A stretch of 64,000 nt of DNA from Aureispira sp. CCB-QB1 (GTDB lineage: Bacteria > Bacteroidota > Bacteroidia > Chitinophagales > Saprospiraceae), in the NCBI RefSeq assembly GCF_000724545.1, contig NZ_JHBV01000041.1, positions 124,001 through 188,000 of the forward strand, read 5' to 3'. Position numbers and translations under genes: made by a program. The number at the start of each line of letters is the position of its first letter. Positions within the stretch are counted from its first letter, which is position 1. Positions 1 to 64,000 of the stretch are shown piece after piece. The notes below the pieces were generated by a model. It saw only the letters and a program-made list of their open reading frames with translations. It was not told the origin of the DNA and did no database searches.

Positions 1-2
1 AA

Positions 3-491
3 ATTGCGTCCAATCAAGTTCGGGTTAGCAATGCAAAAGGGAAGCCTCGCCCTGAAATGCTAAAACTTTGTATTGGTCAAATGGAGGGTTACGTTACAGA
101 ACAGTTGTTTTATTTTTCTTACCCTTATGCTTATGATAAAGCCAAAGCCTTTGTTCAGGCAGTTAAAGAAACTTGGGCAACGCTTCCTTTTCAATATGAG
201 GAATTGCGAGTCAATTATCTCGGTATTAATGGCATTCACGAAGATGCTGCTCCTATACTCCCCAAAGATACGATTGATAACATGAATGAAATTGGAGTGA
301 GAATTGCGTTTCGCCATCAAGATAAGAAAGTTGGCAAACTATTGATTCAATCGATTGTTTGCTTAGGATTAAATGGTCCTCCAGGTTTGGCAGCCAGTAT
401 GAATTGGGGTAAAGCTGCGTCCATTCGTCTAGGATTGTTTCCTACCCTCATTCCAAGAAAATATGTTGTTCCTAAAATTACGTTGTATTAA
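3..491 (+). CDS. AtuA family protein (acyclic terpene utilisation, DUF1446), C-terminal part
   Basis: The reading frame is open from the first base, so the gene begins upstream and only about 162 C-terminal residues are present. The stretch VRVSNAKGKPRPEMLKL followed by a Gly-rich GLNGPPGLAA segment matches the C-terminal half of AtuA/DUF1446 proteins. These are known from acyclic terpene and leucine/isovalerate catabolism in Pseudomonas, although the exact reaction of AtuA is not established. The internal ATG at 57 is not a start because conserved sequence precedes it. The stop lies one base before the next ATG, so the two genes are translationally close and probably one operon with the haemoglobin gene that follows. 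Confidence 0.8.
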   Translation: MASNQVRVSNAKGKPRPEMLKLCIGQMEGYVTEQLFYFSYPYAYDKAKAFVQAVKETWATLPFQYEELRVNYLGINGIHEDAAPILPKDTIDNMNEIGVRIAFRHQDKKVGKLLIQSIVCLGLNGPPGLAASMNWGKAASIRLGLFPTLIPRKYVVPKITLY

Positions 492-492
492 C

Positions 493-807
493 ATGAAAAA
501 GATAAAATTAATTGACCTTGCAGCTGCCCGTTCTGGCGATAAAAATGATATTTGTAATATTGGTGTTCTAGCCAATAGTTTGGAACATTATCACTTGCTA
601 AAAGAGCATCTGACTGCTGAAAAAGTTAAAGCACACTTTGGTAACCTTATCAAAGGAAAGGTGGTGCGTTACGAATGGGATGCTTTGGAAGCACTCAACT
701 TTGTTTGCTACGAAGCACTAGATGGTGGCGCTTCTCGCTCCTTGCGAGTCGATACTTTAGGGAAAAATTTCTCTAGCCACTTATTGCGAATGGAATTAGA
801 AATTTAA
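493..807 (+). CDS. AtuA-associated small domain protein (AtuA-like ferredoxin-fold domain)
   Basis: A 104-residue protein beginning MKKIKLIDLAAARSGDK. The AxARSGDK and (A/C)NIGV segments, KAHFGNLIKG, and the ending GGASRSLRVDTLGKNF match the small domain that in many bacteria is fused to the C-terminus of AtuA. Here it is a separate gene. I chose the ATG at 493 over the in-frame upstream start at 463 because the latter lies inside the preceding gene and the family homology begins at 493. It presumably forms a complex with the upstream AtuA product (inference from frequent fusion). Confidence 0.8.
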   Translation: MKKIKLIDLAAARSGDKNDICNIGVLANSLEHYHLLKEHLTAEKVKAHFGNLIKGKVVRYEWDALEALNFVCYEALDGGASRSLRVDTLGKNFSSHLLRMELEI

Positions 808-810
808 CAG

Positions 811-1203
811 ATGACTTCAACAAAAGATATACAAACTAGAGCTGACGTAGAGCACTTGATTAGAACTTTTTATGAAAAAGTATTGGTAGACAAAACCATT
901 GCCTTTATTTTTATAGATGTTGCTCAAATTGACTTAGACAAGCATTTTCCTCACTTATTTGATTTTTGGGAAAATATTTTGTTAACTCCCAATGGATACA
1001 AAAGAAATGTGTTGAAAGTACACTTAGATTTAAACCAAAAAGTTCCCCTTCGCCAAGAGCATTTTGAACGTTGGCTAGAACTATTTACCAACACCGTAGA
1101 TGAGCTTTTTGAAGGAACAGTTGCCAATAATGCCAAAAATAAAGCCTTGTCTATTGCTACGGTGATGCAAACAAAATTGCACCGGTCTAAGGGTTTGTTG
1201 TAA
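811..1203 (+). CDS. Group III truncated haemoglobin
   Basis: 130 residues, the normal length for a truncated globin. The pattern IFIDVAQIDLDKHFPHLFDFW, then LKVHLDL and EHFERWLELF, is typical of group III (ctb-type) truncated haemoglobins. H71 in LKVHLDL is the expected proximal haem ligand. The family binds O2, NO or cyanide in the cytoplasm. The physiological role here is unknown. It begins three bases after the upstream stop (TAACAG then ATG) and likely shares that transcript. Its 3' end overlaps the convergent MocR gene by 17 bp, leaving no room for a dedicated terminator. Confidence 0.88.
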   Translation: MTSTKDIQTRADVEHLIRTFYEKVLVDKTIAFIFIDVAQIDLDKHFPHLFDFWENILLTPNGYKRNVLKVHLDLNQKVPLRQEHFERWLELFTNTVDELFEGTVANNAKNKALSIATVMQTKLHRSKGLL

Positions 1204-2659
1204 CGATAGATTTTTTAAAAATAAGAACCGCTTCTTCCAATTCATCCAGCGTCATAGAAGTAAATCCCAATCGAGTTGCTTTTAGGTTCGGTACATTAAT
1301 AGTATACCCCTCTCCTGAAGAAAAGAAAAGCCCTTGTCGAAGGGCTTTTTGGGCACTGCTTTGCACATCTATTTGGTTGTCAAAAACAGTCCAAATGGCC
1401 ATTCCTCCATTGGGTTTGTCAAAATAAACGACATCACTCATATAAGTTTTTAGCAATTCATCCAAACGATCTCTTCGCTGCTGATAGATGCGCAACGATT
1501 TTCGAATGTGTCGCTGAATTTCTCCAGTTTGAAACAGCTCTGCTATCGCTTTTTCGAGCGGAAAATCTCCTTGTCGATCAATAACCCTTCTCAACCTAGC
1601 CATCTCATTAATCAAATCAGGATGGGCGGCAACAAAACCTACCCGAAAAGCAGGTGCCATTACTTTACTCAAAGAGCCAATATAAATAACGTGCTTCAAC
1701 TGATCGATACTCGCCAAAGGCAGGATTGGATTTCTCTGATAATGAAAGTCATAATCGTAATCGTCCTCTATAATAGCAAAACTATGCTCTTGCGCCAATT
1801 TTAATAGTTTTAATCTCCTATCAGCACTCAAGGTCACCGTTGTTGGATGATGGTGGTGGGAAGCAACATAAATTGCCCGTATTGGTTTATGCCGACAATA
1901 CTGTTCCAACTGCTCTACAACAACTCCTTGCTCATCAACATCAATATAAACCAATTCTGCCCCTAATTCTTGAAACATCATATTTGCAGTACTATAATTT
2001 AACCTACCAACGACTACAATATCTTTGGGTTTCACTAGAATCTGCGCTACCATATAAAGCCCCATGACAGAACCTCTCGAAATTAACATATTATCTACCC
2101 CTAGTGCAATTCCCCTCGTACTTTGAAGATACTCTACCAATTCTGTTCTCAGCTCCAAGCCTCCTTTTGTTGTTCCATATACCAATCCTTTTTTAAAACT
2201 AGAGCGCTGAATGACCGATCGGTACGCCCTTCCCAAAGCTGTCAACGGAGCCAAACGAACATCTGGTACGCCATCATTGAACTGCAAACGACTAAGTGGC
2301 ATAGGATGAGCAGGCTTTATATACCTAAGTGGTTGTATCGCATAACCAATTTTATTAGAAGCTGTATTTCCTTCTCTTTTCAACTCTTGTGCCTTTATGG
2401 TAGGAATTTTTTGATGTACAAATACACCACGCTTCGGACGTATTTCTACCCAGCCCTGCGCCTCTAATTCCTCATAAGCAACTGTAATGGTATTTCTGTG
2501 GACTTCTAACAATTGCCCCAACACTCTAGAACCTGGCAATTTTGTTTCTGCTGATAATTTTCCTTGTTGGATTAGCTTGGCAAATGCTTCTACAATCTGT
2601 AAATAAATAGCTGTCTTGCTTGAGCGACAAATTGGAATTAAGTTTTTGTAAGGCAACAT
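1187..2659 (-). CDS. MocR/PdxR-type transcriptional regulator (GntR HTH + aminotransferase domain)
   Basis: 490 residues. Residues 1-80 form a GntR winged helix-turn-helix (LQIVEAFAKLIQQGKL, then PGSRVLGQLLEVHRNT, ending GWVEIRPKRGVFV). Residues ~115-485 are a fold-type I aminotransferase domain with the DDYDYDFHY segment and the PLP-lysine motif GSLSKVMAPAFRVGF. MocR proteins sense pyridoxal phosphate or amino compounds and often control vitamin B6 genes. Downstream on the other strand are a JAB-like gene and a PPOX-family gene that share an operator (2673-2705 and 3587-3620). The first operator copy starts 14 bp from this gene's own start codon, so autoregulation is likely. Confidence 0.9.
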   Translation of the reverse strand: MLPYKNLIPICRSSKTAIYLQIVEAFAKLIQQGKLSAETKLPGSRVLGQLLEVHRNTITVAYEELEAQGWVEIRPKRGVFVHQKIPTIKAQELKREGNTASNKIGYAIQPLRYIKPAHPMPLSRLQFNDGVPDVRLAPLTALGRAYRSVIQRSSFKKGLVYGTTKGGLELRTELVEYLQSTRGIALGVDNMLISRGSVMGLYMVAQILVKPKDIVVVGRLNYSTANMMFQELGAELVYIDVDEQGVVVEQLEQYCRHKPIRAIYVASHHHHPTTVTLSADRRLKLLKLAQEHSFAIIEDDYDYDFHYQRNPILPLASIDQLKHVIYIGSLSKVMAPAFRVGFVAAHPDLINEMARLRRVIDRQGDFPLEKAIAELFQTGEIQRHIRKSLRIYQQRRDRLDELLKTYMSDVVYFDKPNGGMAIWTVFDNQIDVQSSAQKALRQGLFFSSGEGYTINVPNLKATRLGFTSMTLDELEEAVLIFKKSIVTTNP

Positions 2660-2660
2660 A

Positions 2661-2722
2661 ACTGGACTATTAAACTTATAAAAAGTGGACTAAATAAATA
2701 GTCCTATAAAGCTATAATTTTG
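2661..2722 (+). promoter_or_regulatory. Divergent MocR operator and TAnnTTTG promoter for the JAB-like gene
   Basis: TGGACTA occurs at 2663-2669 and 2686-2692 (23 bp apart) and the inverted form TAGTCC at 2699-2704. Ten bases beyond it is TAATTTTG (2715-2722), a perfect Bacteroidota -7 box reading toward the gene at 2832. The block 2673-2705 recurs, with nearly the same sequence and identical spacing to a -7-like box, at 3587-3637. The regulator's start codon is at 2659, so the same site could control both directions. That the MocR protein binds here is inference. Confidence 0.65.
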
Positions 2723-2831
2723 TGTCTACAAGTCCTAATTAATCGGATAAAATTCTTTCAACAGTTCCGTCTATCATTCGTCCATTTGTCGAAGTTTATT
2801 CCATCTATTTTTAACACGAACAACACGCTTT

Positions 2832-3560
2832 ATGAGTACCACAATGCCCCTTCATTGGATAATATTTCTAAGTACCTTCTTTACCATCAACTCTAGTTTA
2901 CTAGGCAGACCTTATAGCACTTTATTACACGACTACACCATCAACGAGAAAGGTCGTATTAATCTTATTAAAGAGACCAAAGATAGTTTTGATCGGCTGA
3001 TTTTGGTGATTGGAAAAAGAAGCAACATCTATTATCAAAAACAAAAAGGAACCATTTTAAATCGTCACATTTTATTAAAAAAAGGCATCTTACAGCATAC
3101 AATACCACTCAAAGGACGAGCCAATGGACAGCATTTTAAAGGATTGCAAATCTCCTTTAGAGAAGATTTTGAAGGAGCAAAACGCTTATTTGAATTCTTA
3201 GCTGATCATACTTCCATAGAGTGGTCTTTGCTTTCTATTGGAATTAATAAACAATCCAGAAGTTTTATCTATACGACCTATAGCGACAAACTAGAATTCT
3301 TTGGGTCTATAAAAGTTCATCACCTACTCAATTACCCCAAAAAGATTGACTTTTTAAAACATTATCACAATCATCCTAGGGCTGTAAATGATCCAATAGG
3401 CAAACACGCTTTCCCTTCTAATTCAGATTTAGATTTCAGGAATAAAGTATTAAAAAAGGAACTTTCATTGGTGGAGTTTCTGATTCGAACGGATGGTTTT
3501 TATGTAGACTATAGTAACCCTAAGGAGTGGTATAAAAATAAAACAGAAGAATGGTTGTAA
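2832..3560 (+). CDS. Secreted free-standing JAB/JAMM-like protein (JAB-like toxin 1 type)
   Basis: 242 residues. The first ~26 residues are hydrophobic and look like a signal peptide (WIIFLSTFFTINSSLLG). From residue ~30, DYTINEKGRINLIKETKDSFDRL resembles the opening of JAB-like toxin domains found at the C-termini of Bacteroidota Rhs/polymorphic toxins. Near residues 178-198, HYHNHPR...FPSNSDLD gives HxHP and SxxD elements of a JAMM zinc-peptidase site, with a longer spacer than the textbook HxHx7SxxD. There is no Rhs body, delivery domain or neighbouring immunity gene. It is transcribed from the MocR-type operator. Zinc peptidase activity is inferred, not shown. Confidence 0.6.
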   Translation: MSTTMPLHWIIFLSTFFTINSSLLGRPYSTLLHDYTINEKGRINLIKETKDSFDRLILVIGKRSNIYYQKQKGTILNRHILLKKGILQHTIPLKGRANGQHFKGLQISFREDFEGAKRLFEFLADHTSIEWSLLSIGINKQSRSFIYTTYSDKLEFFGSIKVHHLLNYPKKIDFLKHYHNHPRAVNDPIGKHAFPSNSDLDFRNKVLKKELSLVEFLIRTDGFYVDYSNPKEWYKNKTEEWL

Positions 3561-3586
3561 ACCTATTGTTTCAAAAGTGACCTAGT

Positions 3587-3637
3587 AACTTTATAAAAAC
3601 TGGATTCAAAAAATAGTCCTAAAACAGCATAGATTTA
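3587..3637 (+). promoter_or_regulatory. Second copy of the MocR-type operator with -7-like box
   Basis: The block 3587-3620 aligns with 2673-2705: both carry an AACTT(T)ATAAAAA left part, a TGGA(C/T)T core and a right TAGTCCT. In both copies nine bases separate TAGTCCT from the first base of the -7 element (here TAGATTTA, 3630-3637). It lies about 100 bp before the PPOX-family gene and in the same orientation, so the two genes appear co-regulated from separate promoters. Confidence 0.6.
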
Positions 3638-3734
3638 CACTCTACTTTACGGCACAAAAAACGAAAAACCACAACCACGTAGTAGAAACATAGCTAAACT
3701 CAATATATACGAATTCTAAAAACACGATTGACTA

Positions 3735-4406
3735 ATGGAAAAAAAATCATTGCAAAGTCCCCGCACCAAAATAAAAAGAGTCCCCAAACGCGGCTTATAC
3801 GATCCAACAAGCATCTACAACGTTTTGGATGCAGCTTATTTAGCCAATATTGGATTTAATTACCAAGAACAACCGTTTGTCATTCCAACGCTCTATGGTC
3901 GGTTGGGAGAATACTTATATATACATGGTGCTGCTAGTAGTCGTATGCTAAAAAGCATTGTTAGCCAAACTATTTGTCTAAGTGTTTCATTGGTTGATGG
4001 CTTGGTATTAGCCCGTTCTGCATTTCACCACTCCATGAATTACCGTTCCGTTAATTTACTAGGCAAGCCAATTGTTGTTGACAGCCCCGAGGAGAAAGAA
4101 TTGGGGTTAAAAATCATCTCCGAACACTTAATTCCCAATCGCTGGGACGAAGTTCGTCCTCCAAATTCAAAAGAGTTAAAAGGAACGACTGTTTTAAAAC
4201 TAAAAATTGAAGAAGGGGCTGCCAAAATACGAGTCGGTCATCCCAAAGATGAAAAAGAAGATTATAATTTACCCATTTGGGCAGGTCAAATTCCATTGCA
4301 AACAAGTACTTTAAAAGCTATTCCAGATGATCGGCTTGATCCTACTATTCCTATTAGTAATAGTGTCCAAAAATACATTCAAAAGCATTCAAAACTTGTT
4401 GAATAG
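3735..4406 (+). CDS. Pyridoxamine 5'-phosphate oxidase-family flavin-binding protein
   Basis: 223 residues. RVPKRGLYDPTSIYNVLDAA, IPTLYGRLGEYLYIHGAASS, LVLARSAFHHSMNYRSV and EVRPPNSKELKGT are characteristic of the FMN-binding split-barrel proteins annotated as PPOX family or flavin-nucleotide-binding. They are related to but distinct from PdxH. In many bacteria such genes sit next to MocR/PdxR regulators, as here. A B6-related or flavin-linked redox role is inferred; the substrate is unknown. It has its own operator-promoter upstream and a strong terminator just downstream. Confidence 0.82.
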   Translation: MEKKSLQSPRTKIKRVPKRGLYDPTSIYNVLDAAYLANIGFNYQEQPFVIPTLYGRLGEYLYIHGAASSRMLKSIVSQTICLSVSLVDGLVLARSAFHHSMNYRSVNLLGKPIVVDSPEEKELGLKIISEHLIPNRWDEVRPPNSKELKGTTVLKLKIEEGAAKIRVGHPKDEKEDYNLPIWAGQIPLQTSTLKAIPDDRLDPTIPISNSVQKYIQKHSKLVE

Positions 4407-4757
4407 TTTGCATATTCAATATACAAGCCCTTTTAAGACCCTATCTTAGAGGGGCATTTTTCCATCTCATAGATTTAATTTGATTTTGTGTAGAATAATC
4501 ATTTTATAAATAACTGTTTATAATGATAATCAAGCAACTCACCTTCATTGTTATATAACAATTCTACAAATTGCTTTTTTCATACGCTAACTTTAATCCT
4601 CCAATAAATAGCTTTTCTAATATCTATCCTTTACTTTTGTGGTTAGTAGCTTGTGCATTTCTTTAACAATCATATTACAATCCAAAGCACATTTTGCACA
4701 GACTATTGACATACAAGCATTCTAAAAAGAAGTATTTGAGAACAGAGTAGAGAAACA
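4407..4757. other. Intergenic region before thiH
   Basis: This 351-bp gap holds the terminator of the PPOX gene (4427-4462), an AT-rich hairpin (4498-4527, arms ATCATTTTATAAA and TTTATAATGAT) and a perfect 14-bp palindrome TTGTTATATAACAA (4548-4561). I found no TPP-riboswitch core (no CTGAGA-type element) and no clear TAnnTTTG box before thiH. Confidence 0.5.
4427..4462 (+). terminator. Intrinsic terminator after PPOX gene
   Basis: GCCCTTTTAAGA pairs with TCTTAGAGGGGC through 12 base pairs (including G-U) around a CCCTA loop. A T run follows at 4457-4462. Confidence 0.8.
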
Positions 4758-5870
4758 ATGAGTAGTTTTAAAACAATATTTGATCAGCACGATTGGAATA
4801 CCGTGAAAGCTAGTATTTACAGCAAAACTAGTGTAGATGTAGAACGTGCTTTGACTGCCTCTAAACGTACCATAGAGGATTTTAAAGCCTTAATATCCCC
4901 AGCAGCGGCCCCTTATTTAGAGCAAATGGCGCAGTTGAGTCATGAGTTAACACTCAAACGGTTTGGGCGAACGATGCAACTCTACATTCCGATGTACTTG
5001 TCCAACGAATGTCAAAATATTTGCACTTATTGCGGCTTTAGTTTAGACAATAAAATTGCACGACGCACACTTAATGGCTTTGAAATCTTGCAAGAAATTG
5101 AAACACTAAAAGGCATGGGCTATGAACATGTTTTGTTAGTAACAGGAGAAGCCAACAAAACCGTAGGCGTTGATTATTTCAAAAAAGCATTAGAAATTGT
5201 TACCCCTCATTTTGCGCATGTGTCTATGGAAGTTCAACCGCTAGACCAAGCAGATTATGAGGTTTTACTTCCGATGGGCTTGAATACCGTTTTAGTCTAC
5301 CAAGAAACGTATCATCAAGAGGATTATAAAAAACACCACCCTAAAGGAAAAAAGTCTAATTTTTATTATCGTCTAGATACGCCCGATCGTTTGGGCAAAG
5401 CGGGGGTTCACAAAATTGGCTTGGGTACATTAATTGGCTTGGAAGATTGGCGGACAGATAGTTTTTTCACGGCTTTGCATTTAGATTACTTAGAACGAAC
5501 CTACTGGAAAACCAAGTACACCATTTCGTTTCCTAGGCTGCGTCCTTTTTCGGGGGGCTTAGAACCAAAAGTAGCTATGAATGATAGAGAATTGGTACAA
5601 TTAATCTGTGCGTATCGCATTTTTAATGAAGAGGTAGAACTTTCTATTTCTACTCGTGAAACAGAAATTTTCCGTAATAATATTATTAAGCTAGGGATTA
5701 CTTCTATGAGCGCAGGATCTAAGACAAATCCAGGGGGCTATACGGTAGAACCTCAATCTTTAGAACAGTTTGAAATTTCGGACGAACGCTCTCCCGCTAC
5801 AATTGTTAAAATGCTAAAAGAACAAGGCTACGAACCCGTTTGGAAAGACTGGGAAATGGCTTACAATTAA
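4758..5870 (+). CDS. thiH: 2-iminoacetate synthase ThiH (radical SAM, thiamine thiazole synthesis)
   Basis: 370 residues, normal for ThiH. The radical-SAM cluster motif CQNICTYC supplies C85, C89 and C92 (CxxxCxxC). Other family segments include LLVTGEANKTVGVDYF, MEVQPLDQADYEVL, VYQETYHQEDYKKHHPKGKK and the C-terminal GSKTNPGGYTVE. The enzyme cleaves tyrosine to dehydroglycine and p-cresol for thiazole assembly with ThiG/ThiS. It stands alone: no thiC, thiS, thiG or thiE flanks it, so the rest of the pathway must be elsewhere. The 15-base purine-rich leader before ATG is consistent with this start. Confidence 0.93.
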   Translation: MSSFKTIFDQHDWNTVKASIYSKTSVDVERALTASKRTIEDFKALISPAAAPYLEQMAQLSHELTLKRFGRTMQLYIPMYLSNECQNICTYCGFSLDNKIARRTLNGFEILQEIETLKGMGYEHVLLVTGEANKTVGVDYFKKALEIVTPHFAHVSMEVQPLDQADYEVLLPMGLNTVLVYQETYHQEDYKKHHPKGKKSNFYYRLDTPDRLGKAGVHKIGLGTLIGLEDWRTDSFFTALHLDYLERTYWKTKYTISFPRLRPFSGGLEPKVAMNDRELVQLICAYRIFNEEVELSISTRETEIFRNNIIKLGITSMSAGSKTNPGGYTVEPQSLEQFEISDERSPATIVKMLKEQGYEPVWKDWEMAYN

Positions 5871-5897
5871 CTATATTTCATTTAGATATTAAAATAC

Positions 5898-6383
5898 ATG
5901 GAACCAAGAATAGAGTTTTTGCCACAAAAAAAACTAGTCGGCAAATCAGTAGAAATGAGCCTAGCCAATGACAAAACGGTTGAGTTATGGAAAAGCGTGA
6001 TGCCTTTGGTCAAAACCTTGCCTAATAGTGTTAGTAATGAGTTGTTTTCGATCCAAGTATACGATACAGCAATTAGCTTTGATAACTTTACTCCTGAAAC
6101 CAATTTCACCAAATGGGCAGCCGTTGAGGTTAGTCATTACAAACAGATTCCCGAAGAACTTTCCTCTTTTACATTGAGTGGTGGTCTGTACGCTATTTTT
6201 GTGCACAAAGGCGCTCCAGAGGACTTTCCTAAAACGAGCCAATACATTTTTGGTCAATGGCTTCCGCAATCCGATTACGAATTGGATCAACGAGAACATT
6301 TTGAGTTGTTGGGCGACAAGTACAAGAATAATTCTCCCGACTCTGAAGAAGAAGTCTGGATTCCTATTCGTTTAAAACGATAA
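5898..6383 (+). CDS. GyrI-like / AraC effector-binding domain protein
   Basis: 161 residues, no signal peptide. MEPRIEFLPQKKLVGKSVEMS at the start and GLYAIFVHKGAPEDFP ... GQWLPQSDYELDQREHFELL ... EVWIPIRLKR at the end match the GyrI-like small-molecule-binding (SOUL/GyrI) fold. That fold occurs as a stand-alone protein and as the C-terminal domain of AraC/MerR regulators. Here there is no DNA-binding domain. The ligand is unknown. It lies 27 bp after thiH on the same strand and may be cotranscribed, which does not by itself imply a thiamine role. The strong palindromic terminator at 6387-6427 ends the unit. Confidence 0.8.
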   Translation: MEPRIEFLPQKKLVGKSVEMSLANDKTVELWKSVMPLVKTLPNSVSNELFSIQVYDTAISFDNFTPETNFTKWAAVEVSHYKQIPEELSSFTLSGGLYAIFVHKGAPEDFPKTSQYIFGQWLPQSDYELDQREHFELLGDKYKNNSPDSEEEVWIPIRLKR

Positions 6384-6386
6384 GAT

Positions 6387-6427
6387 TGTTTAAACTGGGC
6401 TTTAAATATTAAAGCCCAGTTTAAACA
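6387..6427. terminator. Bidirectional terminator, perfect 19-bp inverted repeat
   Basis: The arm TGTTTAAACTGGGCTTTAA (6387-6405) is followed by a 3-base loop ATA and its exact complement (6409-6427). It sits four bases after one stop and four bases before the convergent stop at 6431, so it serves both genes. Confidence 0.85.
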
Positions 6428-6430
6428 GCC

Positions 6431-6952
6431 TTAACTAGCCCCTTCATACAATCGACAAACAACAGCCCCAGAGTCGCCTGTTAAAAACAAAACTCGATAT
6501 GTCTTATCTGCTGATAGGTTATATACCAACATTCCATCTTCTCGAACTTCGTTAGGCTCCCCCAATAATTCTTTTAAGTCGTTCACAGACATCACTTGAA
6601 CCGCTTCGTCTATATTTGGCTCTACTATATTATCCTCTAACAAATCAACAGGGCAACTCGGTAATATTGTTTCAAATTTATTAAAAACGCCTTGCCTATC
6701 GGCACCATCCAATGCTTTGAACTTGACACACAAACCCAATACATCATTGGTTAGTTGACTTTGATCAAAGGTAGCTTGAGGCTCCGTCTCTACAACCTCT
6801 TCCTTCATAATGTCTTTTACCAATGCCTTGTCCGCCTCCGATAATTCTTTGGATGGCTCTGCATCTTGTGAGGTTTCAGAAGGAGTATTTTCACAAGCTA
6901 CAGTTATCAATAAAAATAATGTTACTATAAAATAGAATCGTTTGGTACTCAT
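6431..6952 (-). CDS. Lipoprotein of unknown function
   Basis: 173 residues. A hydrophobic start followed by LLITVAC is a lipobox, so Cys20 should be lipidated. An acidic, Ser/Glu-rich linker follows (residues ~22-55). The C-terminal part has DLKELLGEPNEVREDGMLVYNL and a final short beta-rich segment, which resembles the small SmpA/BamE-like fold of many Bacteroidota lipoproteins; this is only a weak resemblance. Two cysteines (LGLCVKF, LPSCPVD) could form a disulfide. It is monocistronic between a bidirectional terminator and another hairpin at 7001-7043. I do not recognise a specific function. Confidence 0.75.
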   Translation of the reverse strand: MSTKRFYFIVTLFLLITVACENTPSETSQDAEPSKELSEADKALVKDIMKEEVVETEPQATFDQSQLTNDVLGLCVKFKALDGADRQGVFNKFETILPSCPVDLLEDNIVEPNIDEAVQVMSVNDLKELLGEPNEVREDGMLVYNLSADKTYRVLFLTGDSGAVVCRLYEGAS

Positions 6953-7000
6953 TTTTTTGAATATTTATGGTGATTAGAATGTTTGTTGACCATTATACAC

Positions 7001-7043
7001 AAAAAGAACCTACAGTCAATAGTTAGAATTGTAGGTTCTTTTT
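7001..7043 (-). terminator. Terminator hairpin, perfect 14-bp stem
   Basis: AAAAAGAACCTACA (7001-7014) and TGTAGGTTCTTTTT (7030-7043) are exact complements around a 15-base loop. On the minus strand it lies about 155 bp beyond the thioredoxin-like gene and ends in a T run. It probably terminates that operon before the lipoprotein gene. Confidence 0.7.
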
Positions 7044-7149
7044 GCTTTTGGTACGCTACATAATGCTTTCTTACATAACAAATGAAATGCACATTTTGTT
7101 AAACAAAAGTCAGCTTATGTGTAAATCATACTCTTGCCTTCTATCCTAT

Positions 7150-7194
7150 TAGTAGTTAGCTACGCTGCTACTTCGTGGTTTCAACGAACTATTG
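7150..7194 (+). mobile_element. MITE-like element copy A (short, internally deleted)
   Basis: The right end GCTGCTACTTCGTGGTTTC plus AACGAACTATTG is shared with the copies at 34012, 47784 and 61909. The left end TAGTAGTT is shared with the copy at 61690. Perfect 6-bp direct repeats TCCTAT flank it (7144-7149 and 7195-7200). The right direct repeat contains the stop codon of the thioredoxin-like gene (7197-7199, complement TAG), so insertion occurred right at the end of that gene. Confidence 0.7.
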
Positions 7195-7196
7195 TC

Positions 7197-7754
7197 CTAT
7201 TTCAACCATTTTATATTACAACCTGCGCTAGGATATTGTTTTTCTGTTACAGGCTCTCCTGCCAACACAGCATCAATTGCTGCTCTCAAATCCTCTCCAG
7301 TGACAGGAATATCGGTGTTGGGGCGTGAAGTGCACAAACGTCCTCTATAACGCAACTTTAGTTCTCCATCAAAAACGTAAAAATCTGGTGTACAAGCAGC
7401 ATCATAAGCCTTAGCAACTACCTGCGTAGCATCGTACAAATAAGGAAAAGGATATCCCACTTCTTCTGCGAGTTCTTTCATTTTTTCGGGACTATCTTGT
7501 GGATAGTTCTCCACATCATTTGAACTAATAGCGACAAAAGAAACACCTTTTGCCATGTATTCAGTAGACAATTTTACTAATTCTTCATTCACGTGCAAGA
7601 CATAAGGACAATGATTGCAAGTAAACATAATAACCGTTGCCTTATCAGATTGGATGGATTCCAAACGAACTTCTTTTCCTGTAACGGTATCCAATAATGC
7701 AAAATCGGGAGCTTCTGTTCCTAACGGAAGCATATTAGACTCTGTAAGTGCCAT
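7197..7754 (-). CDS. Thioredoxin/AhpC-TSA family redoxin
   Basis: 185 residues, no signal peptide. LGTEAPDFALLDTVTGKEVRL opens a redoxin fold. C46 and C49 in FTCNHCPYV form a CxxC site, and TPDFYVFD contains the cis-proline-type loop. This CNHCP subgroup is common in Bacteroidota and cyanobacteria as cytoplasmic thiol-disulfide oxidoreductases; the substrate is unknown. The start is three bases from the stop of the upstream endonuclease-like gene, so they form an operon. Its stop codon lies within the target duplication of mobile element copy A. Confidence 0.87.
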   Translation of the reverse strand: MALTESNMLPLGTEAPDFALLDTVTGKEVRLESIQSDKATVIMFTCNHCPYVLHVNEELVKLSTEYMAKGVSFVAISSNDVENYPQDSPEKMKELAEEVGYPFPYLYDATQVVAKAYDAACTPDFYVFDGELKLRYRGRLCTSRPNTDIPVTGEDLRAAIDAVLAGEPVTEKQYPSAGCNIKWLK

Positions 7755-7756
7755 TT

Positions 7757-8779
7757 TTATTGTTTATTTTTATAATGATTATAATCACGATCTTCTAGCT
7801 CTATTGTTGCTACAACTTGAGCATGATCTGATTCCCAACAATTTATTTTATTATTTGCAAAGGTTTGATCAACAATATGATCGTTAAAAGTACGGACATA
7901 AACAACTCGACCAACTCTATTCGGATTTTCCTTTACCAGCTCTTGGCTAACCATAATGTGGTCCAAACTTTCGTAATGCCCATTATGAATATGCGTATAA
8001 TAAACATCTTGCGAAGACTGTCGAGCTTGAATATCTTTGACATGATACAACAAAATATCCCATAATTTTTTCTTTTGCTCCATTGACCAAAAGCGTGGTG
8101 GCGCTTGCCCAGATATAATCTGTGTGGTTACCGATGTATGCGTATCGTTCAAATCGCCCAAAGTAATCACAGGATGGTCTCGCTCTCTCAAGCTTTCCAT
8201 CAAAATAGTACGCAAGGCATTTGCCTCAGAAGCTCTTAACAACAACGATCGCGCTTCTCCTTTGGATATTTCTAGTGGATCATGTCGATCCACAACGCTA
8301 TCGGGAATTAGAGGACGCTTAGACTTTAGATGCGCTACAAATACAGTTAAAGGTAGCCCTGAAGGTAGTTCTACCTCCGCCTTCAATATCGGTCTAGAAA
8401 ATTCGGTAAAAGGAACAACCAAACCATCAACCTCTAACTGTTCTGGAAAATCGGAATAGACCGTATAAGAACGAATGGGGTATCTAGAAACAATTGCTAC
8501 AGCGGGACTACCACCTTTTCGAGCTCCCATAACAATATCGGCACCTTTATACAAAGGATGCTGCTCTACAATTTCCCTTAGAGAAGTTTCATCAAATAGC
8601 TCTTGAAAGCCAACAATATCTGCATCCATTTTGGTAAGCTGCAAAGAAATCCAAGTTTTTTTCTTCTCATATTCCTCTTGAGTATAAAAACGTTTACCGT
8701 AGAATTTTGTATTCGGCTGAATTAAGTTCAACAGATTAAAAGAGGCAACTTTTAATGTTTTTATATTGTGATGACCCAT
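7757..8779 (-). CDS. Endonuclease/exonuclease/phosphatase (EEP) family hydrolase
   Basis: 340 residues, no signal peptide. It shows the EEP order of motifs: VASFNLLNL near residue 11, VGFQELF with Glu60 (metal ligand), ITLGDLND, ESLDHIMVS and a C-terminal SDHAQVVATI with the catalytic Asp-His pair. This metal-dependent phosphodiesterase fold covers nucleases, inositol phosphatases and sphingomyelinases. The lack of a signal peptide favours a cytoplasmic nuclease or phosphatase, but the substrate cannot be read from sequence. It is the first gene of a two-gene operon with the redoxin. Confidence 0.88.
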   Translation of the reverse strand: MGHHNIKTLKVASFNLLNLIQPNTKFYGKRFYTQEEYEKKKTWISLQLTKMDADIVGFQELFDETSLREIVEQHPLYKGADIVMGARKGGSPAVAIVSRYPIRSYTVYSDFPEQLEVDGLVVPFTEFSRPILKAEVELPSGLPLTVFVAHLKSKRPLIPDSVVDRHDPLEISKGEARSLLLRASEANALRTILMESLRERDHPVITLGDLNDTHTSVTTQIISGQAPPRFWSMEQKKKLWDILLYHVKDIQARQSSQDVYYTHIHNGHYESLDHIMVSQELVKENPNRVGRVVYVRTFNDHIVDQTFANNKINCWESDHAQVVATIELEDRDYNHYKNKQ

Positions 8780-8856
8780 AATAGATTTTTGTTAAAGTTA
8801 TTTGTTCTTGTTTTCTATAAGCATTCTCATCCTAAACATATCTTTTGATAGAAATG

Positions 8857-10497
8857 TTATTTCACAATAACGACTTTATGTGATTCTACATCTTTGTCTG
8901 TCACAATATTAATAAAATTAACTCCTGAACACAAATTAGAAACATCCACTTTAAAATTTTGATCCTTTACATTGGTGTGTGATTGGCAGCGTTTTCCTCT
9001 AGCATCATAAATTTCAATCGTTACAGCTTCCGTCAACACTTCTTTAAAGCGAACAGTCACATAATCTTGTGCTGGATTAGGGGCTACAACTGCTGCAGGT
9101 GCTCTTGGTACATCCAAAACTTTATTAGTTGCCAACAACAAAGGATTATAATTGGGTATAATAATGCATTCCGAACCATTTGCTGGACGCCACAAAGGAA
9201 CGCCTGTTGGTAATAATGTTCCTTGATCATCATCCAACAATTGAGGCACATTTGCCATGCTATCAGGAAAAGGAACTACGGTTTTGATTTGAATACGTTG
9301 CTTATTAATATTTACAAAAAAGAAACCACTAATTTGCTCTACGTCCTGTGTTACATTGGGAATTGGCGCATAAGCCGTTCTTGGAGGTGCTCCCCAAGAT
9401 CCATCTCCTAAAAAGACAGCTCCAATGCTATCGTCTCTCACTAAATTATGATAACTACTACTCGCTGTTGCATCATACTTAAGTGGATAAGTCGTCTTGA
9501 GTACGTGCGTATGCGATTCACAAGCCAAACGTACGCCATAAGTAGCAAATTCCGAAGCCCAACAGTTAATTAAGTCTGTACGAGCCGAATAGTTAGCATG
9601 TGGTACCATTGGTTGGTGGTACTGCACAATCTTCCAATAAGGAGTGTTAGAAGGCATGCTATTTTGCTGCAAGTCATTCACCAACCAATTTTTTTGAATA
9701 ACATCTGTGCACGCATCAGAAGGCTCTGAATTTAAGGTGTACAAACGAAATAAATTGCCTCCAAAATTAGTTGCATAATAAATATCTGTATTAGAAACAT
9801 CAAATAATCTATCCAAATCTACAGCATCTTCGTGATTTCCCAAAGCATGAATAATTGGTGTGATACGTCCATCGGGACCATTTGCCAAATCCCAGTCGTT
9901 CATCCACTCTTCCCAATCATCATCACTATCAAAGGGAAAGACATCATAATTTCGAATATAATCACCTGTAAACGCTACAAAATCAGGGCGTATTTTTCCA
10001 ACGATTCGGTTCAGATCTTGTCGAGTTTCACGACAACCATTTCCCCAACAAGCAGGATCGCCTACCCCAAAAATATTTACTCGTTGCCGAGAATCACCAC
10101 CCGAAATAAAAGAAATAGGTTGATTTGGATCATCCGAAATTGTACGGAAAGAATACCTTGCAGAAACGGAAGAACTTCCATGCTGAATAACAAAATAATA
10201 AACGGTTCCTGGTTGTAAATTTGTCAAACGAACAAAGTAATGATTATTTCCTTTGTGGCTTGTACTTCGATCAACTGTCTTTGTTAAAGCGTAAGCGGCA
10301 TAGTTGGTACCATGATCCGTTGTATCATAATAAACAGTTCCTACTATTCCTGACCAACCCAAAGCAATCGTTGTAGATGGATCGTCTCGATAGGTCGCTC
10401 GAATCCATTTCGGTTGCGCAAATGCTTCTTGAACAAAAAGAAGTATAAATAAAGCCAACAAAAGTTGGTATGCTTTTTTAGTGTATGCTATCTCCAT
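8857..10497 (-). CDS. Secreted purple acid phosphatase-like metallophosphoesterase with T9SS sorting domain
   Basis: 546 residues. Signal peptide to about residue 27 (LFVQEAFAQ). An N-terminal fibronectin-III-like domain typical of purple acid phosphatases covers ~28-120. The calcineurin-like domain then shows GGDSR (Asp135), FTGDY (Asp179), LGNHED (Asn221-His222), QYHQP (His294) and CESHTHV (His329, His331), the set expected for the dimetal site. The C-terminal ~80 residues begin VVAPNPAQDYVTVRF and end SHKVVIVK, a type A T9SS sorting domain, so the enzyme is exported across the outer membrane. A phosphate-scavenging role is inferred. Confidence 0.9.
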   Translation of the reverse strand: MEIAYTKKAYQLLLALFILLFVQEAFAQPKWIRATYRDDPSTTIALGWSGIVGTVYYDTTDHGTNYAAYALTKTVDRSTSHKGNNHYFVRLTNLQPGTVYYFVIQHGSSSVSARYSFRTISDDPNQPISFISGGDSRQRVNIFGVGDPACWGNGCRETRQDLNRIVGKIRPDFVAFTGDYIRNYDVFPFDSDDDWEEWMNDWDLANGPDGRITPIIHALGNHEDAVDLDRLFDVSNTDIYYATNFGGNLFRLYTLNSEPSDACTDVIQKNWLVNDLQQNSMPSNTPYWKIVQYHQPMVPHANYSARTDLINCWASEFATYGVRLACESHTHVLKTTYPLKYDATASSSYHNLVRDDSIGAVFLGDGSWGAPPRTAYAPIPNVTQDVEQISGFFFVNINKQRIQIKTVVPFPDSMANVPQLLDDDQGTLLPTGVPLWRPANGSECIIIPNYNPLLLATNKVLDVPRAPAAVVAPNPAQDYVTVRFKEVLTEAVTIEIYDARGKRCQSHTNVKDQNFKVDVSNLCSGVNFINIVTDKDVESHKVVIVK

Positions 10498-10704
10498 AGT
10501 AATTGACTTAACTTTTTGGTTATTTTTTTTATTAAGCTTAAAGGTACTATAAATATGTTGATTTGAAAATTGCTTTTTGTAACTATTTATTTAATTTATA
10601 TGGTCTTTTAAATTAACATTCATATAGCATTGGCAACTTAAAAACATTACTGCGTGGCTAGATGGCATTGCATACATGCTACACAGTTCATTATCTGATA
10701 CACC

Positions 10705-12075
10705 TTACTCCAAATCATAATTTTCTCCCAAACTTGGAATCTCAATATTATTAAATCCTCGTTCTTCCAAATATTGCTTAAATTCCGCTTGCACCTTGTA
10801 TTCTCCATGTACTAAAAACAGTTTTTTTAAGCTCCTTTGGTTTTGCAAAAAGTTAAAAAGCTCAACTTGATCAGCATGAGCAGAAAATGAAACCAAACGC
10901 TTTACATTGATACGTACATTTTTACGCTCTCCATATAGATAAACGGTTGAATCCCCTCTTAGCAACTTTCCTCCTAACGTATTAGGAGAACAATAACCGA
11001 CCATCAAAACGGTGTTCTTAGAATCTTCTACCAAATGAAACAAATGACGTCGTACCCGCCCAGAAGTCATCATTCCAGAAGAACTAATAATAATACAAGG
11101 CTCCTCCGATTCTGCAAGACGGTTTGCCAAACCACCACGTTTTACATAATTCAAGCCCGAAAAGCCAAAAGGATTAGGATCTTCCATCAAATAATCGTGC
11201 AGCTGTTCATCATAACATTCAGGATGGGTTCTGAATATATCAACAGCATTAATAGCCAGGGGGCTATCGATATACACAGGAATTTCAGGCAACTTCCCAG
11301 CAGTTTCTAATTGATCCAACATATAAATAAGACTTTGTGTTCTTCCTACACTAAACGCAGGGATTAGCAATTTCCCTTCATTTAAAACACAAGTCTCCCT
11401 AACAACATACAATAAGTCATTTAAGTCTGCAGTAAGATTCTGGTGTACCTTCCCTCCATAAGTAGATTCGCAAATCAGATAATCTACCTCTGGCATAGGA
11501 ATAGGATCTTTTAAAATGGGGCGTTCATTTCTACCAATATCACCTGTAAATCCAAATAAAACTGGCGCAGCACCTTCTTCTTCTATCTTTAGAGTGACAC
11601 TTGCCGAGCCCAAAATATGCCCCGCATCTCTGAAAAACACCTCTAATCCTACTTCGACAAAATGCCAACGTTCGTAACTTAAACCTGTAAAGAAATAAAG
11701 TGCTATTTTGGCATCTTCACAAGTAAACAACGGAGGATTGTTCTCATCTGCCTCGTTTTCTTGAATTTTGCCTGCATCCATCAACATAATAGAAGCCAAA
11801 CTTCGTGTAGCGTGCGTACAAAGAATCTGCCCTTTAAAACCATCTTTTACCAACTTAGGTACTCGTCCAATATGATCAATATGCGCATGTGACAGAATAA
11901 GAAAATCAATTTCTTTGGGGTTGAAATAGGACCACTGCTCGTTGAAATTATGCATATCCGCTTCATTTCCTTGATACAAACCGCAATCTAGAAGGATTTT
12001 ATGTCCATTTTTTAAAGTCAACAAATGACAACTACCTGTTACGTCTTGAGCAGCACCACAGAATTTTACGTTCAT
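10705..12075 (-). CDS. Beta-CASP metallo-beta-lactamase fold hydrolase (CPSF/YSH1-like, RNA-processing type)
   Basis: 456 residues. LSHAHIDHIGR provides the HxHxDH zinc motif (H63, H65, D67, H68), and GDIGR follows near residue 200. The beta-CASP insertion contains STYGG, SFSVGRTQ-like sequence (IPAFSVGRTQSLIY), SSSGMMTSGRVRRHL, FSAHADQVEL and LVHGE, the marks of the CPSF73/RNase J-related branch and its RNA-metabolism domain. The protein is cytoplasmic and probably an endo- or exoribonuclease. It is monocistronic with 206 bp of unannotated sequence on its 3' side. The target RNA is unknown. Confidence 0.9.
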   Translation of the reverse strand: MNVKFCGAAQDVTGSCHLLTLKNGHKILLDCGLYQGNEADMHNFNEQWSYFNPKEIDFLILSHAHIDHIGRVPKLVKDGFKGQILCTHATRSLASIMLMDAGKIQENEADENNPPLFTCEDAKIALYFFTGLSYERWHFVEVGLEVFFRDAGHILGSASVTLKIEEEGAAPVLFGFTGDIGRNERPILKDPIPMPEVDYLICESTYGGKVHQNLTADLNDLLYVVRETCVLNEGKLLIPAFSVGRTQSLIYMLDQLETAGKLPEIPVYIDSPLAINAVDIFRTHPECYDEQLHDYLMEDPNPFGFSGLNYVKRGGLANRLAESEEPCIIISSSGMMTSGRVRRHLFHLVEDSKNTVLMVGYCSPNTLGGKLLRGDSTVYLYGERKNVRINVKRLVSFSAHADQVELFNFLQNQRSLKKLFLVHGEYKVQAEFKQYLEERGFNNIEIPSLGENYDLE

Positions 12076-12209
12076 ATCTTTAGGACTTTTTATTGTGAGA
12101 AGATTAGTTTAAAGTAATCATTTTTTTTACAATCTCATGTAGTTCACCCAAAAAGATTCTAAAGCGTTGATTAAACATTATTATATTCTAATCCATCTCA
12201 CTTTTTTTA

Positions 12210-12217
12210 TAGCTTTG
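12210..12217 (+). promoter_or_regulatory. TAnnTTTG -7 box before glycosyltransferase
   Basis: TAGCTTTG matches the Bacteroidota -7 consensus exactly and lies 30 bp before the ATG at 12248. I see no convincing -33 TTG at the standard distance. Confidence 0.5.
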
Positions 12218-12247
12218 CAGCTCGGTTTCTTCCGATAAACAACAACT

Positions 12248-13327
12248 ATGAAAAAAGTACTATTTATGGGACTACATCGTCCCGACCGTTCTCCTTCTCA
12301 ACGTTACCGCTTTGAGCAATTTCAACCCTATTTAGAAAAGCAGGGATTTGAATTTGAATATTTTTATTTGATTCGTGCCCAAGACGACCAAAAGTTTTAT
12401 GGTGCAGGCAATTACATCGCCAAGATCGGCATTTTAATTCGCAGCATTTTAAAATTGTGGTTCAAATCTTTTCAGGCAAAAAAATACGACTTTGTTTTTG
12501 TGCAACGAGAAGCATTTATGTTGGGAACTGTTTTTTTTGAAAAGCGTTTTGCAAAAAAAACAAAGATGTTGTTTGATTTTGATGACTCTATTTGGTTGCA
12601 AAATGTCTCTGAAGGCAACAAAAAGCTTAGTTTTTTAAAAGATGCTGCTAAAACTCAAAAGTTAATCGCTATTTCAGATATGGTTTTTGCAGGCAATTCT
12701 TTTCTAGCAGACTATGCCAAACAATTTAACCCCAACACCAAACTAGTTCCAACAGTAGTTGATAGTGATAACTACAAGCGAGCAACAGCTGCCTCTAAGG
12801 AAAAAATCTGTATTGGTTGGAGTGGAAGTTTTTCGACCATTCCTTATTTTGAATATGCCTTGCCTGCTCTAAAAAAGATTAAGGAAAAGTATGGGGATAA
12901 AGTTTACTTTAAAGTTATTGGGGATGCCAACTACTATAATAAAGACCTTGATATACATGGAGTTGCTTGGTCTAGCAATAGTGAAGTATTTGAATTGTCT
13001 GAAATAGATATCGGAATTATGCCATTGCCTAATGATGAGTGGACAAAAGGTAAATGTGCCCTCAAAGGTCTCTTATATATGTCTTTGGAGCAAGCCGCTA
13101 TATTATCGGATGTTGGTGTCAATAGTGAGGTTATTGAAGATGGAGTCAATGGCTTTCTTGTTTCTACGACAGAAGATTGGGTAGAAAAACTTTCTTTACT
13201 TATTGACAATCCTCAATTGCGCCAAGAAATAGGCAGAAAAGGTCGCCAAACAGTCTTAAATCACTATTCTGTTTTATCAGAACGAGATAATTATGTCCAA
13301 TATTTTAATGAATTGTTGGCTTTATAA
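12248..13327 (+). CDS. Glycosyltransferase, GT4/GT1-like family
   Basis: 359 residues. The N-terminal half (KKVLFMGLHRPDRSPSQRYR, FDFDDSIWLQNVSE) and the C-terminal half (ICIGWSGSFSTI, IDIGIMPLPND, KGKCALKGLLYMSLEQAAI, VIEDGVNGFLVST) form the two Rossmann-like lobes of a GT-B enzyme. The Lys-Gly-Lys-Cys and Glu-rich C-lobe motifs resemble the nucleotide-sugar site of GT4 enzymes. It has no membrane anchor. The sugar and acceptor are unknown; surface polysaccharide or lipid glycosylation is plausible. It is a single-gene unit. Confidence 0.85.
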   Translation: MKKVLFMGLHRPDRSPSQRYRFEQFQPYLEKQGFEFEYFYLIRAQDDQKFYGAGNYIAKIGILIRSILKLWFKSFQAKKYDFVFVQREAFMLGTVFFEKRFAKKTKMLFDFDDSIWLQNVSEGNKKLSFLKDAAKTQKLIAISDMVFAGNSFLADYAKQFNPNTKLVPTVVDSDNYKRATAASKEKICIGWSGSFSTIPYFEYALPALKKIKEKYGDKVYFKVIGDANYYNKDLDIHGVAWSSNSEVFELSEIDIGIMPLPNDEWTKGKCALKGLLYMSLEQAAILSDVGVNSEVIEDGVNGFLVSTTEDWVEKLSLLIDNPQLRQEIGRKGRQTVLNHYSVLSERDNYVQYFNELLAL

Positions 13328-13499
13328 GCCTTCCTTTATTTATTCACAACTATAAATTCTGATTGAATATTATTAATAATACGCACGACTACTAATTGGT
13401 TGTGAGATACCGCAACTCTAGACGGTATTTATTGTTACACTAAAAATTACTTTATCGTTGTAGAATATTGCTTTTAAAAATACCTTTTTATATACACAT

Positions 13500-14588
13500 A
13501 TGAATATAATCAACATAAAAGACTGGAAATTAGGAATTCAATTATCCAAAGAAAAACCTTTTCTAATCTCTGGTCCTTGTTCAGCAGAAACAGAAACACA
13601 AGTATTGCAAACCTGTACTCAGATTGCCAATTTAGGAGTAGATGTTTTACGTGCTGGAATCTGGAAACCAAGAACTAGACCTGGTTCCTTTGAAGGAATT
13701 GGAAAAAAAGCGTTGCCTTGGCTTGTAGAGGCGGGAAAACAAACCAACTTACCAGTTTGTTGTGAAGTTGCCAATGCAAACCATGTCGAAGAAGCCTTAA
13801 AACATGGCATTGATATCTTATGGCTTGGTGCTCGTACTACGGTCAACCCATTTGCTGTTCAAGCAATTGCGGATGCTCTACAAGGTGTAGACATTCCAAT
13901 TATGATTAAAAATCCTGTCAATCCAGATTTAGAACTTTGGATTGGTGCCATTGAGCGCATTGCACAAGCTGGCATTCAGAAAATTGCTGCCATTCATAGA
14001 GGTTTCTCAGTTTATAATGCTCCTAAATATAGAAATCAACCACAGTGGGAAATTCCTATTGAGTTGCGCAGAAGGATAGCTAACTTAGAAATTATTTGCG
14101 ACCCGAGTCATATTGCTGGCAAGAGGGACTTATTATTTGAAATTGCTCAACACGCCCTTGATTTAAATTTTGATGGGTTGATGCTAGAAAGTCACATTAC
14201 TCCAGACACCGCTTGGAGTGATGCACAACAACAAGTCACTCCAGAAGGATTGCAAACTTTAATGAAACAACTCATCACTAGGCAGCTAGACACGGACAAC
14301 CTAGATTATTTAAACAAAATAAACCATTTTAGGACTTTAATTGACAATCTGGATACACAAACGCTGCATTTGTTATCTCAACGCATGGAAATTGTCCGAC
14401 AAATTGGGTTACACAAAAAAGAAAGCAATATTGCGATATTACAAATCGAACGGTGGCTCAATGTGCGCAATAGCGCCTTAGAAAAAGCTGCTTCCTCTAA
14501 CTTATCCGAATCTTTTGTTGAGGATATTATTAATACGATTCATAAAGAATCTATTCGTCAACAAACAACCATCATGCGTAAAGACTAA
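13500..14588 (+). CDS. Bifunctional 3-deoxy-7-phosphoheptulonate synthase / chorismate mutase
   Basis: 362 residues. Residues 1-~260 are a type I-beta DAHP synthase: LISGPCSAE (22-30), AGIWKPRTRPGSFEG, GARTTVNPF, MIKNPVNPD, IAAIHRGFS and CDPSHIAGKRD. Residues ~262-360 are a helical AroQ-type chorismate mutase (LIDNLDTQTLHLLSQRMEIV, IGLHKKESN, Arg/Lys-rich). This fusion is the standard Bacteroidota form; chorismate mutase feeds the Phe/Tyr branch and may confer feedback control. Its stop overlaps the start of the rhodanese gene (TAATG), indicating translational coupling. Confidence 0.93.
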   Translation: MNIINIKDWKLGIQLSKEKPFLISGPCSAETETQVLQTCTQIANLGVDVLRAGIWKPRTRPGSFEGIGKKALPWLVEAGKQTNLPVCCEVANANHVEEALKHGIDILWLGARTTVNPFAVQAIADALQGVDIPIMIKNPVNPDLELWIGAIERIAQAGIQKIAAIHRGFSVYNAPKYRNQPQWEIPIELRRRIANLEIICDPSHIAGKRDLLFEIAQHALDLNFDGLMLESHITPDTAWSDAQQQVTPEGLQTLMKQLITRQLDTDNLDYLNKINHFRTLIDNLDTQTLHLLSQRMEIVRQIGLHKKESNIAILQIERWLNVRNSALEKAASSNLSESFVEDIINTIHKESIRQQTTIMRKD

Positions 14589-15406
14589 TGAATCAGACTA
14601 TCGTATCTATTGATTGGCTTTTTCAGCACATAGGCGATCCCAACCTAGTAATTTTAGATGCCAGTCTAAAGCAAAACCAAGCAAATTTGAAAACGAATTT
14701 TTCCAATCTAAAGATAAAGGGAGCTCGTTTTTTTGATTTAAAAAATATATTTTCACGTCAAGACTCCGATTTACCAAACATGGTCTTGTCTCCCCAATAT
14801 TTTGCTTTAGAATGTCAAAAATTAGGCATTAACCAAGATAGCACTATTGTTGTTTATGATAATTTGGGCATTTACTCAAGTCCTAGAGTTTGGTGGATGT
14901 TTCAACTTATGGGGCATACCAATATCGCTGTTTTAGATGGAGGACTTCCTGCTTGGGTATCCGCCCTATACCCTACAGAAATTTATTCAGCCGATTCGAC
15001 CACATATAAACTAGGAAATTTCATAACAAACTATAACACAGGGTGGTTGGTGAATCAATCGCAGCTTACACAACACTTATCCGACACAACAGCCATAATC
15101 ATTGATGCTCGAAAGGAAGCTCGTTTTTGGGGCAAGGCTCCAGAACCTAGACCGAATTTACGTTCTGGTCATATTCAAGGTTCGATTAATATTCCCTTTA
15201 CAAAAGTTTTGCACAGTGGTTTTTTCAAAGAAAAAGAAGCTTTATTAACACTTGCACAGTCTTTAAATTTAGGTAAAAAACGACTTATATTTAGTTGTGG
15301 GTCTGGCACTACTGCTTGTATTCTTTTACTAGCATTCCAAACTGTTCTAAAAAATCCTATGGCACTTTATGATGGTTCATGGTCCGAATGGGGAATTAAA
15401 AATTGA
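14588..15406 (+). CDS. Thiosulfate / 3-mercaptopyruvate sulfurtransferase (tandem rhodanese)
   Basis: 272 residues, two rhodanese domains. The N-terminal one is inactive-type (DNLGIYSSPRVWWM). The C-terminal one carries the active Cys237 in SCGSGTTAC. The CGSG(T/V)T loop is typical of mercaptopyruvate sulfurtransferase, whereas thiosulfate enzymes prefer CRxGxR/K. AVLDGGLPAW and RSGHIQGSINIPF are conserved family segments. It is cytoplasmic and begins on the last base of the preceding stop codon. The functional link to aromatic biosynthesis is not obvious and may simply reflect shared transcription. Confidence 0.88.
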   Translation: MNQTIVSIDWLFQHIGDPNLVILDASLKQNQANLKTNFSNLKIKGARFFDLKNIFSRQDSDLPNMVLSPQYFALECQKLGINQDSTIVVYDNLGIYSSPRVWWMFQLMGHTNIAVLDGGLPAWVSALYPTEIYSADSTTYKLGNFITNYNTGWLVNQSQLTQHLSDTTAIIIDARKEARFWGKAPEPRPNLRSGHIQGSINIPFTKVLHSGFFKEKEALLTLAQSLNLGKKRLIFSCGSGTTACILLLAFQTVLKNPMALYDGSWSEWGIKN

Positions 15407-15438
15407 TACATAATATAAAAAAGCACAAGATACCAAAA

Positions 15439-15473
15439 AAAAGAAGGGCAGCCCCAATAGGCTGCCCTCTTTC
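15439..15473. terminator. Bidirectional terminator
   Basis: GAAGGGCAGCC pairs with GGCTGCCCTC around CCAATA. A-rich sequence lies before and TTTC after. It sits between convergent genes ending at 15406 and 15504. Confidence 0.85.
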
Positions 15474-15503
15474 ATTATATGTTGAACTGTAGTAACTTCT
15501 AGA

Positions 15504-17642
15504 TTAGTCTACTACTACTTTTTCAGTCCAGTTTTTATTTCCAGCTTTAGCTGTAAGCATATAAACACCTGCAGGCAATTCAGAAATATCAATGCTTTGT
15601 GTTTCTTTAGTAACATTTAAACTTTGAGTAACGTTTAATACGCGACCAGCAATATCCGTTAAAATGTACATAACATCTGTAGCTTCTTCTGCTTCAAAGT
15701 TAAAGTTTAATACATCTGTAGCTGGGTTAGGGAATACACTAAATGTAGCACCTTCAGCAGCATATACAGTAGATACAGAAACAGGATTCACAGGCTTAAC
15801 TCCCAAGAACAATCCGATAGAAGGAACGATATCTGCTCCAAAACCAGTCCAGAACCAATCTGTTGTACCAGCAGCATCAACAACCTTCAATGGAGAAGGG
15901 TTGTTAACAGAATCTACACGAGTCATAGCTGCGTTCATGTAGAAGTTATTCTCATCAGCACCCAACCATGGCACATCGTCACTATCAAATGTAGCTGGAC
16001 CTGTTGTCAAACTTGGATTTGTCAAGATAGAAACATAGTAGAAACCATTGTCTTTCAATCCTGGCATTGCTCCAGAACCTGTTGCATTAACAAAGTTAGT
16101 AACTGTAGTTAAACCATAATCACCAGCTGCTACAGTAGTACCCAAACCTGTCAATGAAATTGTTCCAATACCAATTTGAGTCAACAAAGCACCATCATTC
16201 AATGTTCCTGTAGAAGGATCCATCTCATATACATTACAGAATAATGTTTGGCTAGCAGCTCCAGAGAAATTATTTGTTAAACGGTAACGGAAAGAAACAG
16301 AATCAATTGTAATTGTATCACTTTCACCTCTAGGGAAGAAATATACAGAACCGTACTCCCAAGAAGAGAAAGGACCACCACCTGGGAAAATAGATCTAGA
16401 AGAGAATACAGCACCATCGTTAGCTGATAATCTAGCTTTAGAAATATAGTTTCTCAAAGGAGCAGCATCGTCTGTAATTGTAAACGTATGTCTAGCAGTG
16501 TCATTAGCAGCATTTCCGTCTGCATTTTTGTGATCCACCCAATAAGTAACACGGTAAGCACCTGCACCATATGTGTTGATGAAGTTGATGTCATCCAAAT
16601 AGTCAATTTGAGTTTCTCCACTTACATTACCACCAGGTAAAGAATCATAGTACATTACATCTGTGTAAATACCTTGAGTAGTTGCTCCTGTAACAGCATC
16701 TGTAAAATCAATATTGATGTGAATAGCAGCAGAATCACTAGGAACGATGTCTTTGTATCCTACGTTGATTGCTTTAGATCCCCAGAACCATTCTCTGATG
16801 TCATTGGCATGAACGATGTTGTTCAATGCGTTGTATGGGTTTCCACCAACTTTTACATTGTCACCGCTACCAATCAATAAGTTACTTCCTGCCTCAGCAC
16901 CACCTAGAGCAATATCATAAACTGGTGCTGTTTCAATTGTAACGTCATCAACGATTGCAAAGTAGTAATTGCCATCAAAAGTGAAACGAATACGACATTG
17001 AGACAAGTTAGCAACACCTGCTGTCACGTTTGTAAATAAAACACGAGCAAAATCTTGTGTTAAATCTGGAACTGCTGATCTAAAATCTTCTGTTGCAGCC
17101 CAAGTTTGACCATCATCTACAGAAACAGCAATAGACAATTCAGTCATTTGGAAGTTTCTATACAAAGTGTAAAATTGGATTGTCAACGCAGAATCGGTAT
17201 AACCAGTAAGGTCAATTCTTGGAGAAATTAACTCACCTCTGTGAGCAGCAGGAGAAGTCCCTGTACCTTGTACTCCACCACCACCATTATCCAAGAAGTC
17301 TGAATCAAACATCGCCACACCATTAGGTTGAGATGGAGAGCTAATAGGAGTTGTTCCTCCCCAGTATGCTCCTGAAGAGTACCCGTTAAGATCTCTTGTC
17401 CAGTAAGCATTACCAGGAGTAACAGCCCCACCATTTTCATTTACACTTAGAGCAGTCCAAGTTGTTGGATTGTCTCCCGCTGTAAACGAAGTTGCGTTCG
17501 TGAACGGATTACTGAACTCAGCATCTGCAACACCGGTTGCAGAACCTACGCCCCAAATTTTAGTTTGTGCGTCAGCAGTTGTTCCCATAAAGAAAACAGC
17601 AAATGCTAATGCACAAAAACGCATAAGATTAATTTTAACCAT
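15504..17642 (-). CDS. Large secreted T9SS protein with MAM/lectin-like N-terminal region
   Basis: 712 residues. Signal peptide to about residue 26 (LAFAVFFMGTTADAQ). Residues ~75-245 (LISPRIDLTGYTDSALTIQF, VSVDDGQTWAATEDF, IRFTFDGNYYFAIVDDVTIE) look like a jelly-roll MAM/concanavalin-type domain. The middle is beta-rich and unassigned. The C-terminus from FSVFPNPATDVLNFNF to NWTEKVVVD is a type A T9SS sorting domain. No catalytic motif is visible. It is monocistronic. Surface adhesion or matrix roles are possible but not shown. Confidence 0.85.
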   Translation of the reverse strand: MVKINLMRFCALAFAVFFMGTTADAQTKIWGVGSATGVADAEFSNPFTNATSFTAGDNPTTWTALSVNENGGAVTPGNAYWTRDLNGYSSGAYWGGTTPISSPSQPNGVAMFDSDFLDNGGGGVQGTGTSPAAHRGELISPRIDLTGYTDSALTIQFYTLYRNFQMTELSIAVSVDDGQTWAATEDFRSAVPDLTQDFARVLFTNVTAGVANLSQCRIRFTFDGNYYFAIVDDVTIETAPVYDIALGGAEAGSNLLIGSGDNVKVGGNPYNALNNIVHANDIREWFWGSKAINVGYKDIVPSDSAAIHINIDFTDAVTGATTQGIYTDVMYYDSLPGGNVSGETQIDYLDDINFINTYGAGAYRVTYWVDHKNADGNAANDTARHTFTITDDAAPLRNYISKARLSANDGAVFSSRSIFPGGGPFSSWEYGSVYFFPRGESDTITIDSVSFRYRLTNNFSGAASQTLFCNVYEMDPSTGTLNDGALLTQIGIGTISLTGLGTTVAAGDYGLTTVTNFVNATGSGAMPGLKDNGFYYVSILTNPSLTTGPATFDSDDVPWLGADENNFYMNAAMTRVDSVNNPSPLKVVDAAGTTDWFWTGFGADIVPSIGLFLGVKPVNPVSVSTVYAAEGATFSVFPNPATDVLNFNFEAEEATDVMYILTDIAGRVLNVTQSLNVTKETQSIDISELPAGVYMLTAKAGNKNWTEKVVVD

Positions 17643-17848
17643 AATAGATTTGTACTTTAATATAAATTAAATAATGAATTCGCAAAATTTATGTACCATT
17701 CCAATTATTCTTCGGCAAATTTAAGATTCTACCGATTTAATAATAGGTAAAAGTAAATCATTTTTTCCAAAGTTGTAAATTTACTCTTAATATTTTCATA
17801 ACATTCATATTTTTTTGACGTTTGGCTGACGACTCGAAGCCTAAGAAT

Positions 17849-18850
17849 TTACATTTTATTAATCAATTCTTCATATTCGCTTAACAAAGCTGCTTTATCA
17901 ACAGGAACCACTCCTACCTTCTCGCAAACCTGCCCTCCTGCAATATTTGCCAACGTCACAGCTTGTTTTATCTCCAAGTTAGCAGCTACCCCCAACGACA
18001 AAACACTAATTACAGTATCTCCAGCCCCGCAAACATCAGCTACTTGTCGCTCTTCTGTTGGCAACAAACCATCTTCTTTAGGAGTGTGATAATACATACC
18101 TTTTGCTCCTAGTGTTATTAATGTATGTGTATTTTTTAAATGCTTTTTGATTGTTTGAGCAGCTTCCCTAAGTTCAGGTAATTCTGGATTGTGTTCTGAT
18201 ATCGTCAAATTCAAACCTTCGTTAATCTCTCTCAAATTAGGTTTAAACCAATCCACTCCCAAATAAGCTAAAAAATTTGCCTTTTTGGGGTCTGCTAAGG
18301 TTTTTATATGTTGTTTTTTTGCTATTTTGAGTATTTGAAAGATAAAATTGTCCGTCAATAAGCCTTTATTATAATCTTGAAAAACAATGGCATGTATCGT
18401 TTCTTTCTCCAAAAGGGCGACTACCTTATTAATAAGTTTAGTTTCCAGATCTTTCCCAATCCAAGCGGTCGTTTCTCGATCGTATCGAAGTAATTGTTGA
18501 TTTCTTGCTAAAACTCTTGTTTTACAGCTGGTTGTTTTTGCCCTATCTTTTGTTATTAAAGCTGTATTTAAAGCTGTATTTTCTAACAACTTGATCAGTT
18601 GTTCACCATGCTGATCTGTTCCAATAACAGATAATAGATAAGGAGTTGCTCCCATTGATTGGATATTTAAAGCAACATTTGCGGCCCCGCCTAGTCTGTA
18701 CTCTTCCGTCTGATGGACAACAACTGGGACAGGTGCTTCAGGCGAAATACGATCTACTTTTCCTATCAAATAATGATCGAGAATCACATCTCCAATAATT
18801 AAAATTTTCAGATCATCAAAACACGTCTTCCAAAGTAGTTTGTCTGCCAT
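17849..18850 (-). CDS. rfaE1: D-glycero-beta-D-manno-heptose-7-phosphate kinase (HldE kinase domain, PfkB family)
   Basis: 333 residues from the ATG at 18850 (MADKLLWK). An upstream in-frame TTG at 18859 would add only three residues and is less likely. ILIIGDVILDHYLIGKVDRISPEAPVPVV, RLGGAANVALN and the C-terminal VADVCGAGDTVISVL are hallmark kinase segments, with the Asp in GAGDT as base. The cytidylyl/adenylyltransferase half of E. coli HldE is absent, as usual in Bacteroidota. It acts in ADP-heptose synthesis for LPS core. No partner gene (gmhA, rfaE2) is adjacent. Confidence 0.88.
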   Translation of the reverse strand: MADKLLWKTCFDDLKILIIGDVILDHYLIGKVDRISPEAPVPVVVHQTEEYRLGGAANVALNIQSMGATPYLLSVIGTDQHGEQLIKLLENTALNTALITKDRAKTTSCKTRVLARNQQLLRYDRETTAWIGKDLETKLINKVVALLEKETIHAIVFQDYNKGLLTDNFIFQILKIAKKQHIKTLADPKKANFLAYLGVDWFKPNLREINEGLNLTISEHNPELPELREAAQTIKKHLKNTHTLITLGAKGMYYHTPKEDGLLPTEERQVADVCGAGDTVISVLSLGVAANLEIKQAVTLANIAGGQVCEKVGVVPVDKAALLSEYEELINKM

Positions 18851-19091
18851 TAAAAACAATTTAGCTTACATCAAAACAAAACATAAATACAATAGTTCAC
18901 AAACAAACAGAATGTTTTGCTTAAAACCAATAGATTTCGGAATCTTTTTTTGAGTTTTGAAAGCATTCCAAAATTAGGCACAAGCATCTATGCAGTTTAA
19001 AAAACTAACAATCAAACAATTAAAACTACTTAATAAAAACATAGCCCAAAACTCCCCCCCCTGCTTCAGACTCGAAAAATCATAGGGCTAC

Positions 19092-19931
19092 TTATTTCTT
19101 TTTAATCGAGGCTAATTCTTCTATAGTTTTGTAAAGATTTTCTATAATTGTAGATTGTTGCATCATGGTATCTTTTAAATCACCGACTTCTTCTCTTAGA
19201 ATATTTTTAATATTCTGAGGAGAAGGTAAGAAAGGGCTTATTTTAGCTCTGACATACCATATTTCTTTAATTTCGCTTAATTTGACATCGAAGGGTTCAT
19301 AATAAGCATTGTCAGAAAATAGTGTCAATGCTTTATCAGCTTTAATTTTATTGTGGACTCTTTTAACCAAAACATCACCATGTGTCACAATAACATACAC
19401 ATAATTTTTCTTAACTGATGTTTCCCAAAGAGTCGGCTCCAAATAGCTACATATAACCTTATCTCCTTCATAAAGTGTTGGCTCCATACTATCTCCTGCT
19501 ACATCAAAAGATCGATGAGTACCTACCTTATACTTGTAATCTGGTAAGGAATAAGAGGGCAAATTCTGTACAAAAGTTGGATCACCTAGATCGGAGGCAT
19601 ACCCTGCCTGTGCAGGCATAGGAACATGCACAATTCGTTCGTCATTCTGTGGATCTGTTACGATAGTCAACACGCGAAAATCTTTGTGAGCTTCTTCTTT
19701 CATAAACATAGGTCCTTCTCCTGTAAACAAATAAACAGGATTGACTTTATATTTCTCTATAGCCTTTCGAAGCAACTCTATTGTCACATCTCTTCGATTT
19801 TTAAGAATTTCGCTCAAACTTTGAGGCAAATAATCTAAAGACAGTGCAAATTGACGACTAGAACGTATTCTTTGGTCTTTCTTTAACTTATTGTGACAAT
19901 TTATAAAACGCTGTGTTACAACACTATTCAT
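19092..19931 (-). CDS. S24-family (LexA/phage repressor-like) transcriptional regulator
   Basis: 279 residues. Residues ~8-75 are a helix-turn-helix region of the Bacteroidota type (SSRQFALSLDYLPQSLSEIL, NPVYLFTGEGPMF). Residues ~100-225 are an S24 peptidase domain with a probable self-cleavage site at Ala109-Gly110 (PAQAGYAS), Ser148 in AGDSMEP and Lys190 in GDVLVKRV, the usual Ser-Lys dyad. The last ~40 residues are a likely coiled coil. Such regulators respond to DNA damage or stress. Its upstream gap contains long inverted repeats that could be its operator. No phage genes are nearby. Confidence 0.88.
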   Translation of the reverse strand: MNSVVTQRFINCHNKLKKDQRIRSSRQFALSLDYLPQSLSEILKNRRDVTIELLRKAIEKYKVNPVYLFTGEGPMFMKEEAHKDFRVLTIVTDPQNDERIVHVPMPAQAGYASDLGDPTFVQNLPSYSLPDYKYKVGTHRSFDVAGDSMEPTLYEGDKVICSYLEPTLWETSVKKNYVYVIVTHGDVLVKRVHNKIKADKALTLFSDNAYYEPFDVKLSEIKEIWYVRAKISPFLPSPQNIKNILREEVGDLKDTMMQQSTIIENLYKTIEELASIKKK

Positions 19932-19986
19932 AACCTTAATACTTTAAAAGTAGAAAATATTGATCCCTTCTAATATGAGTAGGCTC

Positions 19987-20057
19987 AAAAATCAAATCTA
20001 ACAGATAATCAACATGATGTATTTCGAAAATACAAAATTTTTAGAGATTTGATTTTT
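19987..20057. promoter_or_regulatory. Exact 13-bp inverted repeat upstream of S24 regulator
   Basis: AAAAATCAAATCT (19987-19999) and AGATTTGATTTTT (20045-20057) are exact complements 45 bp apart, 56-126 bp upstream of the regulator's start codon. It could be a pair of operator half-sites for an autoregulating S24 repressor or an RNA hairpin. Confidence 0.45.
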
Positions 20058-20081
20058 ATTGAGATTTAACCTTTAATTATA

Positions 20082-20102
20082 TTGCGTATTGAATCTACGC
20101 AA
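20082..20102. promoter_or_regulatory. Inverted repeat TTGCGTA-N7-TACGCAA
   Basis: Exact 7-bp arms with a 7-bp spacer give a 21-bp dyad of the size bound by dimeric repressors. It is among the few GC-containing motifs in a very AT-rich divergent region. Confidence 0.45.
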
Positions 20103-20240
20103 AAGACTGACAACTGTAAATGTAGCAGATTATAGAGGAATAAGCAATTATTTACGCAAATAAATTAAACAATCTATTATTTTAGTATAAAAGTGATAGT
20201 TTTTATCTCTTTTTTAGAACACTTGTCTCTGATTTGAATT

Positions 20241-20261
20241 GTACATTAATTTAAAATGTAC
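20241..20261. promoter_or_regulatory. Inverted repeat GTACATT-N7-AATGTAC
   Basis: Exact 7-bp arms and a 7-bp centre, the same geometry as the dyad at 20082-20102 but with a different sequence. It lies 142 bp before the start of the gene at 20403. Confidence 0.4.
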
Positions 20262-20402
20262 TTTAAGTTAAATAGGAATTAAATTTCTTTTCCTCTCTCT
20301 ATTTATTTTTTTTTACATTCTCTCAACCCATGAATCAATAATTAACTGCATTGCTAAGTAAATAAAACTACTTAACTAATTACTAACAAGACAATAATTT
20401 TC

Positions 20403-20699
20403 ATGGAACAACTATATATGATCGAATTTGAGTTGTTGAATGCTTTTACAAAAGAGTTTACTGACAACATTCCACATCAACAAGTTTTTGTCAATTCATT
20501 TATAGAAAAAGGCATTATAAAATCGTACACCTTGGCATTGAACCGTTCTAAGCTTTGGATGGTCGCTAAAGCAGACAATGAATTTGAAATTATGACCTTG
20601 ATCAATCAACTACCACTGACTGAATTCATGATACCTTCAATTTCACCACTAATGTTTCACCATACAAAGGAACGAAAACGCACTTTTTCTCTAAACTAA
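20403..20699 (+). CDS. Small muconolactone isomerase-like (dimeric alpha/beta barrel) protein
   Basis: 98 residues, no signal peptide. The layout (beta strand MIEFELL, helix, SFIEKGIIKSYTLALNRSKLWMVAKADNEFEIMTLINQLPL, then FMIPSISPLMFH) follows the muconolactone delta-isomerase/YCII-type small barrel, in which the segment LxxLPLxxxMxxxxxPL is typical. Catalytic equivalence cannot be judged. It is monocistronic, with a short A/T hairpin (20774-20795) that may act as terminator. Function unknown. Confidence 0.6.
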   Translation: MEQLYMIEFELLNAFTKEFTDNIPHQQVFVNSFIEKGIIKSYTLALNRSKLWMVAKADNEFEIMTLINQLPLTEFMIPSISPLMFHHTKERKRTFSLN

Positions 20700-21184
20700 A
20701 GACAACCTTTCTAGAACCCCTTATTATAAAGTTCTCATTGATTACTTTTTTTACATTTTTGCCCGAAACATAAAAACCTCAAAAAAAAGGTTTCTAAATT
20801 TCTATTCCTTTTTCTTTGAGTCTCTTTTTTTGTCATTTTTTTTGCTTTTAAGTATTTATTTAATAGAGTTTAATATAAAAAAGGTATTTCTATCAAACTA
20901 TTTTTATAATAGATATAATATTGAGTCTTTGGAGAACAATTTCACTTTGTCATATTCCTATCAAATAATTTGGATTCCTTTTTTATCCCCCTATAAACAC
21001 GTACTTTGAGCAACACAACAAATTCATATTAACGAGTTCCTTACTTTACATATACGATCTACAAATTATGTCGTTTTCATGAAATCAACTTTAGTCAAGT
21101 TGATCAATGTTCAATTGGGTAAACATTTACAACAACTCAGAAAACGATGTTAATTCAATAGATCGTATAAATTTATATCTCAAC
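20700..21184. other. AT-rich intergenic region before first M36 protease
   Basis: About 485 bp. It holds a weak hairpin AAAACC/GGTTT (20774-20793), long T-rich runs and an exact dyad ATCAACTT-TAGTC-AAGTTGAT (21084-21104). An ORF start at 21107 lies here but I place the real gene start at 21185. I see no RNA gene. Confidence 0.45.
21084..21104 (+). promoter_or_regulatory. Exact 8-bp hairpin/dyad before M36 protease 1
   Basis: ATCAACTT and AAGTTGAT flank TAGTC, 80 bp before the ATG at 21185. It could be an operator or a leader RNA hairpin. The sequence is not shared with the other two protease promoters. Confidence 0.4.
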
Positions 21185-24100
21185 ATGAAAGTACTACAAA
21201 TTGCACTATTGTACCTATTAGGAAGCACCTCTCTTTTTGCCCAGAGTTCATCAGAAATCATTCAAGCATTTTTAGAACAAAAACAACAAGAACTTCACCT
21301 TACCTCTGAAGACATCACAGGATGGACAGTTACTAACCATCACAAATCTAAGCAAAGTGGCGCTACACATGTTTATATACGGCAAATGCATCAAGGTATT
21401 CCTGTTTTTAATGGAGTAGCCAACTTTGCGCTCAAAGATGGTAAAGTCTTTAGCATGGGGAATAGATTAGTAGATCATATTGCTCAAAATAGTAACTACA
21501 CAACACCTACAATCTCTCCCCAACAAGCCATTCACTTAGCAGCCAAGGCATTAAATTTGCCTAAACCGACAGGATTAAAAACGATTGACGCCTTAAGCAA
21601 TAAACACTTCATTTACAACAGCGGTAATATTTCACTAGAAAACATCCCTGTTCAACTAATGTATTATTCAACAACAACAGGAGCCATTCGATTAGTTTGG
21701 GACTTATCAATTTATACCTTAGATGCTGCTCATTGGTGGTCAGTACGTCTTGATGCTCAAACAGGTGATTTATTAGATCAAAACGATTGGGTAACCCATT
21801 GCCGTTTCGACAACTCGCCTTTTAGCAAATGCAAGCATCATACGCATCAACCGCAATCTTACCAAGCACCAGAAAAAATGTTGGCTCCAAACCAATATAC
21901 AGTTTTTGCTTTGCCTACCGAAAGTCCTTCTCATGGAACTAGATCTATTGTTACGGCTCCTTCCGACACTGCTGCTTCTCCTTTCGGTTGGCACGATACC
22001 GATGGCAATATTGGTGCTGAATATACAATTACAAGAGGGAACAATGTGCATGCCTATGAAGATACTTCCGATACCAATAGTCCTGGCTATAGTCCTGATG
22101 GTGGCTCTATTTTAGAATTTAACTTCCCTTACACCAATGGAGCTCAACCTCCAACGTATATAGATGCCGCTGTTACAAACCTCTTTTATATGAATAATAT
22201 GATGCATGATATTTGGTATCGTTATGGGTTTGATGAAGCTAGTGGCAATTTTCAACAAAACAACTACAATAATGGTGGATTAGCAGGAGACTATGTTCGT
22301 GCAGAAACCCAAGATGGTAGTGGAATCAACAATGCGAACTTCGCCACTCCTCCAGATGGGTTACGCCCTAGAATGCAAATGTATATTTGGCCATTTAGTA
22401 GTAATACTGGGCATTTTTTAACCATCAATAGCCCAAGCAATCTAGCTGGTACTTATATGGCTTCAAGTGCAGCCTTTGGTCCTGAACTTCCTGCTATTCC
22501 AATCACGGCAGATCTTGTTGTGTTAGAAGATGCTGTATCTCCAACCAATGATGGTTGTGACAGTATCGTCAATGCAGCACAATTAAATGGAAAAATTGTA
22601 CTAATAGACCAAGGTACTTGTAGTTTTGCAGAGAAAGTTTTGGCAGCACAAAATGCTGGTGCAGTTGCCGTTGTTATTGTCAATAACCTAGGCTTTCTTT
22701 TTGTAATGGGCGGTACCCCTAGTAGTCCTATCACAATTCCTTCGATTATGATTTTGCCATCTAGTGCGAATCCTATCAAAACAGAACTCCTCTCTGGTCC
22801 AGTTTCTGGTTCTATTGATAACGCTGGCATTAGTGACAAGGACAGTGACTTAGATAATGGAATCATCGCACATGAATATGGTCATGGTATCTCAACTCGT
22901 CTTACTGGTGGAGGAAGCAACTCAGGATGTTTACACAATGCAGAACAAATGGGTGAAGGATGGAGCGACTGGTTTGGTCTCATGTTGACCTTAGAACCTG
23001 GTGATCAGGGCACAGATGTTAGAGGTATTGGCACTTACGTCAAAGGAGAACCCAATACAGGACCTGGTATTCGTCCTGCACCTTATTCTACTGATTTTGC
23101 TGTCAATCCATATACTTATGGCAATTCTAATAATGCTAGTGCAATTTCTCAACCTCATGGCGTTGGGTTTATATTTGCTACTGCTCTTTGGGATTTGAAC
23201 TGGGCTTTGATTGATTTTTATGGCGGTACGCCTGACCCAGATGTGTACAATGGTACAGGAGGAAATAATATTGCTATGAATTTAATTATTGAAGGATTAA
23301 AATTACAACCTTGTAGCCCTGGTATGATTGATGGTCGAGATGCTATCTTACAAGCAGATCAATTGTTATACAATGGCGCACATGAATGCCTTATTTGGGA
23401 AGTTTTTGCCAAGCGGGGCTTTGGTTTTAGTGCCAATCAAGGAAGTTCTGCTAGTCGAGTAGATCAAACGGAAGCATTTGATCTTTCCCCTGTTTGTATG
23501 ATTGCCGCAGCTCCACCAATTGCAGCATTTACACCTAGTTCATTAAATAGTTGTGTTTCTATAATTTCATTTACAGATTCTAGCACCTCTACTCCTCAAC
23601 AATGGTTGTGGGACTTTGGCGATGGTGCTACCTCTAACCAACAGAATCCATCTCATGCTTATATCTCAGATGGTGTTTATGATGTTCAATTGATTGTTAC
23701 CAATAATATGGGCAGTGATACGATGACACAACAAATTACAATCACATTACCGCCCGCTCCAATTGCGATTGGCGATGAAGTATGCCCAGGAGATACAGCT
23801 ATGTTAGTCGCTACAGGCAGTGGAACTATTCAATGGAAAGATATGACTAATACGATTATTCAACAAGGAGATACATTATGGGTTCCTAATGTTGGCTCTA
23901 TCCGAAGATACTACGCAGAAAATCTAACAGGCACTCCCTCTCAATTTATTGGTGCTCCGGATAGCTCTATTGGTATGGCTACGCTAGACAACTCTCCTTA
24001 TGGTGCTTTAAATTTCAGAGCTGATCAAGCTTTAGAAATTGTTTCTACGTGGGTGTATGCCGAAGGAGACGGTGTACGAACCTTTCTCTTAGCAAAAGAC

Positions 24101-24895
24101 GAAAATACAACGGGAACTGTTCCAACAACTGTTATAGATGATGCCACTGTATTTTTGCGTGCAGGATGGCAAGAAGTGTTGCTTAATTTATCTGTTCCTG
24201 ATTCTGGAAATTATAATTTAGGAAGTGAAACACCCGATCTCTATATCAACACAACAGGCGCTTCTTACCCGTACACTATTCCTGGTTTAATATCAATCAA
24301 TAGCAGTTCTTCTTCAAGTGCACCAAACGATAGTTATTATTATTTTTATAACCTACAAGTTAGGGAACCGCGCTGTGTGTCTCCTCAAGATACAGCATTT
24401 GCTATTCCAGTATCTAGTTACTTCACCTATACAAATACCAACAATACATTTACTTTTTCAGACGGATCTTCTGGGGCAACTTCTTGGTTTTGGGATTTTG
24501 GTGATGGAACAACATCTACACAGCAAAACCCTGTACACACTTACCCCAACGGAAATGCTTATACAGTGTCGTTAACAATCAATGGTGACGCTTGTACTTC
24601 GACTCAAATTATCAATGGCATTTTAGGTGTTCGTACTCCCAACCAAACGATGCCAATGGTTACTTTGCTTCCAAATCCCGCTAGTGGCTGGGCTACGTTG
24701 CGCCTAAATCAAGCTGCATCAGAAGACTTGACAGTACAAATTTCAAGCATTGAAGGCAAGGTGCTTCAAACAGCGACTTTAAAAAGAGGTCTGACAGAAT
24801 TCACAATGAACATAGAACAATTGCCTAGTGCAGTGTACATCGTGTCGATTTATGGCTTGAACTTCTCTGAAGTAAGAAAATTAATTAAAGAATAA
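21185..24895 (+). CDS. Secreted M36 (fungalysin) metalloprotease with PKD domains and T9SS sorting domain, copy 1
   Basis: 1236 residues from the ATG at 21185 (MKVLQIALLYLLGSTSLFAQ, a signal peptide). An upstream in-frame ATG at 21107 would place 26 non-signal residues before it, so I reject it. Order: FTP-type propeptide ~20-75, PepSY-like region to ~200, M36 catalytic domain with an inserted PA domain (~430-540), HEYGH (563-567) and GEGWSD (Glu591 as third zinc ligand). A PKD domain begins ~778, a CPGD...QWKD Ig-like module and jelly-roll follow, a second PKD starts ~1078, and a T9SS domain covers 1152-1236. It digests extracellular protein; first of three tandem paralogues. Confidence 0.92.
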   Translation: MKVLQIALLYLLGSTSLFAQSSSEIIQAFLEQKQQELHLTSEDITGWTVTNHHKSKQSGATHVYIRQMHQGIPVFNGVANFALKDGKVFSMGNRLVDHIAQNSNYTTPTISPQQAIHLAAKALNLPKPTGLKTIDALSNKHFIYNSGNISLENIPVQLMYYSTTTGAIRLVWDLSIYTLDAAHWWSVRLDAQTGDLLDQNDWVTHCRFDNSPFSKCKHHTHQPQSYQAPEKMLAPNQYTVFALPTESPSHGTRSIVTAPSDTAASPFGWHDTDGNIGAEYTITRGNNVHAYEDTSDTNSPGYSPDGGSILEFNFPYTNGAQPPTYIDAAVTNLFYMNNMMHDIWYRYGFDEASGNFQQNNYNNGGLAGDYVRAETQDGSGINNANFATPPDGLRPRMQMYIWPFSSNTGHFLTINSPSNLAGTYMASSAAFGPELPAIPITADLVVLEDAVSPTNDGCDSIVNAAQLNGKIVLIDQGTCSFAEKVLAAQNAGAVAVVIVNNLGFLFVMGGTPSSPITIPSIMILPSSANPIKTELLSGPVSGSIDNAGISDKDSDLDNGIIAHEYGHGISTRLTGGGSNSGCLHNAEQMGEGWSDWFGLMLTLEPGDQGTDVRGIGTYVKGEPNTGPGIRPAPYSTDFAVNPYTYGNSNNASAISQPHGVGFIFATALWDLNWALIDFYGGTPDPDVYNGTGGNNIAMNLIIEGLKLQPCSPGMIDGRDAILQADQLLYNGAHECLIWEVFAKRGFGFSANQGSSASRVDQTEAFDLSPVCMIAAAPPIAAFTPSSLNSCVSIISFTDSSTSTPQQWLWDFGDGATSNQQNPSHAYISDGVYDVQLIVTNNMGSDTMTQQITITLPPAPIAIGDEVCPGDTAMLVATGSGTIQWKDMTNTIIQQGDTLWVPNVGSIRRYYAENLTGTPSQFIGAPDSSIGMATLDNSPYGALNFRADQALEIVSTWVYAEGDGVRTFLLAKDENTTGTVPTTVIDDATVFLRAGWQEVLLNLSVPDSGNYNLGSETPDLYINTTGASYPYTIPGLISINSSSSSSAPNDSYYYFYNLQVREPRCVSPQDTAFAIPVSSYFTYTNTNNTFTFSDGSSGATSWFWDFGDGTTSTQQNPVHTYPNGNAYTVSLTINGDACTSTQIINGILGVRTPNQTMPMVTLLPNPASGWATLRLNQAASEDLTVQISSIEGKVLQTATLKRGLTEFTMNIEQLPSAVYIVSIYGLNFSEVRKLIKE

Positions 24896-24935
24896 AATAC
24901 CTTGGGCAAAAGTCCATCATAATACATTTCCAACC

Positions 24936-24978
24936 AATCCCTACTATTGAAAAGTCAACAGTAGGGATTTCCTTTTTT
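24936..24978 (+). terminator. Terminator after M36 protease 1
   Basis: AATCCCTACT (24936-24945) pairs with AGTAGGGATT (24960-24969) and is followed by TCCTTTTTT. Confidence 0.85.
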
Positions 24979-25048
24979 CCAAAACTAAGGTTTCACAAAA
25001 CAATCCCATTTAACTTTTTGTAAAATTTTAGCCATATATTTTCTATTT

Positions 25049-25081
25049 ACTCAATTGATAATTTCAATCAAGTGAGTTTTT
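25049..25081 (+). terminator. Second terminator-like hairpin before M36 protease 2
   Basis: ACTCAATTGA pairs with TCAAGTGAGT with one mismatch and a nine-base loop, and ends in TTTTT (25077-25081). It abuts the conserved promoter block at 25082, so it probably insulates copy 2 from copy 1. Confidence 0.55.
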
Positions 25082-25105
25082 ACCAAATAAAAATGTATTT
25101 TCACA
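25082..25105 (+). promoter_or_regulatory. Promoter block shared by M36 proteases 2 and 3 (first copy)
   Basis: A 24-bp block beginning ACCAAAT and containing the palindromic core AAAATGTATTTT is repeated with two differences at 29228-29251. The TATTTTCA part may be a -7 box (TAnnTTTG-like). It ends 65 bp before the ATG. Confidence 0.55.
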
Positions 25106-25170
25106 ACATCTCCCCGTAATACACCAATCTGATATTTTTTTACAGTACAACAAATTCAATTGTTACTATT

Positions 25171-28100
25171 ATGAAACAACTCGCCTTTATGCTACTGAGT
25201 TTTTTGCTCAGTACAGCAACGCTTCATGCTCAAAACACTTCTACGGTTATTCAACAATTTCTAGACAAAAATCACAAAGAACAAAACTTAACTTCTCAAG
25301 ACATCCTTCATTGGAGTATAACTAGTCATCATACTTCAAGTACTAGTGGTGTAACACATGTCTACATACAGCAAGAGCATCAGGGAATACCTGTATCCAA
25401 CGGAATAGCAAATTTTGCTTTGAAAGATAGTAAAGTTCTTAGCATGGGAAATCGCCTAATAACTAGACTTTCTCAAAAGGCTAACTACACAACTCCAACC
25501 ATTAACCCAGTTCAGGCCATTCAGCTTGCTGCCAAACAATTGGAATTAAAAACACCAACAGCTCTAAAGGCTCTAGAACCTATCAGCAAGCATCATTTTA
25601 TATACAATACAGGAGGCATTTCAAAAGAAAACATTCCCGTACGATTAATGTATCATGCTAACTCTGATGATGAGGTAAAACTGGTTTGGGACTTATCCAT
25701 TTACACGTTAGACGCAGCACATTGGTGGTCGGTACGAATAGATGCCCAAACAGGTATCTTGATTGATAAAAACGATTGGGTCATTCACTGCAATTTCGTT
25801 CATTCCCCATTTTCAAAATGCAATAATAAAAACCATAACACCTTTTTGAAACCACCAACTAATTTTAGTGCGCCTGAAACAATGCTGCAGCCTGATCAAT
25901 ATACTGTATTTGCACTACCTTTAGAAAGCCCCAGTCATGGAACTCGTTCGATTGTAACCAATCCTGCCGATACGCTTGCTTCGCCATATGGTTGGCATGA
26001 CACCAATGGGGCAAATGGAGCAGAGTATACCATCACAAGAGGAAACAATGTTTATGCTTATGAGGATGCTGCTGATAATAACGCTCCAGGTTTTAGTCCT
26101 GATGGAACCAATGTTTTGGAGTTCAATTTTCCTTATAATGCAACAGCCAATCCTAGCACTTATCAACCTGCTGCCATCACCAATCTATTTTACATGAACA
26201 ACATGATGCACGATATTTGGTATCGTTATGGTTTTGATGAAGCAGGTGGTAATTTTCAGTTCAACAACTATGGGCGTGGAGGCATAGCCGACGACCAAGT
26301 TTTGGCAGAAGCCCAAGATGGTGGTGGAACAAACAACGCCAACTTTGCAACACCTCCAGATGGCGGAAACCCAAGAATGCAAATGTACCTATGGAACAGT
26401 GCAGGTGGCAGCGGCGGCAATTATTTGGATGTCAATAGCCCTTCAGGCATCGCTGGTAGTTACAATGCAGCTGATGCCTCCTTTGGTCCTGGACTTCCAA
26501 CGACTCCTATTACCGCTGATTTAGCTTTGATAGAAGACAATACCGCCCCTATTAACGATGGCTGTGAAACAGTTACAAATGCCGCTTCTTTGTCAGGAAA
26601 AATTGTGGTTATTGATCGTGGAAACTGTTCTTTTGTTGCTAAAGTTGAAGCTGCACAAAATGCGGGCGCTGTTGCTGCTATTATTGTGAACAATGTAGCA
26701 GGTGCTCCTTTCCAAATGGGAGGAGCTAGCAACACTATTACCATTCCATCCATTATGATTGAGCAAAATGATGGCAATGCCATTAAAGCACAAATGGCAG
26801 CAGGAATTGTTAACGCAACCATTAGCAATGGAGGGACACCTAGTAATGTAAAAGATGGAGATTTGGACAATGGGATCATTGCTCATGAATATGGGCATGG
26901 TATTTCAACTCGTCTAACAGGTGGCGCTAACAATGCCAACTGTTTGAGCAACGCAGAACAAATGGGAGAAGGCTGGAGCGATTGGTTTGGTTTAATGTTA
27001 ACCATTGAGCCTGGCGATTTGGGCGCTGATGTCCGTGGTATTGGAACTTACGCATCCAATCAACCTGTAACAGGACAAGGCATTCGACCTGCGCCTTACT
27101 CCACAGATTTTGCTGTCAATCCCTATACTTATGGTGCATCTAATAATGCAGGTCAAATATCAGAACCGCATGGGGTAGGATTTATCTTTGCTACAGTGCT
27201 TTGGGATTTAACATGGGCACTAATTGACCAATATGGTGGTATCCCTGATCCTGATTTATACAATGGAACAGGAGGCAATAATATTGCTATGAACTTAGTG
27301 ATCGAAGGTTTAAAACTACAACCTTGCAATCCAGGTATGATTGATGGACGAGATGCTATTCTACAAGCCGACCAATTATTGTACAATGGTGCACACAGAT
27401 GTTTAATTTGGGGCGTTTTTGCTAAGAGAGGCTTTGGATATAGCGCGGATCAAGGAAGTCCAGCAAGCCGCTCTGACCAAACAGAGGCCTTTGATTTGCC
27501 TCCTATTTGTCAAACAGCAACTGCTCCGCCTGTGGCTGCATTTAGTCCCAATAGCAACAATGCTTGTATTACTACTATTTATTTTACAGATAATAGTACG
27601 GATATACCTCAATCTTGGGCATGGGATTTTGGAGACGGCAATACATCTACCATACAAAATCCTACACATACCTATAGTGCTAGTGGTGTCTACACTGTAA
27701 AACTAGTTGTCACCAATACAGTAGGCATGGACTCTACCACTCAACAAGTAACTATTGCCTTGCCTCCTACTCCTGTTGTTAATAATATTGAAGTTTGTGC
27801 AGGAGATACCGCTTTTGTTCCTGCAACAGTTACAGGAGTGGCGCAGTGGAAAAACATAGCCAATAACATTGTTTACATTGGTGATACATTGGCGGTACCT
27901 AATGTTGGTTCTACTCAAATTTATTATGTTGAAAATGCGGTTGGCGCAGCTTCTCAATATGTTGGTCCTAGTGATAATACGATTGGAGCGGGTGGCTATC
28001 ATGCTTCGGCTTATCACGGAGCATTAAACTTTACAGCCAATCAAAGTTTCGAAATTGTCTCTGCGTGGGTAGACGCAGACGGTGCCGGTCCTCGTACATT

Positions 28101-28917
28101 CTATCTAGCCAACGGTACAAACAATGACGGAACGCCTCCTAGTGGCAATGGTATCGTAGACCAAGTCACTGTAAACTTGGCAGATGGTGTTCAACGTGTC
28201 AACTTAAATTTGATGGTGCCTGCTGCTGGTAATTATAATATAGGTGGTAATAATGTCAATTTATACAGAAATAGTAGTGGAGCCAATTTCCCTTATACTT
28301 TGGGAGGATATATGATCATCAACAATTCCTCGGCAACGACCAATCCTACTGGTTATTATTACTATCTATACGATTTTGAAGTGCGAGAGCCTCAATGTAT
28401 CTCTGCCCTAGACACCGTTACCATCACTCCAGTTGTTAGTAACTTCTCTTATACCAATAACAATAATATTGTCAGTTTTACAGATGCATCTATTGGGGCA
28501 ACAAGCTGGTTTTGGGATTTTGGAGATAACACGACTTCTACTCAGCAAAACCCTACACATACATACGCAACCGCAGGCTCTTACACAATCACACTAACCA
28601 TTAACAACGGAGCTTGTACCAGTACACAAACGTTTTCAGTTATTGTTGGCATCAATCAAACCAACACTCAACGACTCAATATTTCCTTACTACCCAATCC
28701 AACGAGTGGGTTAGCTAGCATCCTACTAAACAAAGCCGCTAAAGAGGATTTGAATGTTTTGATAACGGATATGAGTGGTAAGACCATCCAAACAAGTTTA
28801 ATTAAAACAGGGCAGAGTCATCTAGATTTAAATTTATCGGAACTCCCTGCTGCTGTCTATTTGGTGCAAATCAAAGGTGAACATTTTTCAGAAATCAGAA
28901 AATTAGTGCTTCAATAA
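25171..28917 (+). CDS. Secreted M36 (fungalysin) metalloprotease with PKD domains and T9SS sorting domain, copy 2
   Basis: 1248 residues with the same architecture as copy 1: signal peptide MKQLAFMLLSFLLSTATLHAQ, propeptide, catalytic domain with HEYGH at 572-576 and GEGWSDWF, PA insertion ~440-555, PKD ~780-865 (WAWDFGDGNTST), CAGD...QWKN module, jelly-roll region with SAWVDADGAGPRTFYL, PKD ~1089-1160 and a sorting domain ending FSEIRKLVLQ. All zinc ligands are intact. By eye it is closest to copy 3 in the 870-1090 region, and it shares with copy 3 an upstream 24-bp block. The three copies are tandem duplicates of one ancestor. Confidence 0.93.
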   Translation: MKQLAFMLLSFLLSTATLHAQNTSTVIQQFLDKNHKEQNLTSQDILHWSITSHHTSSTSGVTHVYIQQEHQGIPVSNGIANFALKDSKVLSMGNRLITRLSQKANYTTPTINPVQAIQLAAKQLELKTPTALKALEPISKHHFIYNTGGISKENIPVRLMYHANSDDEVKLVWDLSIYTLDAAHWWSVRIDAQTGILIDKNDWVIHCNFVHSPFSKCNNKNHNTFLKPPTNFSAPETMLQPDQYTVFALPLESPSHGTRSIVTNPADTLASPYGWHDTNGANGAEYTITRGNNVYAYEDAADNNAPGFSPDGTNVLEFNFPYNATANPSTYQPAAITNLFYMNNMMHDIWYRYGFDEAGGNFQFNNYGRGGIADDQVLAEAQDGGGTNNANFATPPDGGNPRMQMYLWNSAGGSGGNYLDVNSPSGIAGSYNAADASFGPGLPTTPITADLALIEDNTAPINDGCETVTNAASLSGKIVVIDRGNCSFVAKVEAAQNAGAVAAIIVNNVAGAPFQMGGASNTITIPSIMIEQNDGNAIKAQMAAGIVNATISNGGTPSNVKDGDLDNGIIAHEYGHGISTRLTGGANNANCLSNAEQMGEGWSDWFGLMLTIEPGDLGADVRGIGTYASNQPVTGQGIRPAPYSTDFAVNPYTYGASNNAGQISEPHGVGFIFATVLWDLTWALIDQYGGIPDPDLYNGTGGNNIAMNLVIEGLKLQPCNPGMIDGRDAILQADQLLYNGAHRCLIWGVFAKRGFGYSADQGSPASRSDQTEAFDLPPICQTATAPPVAAFSPNSNNACITTIYFTDNSTDIPQSWAWDFGDGNTSTIQNPTHTYSASGVYTVKLVVTNTVGMDSTTQQVTIALPPTPVVNNIEVCAGDTAFVPATVTGVAQWKNIANNIVYIGDTLAVPNVGSTQIYYVENAVGAASQYVGPSDNTIGAGGYHASAYHGALNFTANQSFEIVSAWVDADGAGPRTFYLANGTNNDGTPPSGNGIVDQVTVNLADGVQRVNLNLMVPAAGNYNIGGNNVNLYRNSSGANFPYTLGGYMIINNSSATTNPTGYYYYLYDFEVREPQCISALDTVTITPVVSNFSYTNNNNIVSFTDASIGATSWFWDFGDNTTSTQQNPTHTYATAGSYTITLTINNGACTSTQTFSVIVGINQTNTQRLNISLLPNPTSGLASILLNKAAKEDLNVLITDMSGKTIQTSLIKTGQSHLDLNLSELPAAVYLVQIKGEHFSEIRKLVLQ

Positions 28918-28946
28918 TCCCCCCTTTTTACAAGGACACAACTACA

Positions 28947-28979
28947 AGCCGCCTCTTTTATGCTAAGGGGTGGCTTTTT
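28947..28979 (+). terminator. Terminator after M36 protease 2
   Basis: AGCCGCCTCTT pairs with AAGGGGTGGCT (with G-U/mismatch positions) and is followed by TTTTTA. Confidence 0.75.
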
Positions 28980-28985
28980 ATATGT

Positions 28986-29131
28986 CAATAGTTCGTTGAA
29001 AAACTTTATTAGTTTGATAATCAATAAGTTGTAAATTTATTGCATTTTGTGTTAAAAATTTGATTATCAAACTAATATAAATGTGCTTTTTTATCTTTTT
29101 GGTAAAAAAGTAAAAAATCAACGAACTACTA
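28986..29131 (-). mobile_element. MITE-like element copy B (146 bp, reverse orientation)
   Basis: Ends CAATAGTTCGTTGA (28986-28999) and TCAACGAACTACTA (29118-29131) are inverted repeats. The outside is flanked by exact 6-bp direct repeats ATATGT (28980-28985 and 29132-29137). Inside is a second exact inverted repeat of 17 bp (29008-29024 and 29060-29076, ATTAGTTTGATAATCAA). Its reverse complement shares the TTTACTTTTTTACCAAAAAG stretch and the ATTAGTTTGATAATCAAA stretch with copy E. No ORF is present. Confidence 0.75.
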
Positions 29132-29227
29132 ATATGTAAAAGTCAAGTATTATTTGTTCATTTTAAGTAAAAAAAAACGAATTATTTAATTTTTTCTTAA
29201 GTCATAATCCACATCTTCTCGCTTTTC

Positions 29228-29251
29228 ACCAAACAAAAATGTATTTTTACA
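29228..29251 (+). promoter_or_regulatory. Promoter block shared by M36 proteases 2 and 3 (second copy)
   Basis: Matches 25082-25105 at 22 of 24 positions, including the AAAATGTATTTT core, and lies 43 bp before the ATG of copy 3. Copy 1 lacks an obvious equivalent. Confidence 0.55.
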
Positions 29252-29294
29252 TGCTGCGTTCCCCTATTATAATAAAGTATATAGTTTTTTACGT

Positions 29295-32200
29295 ATGAAA
29301 TTTACCTTCCTTGTTATACTCAACTTATGGTTCCTCGTTCCTATAATAGCACAGCATCCCCAAATCATTATTCAAGATTTTTTGGAAACACATGCTGTTG
29401 AACAGAAGTTGCACCCTTCGGACATTTCTAACTGGCAAATAACAGATATGCACACATCTAGTGCCAGCAACGCAACTCATGTTTATATACAACAAACACA
29501 CCTAGACATTCCCATTTCAAACGGGCTTGCTAACTTTGTCCTAAAAGAAAACAAAGTGCTCTACATGAACAATCGCTTAATAAACAATGTTCATCAAAAG
29601 GTAACTCAAACAGTTCCCACGATTTCTGCTTCACAAGCAATTCAATTAGCCGCCCAGTATTTGCAAATGGACAGTCTTGAAACACTACATAAAATAAAAA
29701 CAATTCATTCTACGCATTTCATTTATGACAAAGGCAATATTTCTAGAAAAAATATTCCTGTTCGTTTGATGTACACAGCTACTACCGACACAGAAATCAA
29801 ATTAGTATGGGACTTGTCTATTTACACCTTAGATGCTAAACATTATTGGTCCCTACAAATTGATGCCCAGCAAGGGACTCTAGTTGCCCAAAACGATTGG
29901 GTTTCTCATTGCAGTTTTGCACATCGGTCTTCTTCTTCTTCTTGCACCAATCATCCTACAAATATCACCAGACCTTCAACACCACAAGGCACTTTTGCTG
30001 ATTTAGAAATGCAGCCCGATCAATATACCGTTTTCCCGCTTCCTATTGAAAGCCCCATTCACGGAAGCCGTTCCCTTGTTTCTAATCCCGCAGATATTCT
30101 AGCTTCGCCTTATGGATGGCACGATACAAATGCCATCGCAGGTCCTGAATACACCATTACTAGAGGAAATAATGTTTATGCTTATGAAGACACCAACAAT
30201 AACAATTTACCAGGTTTTAGCCCTAATGGAAATAGCTCTCTAGAATTTAATTTTCCTTATAACCCAGGCACACACCCAAGTACCTATCAATCTGCTGCTA
30301 TTAGTAATCTTTTTTATACCAACAATATGATGCATGACATTTGGTATAACTATGGTTTTGACGAAGCATCTGGAAATTTTCAAAACAACAATTATGGACG
30401 AGGAGGAAGTCTTGCATTGGACGGAGACGAACTTTTAGCAGAAGCACAAGATAGTGCCAATATGAACAACGCTAGTTTTATGACGCCTCCAGATGGAAGC
30501 AAACCTAGAATGCAACTGTTTTTATGGAATAGCACAGGAAGTAGTTTAGGAAATTATTTAACGATTAATACTCCTTCTAATATAGCAGGAAATTATACAG
30601 CAGCAGGGGCTACTTTTGGTTCTGGTTTGCCTCAAACAGCAATCGTAGCTAACTTAGTTCTAGTCGAGGACAACCTTCCTCCGATCCACGATGCCTGTGG
30701 AACCATTATGAATTCAGCTGCTTTGTTTGGAAAAATTGCTCTTATAGATCTTGGGGGTTGTAACCTAACAGATAAGATTGAAGCTGTCGAAAACGCAGGG
30801 GCTATTGCTGTTGTTGTTATAAACAATACGTCTGGTCCCCCTTTCCAAATGCTTGGTACCAATACCAACATAAGTATTCCATCTATTATGATTAGCCAAA
30901 ACGATGGCATTGTCATAAAAAATGAACTTGTCAATAGTACGACCATCAATGCCTCTATAAGCAACAATGGTACGAACAACAATCTTAGAGACAGTGATTT
31001 TGATAATGGAATTATTGTTCACGAATATGGGCATGGCATTTCGAAGCGTTTAACAGGAGGCGCTAGTAATGTTAATTGCTTGACGAATCCAGAACAAACA
31101 GGCGAAGGTTGGAGCGATTGGTTTGCTCTTGTCTTAACCATTGAGCCAGGAGATCAAGGCGAAGATTCTAGAGGCTTTGGCACCTATGTCTCCAATCAAG
31201 TCTCTACAGGTTCAGGATTACGCCCAGCACCTTATTCCACAGATTTTGCTGTCAATCCATATACCTATGGCGCTTCTAATAACACCACTCAAATTTCGGC
31301 ACCACATGGCACAGGTTTTATTTTTGCCACCGTATTATGGGACTTAACATGGGCTTTAATTGATGCGTATGGAGGGGTACCTGATCCCGACTTGTATCAT
31401 GGCAATGGGGGCAACAACATAGCCATGCTCTTAGCCATGGAAGCATTAAAAATTCAGCCTTGCAATGCGGGTATGCTTGATGGTCGAGATGCTATTTTGA
31501 AAGCAGATTCCATTCTATATGGTGGTGCTCATAATTGCCTAATTTGGAATGTTTTTGCCAAGAGAGGCTTTGGATATAGTGCAGAGCAGGGTTCTGTTTT
31601 TAATCGTTCGGATCAAATCGAAGCCTTTGATTTGCCTATCAACTGTCAGGTAGTAACCACAGCACCTACGGCAGCCTTTAGTACCAACAGTGTTTTTTCT
31701 TGTAAACCGACCATTTCATTTTTTGATAATAGTACTGATGTACCTCAATTTTGGTTTTGGGACTTTGGAGATGGGTATACTTCTACTGCTCAAAATCCTG
31801 TCCATTCTTATCAGAATAGTGGCTCCTATATTATTAAATTAATTGTCTCGAATGGAATGGGGGCAGACTCTACTACTCGACAGGTTACTCTTAGCAATCT
31901 TCCTCCTACTCCCTCTGTAGATGATATAGAACTTTGCTTGGGAGATACGGCTGTTATTGCTACCTCTGTTTTAGGGATAGTCTATTGGAAAGACAGTGCC
32001 CATCGAGTCATTCATATTGGTGACACATTAACCGTTCCTAATGTTGGGCAAACGCAAACTTACTATGTGGAAAACGGTAGAAATGTCTTCCCATTCACTA
32101 CTGGGCGTTCGTACAATACAGGAATTGGAACGTACCATTCTAGTCCCTATTTTGGAGCACTTAATTTTAGAGCCAGTCGAAGTTTTGAAATTGTTTCTGC

Positions 32201-33059
32201 GTGGGTAGATGCAGATGGTGCTGGTCCTCGAACCTTTTACCTCGTTAAGGGAACAAATCACGATGGGGCAATTCCTACCCCTAACTCCATTGTTGACCAA
32301 GTCACCATCAATTTAGCGAATGGAGGGCAACGAATAAATTTAGATTTTTTAGTTCCTGAAAGTGGTTATTACTATATCGGTGGCAATAATGTAGATTTGT
32401 ATCGACATGAGTCCAATTCAAATTATCCTTATGTCCAAAATGGCTATATGAGCATCAATAGTTCTTCAGCCAACAACGGGGATTCCTTGAGCTATTATTA
32501 CTATTTTTATGATATAGAAATTCGAGGTCCTCAATGCATTTCTACGTTGGATACCGTTACGATTACACCGATAACTAGTTTATTTTCCTACACCGATAAT
32601 GGTGGCGGGGTATTTAATTTCAATGACCTTTCCTCAGATGCTAATAACTGGCTATGGGATTTTGGAGACAATACTACTTCTACCCAACAAAACCCTACAC
32701 ATACTTATAATAGTTCAGGTAGCTATACCGTTCGCCTAAGTGTAAACAACGGTGCTTGCACAAGTACTCAAGTCATTTCTGTAATAGTTGGTTTGCAACC
32801 TATTTCTCAAAAAAAATGGGGATTCAAAATCTTGCCTAATCCAACAGAAGGACTAGCACAAATTCTTTTGGACAAACCACTGGACGAAGATTTGGAAGTT
32901 AAAATAATGCACCTTGCTGGCAAACATATCCAAAGTTTCAACATACCTAGTGGTGCTTTGGAACTCAGCTTGGATTTGTCAACCCTTCCCAATGCTGTTT
33001 ATTTGGTTCAAATTCGAGGAAACGAATTTGTAGAAGTTCGAAAATTGATCGTAAAATAA
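29295..33059 (+). CDS. Secreted M36 (fungalysin) metalloprotease with PKD domains and T9SS sorting domain, copy 3
   Basis: 1254 residues, same domain order as copies 1 and 2. Signal peptide ends near IIAQ. HEYGH is at 576-580 with GEGWSDWFALVL downstream. It is the most divergent at the active-site flank (GHGISKRLTGG instead of GHGISTRLTGG, and PEQTGEGWSD instead of AEQMGEGWSD), but all ligands are present. PKD domains start near 788 and 1092, and a T9SS domain covers ~1165-1254 (FKILPNPTEGLAQILL to VEVRKLIVK). No clear terminator separates it from the convergent lipoprotein gene 35 bp away. Confidence 0.92.
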   Translation: MKFTFLVILNLWFLVPIIAQHPQIIIQDFLETHAVEQKLHPSDISNWQITDMHTSSASNATHVYIQQTHLDIPISNGLANFVLKENKVLYMNNRLINNVHQKVTQTVPTISASQAIQLAAQYLQMDSLETLHKIKTIHSTHFIYDKGNISRKNIPVRLMYTATTDTEIKLVWDLSIYTLDAKHYWSLQIDAQQGTLVAQNDWVSHCSFAHRSSSSSCTNHPTNITRPSTPQGTFADLEMQPDQYTVFPLPIESPIHGSRSLVSNPADILASPYGWHDTNAIAGPEYTITRGNNVYAYEDTNNNNLPGFSPNGNSSLEFNFPYNPGTHPSTYQSAAISNLFYTNNMMHDIWYNYGFDEASGNFQNNNYGRGGSLALDGDELLAEAQDSANMNNASFMTPPDGSKPRMQLFLWNSTGSSLGNYLTINTPSNIAGNYTAAGATFGSGLPQTAIVANLVLVEDNLPPIHDACGTIMNSAALFGKIALIDLGGCNLTDKIEAVENAGAIAVVVINNTSGPPFQMLGTNTNISIPSIMISQNDGIVIKNELVNSTTINASISNNGTNNNLRDSDFDNGIIVHEYGHGISKRLTGGASNVNCLTNPEQTGEGWSDWFALVLTIEPGDQGEDSRGFGTYVSNQVSTGSGLRPAPYSTDFAVNPYTYGASNNTTQISAPHGTGFIFATVLWDLTWALIDAYGGVPDPDLYHGNGGNNIAMLLAMEALKIQPCNAGMLDGRDAILKADSILYGGAHNCLIWNVFAKRGFGYSAEQGSVFNRSDQIEAFDLPINCQVVTTAPTAAFSTNSVFSCKPTISFFDNSTDVPQFWFWDFGDGYTSTAQNPVHSYQNSGSYIIKLIVSNGMGADSTTRQVTLSNLPPTPSVDDIELCLGDTAVIATSVLGIVYWKDSAHRVIHIGDTLTVPNVGQTQTYYVENGRNVFPFTTGRSYNTGIGTYHSSPYFGALNFRASRSFEIVSAWVDADGAGPRTFYLVKGTNHDGAIPTPNSIVDQVTINLANGGQRINLDFLVPESGYYYIGGNNVDLYRHESNSNYPYVQNGYMSINSSSANNGDSLSYYYYFYDIEIRGPQCISTLDTVTITPITSLFSYTDNGGGVFNFNDLSSDANNWLWDFGDNTTSTQQNPTHTYNSSGSYTVRLSVNNGACTSTQVISVIVGLQPISQKKWGFKILPNPTEGLAQILLDKPLDEDLEVKIMHLAGKHIQSFNIPSGALELSLDLSTLPNAVYLVQIRGNEFVEVRKLIVK

Positions 33060-33094
33060 CCAATACTGTCAAGCACTCAACTGCCATCATTCAT

Positions 33095-33877
33095 TTATTC
33101 GATAGAATCAATTTTTGCTTTAATATTAACTATTTCCTCAGGAATCCAATCAAAAGAAGCATCCAATTCATAGGCTTTCTGTTTTAGGCTTAAAGCCTCT
33201 TTATATTTACCCAATTGCAATAGTAAATCAGCTTTTGAGTCATAAGGATTCGCATTTTCAGGTTCACACCTTATAAAATTATCAAATGCTTTTTCTGCTT
33301 TGTCTAGTTCCTTATTGTTGATATATGCATATCCTAAAATATTATACCCAGAACCATAATTCTGATCTAGTCTAACAGCATTTTCACCAGCAACAATTGC
33401 CTGTTTGGGATTTTTCCGAAACAGTAAAAAACAAATGGTATGGTGTAGATATTTATCTAGAGGGCACATTTCGGCTAATTTGAATAATTGGCGTTCATTA
33501 TTATCCTCTGGATTCTTAAATCTATATTCTGTAGCTTCCACTAAGATTTGTTCCTCTTTAGATACTAGATGCTTGTATTTTTTGGCAAGGGTGTGATTTA
33601 TCTTCTTTATCGAATCATCTGGTGAATAAATAGAAATAAAATTATACATTCTAACAAAAGTACTGTCTAGTTCTATTCCTTTTTCATAATGCTCTATCGG
33701 ATTGCCATTTATCCCATTTTGAACTAAAAACCGTGCTTTCTCAAAATGCTTCTTTGCTGCTTCTGATGCTGTTGTAATCGGCACGAGACCTAATTCTACT
33801 TCTTTTTCATCCATTTGATTATTTTTACAAGATGCTGTTAATATGATTAGAATAAAAATTAAAACGTATAATTTCAT
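33095..33877 (-). CDS. TPR-repeat lipoprotein
   Basis: 260 residues. LIILTASCKNN is a lipobox, so Cys17 is the likely lipidation site. TPR-like helices are visible at ~40-75, ~140-170 and especially ~172-240 (NYGSGYNILGYAYINNKELDKAEKAFDNF, NANPYDSKADLLLQLGKYKEAL). It resembles the periplasmic TPR sensor parts of Bacteroidota regulators but has no DNA-binding or enzyme domain. It is probably a scaffold at the inner leaflet of the outer membrane. The partner is unknown. It is monocistronic. Confidence 0.8.
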   Translation of the reverse strand: MKLYVLIFILIILTASCKNNQMDEKEVELGLVPITTASEAAKKHFEKARFLVQNGINGNPIEHYEKGIELDSTFVRMYNFISIYSPDDSIKKINHTLAKKYKHLVSKEEQILVEATEYRFKNPEDNNERQLFKLAEMCPLDKYLHHTICFLLFRKNPKQAIVAGENAVRLDQNYGSGYNILGYAYINNKELDKAEKAFDNFIRCEPENANPYDSKADLLLQLGKYKEALSLKQKAYELDASFDWIPEEIVNIKAKIDSIE

Positions 33878-34427
33878 TTTCCTTTTTTTATAATAAAGGT
33901 TATTTAAGTAAATTTTGTATGAGCAATAAAAAATGACCGTTAACGAAGCTTACTCCGTGAGGGCTTCGCCGTTAGACAATGATTTAGCTCGCAGGCTCGT
34001 GAGAGAGTTCTGCGCTGCTACTGCGTGGTTTCAACGGAGTAATGTTTTTTAGAATGCGCTAGGATAATTTGAGGTATTGTAACAACATACTTATAACCAT
34101 AAATACTTTGTTTATTTTTGGCTTATTATCCTATTTCTAAAGTCCTCCCTACTCTAATATACATTTTTTTCACTATTTTTTACATCTTTCTAAAGCAGCT
34201 AAGTGCTGCGTAAAGTAAATTGCTATTGTCTTTATTTTGCGTTCTTATATTCTCTTGTAAGCAAAACATTTGACCTAAAAACCAAAGTATCATATATAGA
34301 TTAGCAACATTTAAACAATTTTCGTCGTTATAGCAATAAACAACTTATATTCGTTCCCCCGAATAGCTGCTCTTTCTTTTACCTAGAGAAGGAGTTTTGC
34401 GCTCCTATACTCTGCAACACACATTAT
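33878..34427. other. Intergenic region with MITE-like element copy C
   Basis: 550 bp. Copy C (33948-34044) occupies the first part. The remainder is AT-rich without an ORF. A short GAAGGAGTTTTGCGCTCC-type segment lies just before the next gene. I see no RNA gene. Confidence 0.5.
33948..34044 (+). mobile_element. MITE-like element copy C (divergent)
   Basis: The right end carries the family block CTGCGCTGCTACTGCGTGG (34010-34028) followed by TTTCAACGGAGTAATG. The left arm TTACTCCGT (33950-33958) pairs exactly with ACGGAGTAA (34034-34042). Compared with copies B and E the arm sequence differs at two positions and both arms changed together. I find no direct repeat flanking it. The left side overlaps another small hairpin (TAACGAAGC / GCTTCGCCGTTA), so it may be compound or decayed. 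Confidence 0.5.
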
Positions 34428-35341
34428 ATGAGATATAGATTTTTTTCAGTTGTCGTTATTTGTATTTTGTTTACCCAATTAAATTTTGCACAAAACTATC
34501 AAACTATTTTTGGTTCTGACACAACACAATGGGATGTAAATTTTTGTCAATTAGGACAAAGTAGAACCGTACATAAAATAGCCATTGAAGATACCTTAAT
34601 CAATGGTCTTTCATACTATAAAGTTGGAGAAAAAAGTAACCAGTCTATTGATTATAACTTAAGTGGAAACGTAGGTATTACCAATGGCTTTTTGAGAGAA
34701 GATACTAGTTTAGGAAAATATGGTTCATTGGAACTATTAATTCTTCGAGCACCTCCTCCCTTGATACAATTGAGCTATTGGTAGCTGATTTGTCTCTTAG
34801 CTTAGGAGATACTTTTGTTGTTAGACATGACAATAGAGACAGTACGGTCTTAGTCTATTCTGTTTATTACGAATCGGGTTTAAAACGGGTTCGCTTGAAT
34901 TATGTTTTACCTGCTATAGCACATTTATCCAAAAAAGTAACATTTCTAGAAGGTATTGGCACCAACTTTGGCTTTGCCTATATGCATGCAACTCTTAATT
35001 TGTGTCCTTGCTTGGACTCCTATCGCAAGAATAGCACTACTGTTTATTCAAATTTTGCATGTAGCGTTATTGGTAGTACTTCTAAGGTAAATGAGCACCA
35101 ACAAGCCATTCGTATAGCACCACACCCCATTCAACATAGTAGTCTTTTTTCTTTTAAGAATCCAACTTCGCAAGAAGCTCAATTAATTATTTCGGATATC
35201 TCAGGTCGAACAGTACAAACGTACACAACTACTGAAAACAACCTTCTTATACAAAAAGAACGTCTTAGTGGCTTGTACTTTTATCAGCTCAGAATAGCCC
35301 AGCAACACAATGCGCAAGGAAAAATACTTTTCTTGGACTAA
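34428..35341 (+). pseudogene. T9SS sorting-domain protein interrupted by a -1 frameshift
   Basis: Two overlapping frames, 34428-34784 (signal peptide, beta-rich start) and 34778-35341 (ending in a T9SS domain, ISDISGRTVQTYTTTEN), form one protein. Moving into the downstream frame just after GGAAAA (34713-34718) restores WFIGTINSSSTSSLDTIELL joined smoothly to VADLSLSLGDTF. The first frame instead runs into a nonsense tail and stops. One missing A in the AAAA run (34715-34718) would explain it: GGA AAA ATA TGG. The whole protein would be about 304 residues, a small secreted protein of unknown function. Possible real mutation, phase variation, or read error. Confidence 0.8.
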
Positions 35342-35406
35342 GAATCGGATAAAAAAACAACAGGTATAAAAAAACATAATTATTGTATATATTGCAGTAT
35401 AATACA

Positions 35407-35432
35407 GGCATTTTTTTACAAAAATGCCTATT
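35407..35432 (+). terminator. Terminator after frameshifted T9SS gene
   Basis: GGCATTTTT and AAAAATGCC are exact complements around TTAC. It lies 65 bp after the stop and 28 bp before the next gene. Confidence 0.55.
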
Positions 35433-35459
35433 TAATATATATAATCATTAAAAATAATA

Positions 35460-36929
35460 ATGCATAAAACTTTCCTAATATTCTTAGTTGCTTTCTCCTT
35501 ATTGGGATGTACCGAAAGTAAACAAACAAACGAACATAAACTCAAAGAGTCCAAAGAACCCAAAGGGGTCGAAAATGTAGCTTATAAATGGGGAAAAATA
35601 GCTCTAACAGCAACAGCAAACGACACGGAATACTTTAGACCAAGACCAACCATAACATCTCGATATTTGGCACTAATTTTTGTTGCTATTTTTGATGCAT
35701 GGTCAAGATATGATGAAAAAGCCATTCCCGTTTATTTAAAAGAAGTAGACAGGAGACCAGCCAATGAACAATCCTTAAAAAATAAAGAAATAGCCATAAG
35801 TTATGCTGCATTTAGAGCCATGAACGAATATTATTACTCTGATAAAAAGCTATTTGAAGATTTCATGAGGGAATTGGGATTAGACCCGAATAATGAAAGC
35901 TTAGATCCGAGTACCCCTGAAGGAATTGGCAATTTAGCCGCCAAAACTGTTATAAAATCACGAAAAGGAGACGGAGCAAATCAATATGGAGAAGAAGAAG
36001 GTTCAAATGGTAAGCCTTATTACAATTATATGGGTTATAAACCTGTTAATTCTGTGGATAAGAATGTAGATATAAATCGTTGGCAACCAAAATACTTTTC
36101 AGATGGAAAAGGAGGGAAATTTGCTCCAAGTTGTTTGACACCTTTTTGGGACAAAGTAAAACCTATTGCCCTTAAATCTGGCGACCAATTTAGACCTGGT
36201 CCGCCACCAATGGTAGGCTCTGAACAACTAGAAAAAGAAGTTCAAGAAGTAATTGAAATGCAAGCTAATTTGACCGATTACCAAAAGGCATTGGTGGAAT
36301 TTATGCGAGATGGTCCACAATCCGTACAACAAGCAGGGCATTGGCTAAAATTTGCGCAAGACGTTTCAAGAAGAGACAATCATACACTTGATCAAGATGT
36401 AAAAATGTATTTTTATAACCAAGTTGTAGCGATGGATGCCTTTATAGCTTCATGGGACTCCAAGATGCACTATGATTATGCCAGACCGTATGCATTGGTT
36501 CACCAATATTACGATAACCAAAAAATAAAAGCTTGGGGAGGTGAAGGAAAAGGCATGATTGAAATAGAAGGAAAACACTGGAGACCTTACTCCCCAGAAA
36601 CATTTTTATGTCCTCCTTTTCCTAGCTATGTCTCAGGGCACAGCACCATAAGCGGCGGATGTGGAGAAGCTCTAAAAATTTGGACAGGAAGTGATGAATT
36701 TGGCTCTAATGCTCAATTGGTGGCAGGGGCAATGACAGAACCTGATAATTTAGGAGATACGATAACATTAGAATTTCCAACTTTTACCCAAACAGCAGAA
36801 ATGGCTGGGATTTCCAGAGTATTGGGAGGTTATCATATTCAAGCTGATAATGTAGCTGGACTGGAATTGGGAAGAAATGTGGCTAAAGAAGCTTGGAAAT
36901 TTTATAAAAAACATACTGGAGAAGAGTAA
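35460..36929 (+). CDS. Vanadium-dependent haloperoxidase-like lipoprotein (PAP2 superfamily)
   Basis: 489 residues. SLLGCTESK is a lipobox (Cys17). The complete vanadate/phosphate pocket is present: K335-x6-R342-P343 in SKMHYDYARPYA, PSYVSGH (388-394, Ser392-Gly393-His394) and SRVLGGYHIQAD with Arg453 and His459. This is the signature shared by vanadium haloperoxidases and bacterial acid phosphatases; the length and flanking sequence favour the VHPO-like group. Lipidation suggests a periplasmic or outer-surface location. Halide oxidation versus phosphatase activity cannot be decided from sequence. It has its own terminator-like hairpin downstream. Confidence 0.85.
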   Translation: MHKTFLIFLVAFSLLGCTESKQTNEHKLKESKEPKGVENVAYKWGKIALTATANDTEYFRPRPTITSRYLALIFVAIFDAWSRYDEKAIPVYLKEVDRRPANEQSLKNKEIAISYAAFRAMNEYYYSDKKLFEDFMRELGLDPNNESLDPSTPEGIGNLAAKTVIKSRKGDGANQYGEEEGSNGKPYYNYMGYKPVNSVDKNVDINRWQPKYFSDGKGGKFAPSCLTPFWDKVKPIALKSGDQFRPGPPPMVGSEQLEKEVQEVIEMQANLTDYQKALVEFMRDGPQSVQQAGHWLKFAQDVSRRDNHTLDQDVKMYFYNQVVAMDAFIASWDSKMHYDYARPYALVHQYYDNQKIKAWGGEGKGMIEIEGKHWRPYSPETFLCPPFPSYVSGHSTISGGCGEALKIWTGSDEFGSNAQLVAGAMTEPDNLGDTITLEFPTFTQTAEMAGISRVLGGYHIQADNVAGLELGRNVAKEAWKFYKKHTGEE

Positions 36930-36955
36930 CGAGATATGACTAAAACTAAACTAGT

Positions 36956-36984
36956 AGCAGTCCCTACTTTGGGGTTGCTGTTTT
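36956..36984 (+). terminator. Terminator after haloperoxidase-like gene
   Basis: AGCAGTCCC pairs with GGGGTTGCT (two G-U pairs) around TACTTTG. TTTT follows. Confidence 0.65.
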
Positions 36985-37033
36985 GGCTGGCTAAATATTA
37001 ACAATATTAAAACAAAAGATACCTTAGCTTAAA

Positions 37034-37396
37034 ATGAAGATAAAAACACATGAAATAAATCACTTGAAAATTGCTGAAATATCATCAGAACAAAACCTTA
37101 TCAATCATGTCGAGGATGGATTAAACTTATTAGGAAATATCTACTATCAAGGATTTGACAAGGTCATCATTCATCAAAAAAACATTACTCCAGACTTCTT
37201 CGAACTCAAAAATCGAATGGCGGGTGAAATTCTTCAAAAATTTTCGACTTACCGTATTCAATTAGCTATTGTGGGAGATTTTTCAATATTCAATAGTAAA
37301 AGTCTAAAAGATTTCATTTACGAAAGTAATCAGGGCAAACAAGTTAACTTTGTTGCTTCAACAACTGAGGCACTGAAAAAATTATCAGAAAAATGA
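37034..37396 (+). CDS. DUF4180 family protein
   Basis: 120 residues, no signal peptide. DGLNLLGNIYYQGFDKVIIHQKNITPDFFELKNRMAGEILQKFSTY and RIQLAIVGDFS match DUF4180, a small STAS-like alpha/beta fold of unknown function that is widespread in Gram-positives and Bacteroidota. It has a purine-poor leader. It is likely a single-gene unit, 66 bp before the esterase gene and possibly cotranscribed with it. Confidence 0.8.
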   Translation: MKIKTHEINHLKIAEISSEQNLINHVEDGLNLLGNIYYQGFDKVIIHQKNITPDFFELKNRMAGEILQKFSTYRIQLAIVGDFSIFNSKSLKDFIYESNQGKQVNFVASTTEALKKLSEK

Positions 37397-37461
37397 CTTA
37401 GTCCCAATTATTTCTGAGCAATGATTCAAACTTAAGAAGAAAACATCGAACGATACAAAAA

Positions 37462-38739
37462 ATGATCAACAAAGTAAACGCACTATTAATCCTAGGAGGC
37501 TTCATTTTCTTTCAGCAATTTCTAAAAGCTCAAACCAATCAACCTCAACGCTTTTTGCACAAAGTTGGTATCATAGATAGTCTTTATTCGCAGGAGTTAA
37601 ATGAATCAAGAAAAATTCACATACAACTACCCAGAGATTATGACCCTAATAAAAATCAAAAATATCCAGTCGTCTTTATTTTAGATGGAGAAATATTTCT
37701 GTCTACGGTTAATGAAGTCCAAAACTATTACAGTGGTGGTTTTACTCCTGAAATGGTTCTTGTAGGCATCTCGAATCAAAGCAATAGAACTAGAGATTTG
37801 ACGCCCTCAACAGTAAAGGTAAAGTATGGAATGCCGTTTCGTGACGAGAGTGGAAAAGCCGCTGTATTCAGTAAATTCATTGAAAAAGAACTCATCCCCT
37901 TTATTGAGAAAAAATATCCTGTCACTAATTTTAGAACATTAATAGGACATTCCTATGGCGGCTTGTTCACCATTTATACCCTAATACATCAACCTCACTT
38001 ATTTACAAACTACTTGGCTATTGACCCTAGTTTGGATTGGGATAATCAACAACTATTAAGAGAGTCTGAAAAAATACTTGCCACGCAAAAATATAAAAAC
38101 AAATCTTTGTTTATGTCTTTGAGCGGGCAACTGCACCTCCAAAATTCAACAATAACAATTGACAACGTGCTACAAGATACCACAGATTTCACATTGTTTG
38201 CCCGTTCAAATATTGCTTTCTCAAACTTGGCAAGTAAAAATGATAAGAATGGGTTGTTTTTTAAATGGAAATTTTATCCCAACGATTTGCATGGCACCAT
38301 TCCACTTCCTTCTATTATGGATGGTCTAATTGCCATTTTTGAATGGTACCAGATGGAGAGTACCGACAAAATAAACTCCTTTGACACTTCTCAAGAAGAA
38401 CTTCTTCGCATTATAAAACGAAGAGCAAAAAAACTCCAAAATCATTTTGGATATCCCAATCCGCCTTATCCAGAAGCGCTCTTAAATATGTCTGGTTATA
38501 TGAATATGGATATGCAACAATATGAAAAAGCAAAAATGTACTTTGAACTTGCCATGCAGTATTATCCTCAAAGTGCCAATGCTTTTGACTCTATGGCTGA
38601 TTATTATGAACAACAAGGCGATTATAACAATGCCATTAAATACGTCACCAAGGCACTTGAGTTAAATGCTACTAATTATTACAAACAAAGACTCGAAAAA
38701 TTAGAGCAAAAAAGAGAAGAGATTAATAATGAAAAATAA
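37462..38739 (+). CDS. Secreted alpha/beta-hydrolase (esterase D-like) fused to TPR repeats
   Basis: 425 residues. Signal peptide to about residue 24 (IFFQQFLKAQ). Residues ~35-300 are a putative-esterase domain: HIQLPRDYDPNKNQKYPVVFILDG, nucleophile in IGHSYGG, and a probable catalytic His in DLHGTIPL. Residues ~330-420 contain TPR helices (YEKAKMYFELAMQYYPQSAN, GDYNNAIKYVTKALELN). The combination is known in Bacteroidota as siderophore-esterase-like or general carboxylesterase proteins. The substrate is unknown and the acid residue cannot be fixed by eye. Confidence 0.85.
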   Translation: MINKVNALLILGGFIFFQQFLKAQTNQPQRFLHKVGIIDSLYSQELNESRKIHIQLPRDYDPNKNQKYPVVFILDGEIFLSTVNEVQNYYSGGFTPEMVLVGISNQSNRTRDLTPSTVKVKYGMPFRDESGKAAVFSKFIEKELIPFIEKKYPVTNFRTLIGHSYGGLFTIYTLIHQPHLFTNYLAIDPSLDWDNQQLLRESEKILATQKYKNKSLFMSLSGQLHLQNSTITIDNVLQDTTDFTLFARSNIAFSNLASKNDKNGLFFKWKFYPNDLHGTIPLPSIMDGLIAIFEWYQMESTDKINSFDTSQEELLRIIKRRAKKLQNHFGYPNPPYPEALLNMSGYMNMDMQQYEKAKMYFELAMQYYPQSANAFDSMADYYEQQGDYNNAIKYVTKALELNATNYYKQRLEKLEQKREEINNEK

Positions 38740-38925
38740 TCGGAAAATTTGATTCACAAAATACTTGAGGAAATAAGCAAAGAACTAAATCTATGATAAA
38801 GCCTCAATGATCTTAGAGCTTTAGCTACTAAAAAAAGTATACAATTAAAGGACTATTATAGTATAATTATGTACATTTAAGTTGCTTTTTGTTGAAACAA
38901 CTGTTACATAATTATCATTTACAGA

Positions 38926-41900
38926 ATGGAGAATCAGGAGAAAATAGCCCAACCAACTAACTATATCAGTGCTTTACCTTATTTATCAGTACTTCCCATC
39001 ACCGAACAATGTTTAGACTTTTCGATCATGGACAAAGTTCAACTGGGCTTAACTGAGAATATTCTTCAACAACTCTTAAGTGAAGAAACAGAGGTTAGTG
39101 TTGCTATTCCATTGGGTATAGAAAAGAATACCGCTCCTTCTAAAATTAGCCAACACAAGGCATTACAAAAAACATTTGAAAACTTTCAACAACAAAGAAA
39201 TGGTCTTTCAATTGGCTACCCTGTTGTTTTAATGGACGATGACAAATTAGGTCGTCCTATTGCTGCCCCTCTTTTCTTGTGGCGAGTGGAATTAAACATT
39301 ACTCCTGACAGCAATATGGATTGGACATTGGTAGCCAATAATAATAATAAAGGTTATTTAAATCCTATTCTTAAAAATTACTTAGAAGCTCGATTTGAGT
39401 TGGATTGGGAACAAACAATAGGTCTAATAGATACTGTTGATGCTAAAGTAGTCGCAGAAACTTGTGCCACTTTAGCCACTCAGTTAAAACTAGAACACGA
39501 TGTTAGTGTTCGCATTGAAGCCTGTCCGCTGCCTGATCAAATTCCAGAAAACATTATTCTGAATGCTATTATTCTAGGCAACTTTGAGCCTATTACCTTA
39601 AAAGAAGCCAAGAAACTACCCAAAAACTTAAAACCTAGGGAACGAAAGCAGTGGAAAACCAAAGTTCCAGCGCTTCCTAGCAACTCTGCACAAGACGAAC
39701 TTATTGGTACTATATTCGATGGGCATCATGTTGTTGCAGAAGGAATTTCTAATACAGGAAAGACGCACATCATTGCTTCTATTTTGCCCAGTTTGTTAAC
39801 AGACAAAGGAGCTGCCCTAATTATATCGCCTCAATTTTCCTCCTTTAAGGACATTCAACATCACTTAGAGCATCTTGGGATTAAAGATATTGGCATACTG
39901 TCTCTACAAGATGAAGTGCTGGACAAAGAGCGTATGATAGAGTATCTAGAGTCTATGCCCAAACGCACACGCACTATTTCTAATTTTGACAATGTCACTT
40001 ATAGCAAACAGCTCAACAAATATATGCTGCTTCGATCTAAGCTAGAACAAGCTTATGATAGTGTTCACGATGCCACCATCAATAGTTGGAATTGGACAGA
40101 GCTAGTGGGGCAATGCTTGTTGAATCATCGCAAAAGTGACAAACAAATCCTAGGTCGTTTTTTGGATAATAGCTTATTTTCGTTTACAGCCAAAGAACAC
40201 TATATTATCAGTCGAGAATTGAGCGAGCACTATGTTTATTACCACAAACTCGATGCCTTAAAACATCCTTTAAATGCCTTGCATGGGCGTTTTTTTAGTG
40301 ACGAGAGCAGTATTGAAAGTACTCGTTCGGAAGCAAAAACAGAATTAAATCTTTATCGTTACAAAACCAATAGTTTATACCAAAGCTTTTTAGTTTTTGT
40401 TGGCAATTATGGAGAATATTTGAAGTTTCAATATCGTGACTTTGTGGCAAATATGGAGCAACAAATCGATAAAATTGAAAGTGATTTGCACCTTTATAAT
40501 GATTTGTATGGAGAAGCATTTGACAAGCAAAGTAGTTTTCAGAATGCCAAACTGAAATTATTGAGTGTTTTCTCTAGACGACACCAAGAAATTCGAGCCG
40601 CTAAAGAACAATTGTTGGAAGATTACCAAACCTTACAGGAAAGTTATAAAAACAATACTTTTTTCAAAACAGAATTTCCCGATATCAAAGCAGAGTCAAA
40701 ACTTGCCGATATTGAAGGGAAGTTAGAAAAGGTAAGAACTGCCTTACACGATTGGGCTTTGACAATTCCTACCTTGGTCAAAAAACGCACACAAGAATTA
40801 TCAAAAGAGACAGCCTTTCCAGAAACTTTCCAAGAGCAATACGAAGAACTAGAAAGCTGGCTACAGAAGCTCATTCAACAAATTAATGCTGCGCAGTTGT
40901 TGCGCAAGGAGGTTACTGAACCCAAAGGCAAAATTTCAGCAATCGAATCGGCTTTGTTTACCATTTTGCTCCAATTTCAAAAACTGGAAAATGAATGGAG
41001 AGACATAGATGCTTATTATCAATGGCGCCGCTCTTGGTTAACCATCGATGCGAAGACTCAAAAAGTTGTTCAAGCTTTAGTAAATGCAGGTACTCAAGAC
41101 TGGGTTTCTGGCTTTAGTAGTTGGTTTTATCATCAAATTCTCACACAACAATACTCGATTCATTTACCATTAGGAACTTCCAATCAGGCATTGCCTTTTG
41201 ATGCCTATATTAATACCCTACAAGACATTCAAAAACGCATTAGCCAAAAAGCAAATGTCATTACCAAAGAACGTCAAGGGGAGCAAATCAAACGCATCAA
41301 AAAAGAAAAGGATTTGACCTTAACGAATGCCCGTCCAATTTTCAAAAATAAAAAAATTAAAGACCTTTTGCAGTGGATTGGATTAGAGCATATTGGTGAT
41401 GTTTTTCCAATTGTTTTGGCAACACCAGAAATGGCACAACAATTACTTGGCTTAAAAGTTTCCACCTTTGATTTGGTTATTGTTGATAATGCCCACGACA
41501 TTTCTTCCAAAATTGGAGTTGATTTACTAAAATTGGGTAATCAGCACCTAGTTTTAGGCAGACCAATAAATGCTGAACAAACAGAGCAAAAAAGTCTCTT
41601 GCAATGGATGTTGGCACAAAAAGGACGCCGTTACCAATACCTAGAACACATTCACTCTAAAGACGCTGCGGAACGAACGCGCATTAATAAAGGAAGTGTG
41701 CAAGATCCTAATGCTTTCCAAATTGCCGTCGCAGAATCGCTTCAAGAATATATTGCTGCCGATCGTTTGGAATTCAACAAATCAATTGAAGGAGTTGTTG
41801 TTGATTTGGTTATTACCCCCAAGTATTCTGGACAACATCCTATTGCTGTGGTTTGTGACGGTGGCTTGTTGTCTCAAGCAAAATATGATTTTCAATTGGC

Positions 41901-42048
41901 AGTGGATAAAATTCGCATTCTAACCAACCAAGCTTACCAAATTCAATACATTTGGTCGGTGGATTGGTGGAAAAATAATGAAAAAGCTTTGAGCCCTCTA
42001 TTGGCCTTTATCATTCAATGGGATAAGCAACATGCTGGAGGAAACTAA
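38926..42048 (+). CDS. Large SF1-helicase-derived ATPase with coiled coil and MTES_1575-like nuclease-type C-terminus
   Basis: 1040 residues, no signal peptide. Walker A is GISNTGKT (273-280). A long helical, coiled-coil-rich insert (~370-800) separates it from the Walker B position DLVIVDNAHD (Asp854, with Asn where DExx helicases have Glu). Motif III is LVLGRPINAEQTEQ instead of GDxxQ. The second RecA domain (motifs IV-VI) seems missing: sequence passes directly to a C-terminal domain with VVVDLVITP (Asp960), VVCDGG (977-980) and IWSVDWWKN. The last is typical of the MTES_1575-type restriction-endonuclease fold fused to Dna2/NAM7 helicases. Function unknown. DNA defence or repair is conceivable. 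Confidence 0.65.
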   Translation: MENQEKIAQPTNYISALPYLSVLPITEQCLDFSIMDKVQLGLTENILQQLLSEETEVSVAIPLGIEKNTAPSKISQHKALQKTFENFQQQRNGLSIGYPVVLMDDDKLGRPIAAPLFLWRVELNITPDSNMDWTLVANNNNKGYLNPILKNYLEARFELDWEQTIGLIDTVDAKVVAETCATLATQLKLEHDVSVRIEACPLPDQIPENIILNAIILGNFEPITLKEAKKLPKNLKPRERKQWKTKVPALPSNSAQDELIGTIFDGHHVVAEGISNTGKTHIIASILPSLLTDKGAALIISPQFSSFKDIQHHLEHLGIKDIGILSLQDEVLDKERMIEYLESMPKRTRTISNFDNVTYSKQLNKYMLLRSKLEQAYDSVHDATINSWNWTELVGQCLLNHRKSDKQILGRFLDNSLFSFTAKEHYIISRELSEHYVYYHKLDALKHPLNALHGRFFSDESSIESTRSEAKTELNLYRYKTNSLYQSFLVFVGNYGEYLKFQYRDFVANMEQQIDKIESDLHLYNDLYGEAFDKQSSFQNAKLKLLSVFSRRHQEIRAAKEQLLEDYQTLQESYKNNTFFKTEFPDIKAESKLADIEGKLEKVRTALHDWALTIPTLVKKRTQELSKETAFPETFQEQYEELESWLQKLIQQINAAQLLRKEVTEPKGKISAIESALFTILLQFQKLENEWRDIDAYYQWRRSWLTIDAKTQKVVQALVNAGTQDWVSGFSSWFYHQILTQQYSIHLPLGTSNQALPFDAYINTLQDIQKRISQKANVITKERQGEQIKRIKKEKDLTLTNARPIFKNKKIKDLLQWIGLEHIGDVFPIVLATPEMAQQLLGLKVSTFDLVIVDNAHDISSKIGVDLLKLGNQHLVLGRPINAEQTEQKSLLQWMLAQKGRRYQYLEHIHSKDAAERTRINKGSVQDPNAFQIAVAESLQEYIAADRLEFNKSIEGVVVDLVITPKYSGQHPIAVVCDGGLLSQAKYDFQLAVDKIRILTNQAYQIQYIWSVDWWKNNEKALSPLLAFIIQWDKQHAGGN

Positions 42049-42075
42049 GGAACTAATTTTGATATAAATGATGTT

Positions 42076-43029
42076 CTAAACAACCCAACGATTTAGGCGG
42101 GCTATCAGTGGTTTTTCAACAAACTGATGCAACAACAAACTCAGCCCCCAAACACCTATAACAATTAAAAACTGGTTCGTTTGTTTTAAATCTGGCGTAC
42201 TCGAAAAATAATGTATAATGGGTATATGAACCAAATAAGCTACATAAGAAGCATTCCCTAGCTCTATAAATAGCAAAGGCAATTGAGGGCGTTTTAACGT
42301 TTCTAAGGTTAGAATTCCGAATAAAAGCAAACTACTTCCTATACCTACCGTAGCGAAAGACAAATTGCTGTAATAATCAACCACACTTAAAAACAAACAA
42401 AACCCTACAAGTATACCAAACAAACAACCATGCAACCTTCTTTTTACTGTCCATTTTTGACTTTGTTCATAAAGTATACTAGTAACAACGCCTGATAAAA
42501 TCAGCCAAATATTCTGCCCCACAAAAAAGTTTAAAGGGGTTCCTTTTATCGGATAATTGGTATACTCCAATCCCAACAACAGAAACGTACCTATCCAACA
42601 ACCAATTGCTATGTGTCGTGCTTTTTTCTGGCTACAATACAAAATAGCAATTGCAAATAGACTATAAAAGTACAACTCAACCGAAAGGCTCCAAGTTACT
42701 TCTAGAAACGACTTATGACCTGGCAATAAAAATACATTGGCTAAGAAACTCCAATTGAGTTGTACTGGATAGATACCAGCAAGTATTAAGATAAAAAATA
42801 GTGTCCAATAAAAAGCAAAAATTCGGATACACCGACGCTTCATAAAATAAGACGCCCTCTTTGTTCCTTTTCCAAGTTTTTCTCGGCTTGTCCAATAGAT
42901 AATAAACCCACTGATCACAAATAAAATGTCAATTCCCTTGTAGCTATGACTGCCAATTCCCATATGAGCAAAAATCACAAATGTAGCTGCTATAAAGCGC
43001 AACAACTGAATGGATTGAAAATAATTCAT
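42076..43029 (-). CDS. Acyltransferase 3 family membrane protein
   Basis: 317 residues with about ten hydrophobic segments. The start SIQLLRFIAATFVIFAHMGIG carries the conserved His of this family, and GIDILFVISGFIIYWTSREK and WSLSVELYFY are standard motifs. Such integral enzymes transfer acyl groups to surface sugars (LPS O-antigen, exopolysaccharide). The last helix and QFVEKPLIARLNRW end the protein normally. It is convergent with the ATPase gene, 27 bp apart. Substrate unknown. Confidence 0.9.
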   Translation of the reverse strand: MNYFQSIQLLRFIAATFVIFAHMGIGSHSYKGIDILFVISGFIIYWTSREKLGKGTKRASYFMKRRCIRIFAFYWTLFFILILAGIYPVQLNWSFLANVFLLPGHKSFLEVTWSLSVELYFYSLFAIAILYCSQKKARHIAIGCWIGTFLLLGLEYTNYPIKGTPLNFFVGQNIWLILSGVVTSILYEQSQKWTVKRRLHGCLFGILVGFCLFLSVVDYYSNLSFATVGIGSSLLLFGILTLETLKRPQLPLLFIELGNASYVAYLVHIPIIHYFSSTPDLKQTNQFLIVIGVWGLSLLLHQFVEKPLIARLNRWVV

Positions 43030-43151
43030 ATCAGAGAAAACTAGGATTAAGTAAAAGCATATTCAGAGTTTTAATAAGACTTTCCTTATACAAGATGCAG
43101 TCGTTACTCCAAATTACACCTTTTGTTGAGGCACAGCTAAACCTTATTAGT

Positions 43152-44150
43152 TTACTTTAGATTTCGACTGCGTATAATGTAATCGACCTTTTTAGGAATG
43201 CACTTTACTTGCTTGGCATACGCAGGTTTTTCTTTTAATAAAACACGAATAGAACGTTCTTTGAATATATCAATTTTAGAAAAATCAGCAATGACCTTAA
43301 AATCTTGTGCTGCCAAACGATCGTAATCACTCAAGCCAACTTGACTAGATACCTCTACCGTTTTGGGCAAAATAATCAACAACAAACTATCTGGAACATT
43401 AAGCACCTCAACAGGAACTTCTATTCGTTTTTCAGTTACCTCTTCCACTTTTGCCATACAACGAATTTTATTCGTAGATAGCGCAATACTTCCATTAGGA
43501 TGTGCTTGGAGACCTATTTCAACATCTATATCTTGGTTCACTTCCGAAGGAGGTAACAATACATTGGTACGCCATTCGTTAATATCCCTAATAACAGAAG
43601 CAGGTCCCTTTATTTCAATCTTTTGAGGTTCTATTTTTATAGAATCAACAAATTGATACAAAGGTGCTAGACGCACTTGCTCTTCCAAAACAACAGGAAT
43701 TACTTTGGTAGCAATATCTTCCATTTGAAGTTTAATGGTTTCTGGGTGGATGTTTAGAATTCTTGCTTTGGGAATTGATTTAAGTACTTTTGCATTCAAA
43801 GAAGAAACAGAGATTACGCGAATTTCATTGGCAGAGACAGGAATGTTGACGACTCTCTCTTTATTATAAAAAGCAAAGCCTAACAAATCCCAACCTTTGC
43901 CCTCTATATCTACCTCTAATTGGGTAGCAGGTGGATTGGTAAAAATTTTGTCTGCTGGCGTTTCATAATTTAGCTTGACAATCAAAGTATCTTTATAAGA
44001 ATAGGATAATTTTGTCATTAGCCAAAAAACAAAAGCAATACTAATGCAAATCATTAGTATTGCTCGATCCGATTGAAGGAATTCTTTTATATTTTCTTTA
44101 CTAAGCTTTTGCTGGCTCTTTTGAGCTGTTGGTTGCACTGGAGCTTCCAT
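43152..44150 (-). CDS. CdaR/YbbR-domain protein
   Basis: 332 residues. A cytoplasmic N-terminus is followed by one membrane helix (~30-50, ILMICISIAFVFWLMTKL). YbbR-type beta repeats then follow (IEGKGWDLLGFAF, QKIEIKGPASVIRDINEW, KVIADFS). In Firmicutes CdaR regulates the c-di-AMP cyclase; in Bacteroidota the role is unproven. The start overlaps the end of yajC by 50 bp, an unusually long overlap, but later Met codons would remove the membrane anchor. Together with yajC it belongs to the conserved nusB-DUF1573-yajC-ybbR cluster. Confidence 0.82.
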   Translation of the reverse strand: MEAPVQPTAQKSQQKLSKENIKEFLQSDRAILMICISIAFVFWLMTKLSYSYKDTLIVKLNYETPADKIFTNPPATQLEVDIEGKGWDLLGFAFYNKERVVNIPVSANEIRVISVSSLNAKVLKSIPKARILNIHPETIKLQMEDIATKVIPVVLEEQVRLAPLYQFVDSIKIEPQKIEIKGPASVIRDINEWRTNVLLPPSEVNQDIDVEIGLQAHPNGSIALSTNKIRCMAKVEEVTEKRIEVPVEVLNVPDSLLLIILPKTVEVSSQVGLSDYDRLAAQDFKVIADFSKIDIFKERSIRVLLKEKPAYAKQVKCIPKKVDYIIRSRNLK

Positions 44151-44475
44151 AAACAGATTTCGTTTGTTCCAAAGAAATAGCGCTTCTTTGAACAGTAATA
44201 ACAGTTTTAGGCGCTATTAATAAAGTAATTTTGTCTTCTTCTAAAGAGGCAATTGTACCGTGTATGCCTCCTATCGTAACTACTTTAGAACCCTTTTTTA
44301 GATTACTAGAAAATGATTTCTGCTCTTTTTGTTCTTTTGCAGACGGTCTAATGATAAAAAAGTACATGACCAAAATTGCTGCTAACATAAATGGCCAAAA
44401 CAAAGGGTTAGCACCAGCTACACCTGCTGCTTCACCTCCCGCCTCTTGCCACAAAAACAATATATTATTCATCAT
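44101..44475 (-). CDS. yajC: Preprotein translocase subunit YajC
   Basis: 124 residues. One membrane segment (~25-45, PLFWPFMLAAILVMYFFIIR) is followed by RPSAKEQKEQKSF, LKKGSKVVTIGGIHGTIASLEEDKITL, the YajC core. It assists the SecDF-YidC complex in the inner membrane. The Ser/Ala-rich tail is lineage-specific. A second Met immediately follows the first, so the start could be 44472. It is cotranscribed with ybbR downstream. Confidence 0.92.
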   Translation of the reverse strand: MMNNILFLWQEAGGEAAGVAGANPLFWPFMLAAILVMYFFIIRPSAKEQKEQKSFSSNLKKGSKVVTIGGIHGTIASLEEDKITLLIAPKTVITVQRSAISLEQTKSVYGSSSATNSSKEPAKA

Positions 44476-44542
44476 TTTGTTTTACAATTTAATGTTGTGT
44501 TTTGTTTTTTTAATAAAATGAAGTGGACAAATATACAAACTT

Positions 44543-45748
44543 CTAAGCCAATTCCATTGCTAAATCCATATCTTTCCAATGTAAAGCAATTTTAGGAGCT
44601 GTAATTCCCTCGGGGAAATGTGCCGTGGCTTGAGTAGATTCAATGGTTGTATCAGCTCCTGCTTGTTTTAGTAATTCTGCCATCTCTAATGGTCCTCCCG
44701 TATCTGCTAAATAGTGTGTTGGTGTCCAGCCATTTGCATCTTGTGCATTGACCATTTTATTTTTTGATAATTTGAAAAATGTTTTCAAACCATCTATTCG
44801 ACCACTTCCTGCCACTTGGTGCAACAGCGTTATTTGATTCCAAGGTTTTTCTTCAAAACTAGCACCATGTTTATGTAATAACTTTATAATATCGCCCACT
44901 CCCGAAGAACAAGCTACTCTCAATGGAGAAATCCCTCTATCATCACTTCTTATTACCGATACGCCACCTTTTACAAGCACTTTGACAACAGCTAAAGCAT
45001 TCAAATATTCTCTATGTTCAAAAGGCGCCCATTCTTGACTGGCAATTCTCTGTTGTTCCTTCAAGGTCATTAAGCGACCAGGTTTAGGCTTGTATTTATT
45101 ATAATCATAATAGTACGCTAAGTAACCTTTTTGCAAGGTACAACGTACAGGCACGCCATTTACCTCATCATCATGCACCCAATTGTCCACTCTAGTACTA
45201 TACAGCGTCCAAAGTGCCTGCAACAAAGCCGTGCTACCATTAGCAGTCACAGCCGAAGTATCTGCTCCTAGTCTTAACAATGATTTTACAACCCCGACAT
45301 TACCTAAAGCGCTCGCAATTAACAAAGGCGTATTCCCATCTGCATCTTTAGCATCTTTGTCACAACCATTTTTCACCAAAGCTACCACCAAGCTTGCAAA
45401 GTTAGAAGCGGCTGCCAAATGAATGGCCATTGCTCCTGAAGTCGTCTGTTGAGTCTTATTCGCTCCTGCTTTTAACAATAAAGTACAAATTGCTTGATGT
45501 CCTTCCTTTGCAGCTAAATGAAGCGGATATAACTGATCTTTATCTGGCAAATTGGGATCAGCACCTTCCTTTAACAACACCTTGACTACCTCAGTGTGTC
45601 CCATCAATGCAGCAGAATGCAAAGCACCAGTATGTGCTCCCAACGCATTGGGATTAGCCCCCCTTTTTACCAAAGACAAAACATCTTTGGCTGCTCCTCC
45701 TTCTACTGCCAAAATCATCTGCTCATCCAATGAGCTTAGCTTTTTCAT
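44543..45748 (-). CDS. Ankyrin-repeat protein, tandem copy 2
   Basis: 401 residues, no signal peptide. Ankyrin repeats run from residue ~10 to ~185 (MGHTEVVKVLLKEGADPNL, EGHQAICTLLLKAGANK and others) and from ~255 to ~375. In between is a ~60-residue non-ankyrin insert with YSTRVDNWVHDD and SQEWAPFEHREYLNAL. The C-terminus ends with PKIALHWKDMDLAMELA. The neighbour at 45754 has exactly the same length and layout, so this is a tandem duplicate. The genes are 5 bp apart and form an operon. A protein-binding scaffold is likely; partner unknown. Confidence 0.85.
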   Translation of the reverse strand: MKKLSSLDEQMILAVEGGAAKDVLSLVKRGANPNALGAHTGALHSAALMGHTEVVKVLLKEGADPNLPDKDQLYPLHLAAKEGHQAICTLLLKAGANKTQQTTSGAMAIHLAAASNFASLVVALVKNGCDKDAKDADGNTPLLIASALGNVGVVKSLLRLGADTSAVTANGSTALLQALWTLYSTRVDNWVHDDEVNGVPVRCTLQKGYLAYYYDYNKYKPKPGRLMTLKEQQRIASQEWAPFEHREYLNALAVVKVLVKGGVSVIRSDDRGISPLRVACSSGVGDIIKLLHKHGASFEEKPWNQITLLHQVAGSGRIDGLKTFFKLSKNKMVNAQDANGWTPTHYLADTGGPLEMAELLKQAGADTTIESTQATAHFPEGITAPKIALHWKDMDLAMELA

Positions 45749-45753
45749 TCCAT

Positions 45754-46959
45754 TTATTTTAGTACTCTTGCCAATTTAGTATCTTTCCAATGCAACGCAA
45801 CTTCTTCAGCAGTACAACCAGGTGGCATACCTGCTCCTCGTCCTTCTTTGCTTTTGATGGCAGGATCAACGCCTTTTTCAAGCAATAAAGTTGCCATCTT
45901 CAAGGGTCCTCCAATATCTGCCAAATAATGCAAAGCCGTCCATCCAAAATCATCTACAGCATTTGCGTCTATTACTGCCCCTAGCTTCAAAAATTGCTCT
46001 AACCCATCTAAGCGACCACTCCCAGAAACTCGATGTAGTGGAGTAGCATTTTGATACCCACGAACATCTAGAACTGCCCCCTTGTCGTAAAGTTGTTGAA
46101 TGACCAATGCCTCCCCAGTATGGCAAGCCATATTGATTGGAGTCTGTTTAGTATCATTAGCAGCATTGACATCCGCCCCTGCTTGGATCAAAAACATAGC
46201 CGTATCTAAGGCATCCAAATACCTCAAATGATTTTTAGGTCCCCAATCTTTGTTTGCGTATATTCTTTGTTCCTCAATAGTCAACAGATCGCCTAATTGA
46301 TCTGCCTCACTTGGATTATAATCTCGATCACATCTAAAGCAACCCTTTTTGATTTCATAACGAATCAAGCGTTCATCTTCTTTCTCTTCGTATATCCACT
46401 CTGCTGTTCTAGTGCCGTACAACTGTCTCAAAGCCTTGATCAATGGCGTATCTCCTCCTAAGTCTTTGTTGTTCGCGTCTGCTCCTGCATCTATCAAAAG
46501 GCGAACAACTTCTGTGTTCCCCAAGCTTGCAGCAGCAGCCAAAGGGGTCAAACCATTAACATCCTGTGCTTCTATATTGGCACCTGCTTCTAACAACACA
46601 GGGATTACCGCAGCATAATTGGACGCAGCGGCTACATGCAGTGCCGTTCCCTTTTGAGAGGTCAAGGCATCAACATTAGCACCAGCATTAATTAATTGTT
46701 TGGCAATTGCCACGTGCCCTCTACTAGAAGCTAGATGTATCGGATAATATCCTTGTACATCGTTTGCATCTGCTTTTGCTCCTTTGCTCAACAACAACTC
46801 AACAACAGTACCATGCCCATTGAATGCAGCACAATGCAAAGCCCCCGAGTTGGGTCCCATTGCATTAGGACTAGCCCCTTCTTCTAGAGCTTTTTGAACT
46901 CCGTCTAAATTGCCAGTTTCTGCGGCAACAACTATTGCTTGATCTAATGTTTCATTCAT
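45754..46959 (-). CDS. Ankyrin-repeat protein, tandem copy 1
   Basis: 401 residues, first gene of the pair. Ankyrin repeats flank an insert (~185-255) with YGTRTAEWIYEE and NKDWGPKNHLRYLDAL, equivalent to the insert of the other copy. The C-terminal EEVALHWKDTKLARVLK matches the paralogue ending IALHWKDMDLAMELA. It has no signal peptide or membrane segment. The pair interrupts the usual order between DUF1573 and yajC and may be a later insertion into that conserved cluster (inference). Confidence 0.85.
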   Translation of the reverse strand: MNETLDQAIVVAAETGNLDGVQKALEEGASPNAMGPNSGALHCAAFNGHGTVVELLLSKGAKADANDVQGYYPIHLASSRGHVAIAKQLINAGANVDALTSQKGTALHVAAASNYAAVIPVLLEAGANIEAQDVNGLTPLAAAASLGNTEVVRLLIDAGADANNKDLGGDTPLIKALRQLYGTRTAEWIYEEKEDERLIRYEIKKGCFRCDRDYNPSEADQLGDLLTIEEQRIYANKDWGPKNHLRYLDALDTAMFLIQAGADVNAANDTKQTPINMACHTGEALVIQQLYDKGAVLDVRGYQNATPLHRVSGSGRLDGLEQFLKLGAVIDANAVDDFGWTALHYLADIGGPLKMATLLLEKGVDPAIKSKEGRGAGMPPGCTAEEVALHWKDTKLARVLK

Positions 46960-46992
46960 AGCTTGATTTATTTAATAAGTAAAATTGTTTAA

Positions 46993-47037
46993 TAGCCGAT
47001 GAGAATTTTCAGTAGGAATACCAAAGCTCATCGGCTA
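46993..47037 (-). terminator. Hairpin downstream of DUF1573 gene
   Basis: TAGCCGATGAG (46993-47003) and CTCATCGGCTA (47027-47037) are exact complements with a 23-base loop, between the DUF1573 stop and the ankyrin start. The T tract is weak, so it may be a terminator or a processing/regulatory hairpin. Confidence 0.5.
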
Positions 47038-47065
47038 GCAAATTTTAGAGCATAAAAAATAAAAC

Positions 47066-47617
47066 TTAGCTATTTTCTTTTTCCTCTCGAGCCGCTTTGT
47101 TCTCTAATTCTTTTTTCTCCGTTTCTGGATTTTTTTCTACAGCACCGACTATTCGAATCTTCGTTTTATTAGGAATTGTATTGGCTGAAATAGTCACGGT
47201 TTTATCTTGTTCTCCATTCTTACCTTTACTACTAAACTTCACTCTGATTTCTCCACCATCACCAGGAGCAATTGGTTCTGAAGGCCACTCTGGTACTGTA
47301 CATCCACAGCTTCCCTGTGCATGACCAATAATCAAGGGATTTTTCCCTACATTCTTAAACTTAAAAATATGTTCTACGGATTCTCCTTCTACTAACGTTC
47401 CAAAATCAAATACCTCTTCTTCAAATTCAATTTTAGCAGCTGTTTCTGGTGAAATAGCTTCGTCTGCGGTTACAGGATTGCTAATTAGTGATGAATTGCT
47501 AATGCCATCCATTTGTTGAACTTCTGTAGCAGTAGGCACTGTTTTTTTAGGTTCATCTGCCGATGAACAAGCCGTAAATACATAAAGGACACTCAATAAC
47601 AAGATTAATTTACTCAT
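47066..47617 (-). CDS. DUF1573 lipoprotein
   Basis: 183 residues. LYVFTACSS is a lipobox (Cys17). FDFGTLVEGESVEHIFKFKNVGKNPLII, QGSCGCTVPEWPSEPIAPG and VKFSSKGKNGEQDKTVTISANT are the DUF1573 Ig-like core, including its CGC motif. A charged Glu/Lys-rich tail follows. It is typical of Bacteroidota and usually lies between nusB and yajC, as seen here with interruptions. Its function is unknown; periplasmic. Confidence 0.92.
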   Translation of the reverse strand: MSKLILLLSVLYVFTACSSADEPKKTVPTATEVQQMDGISNSSLISNPVTADEAISPETAAKIEFEEEVFDFGTLVEGESVEHIFKFKNVGKNPLIIGHAQGSCGCTVPEWPSEPIAPGDGGEIRVKFSSKGKNGEQDKTVTISANTIPNKTKIRIVGAVEKNPETEKKELENKAAREEKENS

Positions 47618-47643
47618 TGTTTATTATTTTATACTATTAATTT

Positions 47644-47824
47644 TAGTACTTCGTGGATTAGCTCCCTGTGGTCGTGAGAGCGCAAGCTTAGTTTTTTAAC
47701 TTTTTTGTAAAAAATTAAAAAAGCATCTTTGCATTATTTTAATTATCAACCCTTTAAAGAATATCGATAATCAAACTGATGCGATTTAGCTGCGCTGCTA
47801 CTGCGTGGTTTCCACGAAGTAATG
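47644..47824 (+). mobile_element. MITE-like element copy D (181 bp)
   Basis: Ends TAGTACTTCGTGGA (47644-47657) and TCCACGAAGTAATG (47811-47824) are inverted repeats with an exact 10-bp core. The left block ATTAGCTCCCTG(T)GGTCGTGAG and right block GCTGCGCTGCTACTGCGTGG are shared with copy E. AATTTT occurs on both outer sides (47639-47644 and 47825-47830), a near-perfect target duplication that overlaps the element's first base. It lies between DUF1573 and the barrel-like gene. Confidence 0.7.
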
Positions 47825-47893
47825 AATTTTTGACACTTCACAAGCTTCCTGTAGCCAATTAATGCGACAGACACCACTATGAAGCAATATTTT

Positions 47894-48529
47894 TTATATT
47901 TTATCTGGCTTTGACTGTTTCGAAAACTCCAATAGCCAAAGTATTCCCCCTGATATAGCCAAATTATCTTTTTGAATAACCAAAGATTTTCGATACTCAA
48001 ACTGTGCTTGCAAATACAACATTTTTGACAGCCTGATGTTCACTCCTGCCCCCATGGGAATTTGAAAATCAAAATTTCCATTTCTTTGGGACAAGTACAA
48101 GCCTCCTACTCCCAACAAAATATAAGGTGCAATCAAAAAGTCTTCTTTCAAAAGGTAATCATTGTTAAACTTATAAACTGCTACCAAATCGCCTCCAAAA
48201 AACAACTCATTTCTTTTTCGCCTAGAACATGGTTGACACAAACTATCTGTCGCATCAAAAATGAGGTGATGTGCATCTATACTACCTATTCTCAAAGGCA
48301 GTCCTATATTCAAAGATTTATTAATATGCCTAAAAAAACCTATTTCCCCAGCATAATTAACATCCTCTGGATGCAATATACGCCCAGGGTTGGCTACTTG
48401 AAAAACGGTATCTAAAGTATTGTAATCTGTAATTACAAACTTATAAGTTAAGCCGTTTTTGGTTGTAGATATTTGGGCAACCACTTGCAGAGACAGGACA
48501 CAACAAAACCATAGGAAAATAATACGCAT
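47894..48529 (-). CDS. Probable outer-membrane beta-barrel protein
   Basis: 211 residues. Signal peptide to about residue 19 (CCVLSLQVVAQ). The mature part is rich in alternating aromatic/polar strands (EIGFFRHINKSLNIGLPLRIG, LLGVGGLYLSQRNGNFDFQIPMGAGVNIRL, MLYLQAQFEYRKSL), typical of a small 8-strand OmpW/OmpA-like barrel. A CxxC (CQPCS) lies in a loop. No specific family is recognised. A terminator hairpin separates it from nusB. Confidence 0.7.
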   Translation of the reverse strand: MRIIFLWFCCVLSLQVVAQISTTKNGLTYKFVITDYNTLDTVFQVANPGRILHPEDVNYAGEIGFFRHINKSLNIGLPLRIGSIDAHHLIFDATDSLCQPCSRRKRNELFFGGDLVAVYKFNNDYLLKEDFLIAPYILLGVGGLYLSQRNGNFDFQIPMGAGVNIRLSKMLYLQAQFEYRKSLVIQKDNLAISGGILWLLEFSKQSKPDKI

Positions 48530-48584
48530 TGATTGGTAGTTTGGTTAAGATTTGCTCACATGAGATGACAAGCTCTATTATTTA

Positions 48585-48624
48585 CAAAAACTTATTCGAG
48601 CACATCCACTCAAATAAGTTTTTG
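48585..48624 (-). terminator. Terminator downstream of nusB
   Basis: CAAAAACTTATT-c-GAG pairs with CTC-a-AATAAGTTTTTG around CACATCCA; it lies 83 bp past the nusB stop. The T run at the minus-strand end supports termination. Confidence 0.75.
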
Positions 48625-48706
48625 TCTATTAAATGTACTAAAAATTACTACATGAAAAAAGTAATTTAATCTAGCAAATTACTACTTTTATTTAGTTTCT
48701 ATTGAA

Positions 48707-49645
48707 TCAATTTTCTTTGAGTCCTCTGCCCTCTTTGCTAATCAACCCCTTTTCCATCAAATCCTTCATCAAACGATCCAAGATACCATTAATAAAACGC
48801 TTACTTTTGTCCGTGCTATAATCCTTCGCTAAACTAACATATTCGTTAATCGTCACTTTGGTTGGAATTGATGGGAAATATAAGAACTCACAAATTCCTA
48901 ATTTGAGCAACAACATATCCAACACAGCAACTCGGTCTTCGTTCCAGTTTTTTAGTTTATCAACGACTAAGTCGTGTAATTCATCGTTGTGACGAATAGC
49001 CTTGTACAATAACTCCTTTCCAAAGTCATGCACAAATTCCTCATTAGGCAATTGAGCAATATAAAACTCATCCTCTTCTGGCAAAGAACGTACAGAACGT
49101 TTGATAGCACCAAAGATCAAAGATTGATCGTCTTCTGAAGTTGGAGAAATATCTTCGAGGTGTTCCAAGAAGTGCTCATTCTCCAGCATAGATTTATATA
49201 AGTTCACCAAACAATACTGGTGTTCTCTAGCTGGCATAGGAGACATTTCTAGGTAGGAATTATAATATTCTGATTTCGCAAAGTTTTGATACAACTTGCG
49301 CACCAAGTCATCGTCAATGATGTTACTCAATTTTTCTTTTCTAATCCTAGCATGAAAATCTTCGTTCTCTCGAAGAGCTTCTAAAACAGGATTTTCATAA
49401 AGCCTAAGAGAAGCTTTTTTATCTTCTTCTGTAGGTACAAATTTTTTAGATTTTATGTCAAAATCTTTCTTTGAATAATTAGCAACCCTTATCAGGTAAA
49501 GCATATTCAACAAATACAAACGATAACTCTCTTGGACTGCTTTGAGATAATCTTTCTCTGCAATGGCAGTATTCGTATGTTCGCTTTGTAAATAAGCATA
49601 TAATGTTTGCAATACCTTGATACGAATATTGTGACGACTAAGCAT
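48707..49645 (-). CDS. nusB: Transcription antitermination factor NusB
   Basis: 312 residues, the long Bacteroidota form with an N-terminal extension of ~180 residues. MLSRHNIRIKVLQTLYAYL opens it. The C-terminal NusB core contains RVAVLDMLLLKLGICEFL, IPTKVTINEYVSLAKDYSTDKSKRFINGILDRL. It binds boxA RNA with NusE in rRNA antitermination. It has a well-formed promoter (-7 TACATTTG at 49701-49708 on the minus strand). Confidence 0.93.
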   Translation of the reverse strand: MLSRHNIRIKVLQTLYAYLQSEHTNTAIAEKDYLKAVQESYRLYLLNMLYLIRVANYSKKDFDIKSKKFVPTEEDKKASLRLYENPVLEALRENEDFHARIRKEKLSNIIDDDLVRKLYQNFAKSEYYNSYLEMSPMPAREHQYCLVNLYKSMLENEHFLEHLEDISPTSEDDQSLIFGAIKRSVRSLPEEDEFYIAQLPNEEFVHDFGKELLYKAIRHNDELHDLVVDKLKNWNEDRVAVLDMLLLKLGICEFLYFPSIPTKVTINEYVSLAKDYSTDKSKRFINGILDRLMKDLMEKGLISKEGRGLKEN

Positions 49646-49700
49646 ACTAAATTATAGATATAAGTATAGTAGTGAGATAAGAACTATTTACATTGAAGTG

Positions 49701-49734
49701 CAAATGTACAAAAAGTTTATAAATGCGTTGTCAA
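49701..49734 (-). promoter_or_regulatory. nusB promoter
   Basis: On the minus strand TACATTTG (49701-49708) is a perfect -7 TAnnTTTG. TTG (49732-49734) upstream may be the -33 element, at a slightly long spacing. It starts 56 bp before the nusB ATG. Confidence 0.6.
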
Positions 49735-49761
49735 TTTACTTTCTTTTTTAAGAAGAGTATT

Positions 49762-49769
49762 TAATTTTG
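49762..49769 (+). promoter_or_regulatory. -7 box for thioesterase gene
   Basis: TAATTTTG is a perfect TAnnTTTG match, 58 bp before the ATG at 49827 and divergent from the nusB promoter. Confidence 0.55.
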
Positions 49770-49826
49770 TGTCCCATAATAAGACTTTATTTAAATCTAT
49801 TATCCAAATTTACTCAAAATAACACC

Positions 49827-50582
49827 ATGCCCGTTCCTAAAGAATTTATTTACGAAGGTGAATTTACCATTCGAACTAGTGAAATTGATCGCGCCAAAAA
49901 AGTCACAGCAACGGCTTTTATTGATTTAATGCAAGAAGCTGCCATGCAAAATGTTATTGAACTCAAAGTTTCTGTTTGGGACATGGCTGAGAAAAACATC
50001 TCTTGGGTTTTGATGCGCAAAAATCTTAAATTATATCGCTTACCTTCTCTTGGAGAAACCATCAAAATACAAACGTATCCTGCTGGTTTTGACAAATTAT
50101 TTACTTATAGAGATTATAAAGTTTTTGATCAAAACAATACGTTGTTAGCTGAATCTTCTTCGACTTGGTTGTTAATGAATACCATTAGACGAAGTATAGC
50201 TAGAATTCCCGAAGAAATTCGTGTGAGAGGTGATTTTGACACCTCTAAATGCCTTCCTCATGCCAAAAACAAATTGCCTAAATTAACAAGAGTGGATCTA
50301 CAAAAAACATTTGTTGTCAACTGGCACGATATGGATTTTAACGAACATCTTAATAATGTACGTTATATGCAGTGGATGTTTGAGACCGTTGATTATTATT
50401 TAAAACATACAGGCAAATTAGAGGAACTGGATATTATTTACAAAGCAGAGTGTTATTGGAAAGATACAGTAGAGGTAAGTACACAAAAAGTAGATGAGAC
50501 GGTCTATTTACATCGTTTGGTGCGCTTATCAGATGGGGAAGAAATTGCTTTGGCAAAAACGACATGGAGCCAAGTCTTATAA
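49827..50582 (+). CDS. Acyl-ACP thioesterase family protein (FatA/FatB-like)
   Basis: 251 residues from the ATG at 49827 (MPVPKEFIYEGEF). The frame extends upstream to 49767, but those residues are unlike the family and lie at the promoter. Two hot-dog domains: FTIRTSEIDRAKKVTATAFIDLMQEAA with WVLMRKNLKLYRLPSLGETI, and NWHDMDFNEHLNNVRYMQWMFE. The second contains the Asp, Asn and His cluster used in catalysis. It releases free fatty acids from acyl carrier protein in the cytoplasm, setting lipid composition. Transcribed divergently from nusB. Confidence 0.88.
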   Translation: MPVPKEFIYEGEFTIRTSEIDRAKKVTATAFIDLMQEAAMQNVIELKVSVWDMAEKNISWVLMRKNLKLYRLPSLGETIKIQTYPAGFDKLFTYRDYKVFDQNNTLLAESSSTWLLMNTIRRSIARIPEEIRVRGDFDTSKCLPHAKNKLPKLTRVDLQKTFVVNWHDMDFNEHLNNVRYMQWMFETVDYYLKHTGKLEELDIIYKAECYWKDTVEVSTQKVDETVYLHRLVRLSDGEEIALAKTTWSQVL

Positions 50583-50733
50583 ATTTATATTAAAAAAATA
50601 CAACTAGCCTACCCTTTTTTTCGTCCTAAAAGCAAGTGTCCTCTTTTGGTATATAGAGTATCTTTTTTATATTAAGGGTTGCTAATCAATCGTTCCCAAA
50701 GCTACAGTATTTTTTTTACTAAAAATAAGATGC

Positions 50734-52887
50734 ATGCACCACCAATTAATTCTTGTGTTAATATTAGTAATGGCATTTCCCAAACTAATATTAACAAAAT
50801 CCCCTTTGTCTCAGCTCACTTTGAGCAATTACCGAAACTACTTCTTATTCATTGCGCTCTTATTTGTTTTTAGTGTTTCAAAATCTTTTGCTCAAGAAAA
50901 GGACAACCCAGAGGCTCAACACAATCATGTAGACCAAGCCTTAATCAACCGCCTTTCTCAAAAAATCGAACAGGCAGAAAACGACTCTATAAAAACGACC
51001 TACATCATGAAACTGGCATATGCCTACCTGTACCATCTCCCTGATTCTACTATCAATGTGGCTCAAAGAGGGTTAAATATTCTAGAAGGGGATACATCTT
51101 CGTGGGTACCTGCTATACAAGTACAACTGATTGCGTTTGTAGGTCATGCCCATCGATTTGGAAGTAGTTTTACAGCAGCAGTTAATGCTTTTCAAAAAAT
51201 GCTAGCGTATAGTATTTCTTGGAATGATAGCAACCTGATTGTACAATCTTATTTTAACATAGCTGCTAGTTACGCAGAACAAGAGAAACACGATTCTGCG
51301 GTTATTTTTGATTTAAAAGCATTAGAAATACAAGAAGCAACTCATTCTAACCAGTTAGGAAAAAGCTATAATAGTGTTGGTTTGGATTATTTGAATGCCA
51401 AACTATTTGACCAAGCTTTGATCTATTTTAATAAAAGTATTGCCCTAAAAAAAAAGAACAAGCAAGATAATTTATTAGGAAATACATACTTTAACCTAGG
51501 AACTACCTATAGAGATCTCGCCAAACAAGATAGTGCCCTTTATTTCTATGAGTTGGCACTTAAAAATGCCAAGATATACAAAGATAGTATCTTCATTATG
51601 CAATCTTTAGAAGCCATAGGTATCATTCACTCTATCAATGGCGATTATGCCCGTGCAAAAGAATACCTATTACAGGCTATTTCTCTTTTTAATTTTTTAA
51701 AACTTCCCTATAACAGTCGAATTGTCAATAGTTATCAAGAGTTGGCAAGGGTTTATATTACAGAGTCTAATTTTGAAGAAGCCGAAAAACTATTAAACAA
51801 AAGCAAACAAATACTTTATAACAATAAGGCTTCTATCAGCAATAGAATGAAGCAAAATTTAGAGCTTTGGCAGTTATTGGCTTGGTCAAAAAAAGATTTT
51901 GCCAATGCAAGAATTTATTCGCAAGAATATGCAGACCTAATAGATACACTGCACCAACGAAATATAGACCAAAAAGTATACAAACTTTTACTTACATACG
52001 AAGATCAACTAAAAGAGCAACGAATCAAGTCATTAGAGCAACAACAAGAAATTTCGAATTTAAAAAACGAACGACTCAACCAAAGTCTTTACTTCATGGT
52101 GATTATCATTATCGTTATGCTTCTTATTGTTGGATTTTTGTATCGTCTGAATAAATGGCGTTCAAAAGTCAATTTGGAATTGGAAACATTAAACAACACC
52201 AAAGACAAGTTATTTAGTATTATTGCTCATGACTTAAAAAATCCATTGTCTGCGTTTCGTTCTATTACTCAATCGCTATCCGAAGACATTTTTGACATCA
52301 GCCGAGACGATTTAGATTATTTTATCAAACAACTCAATACTTCTGCTAGCAATCTCTTCGATTTGCTTCAAAACTTATTGTATTGGTCTATTTCTCAAAC
52401 AGGACGTCTAGAATTTCAGCCTCAGAAAATTACTTTAACTGAGACTACCGACGATGTTTTTAGCCTATTAGAAAGTAGCGCTAATATTAAGAACATTGGA
52501 CTATCCAATACCATCTCCACAGAAACTGTTGCCTGGGCAGATCAAAAAATGACGCACACCATTTTAAGGAATTTAATAGCCAATGCCATTAAGTTTACCC
52601 CTAATGGAGGGAACATATCTGTTTCTTCCAACATCAATAATTCGATGTTGACTATTTCGGTGACTGATACAGGAAAAGGAATCTCACCCCATATTGCCCC
52701 AACACTATTTATGCTCAATTCTAGCAAAAACGAACGAAATGAAGTGGAAGGAAAAGGAACAGGCTTAGGACTTATACTATGCAAGGAATTAGTAGAGCAA
52801 CAAGGCGGAAATATATGGTTAGAAGATACTTCTTCCTTAGGCAGCACCTTTAGTTTTACGCTTCCCACTCCATCCAAAAATATTTAA
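50734..52887 (+). CDS. TPR-containing sensor histidine kinase
   Basis: 717 residues. Hydrophobic N-terminus to ~53 (YFLFIALLFVFSVSKSFAQ, signal-type). Periplasmic TPR repeats run ~80-400 (GKSYNSVGLDYLNAKLFDQALIYF, GNTYFNLGTTYRDLAKQDSALYFYELAL). A membrane helix lies ~450-470 (FMVIIIIVMLLIVGFLY). HisKA with SIIAHDLKNPLSAF puts the phospho-His at 499. HATPase_c contains NAIKFTPNGG, TDTGKGI and GTGLGLILCKEL. This is a common Bacteroidota architecture. It is followed one base after its stop by its response regulator. Confidence 0.92.
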   Translation: MHHQLILVLILVMAFPKLILTKSPLSQLTLSNYRNYFLFIALLFVFSVSKSFAQEKDNPEAQHNHVDQALINRLSQKIEQAENDSIKTTYIMKLAYAYLYHLPDSTINVAQRGLNILEGDTSSWVPAIQVQLIAFVGHAHRFGSSFTAAVNAFQKMLAYSISWNDSNLIVQSYFNIAASYAEQEKHDSAVIFDLKALEIQEATHSNQLGKSYNSVGLDYLNAKLFDQALIYFNKSIALKKKNKQDNLLGNTYFNLGTTYRDLAKQDSALYFYELALKNAKIYKDSIFIMQSLEAIGIIHSINGDYARAKEYLLQAISLFNFLKLPYNSRIVNSYQELARVYITESNFEEAEKLLNKSKQILYNNKASISNRMKQNLELWQLLAWSKKDFANARIYSQEYADLIDTLHQRNIDQKVYKLLLTYEDQLKEQRIKSLEQQQEISNLKNERLNQSLYFMVIIIIVMLLIVGFLYRLNKWRSKVNLELETLNNTKDKLFSIIAHDLKNPLSAFRSITQSLSEDIFDISRDDLDYFIKQLNTSASNLFDLLQNLLYWSISQTGRLEFQPQKITLTETTDDVFSLLESSANIKNIGLSNTISTETVAWADQKMTHTILRNLIANAIKFTPNGGNISVSSNINNSMLTISVTDTGKGISPHIAPTLFMLNSSKNERNEVEGKGTGLGLILCKELVEQQGGNIWLEDTSSLGSTFSFTLPTPSKNI

Positions 52888-52888
52888 A

Positions 52889-53545
52889 ATGAAAAGTCCC
52901 ATTCATATTATCATTGTTGATGATCACCAAATTGTCATTGACGGTATTCGTGCCATGCTACTAACGAACAAAACCATCCGAGTAATTGGTACCGCCTTAG
53001 AAGCTCAAAAACTCTGGGAACTGTTGCGCCACAAACAACCTGATGTCTTGTTATTGGATATGAATTTGCCGCTTGTTAATGGCATTGAAATTACAAAAAA
53101 AATTATTGAAGAATACAACAATATACGAATATTGATGTTAACCGCCAATACAGATAAAAATACAATTTTAAAAGCTGTAAAAGTAGGTGTGCATGGTTTC
53201 TTGCCCAAAGAATGTCGAAAAGAAGAATTGCTGCTAGCTATCGAGCGTATTGCCAATGGAGAACATTATTTTGGAAAAGATATTGCTCCTATCGTGTATC
53301 AAAGTTTTGCCAATCAAGTCTCTGGAAAATCCAAACTTATCACTAATTCCAATTTAACAGAACGAGAAATTGAAGTCGTTCGAGGTTTTGCCAATGGGCA
53401 AAGCTATAAAGAGATAGGCATGGCTTTGTTTATAAGTCCTAGAACAGTCGAAACGCATAAAAAGAACATTTTCAAAAAACTCAATTTTCAGAATCAAGCC
53501 GACTTAATCAAATATGCTATCAAGGAAGGTATCATTGAGCTTTAG
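52889..53545 (+). CDS. LuxR/NarL-family response regulator
   Basis: 218 residues. Receiver domain with DDH (10-12 region), phospho-acceptor Asp57 in LLLDMNLP and switch Lys in GFLPKECRKEEL. The C-terminal LuxR HTH (~150-215) shows LTEREIEVVRGFANGQSYKEIG and SPRTVETHKKNIFKKLNFQNQADL. It is paired with the upstream TPR kinase with no intervening gene. Target genes are unknown; the neighbouring cluster at 53803 is a candidate. A strong terminator follows. Confidence 0.93.
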   Translation: MKSPIHIIIVDDHQIVIDGIRAMLLTNKTIRVIGTALEAQKLWELLRHKQPDVLLLDMNLPLVNGIEITKKIIEEYNNIRILMLTANTDKNTILKAVKVGVHGFLPKECRKEELLLAIERIANGEHYFGKDIAPIVYQSFANQVSGKSKLITNSNLTEREIEVVRGFANGQSYKEIGMALFISPRTVETHKKNIFKKLNFQNQADLIKYAIKEGIIEL

Positions 53546-53637
53546 CCTATTCATTGAGCTGAGCAACGAATCCATATTCTAGTAAAAATACGATAGACTT
53601 TAAACCTTTCTGATATCCATCCGTAATTTTACGGACA

Positions 53638-53672
53638 AGAGAAATCCCGAAAAAGCGGGATTTCTCTTTTTT
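53638..53672 (+). terminator. Terminator after kinase-regulator pair
   Basis: AGAGAAATCCCG (53638-53649) and CGGGATTTCTCT (53656-53667) are exact complements around AAAAAG, followed by a T run. A smaller hairpin CCGTAATTTTACGG (53621-53634) precedes it. Confidence 0.9.
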
Positions 53673-53802
53673 ATTTTTTGATCGAAATTTGGTTTAAGGG
53701 AGTGAGTATTACACTAGACTTCTCCTAAACACAAAAATATTGATTGCCTCACCCAATTCAATACAAAGTATTCTCATTATCATCCTTAAAATTATTACAC
53801 CA

Positions 53803-54000
53803 ATGAAAGAATTGATTTTACTCCTCCGTAATGTAGGAGTCGAAAAGCTGCTTTTAACCAAAGCAATTCCGCTCAGTATTGCTCTATTATTAACCGAAAC
53901 CTTCGTTAAGTTGGGCAGTTTCACTTTTGAATTTTTTGCTTTTGCTCTACTCTTTTGGGGATTGTCTACAATTGGTTCACTTTTCATCAAAACACCTTAA
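53803..54000 (+). CDS. Small two-helix membrane protein
   Basis: 65 residues from the ATG at 53803 (MKELILLLRNVGVEKLLLTK). The frame extends upstream but 53803 gives a natural short protein with an A-rich leader. Two hydrophobic segments are visible (AIPLSIALLLTETFVKLG and FFAFALLFWGLSTIGSLF). No family is recognised. It is two bases upstream of the large gene at 54003 and almost certainly cotranscribed. Confidence 0.6.
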   Translation: MKELILLLRNVGVEKLLLTKAIPLSIALLLTETFVKLGSFTFEFFAFALLFWGLSTIGSLFIKTP

Positions 54001-54002
54001 TT

Positions 54003-56021
54003 ATGAATACAATCATTATCAAAAGAATGCGGTGTTATGAAAATGAAGATGATCTTGGAGACGACGAAATCAAATTAAGAATAAAAGCGGATGGGCATCG
54101 AGGGGTTACCCTTCGAAATAGTGATTTTGACAATGGTCAAACTTGGTCGATCAATCGTTCTTATACCTTTGAGCACAAAATCACTCTAGAAGTATATGAT
54201 GAAGATCCCTTAAGTAGCGATGACAAATTAGGCGTGCACACCTTTGATGGTCGGGTTTCTATGTACGATGCAACCGCTTCCTTTACTAGAGACGAGTCTG
54301 ACTACGAGCTCATTTTTGATTTAATTGTGGCAGAAGATGCCCCTCAACTATTTGAGCCCAAACTAGGACGTCTTAATATCCGTGACTTCTTTAGCCGCAT
54401 GGGTAGAGGACTCTTAGATATTAAACAACACCGTACTAGAATTTTAGAACCAAGCATTTATCAAATCGGAAATGAAGTGATTAGCCTAAGGGAAACGTTT
54501 AATCGCCATGCCTCGCAAGATGGTGCTAAAAACAACACGGCTTCGGTTAGAGAATGGGTGCAGACACATTGCAATTTTTTTAGTAAAAAGACCTACCATT
54601 CCAATAAACCACGTTCAAGTCAAAGAAGAACGTTTTTTCATGGAGACAATTGGCACAAGGTTTCCAATGAATTGAGCCATCAAATAGCAGGTTTTCAAGA
54701 ATATAGTCGTGTTACAGCTACCGACAACCCAACTAGTCACGAAACACGCGACTGGAATTGGGACTTGTTTCCTGATCCTCAGTTTATGTATCTGCTGGGT
54801 GAAGGTATGAAAACAAAAGGGCAAGGCAACGAAATGGTTCCTTTTATACACAACGAATCAGAAACGGGATCTTTTCCTGTTCAATGGCGACCTTTTTGGG
54901 GAGAATATATTACCTTTTGGGGGCGGCATGTTTGGGATACAGGACACGCTCCTGTTCGCACAGAAATTCATCCCATGCACACCATGATCCGAGAACATAC
55001 TACAGCTAGTCATATTGGTAACAATGGTGCTATTGTTCCTGTCAATCAAGCTTACATTGGAATGGGTCTATCTGGCGGCTTTCCTAATGGCACCAAAACA
55101 AGATGGAAACACGAATTTGGTGGCATTCCTAAAGGAGTTACAAGCGACTCGAAAGATTGTTGGGCTACCAATCTAAAAAAACATCCCCTCAAGTTTAAAT
55201 TTTATCCTCCTGTCAAACGCCCTAGCCCTACAGCTTCTTTAGTTTTTAATATAAAGTTTTGTCAACATATTACTGTTAAGGATGGGGAGCAACTGGACGA
55301 TTTTTTAAGCTTAACGCAATACGACAACCCTTCTAAAGGCGGCAAACACAAAGGATTTAGAGATTGGCATAGTATAACGGGCTTTACTCCTATTGATACT
55401 CCTATAAACTTTCAGCCAAAGGCCACTTTAATCCATGGTCCTGATGGTGCACCTGCTTACTTTGAGGTAGAGGCCAACCTATCTGGCATGACTGATATTC
55501 CTGTTGGCTATTATGCTATATTAGAATGCGGTTGGAGTGAATTAGGTTTCCATTTACTACAGGAGTATGAAGTTACTTTTGAAGAAATGAAAGTCAATAT
55601 CAAAGGCAGTACGTTTGGCAATGAATGGCATTTATATTATGGTGTTAATGGCATGTGGTCTGCTTGGTGGAATGGCAAAATTCGTGCAGGCAAAACATTT
55701 AAGAAAAATACAACACACCGAGTTTGGGTCTTAGATAGAATGCCGCTTGTCATTAGGGATTGTGGAGTTGAATGGTATGGCACCGACTGGGGCAATGAAG
55801 CAATTGATAATATTAACGTTGTTATGAAAGGACCGAAACATCTAGATGCACTCAACGAAGATTATATCATAGGCGATCCTCGACACTTTAGTTTAATTAG
55901 AAGCGATAATCGTTCTACCAGATTAAAAATAAGAGGACAAGGTCGTAACCGCTTCACCTCACATGAATGGATTATTAACATTGAACGGACACAAAAACAT
56001 GGCTACCTTGAATCACTCTAA
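54003..56021 (+). CDS. Large protein with C2-like N-terminus, function unknown
   Basis: 672 residues from the ATG at 54003, two bases after the previous stop. No signal peptide. Residues 1-~115 (KRMRCYENEDDLGDDEIKLR, KITLEVYDEDPLSSDDKLG) look like a C2/beta-sandwich domain with acidic loops that could bind calcium. The middle (~220-370) is His/Trp-rich: RDWNWDLFPDPQ, RPFWGEYITFWGRHVWDTGH, APVRTEIHPMHTMIREHTT. The Glu-Ile-His-Pro and neighbouring His resemble a metal site in unrelated families, but I cannot assign it. The last part is beta-rich. It overlaps the next gene by 23 bp. Confidence 0.7.
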   Translation: MNTIIIKRMRCYENEDDLGDDEIKLRIKADGHRGVTLRNSDFDNGQTWSINRSYTFEHKITLEVYDEDPLSSDDKLGVHTFDGRVSMYDATASFTRDESDYELIFDLIVAEDAPQLFEPKLGRLNIRDFFSRMGRGLLDIKQHRTRILEPSIYQIGNEVISLRETFNRHASQDGAKNNTASVREWVQTHCNFFSKKTYHSNKPRSSQRRTFFHGDNWHKVSNELSHQIAGFQEYSRVTATDNPTSHETRDWNWDLFPDPQFMYLLGEGMKTKGQGNEMVPFIHNESETGSFPVQWRPFWGEYITFWGRHVWDTGHAPVRTEIHPMHTMIREHTTASHIGNNGAIVPVNQAYIGMGLSGGFPNGTKTRWKHEFGGIPKGVTSDSKDCWATNLKKHPLKFKFYPPVKRPSPTASLVFNIKFCQHITVKDGEQLDDFLSLTQYDNPSKGGKHKGFRDWHSITGFTPIDTPINFQPKATLIHGPDGAPAYFEVEANLSGMTDIPVGYYAILECGWSELGFHLLQEYEVTFEEMKVNIKGSTFGNEWHLYYGVNGMWSAWWNGKIRAGKTFKKNTTHRVWVLDRMPLVIRDCGVEWYGTDWGNEAIDNINVVMKGPKHLDALNEDYIIGDPRHFSLIRSDNRSTRLKIRGQGRNRFTSHEWIINIERTQKHGYLESL

Positions 56022-56991
56022 CATACAATCTGCCATCTTAGGGAATTCCAAATTTATGGTTGGCGACAATCCTCATTACTGGAATCCTATCGAATCGGCA
56101 ATATCTCTACTAGTCACTATTTCTGGTGGTCATCAAGAGGTTTACGGCTATTACTCTGCTACAGATAATTATCTAAAGGTTCACCCTGATATTTTTAGGC
56201 AAATTTTGAAAAATACAGCTTATCAGATTTTCAAACATCAAGAAAAAAACATTGTTGATTTAATCAAAGAACATCGTTTTATAAAAAATAAAATCACAGC
56301 AGGTCCTTTCGAGAATTTGGAGAATGAACACCAGACAATTCATGCCTTGAGTCTTTTGTTAACGGATATTTCTTTTTATCAAGAATTACGTCGCAAAGGA
56401 TATATGGATTGGGATGATGGAACGTATGAAGCTGCAATTATTATAGGCTATGGTTGGAGAAAAATACTCCCGATAAAAGTTAAGTTGACTCAATCTAGTG
56501 CAGACGTTCACTTTGAAACACGACAATTGATACGAGATGCTTTAAAGAGCTATCCTAAAAATACTTATTTGCAATTTGTAGCGCAGCGATATAGTTTGTC
56601 TTGGTATACGAAGAACAACATACAATTACAACAAAGTTTGGGCTATTTTCAAACTTTAGCTAACTCTAGGAAGCGGTCAGAATTAGCTGTGACTATGAAG
56701 ACACTGGGACAATCGTCTTTGGTTGATATAGGGCTTAGGTATCAAAAACCTGCTTTGATTCATTCTTCTCTCAAAAAACTAGAACGAAGATTTTCATCAA
56801 CGCAAAAAAATCAAAATATGATTCTTTTTGCAAAAGCTTGGGCTAGTGTTTATGACAATAAAAAAACACAGGCTAAAACGCTTGCTTTAAAAATTGCTGC
56901 CAGTCACAATTCTTTCTTAAAACACCAAGCAGTACATATCCTAAAGACACTTGGTGAAACTCGAAAAGCTGCTAGTATTTTAAAACAATAG
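55999..56991 (+). CDS. Helical protein of unknown function
   Basis: 330 residues from the ATG at 55999 (MATLNHSNIQSAILG), overlapping the previous gene by 23 bp. The frame opens earlier, but that part is inside the preceding gene. No signal peptide or membrane segment. The C-terminal half (NTYLQFVAQRYSLSWYTKNN to LKTLGETRKAASILKQ) looks like a series of antiparallel TPR/HEAT-type helices. No family recognised. It is part of the 53803-57806 cluster. Confidence 0.65.
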   Translation: MATLNHSNIQSAILGNSKFMVGDNPHYWNPIESAISLLVTISGGHQEVYGYYSATDNYLKVHPDIFRQILKNTAYQIFKHQEKNIVDLIKEHRFIKNKITAGPFENLENEHQTIHALSLLLTDISFYQELRRKGYMDWDDGTYEAAIIIGYGWRKILPIKVKLTQSSADVHFETRQLIRDALKSYPKNTYLQFVAQRYSLSWYTKNNIQLQQSLGYFQTLANSRKRSELAVTMKTLGQSSLVDIGLRYQKPALIHSSLKKLERRFSSTQKNQNMILFAKAWASVYDNKKTQAKTLALKIAASHNSFLKHQAVHILKTLGETRKAASILKQ

Positions 56992-57053
56992 TCAACCGAC
57001 CAACTCCAATACTACTTACCAACCTAACCTTCAAATTAAAAAATTAAATTATT

Positions 57054-57806
57054 ATGAATAGCGATATAAAATTAGATAACTCAACAATAGAAATCCTTGG
57101 CGACAATACCAAAGTGACAGGCTTACAGTTGGAAATCAACAATGAGAACAACCAATTTAAGAATAAAACAACAAATAAAATCTTTGTAGAAATTAATCCC
57201 AAACAAAGAAGCATGAATATTAAAAACGTCTTGGGAAAAGACACTATAATATTTAATGGAGATAATGCCTCCTTGGTTTTGGGAGATGCAGAGGGTAAAA
57301 ATGATGGTGATTTATATATTAAAAATAGCGCAGGAAAGACAACCATCCATTTAGATGGGCAATATGGCAACCTAACACTTGGCACTAATGGCAAGGATGG
57401 TAACCTTTATCTTAGAAATCACGCAGGAAAAATAACGTCTAAGCTCGATGGTGATACCGCAACGCTTAGCTTAGGGCGGCAAAGAAGCCCTGGTAAACTT
57501 CTTCTTAAAAGTAATACTGGAGAAGATTTTGTACAGCTAGATGGCTTATTAGGTCAAATAAATTTGGGTGCTCAAGGTAGCGAGACAATTCGAATGAATG
57601 GGCTTTCAGGAGCTCTTATTTTGGGCAATAAGGAGCAAGATGGAGAACTTATTATCAAAAATCGCCAAAACAAAACAACAATTTCTATTGACGGCAATAA
57701 TGGCGACCTCAAATTTTTGACAGCAAATGGCACCGTAGCTGTTTTAGCAGAACTCAAAGCATTAAGAGCAGAAATCGAACGTTTAAAGGCTCAAATCGAG
57801 CCCTAA
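57054..57806 (+). CDS. Beta-repeat protein with C-terminal coiled coil
   Basis: 250 residues, no signal peptide. From ~70 to ~220 there are about five or six degenerate repeats of ~25-31 residues built on a GxLxLxNxxGKTTIxLDGxxGxLxLG pattern (for example DLYIKNSAGKTTIHLDG and NLYLRNHAGKITSKLDG). They should form a beta-solenoid or tail-fibre-like shaft. The end AELKALRAEIERLKAQIEP is a clear coiled coil that could trimerise it. Fibre-like proteins of this type occur in phage and contractile systems, but no such genes are adjacent. Function unknown. Confidence 0.7.
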   Translation: MNSDIKLDNSTIEILGDNTKVTGLQLEINNENNQFKNKTTNKIFVEINPKQRSMNIKNVLGKDTIIFNGDNASLVLGDAEGKNDGDLYIKNSAGKTTIHLDGQYGNLTLGTNGKDGNLYLRNHAGKITSKLDGDTATLSLGRQRSPGKLLLKSNTGEDFVQLDGLLGQINLGAQGSETIRMNGLSGALILGNKEQDGELIIKNRQNKTTISIDGNNGDLKFLTANGTVAVLAELKALRAEIERLKAQIEP

Positions 57807-57821
57807 GAATGTTGAAAAATA

Positions 57822-57852
57822 AAAAACTAGCACCACACCAGTGCTAGTTTTT
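57822..57852 (+). terminator. Terminator after the four-gene cluster
   Basis: AAAAACTAGCAC (57822-57833) and GTGCTAGTTTTT (57841-57852) are exact complements around CACACCA. Confidence 0.9.
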
Positions 57853-58041
57853 GTCTTTACATCCCGAAATTAATATAATTAGAATTTATTACCCCTAACA
57901 AACTCTATAAGTAATTCTCAGTATTATAGGGACTTTAATACTTGATTTAACTTGTGGTTATTTGCTAGTTATAGTACTTTATGAGCCAATCATATTATTT
58001 AAACAAACCTAATAAATCGTTTATTCTCACTTTAAAAAAAG

Positions 58042-58087
58042 AACCAAGAACATATTGCACCGCACTTGCAACATATCCTTGGTTTTT
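58042..58087. terminator. Isolated bidirectional terminator-like hairpin (possible small-RNA end)
   Basis: AACCAAG (58042-58048) pairs with CTTGGTT (58078-58084), and inside TTGCA pairs with TGCAA around CCGCACT. A run of A precedes and a run of T follows, so it could act in both directions. It is 190 bp beyond the previous terminator and 316 bp past the Crp-like stop, with no ORF between. Confidence 0.5.
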
Positions 58088-58402
58088 CCTTTTAACTTTC
58101 TTCACAATTCAAAGATGCAATAAATTTACCCCACAAAAAAAGACTTTTTACAGCAATTATCTGATTTATAAAACCACAAATTATCTAAAAACACACTCCT
58201 AAAGCCTTACAAGGAGATTTTTCCCTGAAAAAAGATCCGACAATTTAGATTTATTCAAATATAAAAACCTTTATTTTTTTTGCAAAAATATGTACGTACT
58301 CCATCAGTAGTACTGTGTGAGTTCAATAAATCATTAATTACTGTAGTTAGGAATTATCTTGTTAAGGTTTGCTTTTCTTTTTAAGAATCTAGACATCCGT
58401 CA

Positions 58403-58981
58403 TCAATGCTTTTTACTCATTCTAGAACGTAACCGAGACAGAGAGACAGGAGTAATGCCTAAGAAGGAAGCCAAGTGTTTTTGCTGAACACGCTGCATTA
58501 AGCTAGGTTCTTCTCTAATCAACCACAAATACCGCTCTTCGGGACTACAGATTAGAAAAGTTTCTAATCGTTGAAGTACTTTTACAAGAAAATCTTGAAT
58601 AAATTGATTGCGCATTTGATCTATTCTAGGATTAACAGTGGCCAACCGCTCTATATCTCGATAGTCAAAAACTAACATGGTTGTAGGTTCCAAAAACTCT
58701 ACAATTTGGCGACTCGGTTCCTCGTAAAAAATAAGCTCATGGGTAGAAGCAATTTCTCCTTCTTTTGCAAAAATAACAGATACTTCTTCTCCTGAACTTT
58801 TAATGCTATACCCTCTTATCAGTCCTGTTTCTATGATACCAACCTTTTTGCGAGTGGCTCCAAGTTTGATAAACTGTTCTCCTGTTTGATAGCTTTTCAT
58901 AACAGAAATGGCTTCAATTTCAGCAATATCATCTGCTTTTAAAAAGGGAAAATGACTAAAAAACTCTGTTATTTTGCTCAT
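58403..58981 (-). CDS. Crp/Fnr family transcriptional regulator
   Basis: 192 residues. Cyclic-nucleotide-binding jelly roll at ~15-120 (QFIKLGATRKKVGIIETGLIRGYSI, SVIFAKEGEIASTHELIF). The compact C-terminal HTH at ~155-188 (VQQKHLASFLGITPVSLSRLRSRM) is typical of Bacteroidota Crp-like regulators. The conserved cAMP-contacting Arg is not evident and the ligand is unknown. The gene follows the YbaK gene at 59001 on the same strand, 19 bp away, so they are probably cotranscribed. Confidence 0.88.
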   Translation of the reverse strand: MSKITEFFSHFPFLKADDIAEIEAISVMKSYQTGEQFIKLGATRKKVGIIETGLIRGYSIKSSGEEVSVIFAKEGEIASTHELIFYEEPSRQIVEFLEPTTMLVFDYRDIERLATVNPRIDQMRNQFIQDFLVKVLQRLETFLICSPEERYLWLIREEPSLMQRVQQKHLASFLGITPVSLSRLRSRMSKKH

Positions 58982-59000
58982 TTATACATTCAAAAGTCAA

Positions 59001-59468
59001 TTAAACAATTTCGACCCATTCTGCTTGAGCCAAATTATACAAATCTTTGGGTACAAGTCCAACCAAGAGACCTCTAGTTCCTGCATTAATATACAACTTT
59101 TCTAAGTCTTTTGCTTCTTCTGAAATATAAACTGAATATTGTTTTTTCATGCCAATAGGTGAGCAACCGCCCCGAACATAACCAGTATGCTTTTGCAAAT
59201 CTTTAACCGCAAGCATTGCTACTTTTTTATTTTGGCTTACAGCCGCCATCTTTTTTAAAGACAAAGAAGCATCGCCAGCTACTAAGGCAACAAAAACGCC
59301 TGTCTTGTCTCCTTTCAATACTAGAGTCTTATAAATATGCGTCAAGGTTAAGCCGTTATCTTCAGCTATTTTTTGTACGTTCAAATTCTCACTATCATAA
59401 GTATACTCTATTGTATCAAAAGTTACTTTTTTCTGCTGTAACAACCGTATTGCATTGGTCTTTTTCAT
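59001..59468 (-). CDS. ybaK: Cys-tRNA(Pro)/Cys-tRNA(Cys) deacylase YbaK
   Basis: 155 residues. LNVQKIAEDNGLTLTHIYKTLVLKG, VALVAGDASLSLKKMAA and GYVRGGCSPIGMKKQYSVYI are the YbaK/EbsC editing-domain signature, including the conserved Lys in TLVLKGD. The enzyme hydrolyses mischarged Cys-tRNA(Pro) in the cytoplasm. Length is normal. It is the first gene of a likely two-gene operon with the Crp-like regulator. Confidence 0.93.
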   Translation of the reverse strand: MKKTNAIRLLQQKKVTFDTIEYTYDSENLNVQKIAEDNGLTLTHIYKTLVLKGDKTGVFVALVAGDASLSLKKMAAVSQNKKVAMLAVKDLQKHTGYVRGGCSPIGMKKQYSVYISEEAKDLEKLYINAGTRGLLVGLVPKDLYNLAQAEWVEIV

Positions 59469-59550
59469 TCTTATTTTGTATTTTTAATATCTAGCACAAC
59501 CATTTATCAACTTGATGCATCTATTTTAATAGATTTCTACTTACAAAATA

Positions 59551-60507
59551 ATGAATATGCTACAAAGGTTCCTTCTCTTTTACTTTATTTTAATTTTTGC
59601 TAGTACAAACACCTTTGCACAAGACGGAACGTGTGTATCGGGCAATTGTCAAAATGGCTACGGTCGATTTGAATGGCACAGCGGGGAAGAGTATATTGGG
59701 AATTTTAGCAATGGCAAAATGAATGGTTATGGTGTTTTTTATTGGCAAAACAAGCGCAAATTTATTGGGGGTTGGAAAAAAGGAAAAATGGATGGAGAAG
59801 GCATTCTTTTTTATGAAAATGGTCAAATAAAAAAAGGCATTTGGAAAGCCAATACTTTTGTTCGTTTGTTGCGCAACGACTTTTCTCTTTCTAGAGAAAA
59901 TATTCAGCATGGTGAGCATGAATTGTTGCAAATGTTGGTTGATCGACCTGCTCTTGCTGATATTGTCCAAAAAGATGATCTTATTTGGCAATGGGTTCTT
60001 TATAAACTAGCTGGCGAAGATGTTCAATCTCCTATTTACTGGCAAGCAAACTCAAACAAAAACTTTCCTATTCCAACTGGTGTCAATGCTGTGCATGCTT
60101 ATCCTACTCCCAAATCAGAAGGACGTGTTTGGGTGGCAGATGATATTACATCAGAGGAAATGTGGGCTGGTATTGTCTATGAATTGCACAACATCAAAAA
60201 TGGTCCTGAGTTTCAAAAAATTGAACGAGATGCCAAATACTTTGCTTGTAGCAGAAAAGATTATATCATGCGCTATGCTCGTTTGGAATATAAAGCAGCC
60301 CAAGAAACAGCTATTTTTTATCGTACCATCTGGCTCCCCTATTGCCAAAGCAAAGGGATCAAACCGCAACCTCAACTTTGGTTTTATTACCTCCCTGATA
60401 CCTTTGAAAAATGGGCGAAAGGCTTCAAAGATCCCAGTAGTTATCCTTGGCACCCTTACTCAGGTTATTACGATCAAATTGTAAAAGACGTTGTCAAAAA
60501 CTACTAA
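59551..60507 (+). CDS. Secreted MORN-repeat protein
   Basis: 318 residues. Signal peptide to about residue 24 (LFYFILIFASTNTFAQ). MORN repeats cover ~32-105: NGYGRFEWHSGEEYIGNF, MNGYGVFYWQNKRKFIGGW, MDGEGILFYENGQIKKGIW. The remaining ~210 residues are an unassigned domain with many aromatics (RDAKYFACSRKDYIMRYARLEY, WFYYLPDTFEKWAKGF). It probably acts in the cell envelope. A second Met two residues later (59557) is an alternative start. Confidence 0.8.
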   Translation: MNMLQRFLLFYFILIFASTNTFAQDGTCVSGNCQNGYGRFEWHSGEEYIGNFSNGKMNGYGVFYWQNKRKFIGGWKKGKMDGEGILFYENGQIKKGIWKANTFVRLLRNDFSLSRENIQHGEHELLQMLVDRPALADIVQKDDLIWQWVLYKLAGEDVQSPIYWQANSNKNFPIPTGVNAVHAYPTPKSEGRVWVADDITSEEMWAGIVYELHNIKNGPEFQKIERDAKYFACSRKDYIMRYARLEYKAAQETAIFYRTIWLPYCQSKGIKPQPQLWFYYLPDTFEKWAKGFKDPSSYPWHPYSGYYDQIVKDVVKNY

Positions 60508-60557
60508 CATAATCTTTCGATTTACCTAATTGACATCTGCTTAAGATTTATCGACCA

Positions 60558-61667
60558 CTACTCATAAACATGCGTTGCTGTTCGATTTCGCAAAGCATTA
60601 ATCCACTGACCATACTGCACCCCATTCACTTCTTTTTGCATGGTTCCTGGCAATAAATTAAAGGTGTGGCTCGCATCATTAACATAAAATGTCTTCCAAT
60701 TGGTATGTCGTGAAAAGACAGAGTCTCTCAAATAAATTAAAGCATTTTTATAATCTATAGCAGGCAAAGGTGCAGGAACAACTGTAGACTCGGCACAATT
60801 ATTAACACCATAACCATAAAATTCTCGAATAACGATATCCTCCAACGCAGATATTAACCCAAACTGAACATTGGGATGTTTGTTGCTTAGATATTCATAG
60901 ATCGATTTCATAGAAGTGCTGTATTGCCCAGAAGTATAATCTGCAAAATCATCAGGGATATGGGTATGAAAAATTCCTTGCCACAAATCATCCAAGCAGT
61001 CGGGTTGAACGTTTTGATCCATTAAAACAGGACCAGAATCGTCTAAAACAGTTGCTGTAGCATTCGGAAAAGCTTCTATCACTTGATTGGCATTGATTAA
61101 TGTTCCATATCCACCAGCACTAGACCCTGTCAAAAATACTTCATCCAAACGAGTTCCAAAATACGTTTTTAAAGCCTCCAAAGCCAAAGTAATGTTATTA
61201 TGTCCAACCATTTTTTGATCTTGGTGTACAATATTAACATATGAATTATAACTTGTTCCACTGTGTACATCTCCCGTACAATAAGGAATATAGATATAGT
61301 TCCAGTCTTTAAATGGGTTGTAAGAACTCCCTTTGTCAAAAATTCCAAACTGCAATCCTACTGTTTGCCAACTGTCAAAAGAGATTTGACCAAAAGCACT
61401 TGGATTCGCAACACAAGTAACCGCATTAAAACAGCCGCCGCCTCCCTCTAAATAAATAATGACCTTATTGGAATTGTTCTTTAGACGTACTCCAATCCCT
61501 GTATTGCTATTGTCACGACAAATCATTCCTGGAATGGGGATAAAATGCCAAGTTTCTTTTTCTGCGGCTTCTTCAAATTCTTCTTGCAATGTTTTTTCTT
61601 TCTCGCAACTAAGGGCAGTTAAAAATACTAAAGTGATTACAAATAGGTAGCGTAGCATTGGTATCAT
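60558..61667 (-). CDS. Pectinacetylesterase/Notum-like lipoprotein
   Basis: 369 residues. VFLTALSCEKE is a lipobox (Cys21). KVIIYLEGGGGCFNAVTC is the oxyanion region, GSSAGGYGTLINAN holds the nucleophile Ser and DASHTFNL the catalytic His of the pectinacetylesterase/Notum hydrolase family. NNCAES... contains a conserved Cys. It is a surface or periplasmic deacetylase, substrate unknown. An alternative start at 61658 (MLRYLF) fits the signal peptide equally well. Confidence 0.87.
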   Translation of the reverse strand: MIPMLRYLFVITLVFLTALSCEKEKTLQEEFEEAAEKETWHFIPIPGMICRDNSNTGIGVRLKNNSNKVIIYLEGGGGCFNAVTCVANPSAFGQISFDSWQTVGLQFGIFDKGSSYNPFKDWNYIYIPYCTGDVHSGTSYNSYVNIVHQDQKMVGHNNITLALEALKTYFGTRLDEVFLTGSSAGGYGTLINANQVIEAFPNATATVLDDSGPVLMDQNVQPDCLDDLWQGIFHTHIPDDFADYTSGQYSTSMKSIYEYLSNKHPNVQFGLISALEDIVIREFYGYGVNNCAESTVVPAPLPAIDYKNALIYLRDSVFSRHTNWKTFYVNDASHTFNLLPGTMQKEVNGVQYGQWINALRNRTATHVYE

Positions 61668-61689
61668 TTTGTGGTTCGATGTATTAATT

Positions 61690-61941
61690 TAGTAGTTCGT
61701 TAATTAGCTCCCTGCGGTCGTGAGATCGCTATCGCTTAGTTGTTTACTTTTTTACCAAAAAGATAAAAAATCACATTTATATTAGTTTGATAATCAAAGT
61801 TTTAACACAAAGCACAACAAAGGTGTAACTTGTTAATTATCAACTGCGCAGCACTCACGAAGTAAACTAATAAAGTTTACTTCGTGAGCGCTGCGCTTTT
61901 AGTTAGCTTCGCTGCTACTGCGTGGTTTCAACGAACTATTG
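61690..61941 (+). mobile_element. MITE-like element copy E (252 bp, most complete)
   Basis: The left end TAGTAGTTCGTT and right end AACGAACTATTG form imperfect inverted repeats (10 of 12 match). Exact 6-bp direct repeats TTAATT flank it (61684-61689 and 61942-61947; two further bases, TA, also match). It contains the left block ATTAGCTCCCTGCGGTCGTG shared with copy D, the middle TTACTTTTTTACCAAAAAG block shared with copy B, and the right block GCTGCTACTGCGTGG shared with A, C and D. An internal hairpin spans 61846-61896. No coding capacity. Confidence 0.78.
61846..61896 (+). repeat. Long near-perfect hairpin inside copy E
   Basis: CTCACGAAGTAAACT (15 bp) is followed by loop AATAA and its exact complement AGTTTACTTCGTGAG. 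Outer GCGCAG and CTGCGC extend the stem across a 2-base mismatch on each side. A TTTT follows. The inner ACTTCGTGAG is the copy-D/C-type arm, so it looks like a smaller element nested in copy E. It could terminate transcription. Confidence 0.7.
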
Positions 61942-62379
61942 TTAATTTAAAAACATTTTTTTAGGTATCTAGCGAGCAGCTTACTAAAAGCCATTACAAA
62001 ACAACACTATAGGAATATTAAACTAAACCTTCTTATTTTTATTTTTTTTGGGAAGGGAAATTGTAAATAATTACTTGTGTCCGTGTTTATTCTAAGGCTC
62101 ATTCCATCTACTTAAACGTCAGACCTTTATTTATATTGTACAAATCTCAAATAGGACTTCAATGAGTTTAAACGTAGGCAACCTATCCATCCTACAACTA
62201 TCGTTTTGCATTGGTATAAATTTCAAAATTGCTCATCGAAAAAAAACTGTGATTCAACAAAAAATATCTTTAAAATGAAAATATCTTCATATTTTGAGTA
62301 AGAATTCGGGAAACCCTCACCTTAGGTCCCCATGTCATGGCTCAACATTTCGTTTTAATTCAATTATAACATACACCTA

Positions 62380-64000
62380 ATGAAAAAACTATTTTTATTC
62401 CTTGCCCTATGGGCAATGCCAACGCTATTTTTTGCACAAAAAGGCAAAAAGTCTAAAAAGGAAGACAAGGAACAAACAGAGAAAAAAGACAAGGGACCTA
62501 ATTTTAATGCCTTAAAATTCAGGTCGATTGGTCCAGCTTTTACATCTGGTCGAATCATCGACATTGCCGTTAATCCTAAAAAACATGCGGAGTATTATGT
62601 CGCTGTAGCTTCTGGAAATGTCTGGAAAACAACCAACGCAGGCACTACTTATGAGCCTATTTTTGAAAACTATGGCTCTTATTCTATCGGCTGTATTACC
62701 TTAGCCCCTAGCAACGAAAATATTGTTTGGGTTGGAACAGGAGAAAACAACAACCAACGTTCTGTGGCTTATGGAGATGGGGTTTATAAATCGGAAGATG
62801 GGGGGAAGTCTTGGAAAAATATGGGGCTTCAAAAAAGTGAGCATATTGGAATGATTCAAGTGCACCCACAAAATCCAAATATTGTTTATGTTGCTGCCTA
62901 TGGACCTCTTTGGAGTGCAGGTGGAGAACGAGGTTTGTACAAAACAGAAGATGGAGGAAATACTTGGAAAGCTATTCTAGAAATTGACGAACATACTGGA
63001 ATTAGTGAGGTGCACCTTGACCCAAGAGATCCGAATGTTTTGTATGCCGTTTCTCACCAACGCCGCCGTCATGTATTCACTTATTTGGGGGGTGGTCCTG
63101 GCTCTGGTATTCACAAATCAGAAGATGGAGGAAAGTCTTGGAAAAAATTAACCAGTGGTTTGCCTTCTGGTGATTTTCTAGGTAGAATTGGCTTAGCTAT
63201 ATCGCCTGCTAACCCAGATTATATTTATGCAATTGTTGAAGCTTCTAAGGGCAAGGGAGGTACGTATCGCTCGACAGATAGAGGTGCTAGCTGGACAAAA
63301 AGAGGAGGGTATAGCACTTCTGGTAATTATTATCAAGAAATCTATTGTGACTTAGAAAATGTAGACAAGGTCTATTCTATGAATACTTGGTTTCATCATT
63401 CATTAGATGGTGGAAAAACATTTAAAAGAACAGGAGAAAAACACAAACACGTTGACAACCACTGTATGTGGCAAGACCCGACCAATCTAGATCACTGGAT
63501 TGTAGGTTGTGATGGAGGTATCTACGAAACTTGGAACCATGCCCAAGATTGGCAATTTAAAGCCAACCTTCCTGTCACACAATTTTATAAGGTGGCAGTA
63601 GATAATGCGACTCCTTTTTACAATATTTATGGCGGGACACAAGACAACAATTCCATGGGTGGTCCAAGCCGTACAACCAACTCAGCGGGAATTGTCAACG
63701 CAGATTGGTACATTACTAATGGTGGCGATGGTTTTGAATCCCAAATTGACCCTACCAATCCTGATATTGTTTATGCACAGGCACAATATGGTTGGTTGGT
63801 GCGTTACGACAAAAAGAGTGGCGAGCGTGTGGGAATCAAACCTAGACCAGGCGAGGGTGAACTAGCGTATCGTTGGAACTGGGACGCTCCTTTGTTGATT
63901 AGCCCACACAACCCTAAACGCTTGTATTTTGCTGCCAACAAAGTATTTATGAGTGAAACCCGTGGCGACGATTGGACCGTTATTTCTGATGATCTAACGC
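62380..64000 (+). CDS. BNR/sortilin-like repeat glycoside-hydrolase-type protein (3' truncated)
   Basis: The frame from ATG at 62380 stays open to the window end (540 codons). Signal peptide MKKLFLFLALWAMPTLFFAQ, then a Lys/Glu-rich linker. From ~45 repeated Asp-box motifs give a beta-propeller: KSEDGGKSWKNM, KTEDGGNTWKAI, KSEDGGKSWKKL, RSTDRGASWTKR and HSLDGGKTFKRT. This pattern belongs to the large VPS10/sortilin-like family (often called glycosyl hydrolase or WD40/YVTN-like) found in Bacteroidota. A catalytic role is unproven; it may bind or process surface polymers. The C-terminus, including any sorting domain, is outside. Confidence 0.85.
   Translation, partial: MKKLFLFLALWAMPTLFFAQKGKKSKKEDKEQTEKKDKGPNFNALKFRSIGPAFTSGRIIDIAVNPKKHAEYYVAVASGNVWKTTNAGTTYEPIFENYGSYSIGCITLAPSNENIVWVGTGENNNQRSVAYGDGVYKSEDGGKSWKNMGLQKSEHIGMIQVHPQNPNIVYVAAYGPLWSAGGERGLYKTEDGGNTWKAILEIDEHTGISEVHLDPRDPNVLYAVSHQRRRHVFTYLGGGPGSGIHKSEDGGKSWKKLTSGLPSGDFLGRIGLAISPANPDYIYAIVEASKGKGGTYRSTDRGASWTKRGGYSTSGNYYQEIYCDLENVDKVYSMNTWFHHSLDGGKTFKRTGEKHKHVDNHCMWQDPTNLDHWIVGCDGGIYETWNHAQDWQFKANLPVTQFYKVAVDNATPFYNIYGGTQDNNSMGGPSRTTNSAGIVNADWYITNGGDGFESQIDPTNPDIVYAQAQYGWLVRYDKKSGERVGIKPRPGEGELAYRWNWDAPLLISPHNPKRLYFAANKVFMSETRGDDWTVISDDLT

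Follow-up and report, generated by a model that had tools for sequence, protein, structure and literature searches.

A MITE family of two end classes with nested GC-rich modules in Aureispira

Several kinds of short bacterial repeats invite comparison with the elements described here. The SDR elements of Nostoc are reportedly repeats of about 20-30 bases that nest in each other and in minitransposons and occur in few related species. ERIC and NEMIS are called MITEs in one account (PMC3116915). The Aureispira family is like such IS-derived bacterial MITEs in being short and non-coding, in having terminal inverted repeats, target duplications and many copies, and in residing in a genome that holds an insertion sequence (IS) with nearly the same ends. 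Among the literature matches listed, represented by titles and the beginnings of abstracts, we found no published description of these elements.

We analysed a stretch of 64,000 nucleotides (the window) of Aureispira sp. CCB-QB1, corresponding to C41:124001-188000 of a 7.37-Mb genome in 184 contigs (G000), together with seven congeners (G001-G007). One protein encoded in the window finds its closest relatives, at 90% identity, in two uncultured Aureispira assemblies, in a search from which records of G000 itself may be missing. With 35 further stretches, the window makes up a set of 36 G000 tiles covering 747,505 bases, or about one-tenth of the genome. On balance, we favour as probable a combined explanation in two layers: MITEs that would be moved in trans and, within them, a second tier of modules. 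The internal module system is the new part of the finding, beyond the MITEs already recognised in a preliminary description of the window.

Element copies, end classes and target duplications

Copy E, a class I MITE of 252 bp (61690-61941, forward strand), has the ends TAGTAGTTCGTTAA ... TCAACGAACTATTG and lies between exact TTAATT target duplications at 61684-61689 and 61942-61947. Its interior contains, all on the forward strand, module M3b (61706-61739; 34-bp core with TT on each side), the left arm of an inner inverted repeat (61781-61796), module M5b (61844-61863; 20-bp core, AA on each side), module M2 (61880-61902; 23-bp core, TTA on each side) and module M1 (61906-61925; 20-bp core). 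As single-stranded DNA, the copy folds better than shuffled sequences (z -5.85); the window has no Rfam matches at gathering thresholds, and no tRNA genes were found in it. Copy A (7150-7194, forward strand) is a minimal class I element of 45 bp with an exact 6-bp TCCTAT duplication and M1 at 7159-7178. Copy B, also of class I (28986-29131, reverse strand; 146 bp), has an exact 6-bp ATATGT duplication and none of the GC-rich modules. The second class is represented on the forward strand by a copy at 47644-47824, which has the ends TAGTACTTCGTGGA ... TCCACGAAGTAATG, an exact 5-bp AATTT duplication and an M1 module, and by a decayed copy at about 33930-34044, where the left limit is approximate and the right end alone is clear (AACGGAGTAATG at 34033-34044, with M1 at 34013-34028). 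Elsewhere in the window, 45754-46959 encodes an ankyrin-repeat protein, beside a second ORF of equal length at 44543-45748.

The intergenic elements with shared termini that the preliminary description reported are directly visible in the sequence, as are the exact 6-bp repeats, different at each site, that it assigned to copies A, B and E. The near-exact AATTTT it gave for a fourth copy does reflect a duplication, namely the exact 5-bp AATTT at 47644-47824, with ends of the other class. Likewise, the single family with 6-bp duplications is real as a family and has to be redrawn to include a second end class and duplications that range from 5 to 7 bp.

Genome-wide, the class I end motif YARTAGTTCGTT occurs at 344 places in G000 (164 + 180), compared with 20 for the reversed pattern (8 + 12), so its abundance cannot be attributed to chance. 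Among exact-ended pairs less than 400 bp apart in the G000 tiles and short loci, 33 of 35 are flanked by an exact duplication of 5 bp (three pairs), 6 bp (25) or 7 bp (five), and two have none. When the motif was relaxed and nearest ends were paired within the G000 tiles alone, duplications of 5-7 bp accompanied class I pairs in 24 of 29 cases and class II pairs in 10 of 13, and neither of two mixed pairs had one. Could such direct repeats be mere coincidence in AT-rich intergenic DNA around an ordinary non-mobile repeat? The duplications are rich in A+T (83% of 695 duplicated bases in a wider element set), as this explanation would have it. Yet it is refuted by the control, in which just one of 186 end pairs lying 400-6000 bp apart, with at most four mismatches in all, reaches at least 5 bp, and that one is a chance pair; we regard coincidence as a negligible prospect. 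The accepted elements are 32-436 bp long, have 12-14-bp ends in inverted orientation and no transposase of their own. Given these termini, the target duplications and the copy number, they are a MITE family. The non-coding mobile family proposed earlier fits this class in its inverted termini and in its differing 5-7-bp duplications without a transposase of its own, and direct repeats are present at most copies across the genome rather than mostly missing.

The second end class, TAGTACTTCGTG / CATTACTTCGTG, is also present in three congeners. Its motif YAWTACTYCGYK was found at 293 places in G000, 519 in G001, 349 in G003 and 400 in G006, against 35, 27, 52 and 36 for the respective reversed controls; the counts in G002, G004, G005 and G007 are 26, 11, 10 and 10 against 29, 27, 27 and 24. 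The class I motif occurs at 1-10 places in the seven congeners, at or below control, with at least one genuine-looking class I pair in G006 (C375:3490-3633). In 25 stretches of G003, exact 5-7-bp duplications flank 18 of 30 exact-ended class II pairs, and several of the remaining 12 are one base off. A length of 146 bp recurs in both species (G000 and G003) and in both end classes, and the two classes share one interior architecture.

Comparison with congeners also bears on individual sites. At the copy A locus, four of six congener loci (G006, G003, G007 and G004), examined by eye, have no element in the 160 bp beside the end of the neighbouring gene; in this comparison one flank alone is homologous and the other two loci are uninformative. 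Around copy E, two neighbouring genes have relatives in G003 (76% and 68% identity). In place of copy E, the esterase gene there is preceded, 24 bp upstream, by a 32-bp element whose left end belongs to class II and whose right end has decayed. In both species a small element, of a different class in each, directly precedes the esterase gene (window 61668-61689; L167 11784-11839), the gap to the start codon being 22 bp in the window and 24 bp in G003. An effect of these elements on expression of the gene is possible.

The shortest forms deserve separate mention. The 45-bp pattern, with up to two mismatches, occurs at 27 places in G000, nine of which are right parts of longer elements. Inspection of 17 stand-alone copies revealed an exact 5-7-bp duplication in 11, 4 bp in one and none exact in five, three of the latter being one base off by eye; an eighteenth stand-alone copy (L136) has an exact 6-bp duplication. 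In G003, a 32-bp element (L166 1435-1466) carries an exact 6-bp duplication, and two other 32-bp elements have duplications with one mismatch. At 32 and 45 bp, elements that bear target duplications would be very short for a looped transposition complex.

A candidate partner insertion sequence

An intact IS with the same termini, able to act in trans, had been proposed as something to look for genome-wide, and one was found outside the window. This IS4-like element of 1365 bp (L112 1480-2844, computed to lie at about G000:C39:225631-226995) has perfect inverted ends, CAATACTTCGTTGA, that match the class I MITE end at 13 of 14 terminal bases; it is flanked on both sides by TTATGC, a 6-bp duplication, and its frame of 429 aa is intact. 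The transposase contains Y-(2)-R-(3)-E-(6)-K, the IS4 superfamily signature, and a PF01609 (DDE_Tnp_1) domain that scores 30.5 bits (cut-off 23), as in that superfamily. The element is further like the IS701 family in that its best NCBIfam model is IS701_3, and differs from that family in that the score of 92.3 bits stays below the family cut-off of 170 and in that its duplication is 6 bp long, the IS701 family having a 4-bp target duplication. A distance of 27 bp separates the IS from a class I MITE (L112 1229-1452), which is flanked by a TACTAA duplication of its own.

Within G000, the IS protein is single-copy, matching nothing but itself. Relatives, most of them broken, were found in six of 99 other genomes searched; a scan of named genomes with the transposase found none. 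These relatives end in CAATAC or CAATAG, both of which occur on one G003 remnant, one per end; no exact target duplications were seen at other related IS copies. A three-row transposase profile matches three of the eight genus genomes, G000 and, as remnants, G003 and G006, placing the IS or its remnants in three of the four genus genomes that bear the elements and in none of the other four.

We consider it very probable that an IS4-superfamily DDE transposase acting in trans moves the MITEs; this enzyme would recognise about 14 terminal bases and make target duplications of 5-7 bp, mostly 6 bp. On sequence grounds, the intact 1365-bp IS is the putative mover. Another transposase, lost or missed and reading exact class I or class II ends, might move the MITEs instead: the IS end and the end of class I MITEs differ at one base, a single copy of the IS is present, the class II ends differ from its ends, and in G001, with its 519 class II ends, the profile detected no transposase relative. 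Against this stand two observations, which render such an enzyme unlikely. G000 as a whole encodes three PF01609 proteins, of which the IS protein alone matches the transposase profile. Furthermore, the G000 tiles (about one-tenth of that genome) and the G003 tiles contain no IS-sized pair of MITE ends with a true duplication, as would be expected of an autonomous copy. Two long pairs had been considered and rejected: L094 2212-5111, which shows a 6-bp duplication, has on its left a 146-bp MITE bounded by a separate TTATAA pair, its far end being a chance match, and G003 C1:1406784-1410346 holds ordinary-looking genes.

Modules within the elements

Longer copies contain GC-rich modules of 18-36 bp. 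A copy either has a given module whole or lacks it, and a 2-3-bp A/T duplication often marks the junction. We aligned 170 distinct elements with duplications exact or one base off and ends with at most two mismatches; this set includes a few false pairs, such as window 28986-29077. Counting filled and empty copies, respectively, the modules are AA[CTGCGCAGCACTCACGAAGT]AA (24 and 28), T[AGCTGCGCTGCTACTTCGTGG]T (11 and 17), TT[AGTTCGCTACGCTCATGAGGGTGCAAGCTTAG]TT (7 and 15), TTA[CTTCGTGAGCGCTGCGCTTTTAG]TTA (7 and 10), TTA[GCTCGCTACGCTCGTGAGATCGCAAGCTTAG]TTA (6 and 21), AA[CCCGCAGGCTCACGAAGT]AA (4 and 3) and a 36-bp core within M1 (3 and 10). There are 103 insertion clusters in all, 46 of them with at least two empty copies, and among these 46 the junction repeat is at least 2 bp in 23, 1 bp in 11 and absent in 12; random segments reach 2 bp in 20-25%. 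Of the clusters with at least three filled copies, nine of 14 have a junction repeat of at least 2 bp. Since the clusters are not independent, including alignment variants and sharing descent, we attach no P value to these counts. Insertion lengths are mostly even (32 of the 46 clusters, and 13 of the 14 with at least three filled copies), which may reflect a small number of independent modules.

The M1 core, CGCTGCTACTNCGTGG, occurs at 245, 86, 33 and 77 places in G000, G001, G003 and G006, respectively, and at none in the four other congeners or in 12 further genomes from the family; the reversed control is zero in all 20. These four carriers are the genus genomes with class II ends, and the core is absent from the 16 others searched. 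The 20-bp core recurs at several MITE positions and within other modules (M5 and the beginning of M3b), and it occupies two sites of a second repeat family, R2. The G000 tiles contain 46 cores: end motifs enclose 38, R2 accounts for four, and the other four have surroundings that are decayed or partial. Of eight cores in the G003 tiles, five are enclosed by end motifs. No case of M1 in single-copy DNA emerged from either set of tiles. Two G003 loci (L105 8405-8620 and L153 7780-8050) have M1 outside recognised MITE ends, as TTA[GCTTCGCTGCTACTACGTGG]TTA, apparently within a repeat of a third kind.

R2, with ends TAAGTAAG ... GATTACTTA, is exemplified by L097 at about 856-1044; other copies are in L062, L091, L098, L059, L060, L088, L073, L089, L094 and L093, and in L106 of G003. 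Apart from the modules, no similarity between R2 and the MITEs is visible. In an alignment of fifteen copies, site 1 is filled by TA[CCTGCGGTGCTACTGCGTGG]TA in four of 13 scorable copies, and site 2 by a module such as TA[GCTGCGCTGCTACTGCGTGG]TA in five of 14. The remaining copies, the one from G003 among them, are empty at both sites, site 1 then holding one TA and site 2 either one TA or nothing but T-rich sequence.

Positions 1 and 7 of M1 are G-C in 66, C-G in 12 and A-C in one of 79 contexts. Within the elements, 190 of 193 occurrences of the motif SCTNCGS show complementarity, as against 326 of 618 in the background. Because the copies share descent, this pairing signal rests on few real double changes. 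Folding of the single modules tried with ViennaRNA showed no clear excess over shuffles, so we make no claim of stable single-module folding.

How, then, did the modules come to be distributed in this way? The GC-rich modules of 18-36 bp probably form a second tier that uses MITE interiors as landing places and would insert there as units. We infer unit insertion, in preference to shuffling by conversion or template switching, because one 20-bp core stands at several sites with empty alleles; the limits of this case are the 23 of 46 clusters without a 2-bp junction repeat, the location of M1 mostly in MITEs with no module insertion seen in single-copy DNA, and single-module folding no better than that of shuffles. 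A stronger version, held tentatively, is that the modules may themselves be mobile DNA units, inserting at A/T dinucleotides with a 2-3-bp duplication, mainly in MITEs, R2 and each other, and carrying paired C-TNC-G (on the other strand, C-GNA-G) minihairpin motifs. Our caution stems from that same half of the clusters.

Immobile modules would offer a different account, in which gene conversion, or template switching at short matches, spread a few old insertions among MITEs, and the loss of palindromes between the 2-3-bp direct repeats produced the empty copies. The concentration of most M1 cores in MITEs and the lack of a 2-bp junction repeat in half of the clusters speak for it, as do the mixed module combinations, which are expected from recombination among copies. 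What such exchange explains less readily is the same 20-bp M1 core at two R2 sites, both with empty copies including that of G003, and again inside M5 and at the start of M3b; we rate it as possible, if somewhat doubtful.

A further alternative, which casts the modules as REP elements with a RAYT (Y1) transposase as their mover, starts from a genuine likeness to REP/REPIN: the modules are short, GC-rich, imperfectly palindromic and present in high copy number. They differ in that a Y1 transposase is absent from three of the four carrier genomes: PF01797 has no match in G000, G001 or G003 and one match each in G006, a carrier, and G004, which has no elements. The modules also show target duplications, which are not generally expected of Y1 enzymes. 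We rejected RAYT as the general module mover, and regard REP elements of this kind as a highly improbable explanation.

Were the modules indeed mobile, they would rank among the smallest known mobile DNA units, and the MITEs would be nurseries carrying them round the genome. With insertions of about 20 bp available in both filled and empty copies in a bacterial genus, and with a junction signature, the mobility of DNA so short, and the enzyme responsible, become open to experiment.

Relation to known systems

The Aureispira family differs from ERIC- and NEMIS-type MITEs by having two end classes on one interior architecture, by forms reaching down to 45 and 32 bp, and by interiors with nested modules. 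In those interiors, the modules behave as dispersed units of 20-30 bases with filled and empty sites, within repeats only. They resemble the Nostoc SDR elements, as those are reported, in their size of about 20-30 bases, their nesting and their restriction to a few species. They differ from those elements in their Bacteroidota host and, probably, in the A/T dinucleotide duplication at many junctions and in sequence.
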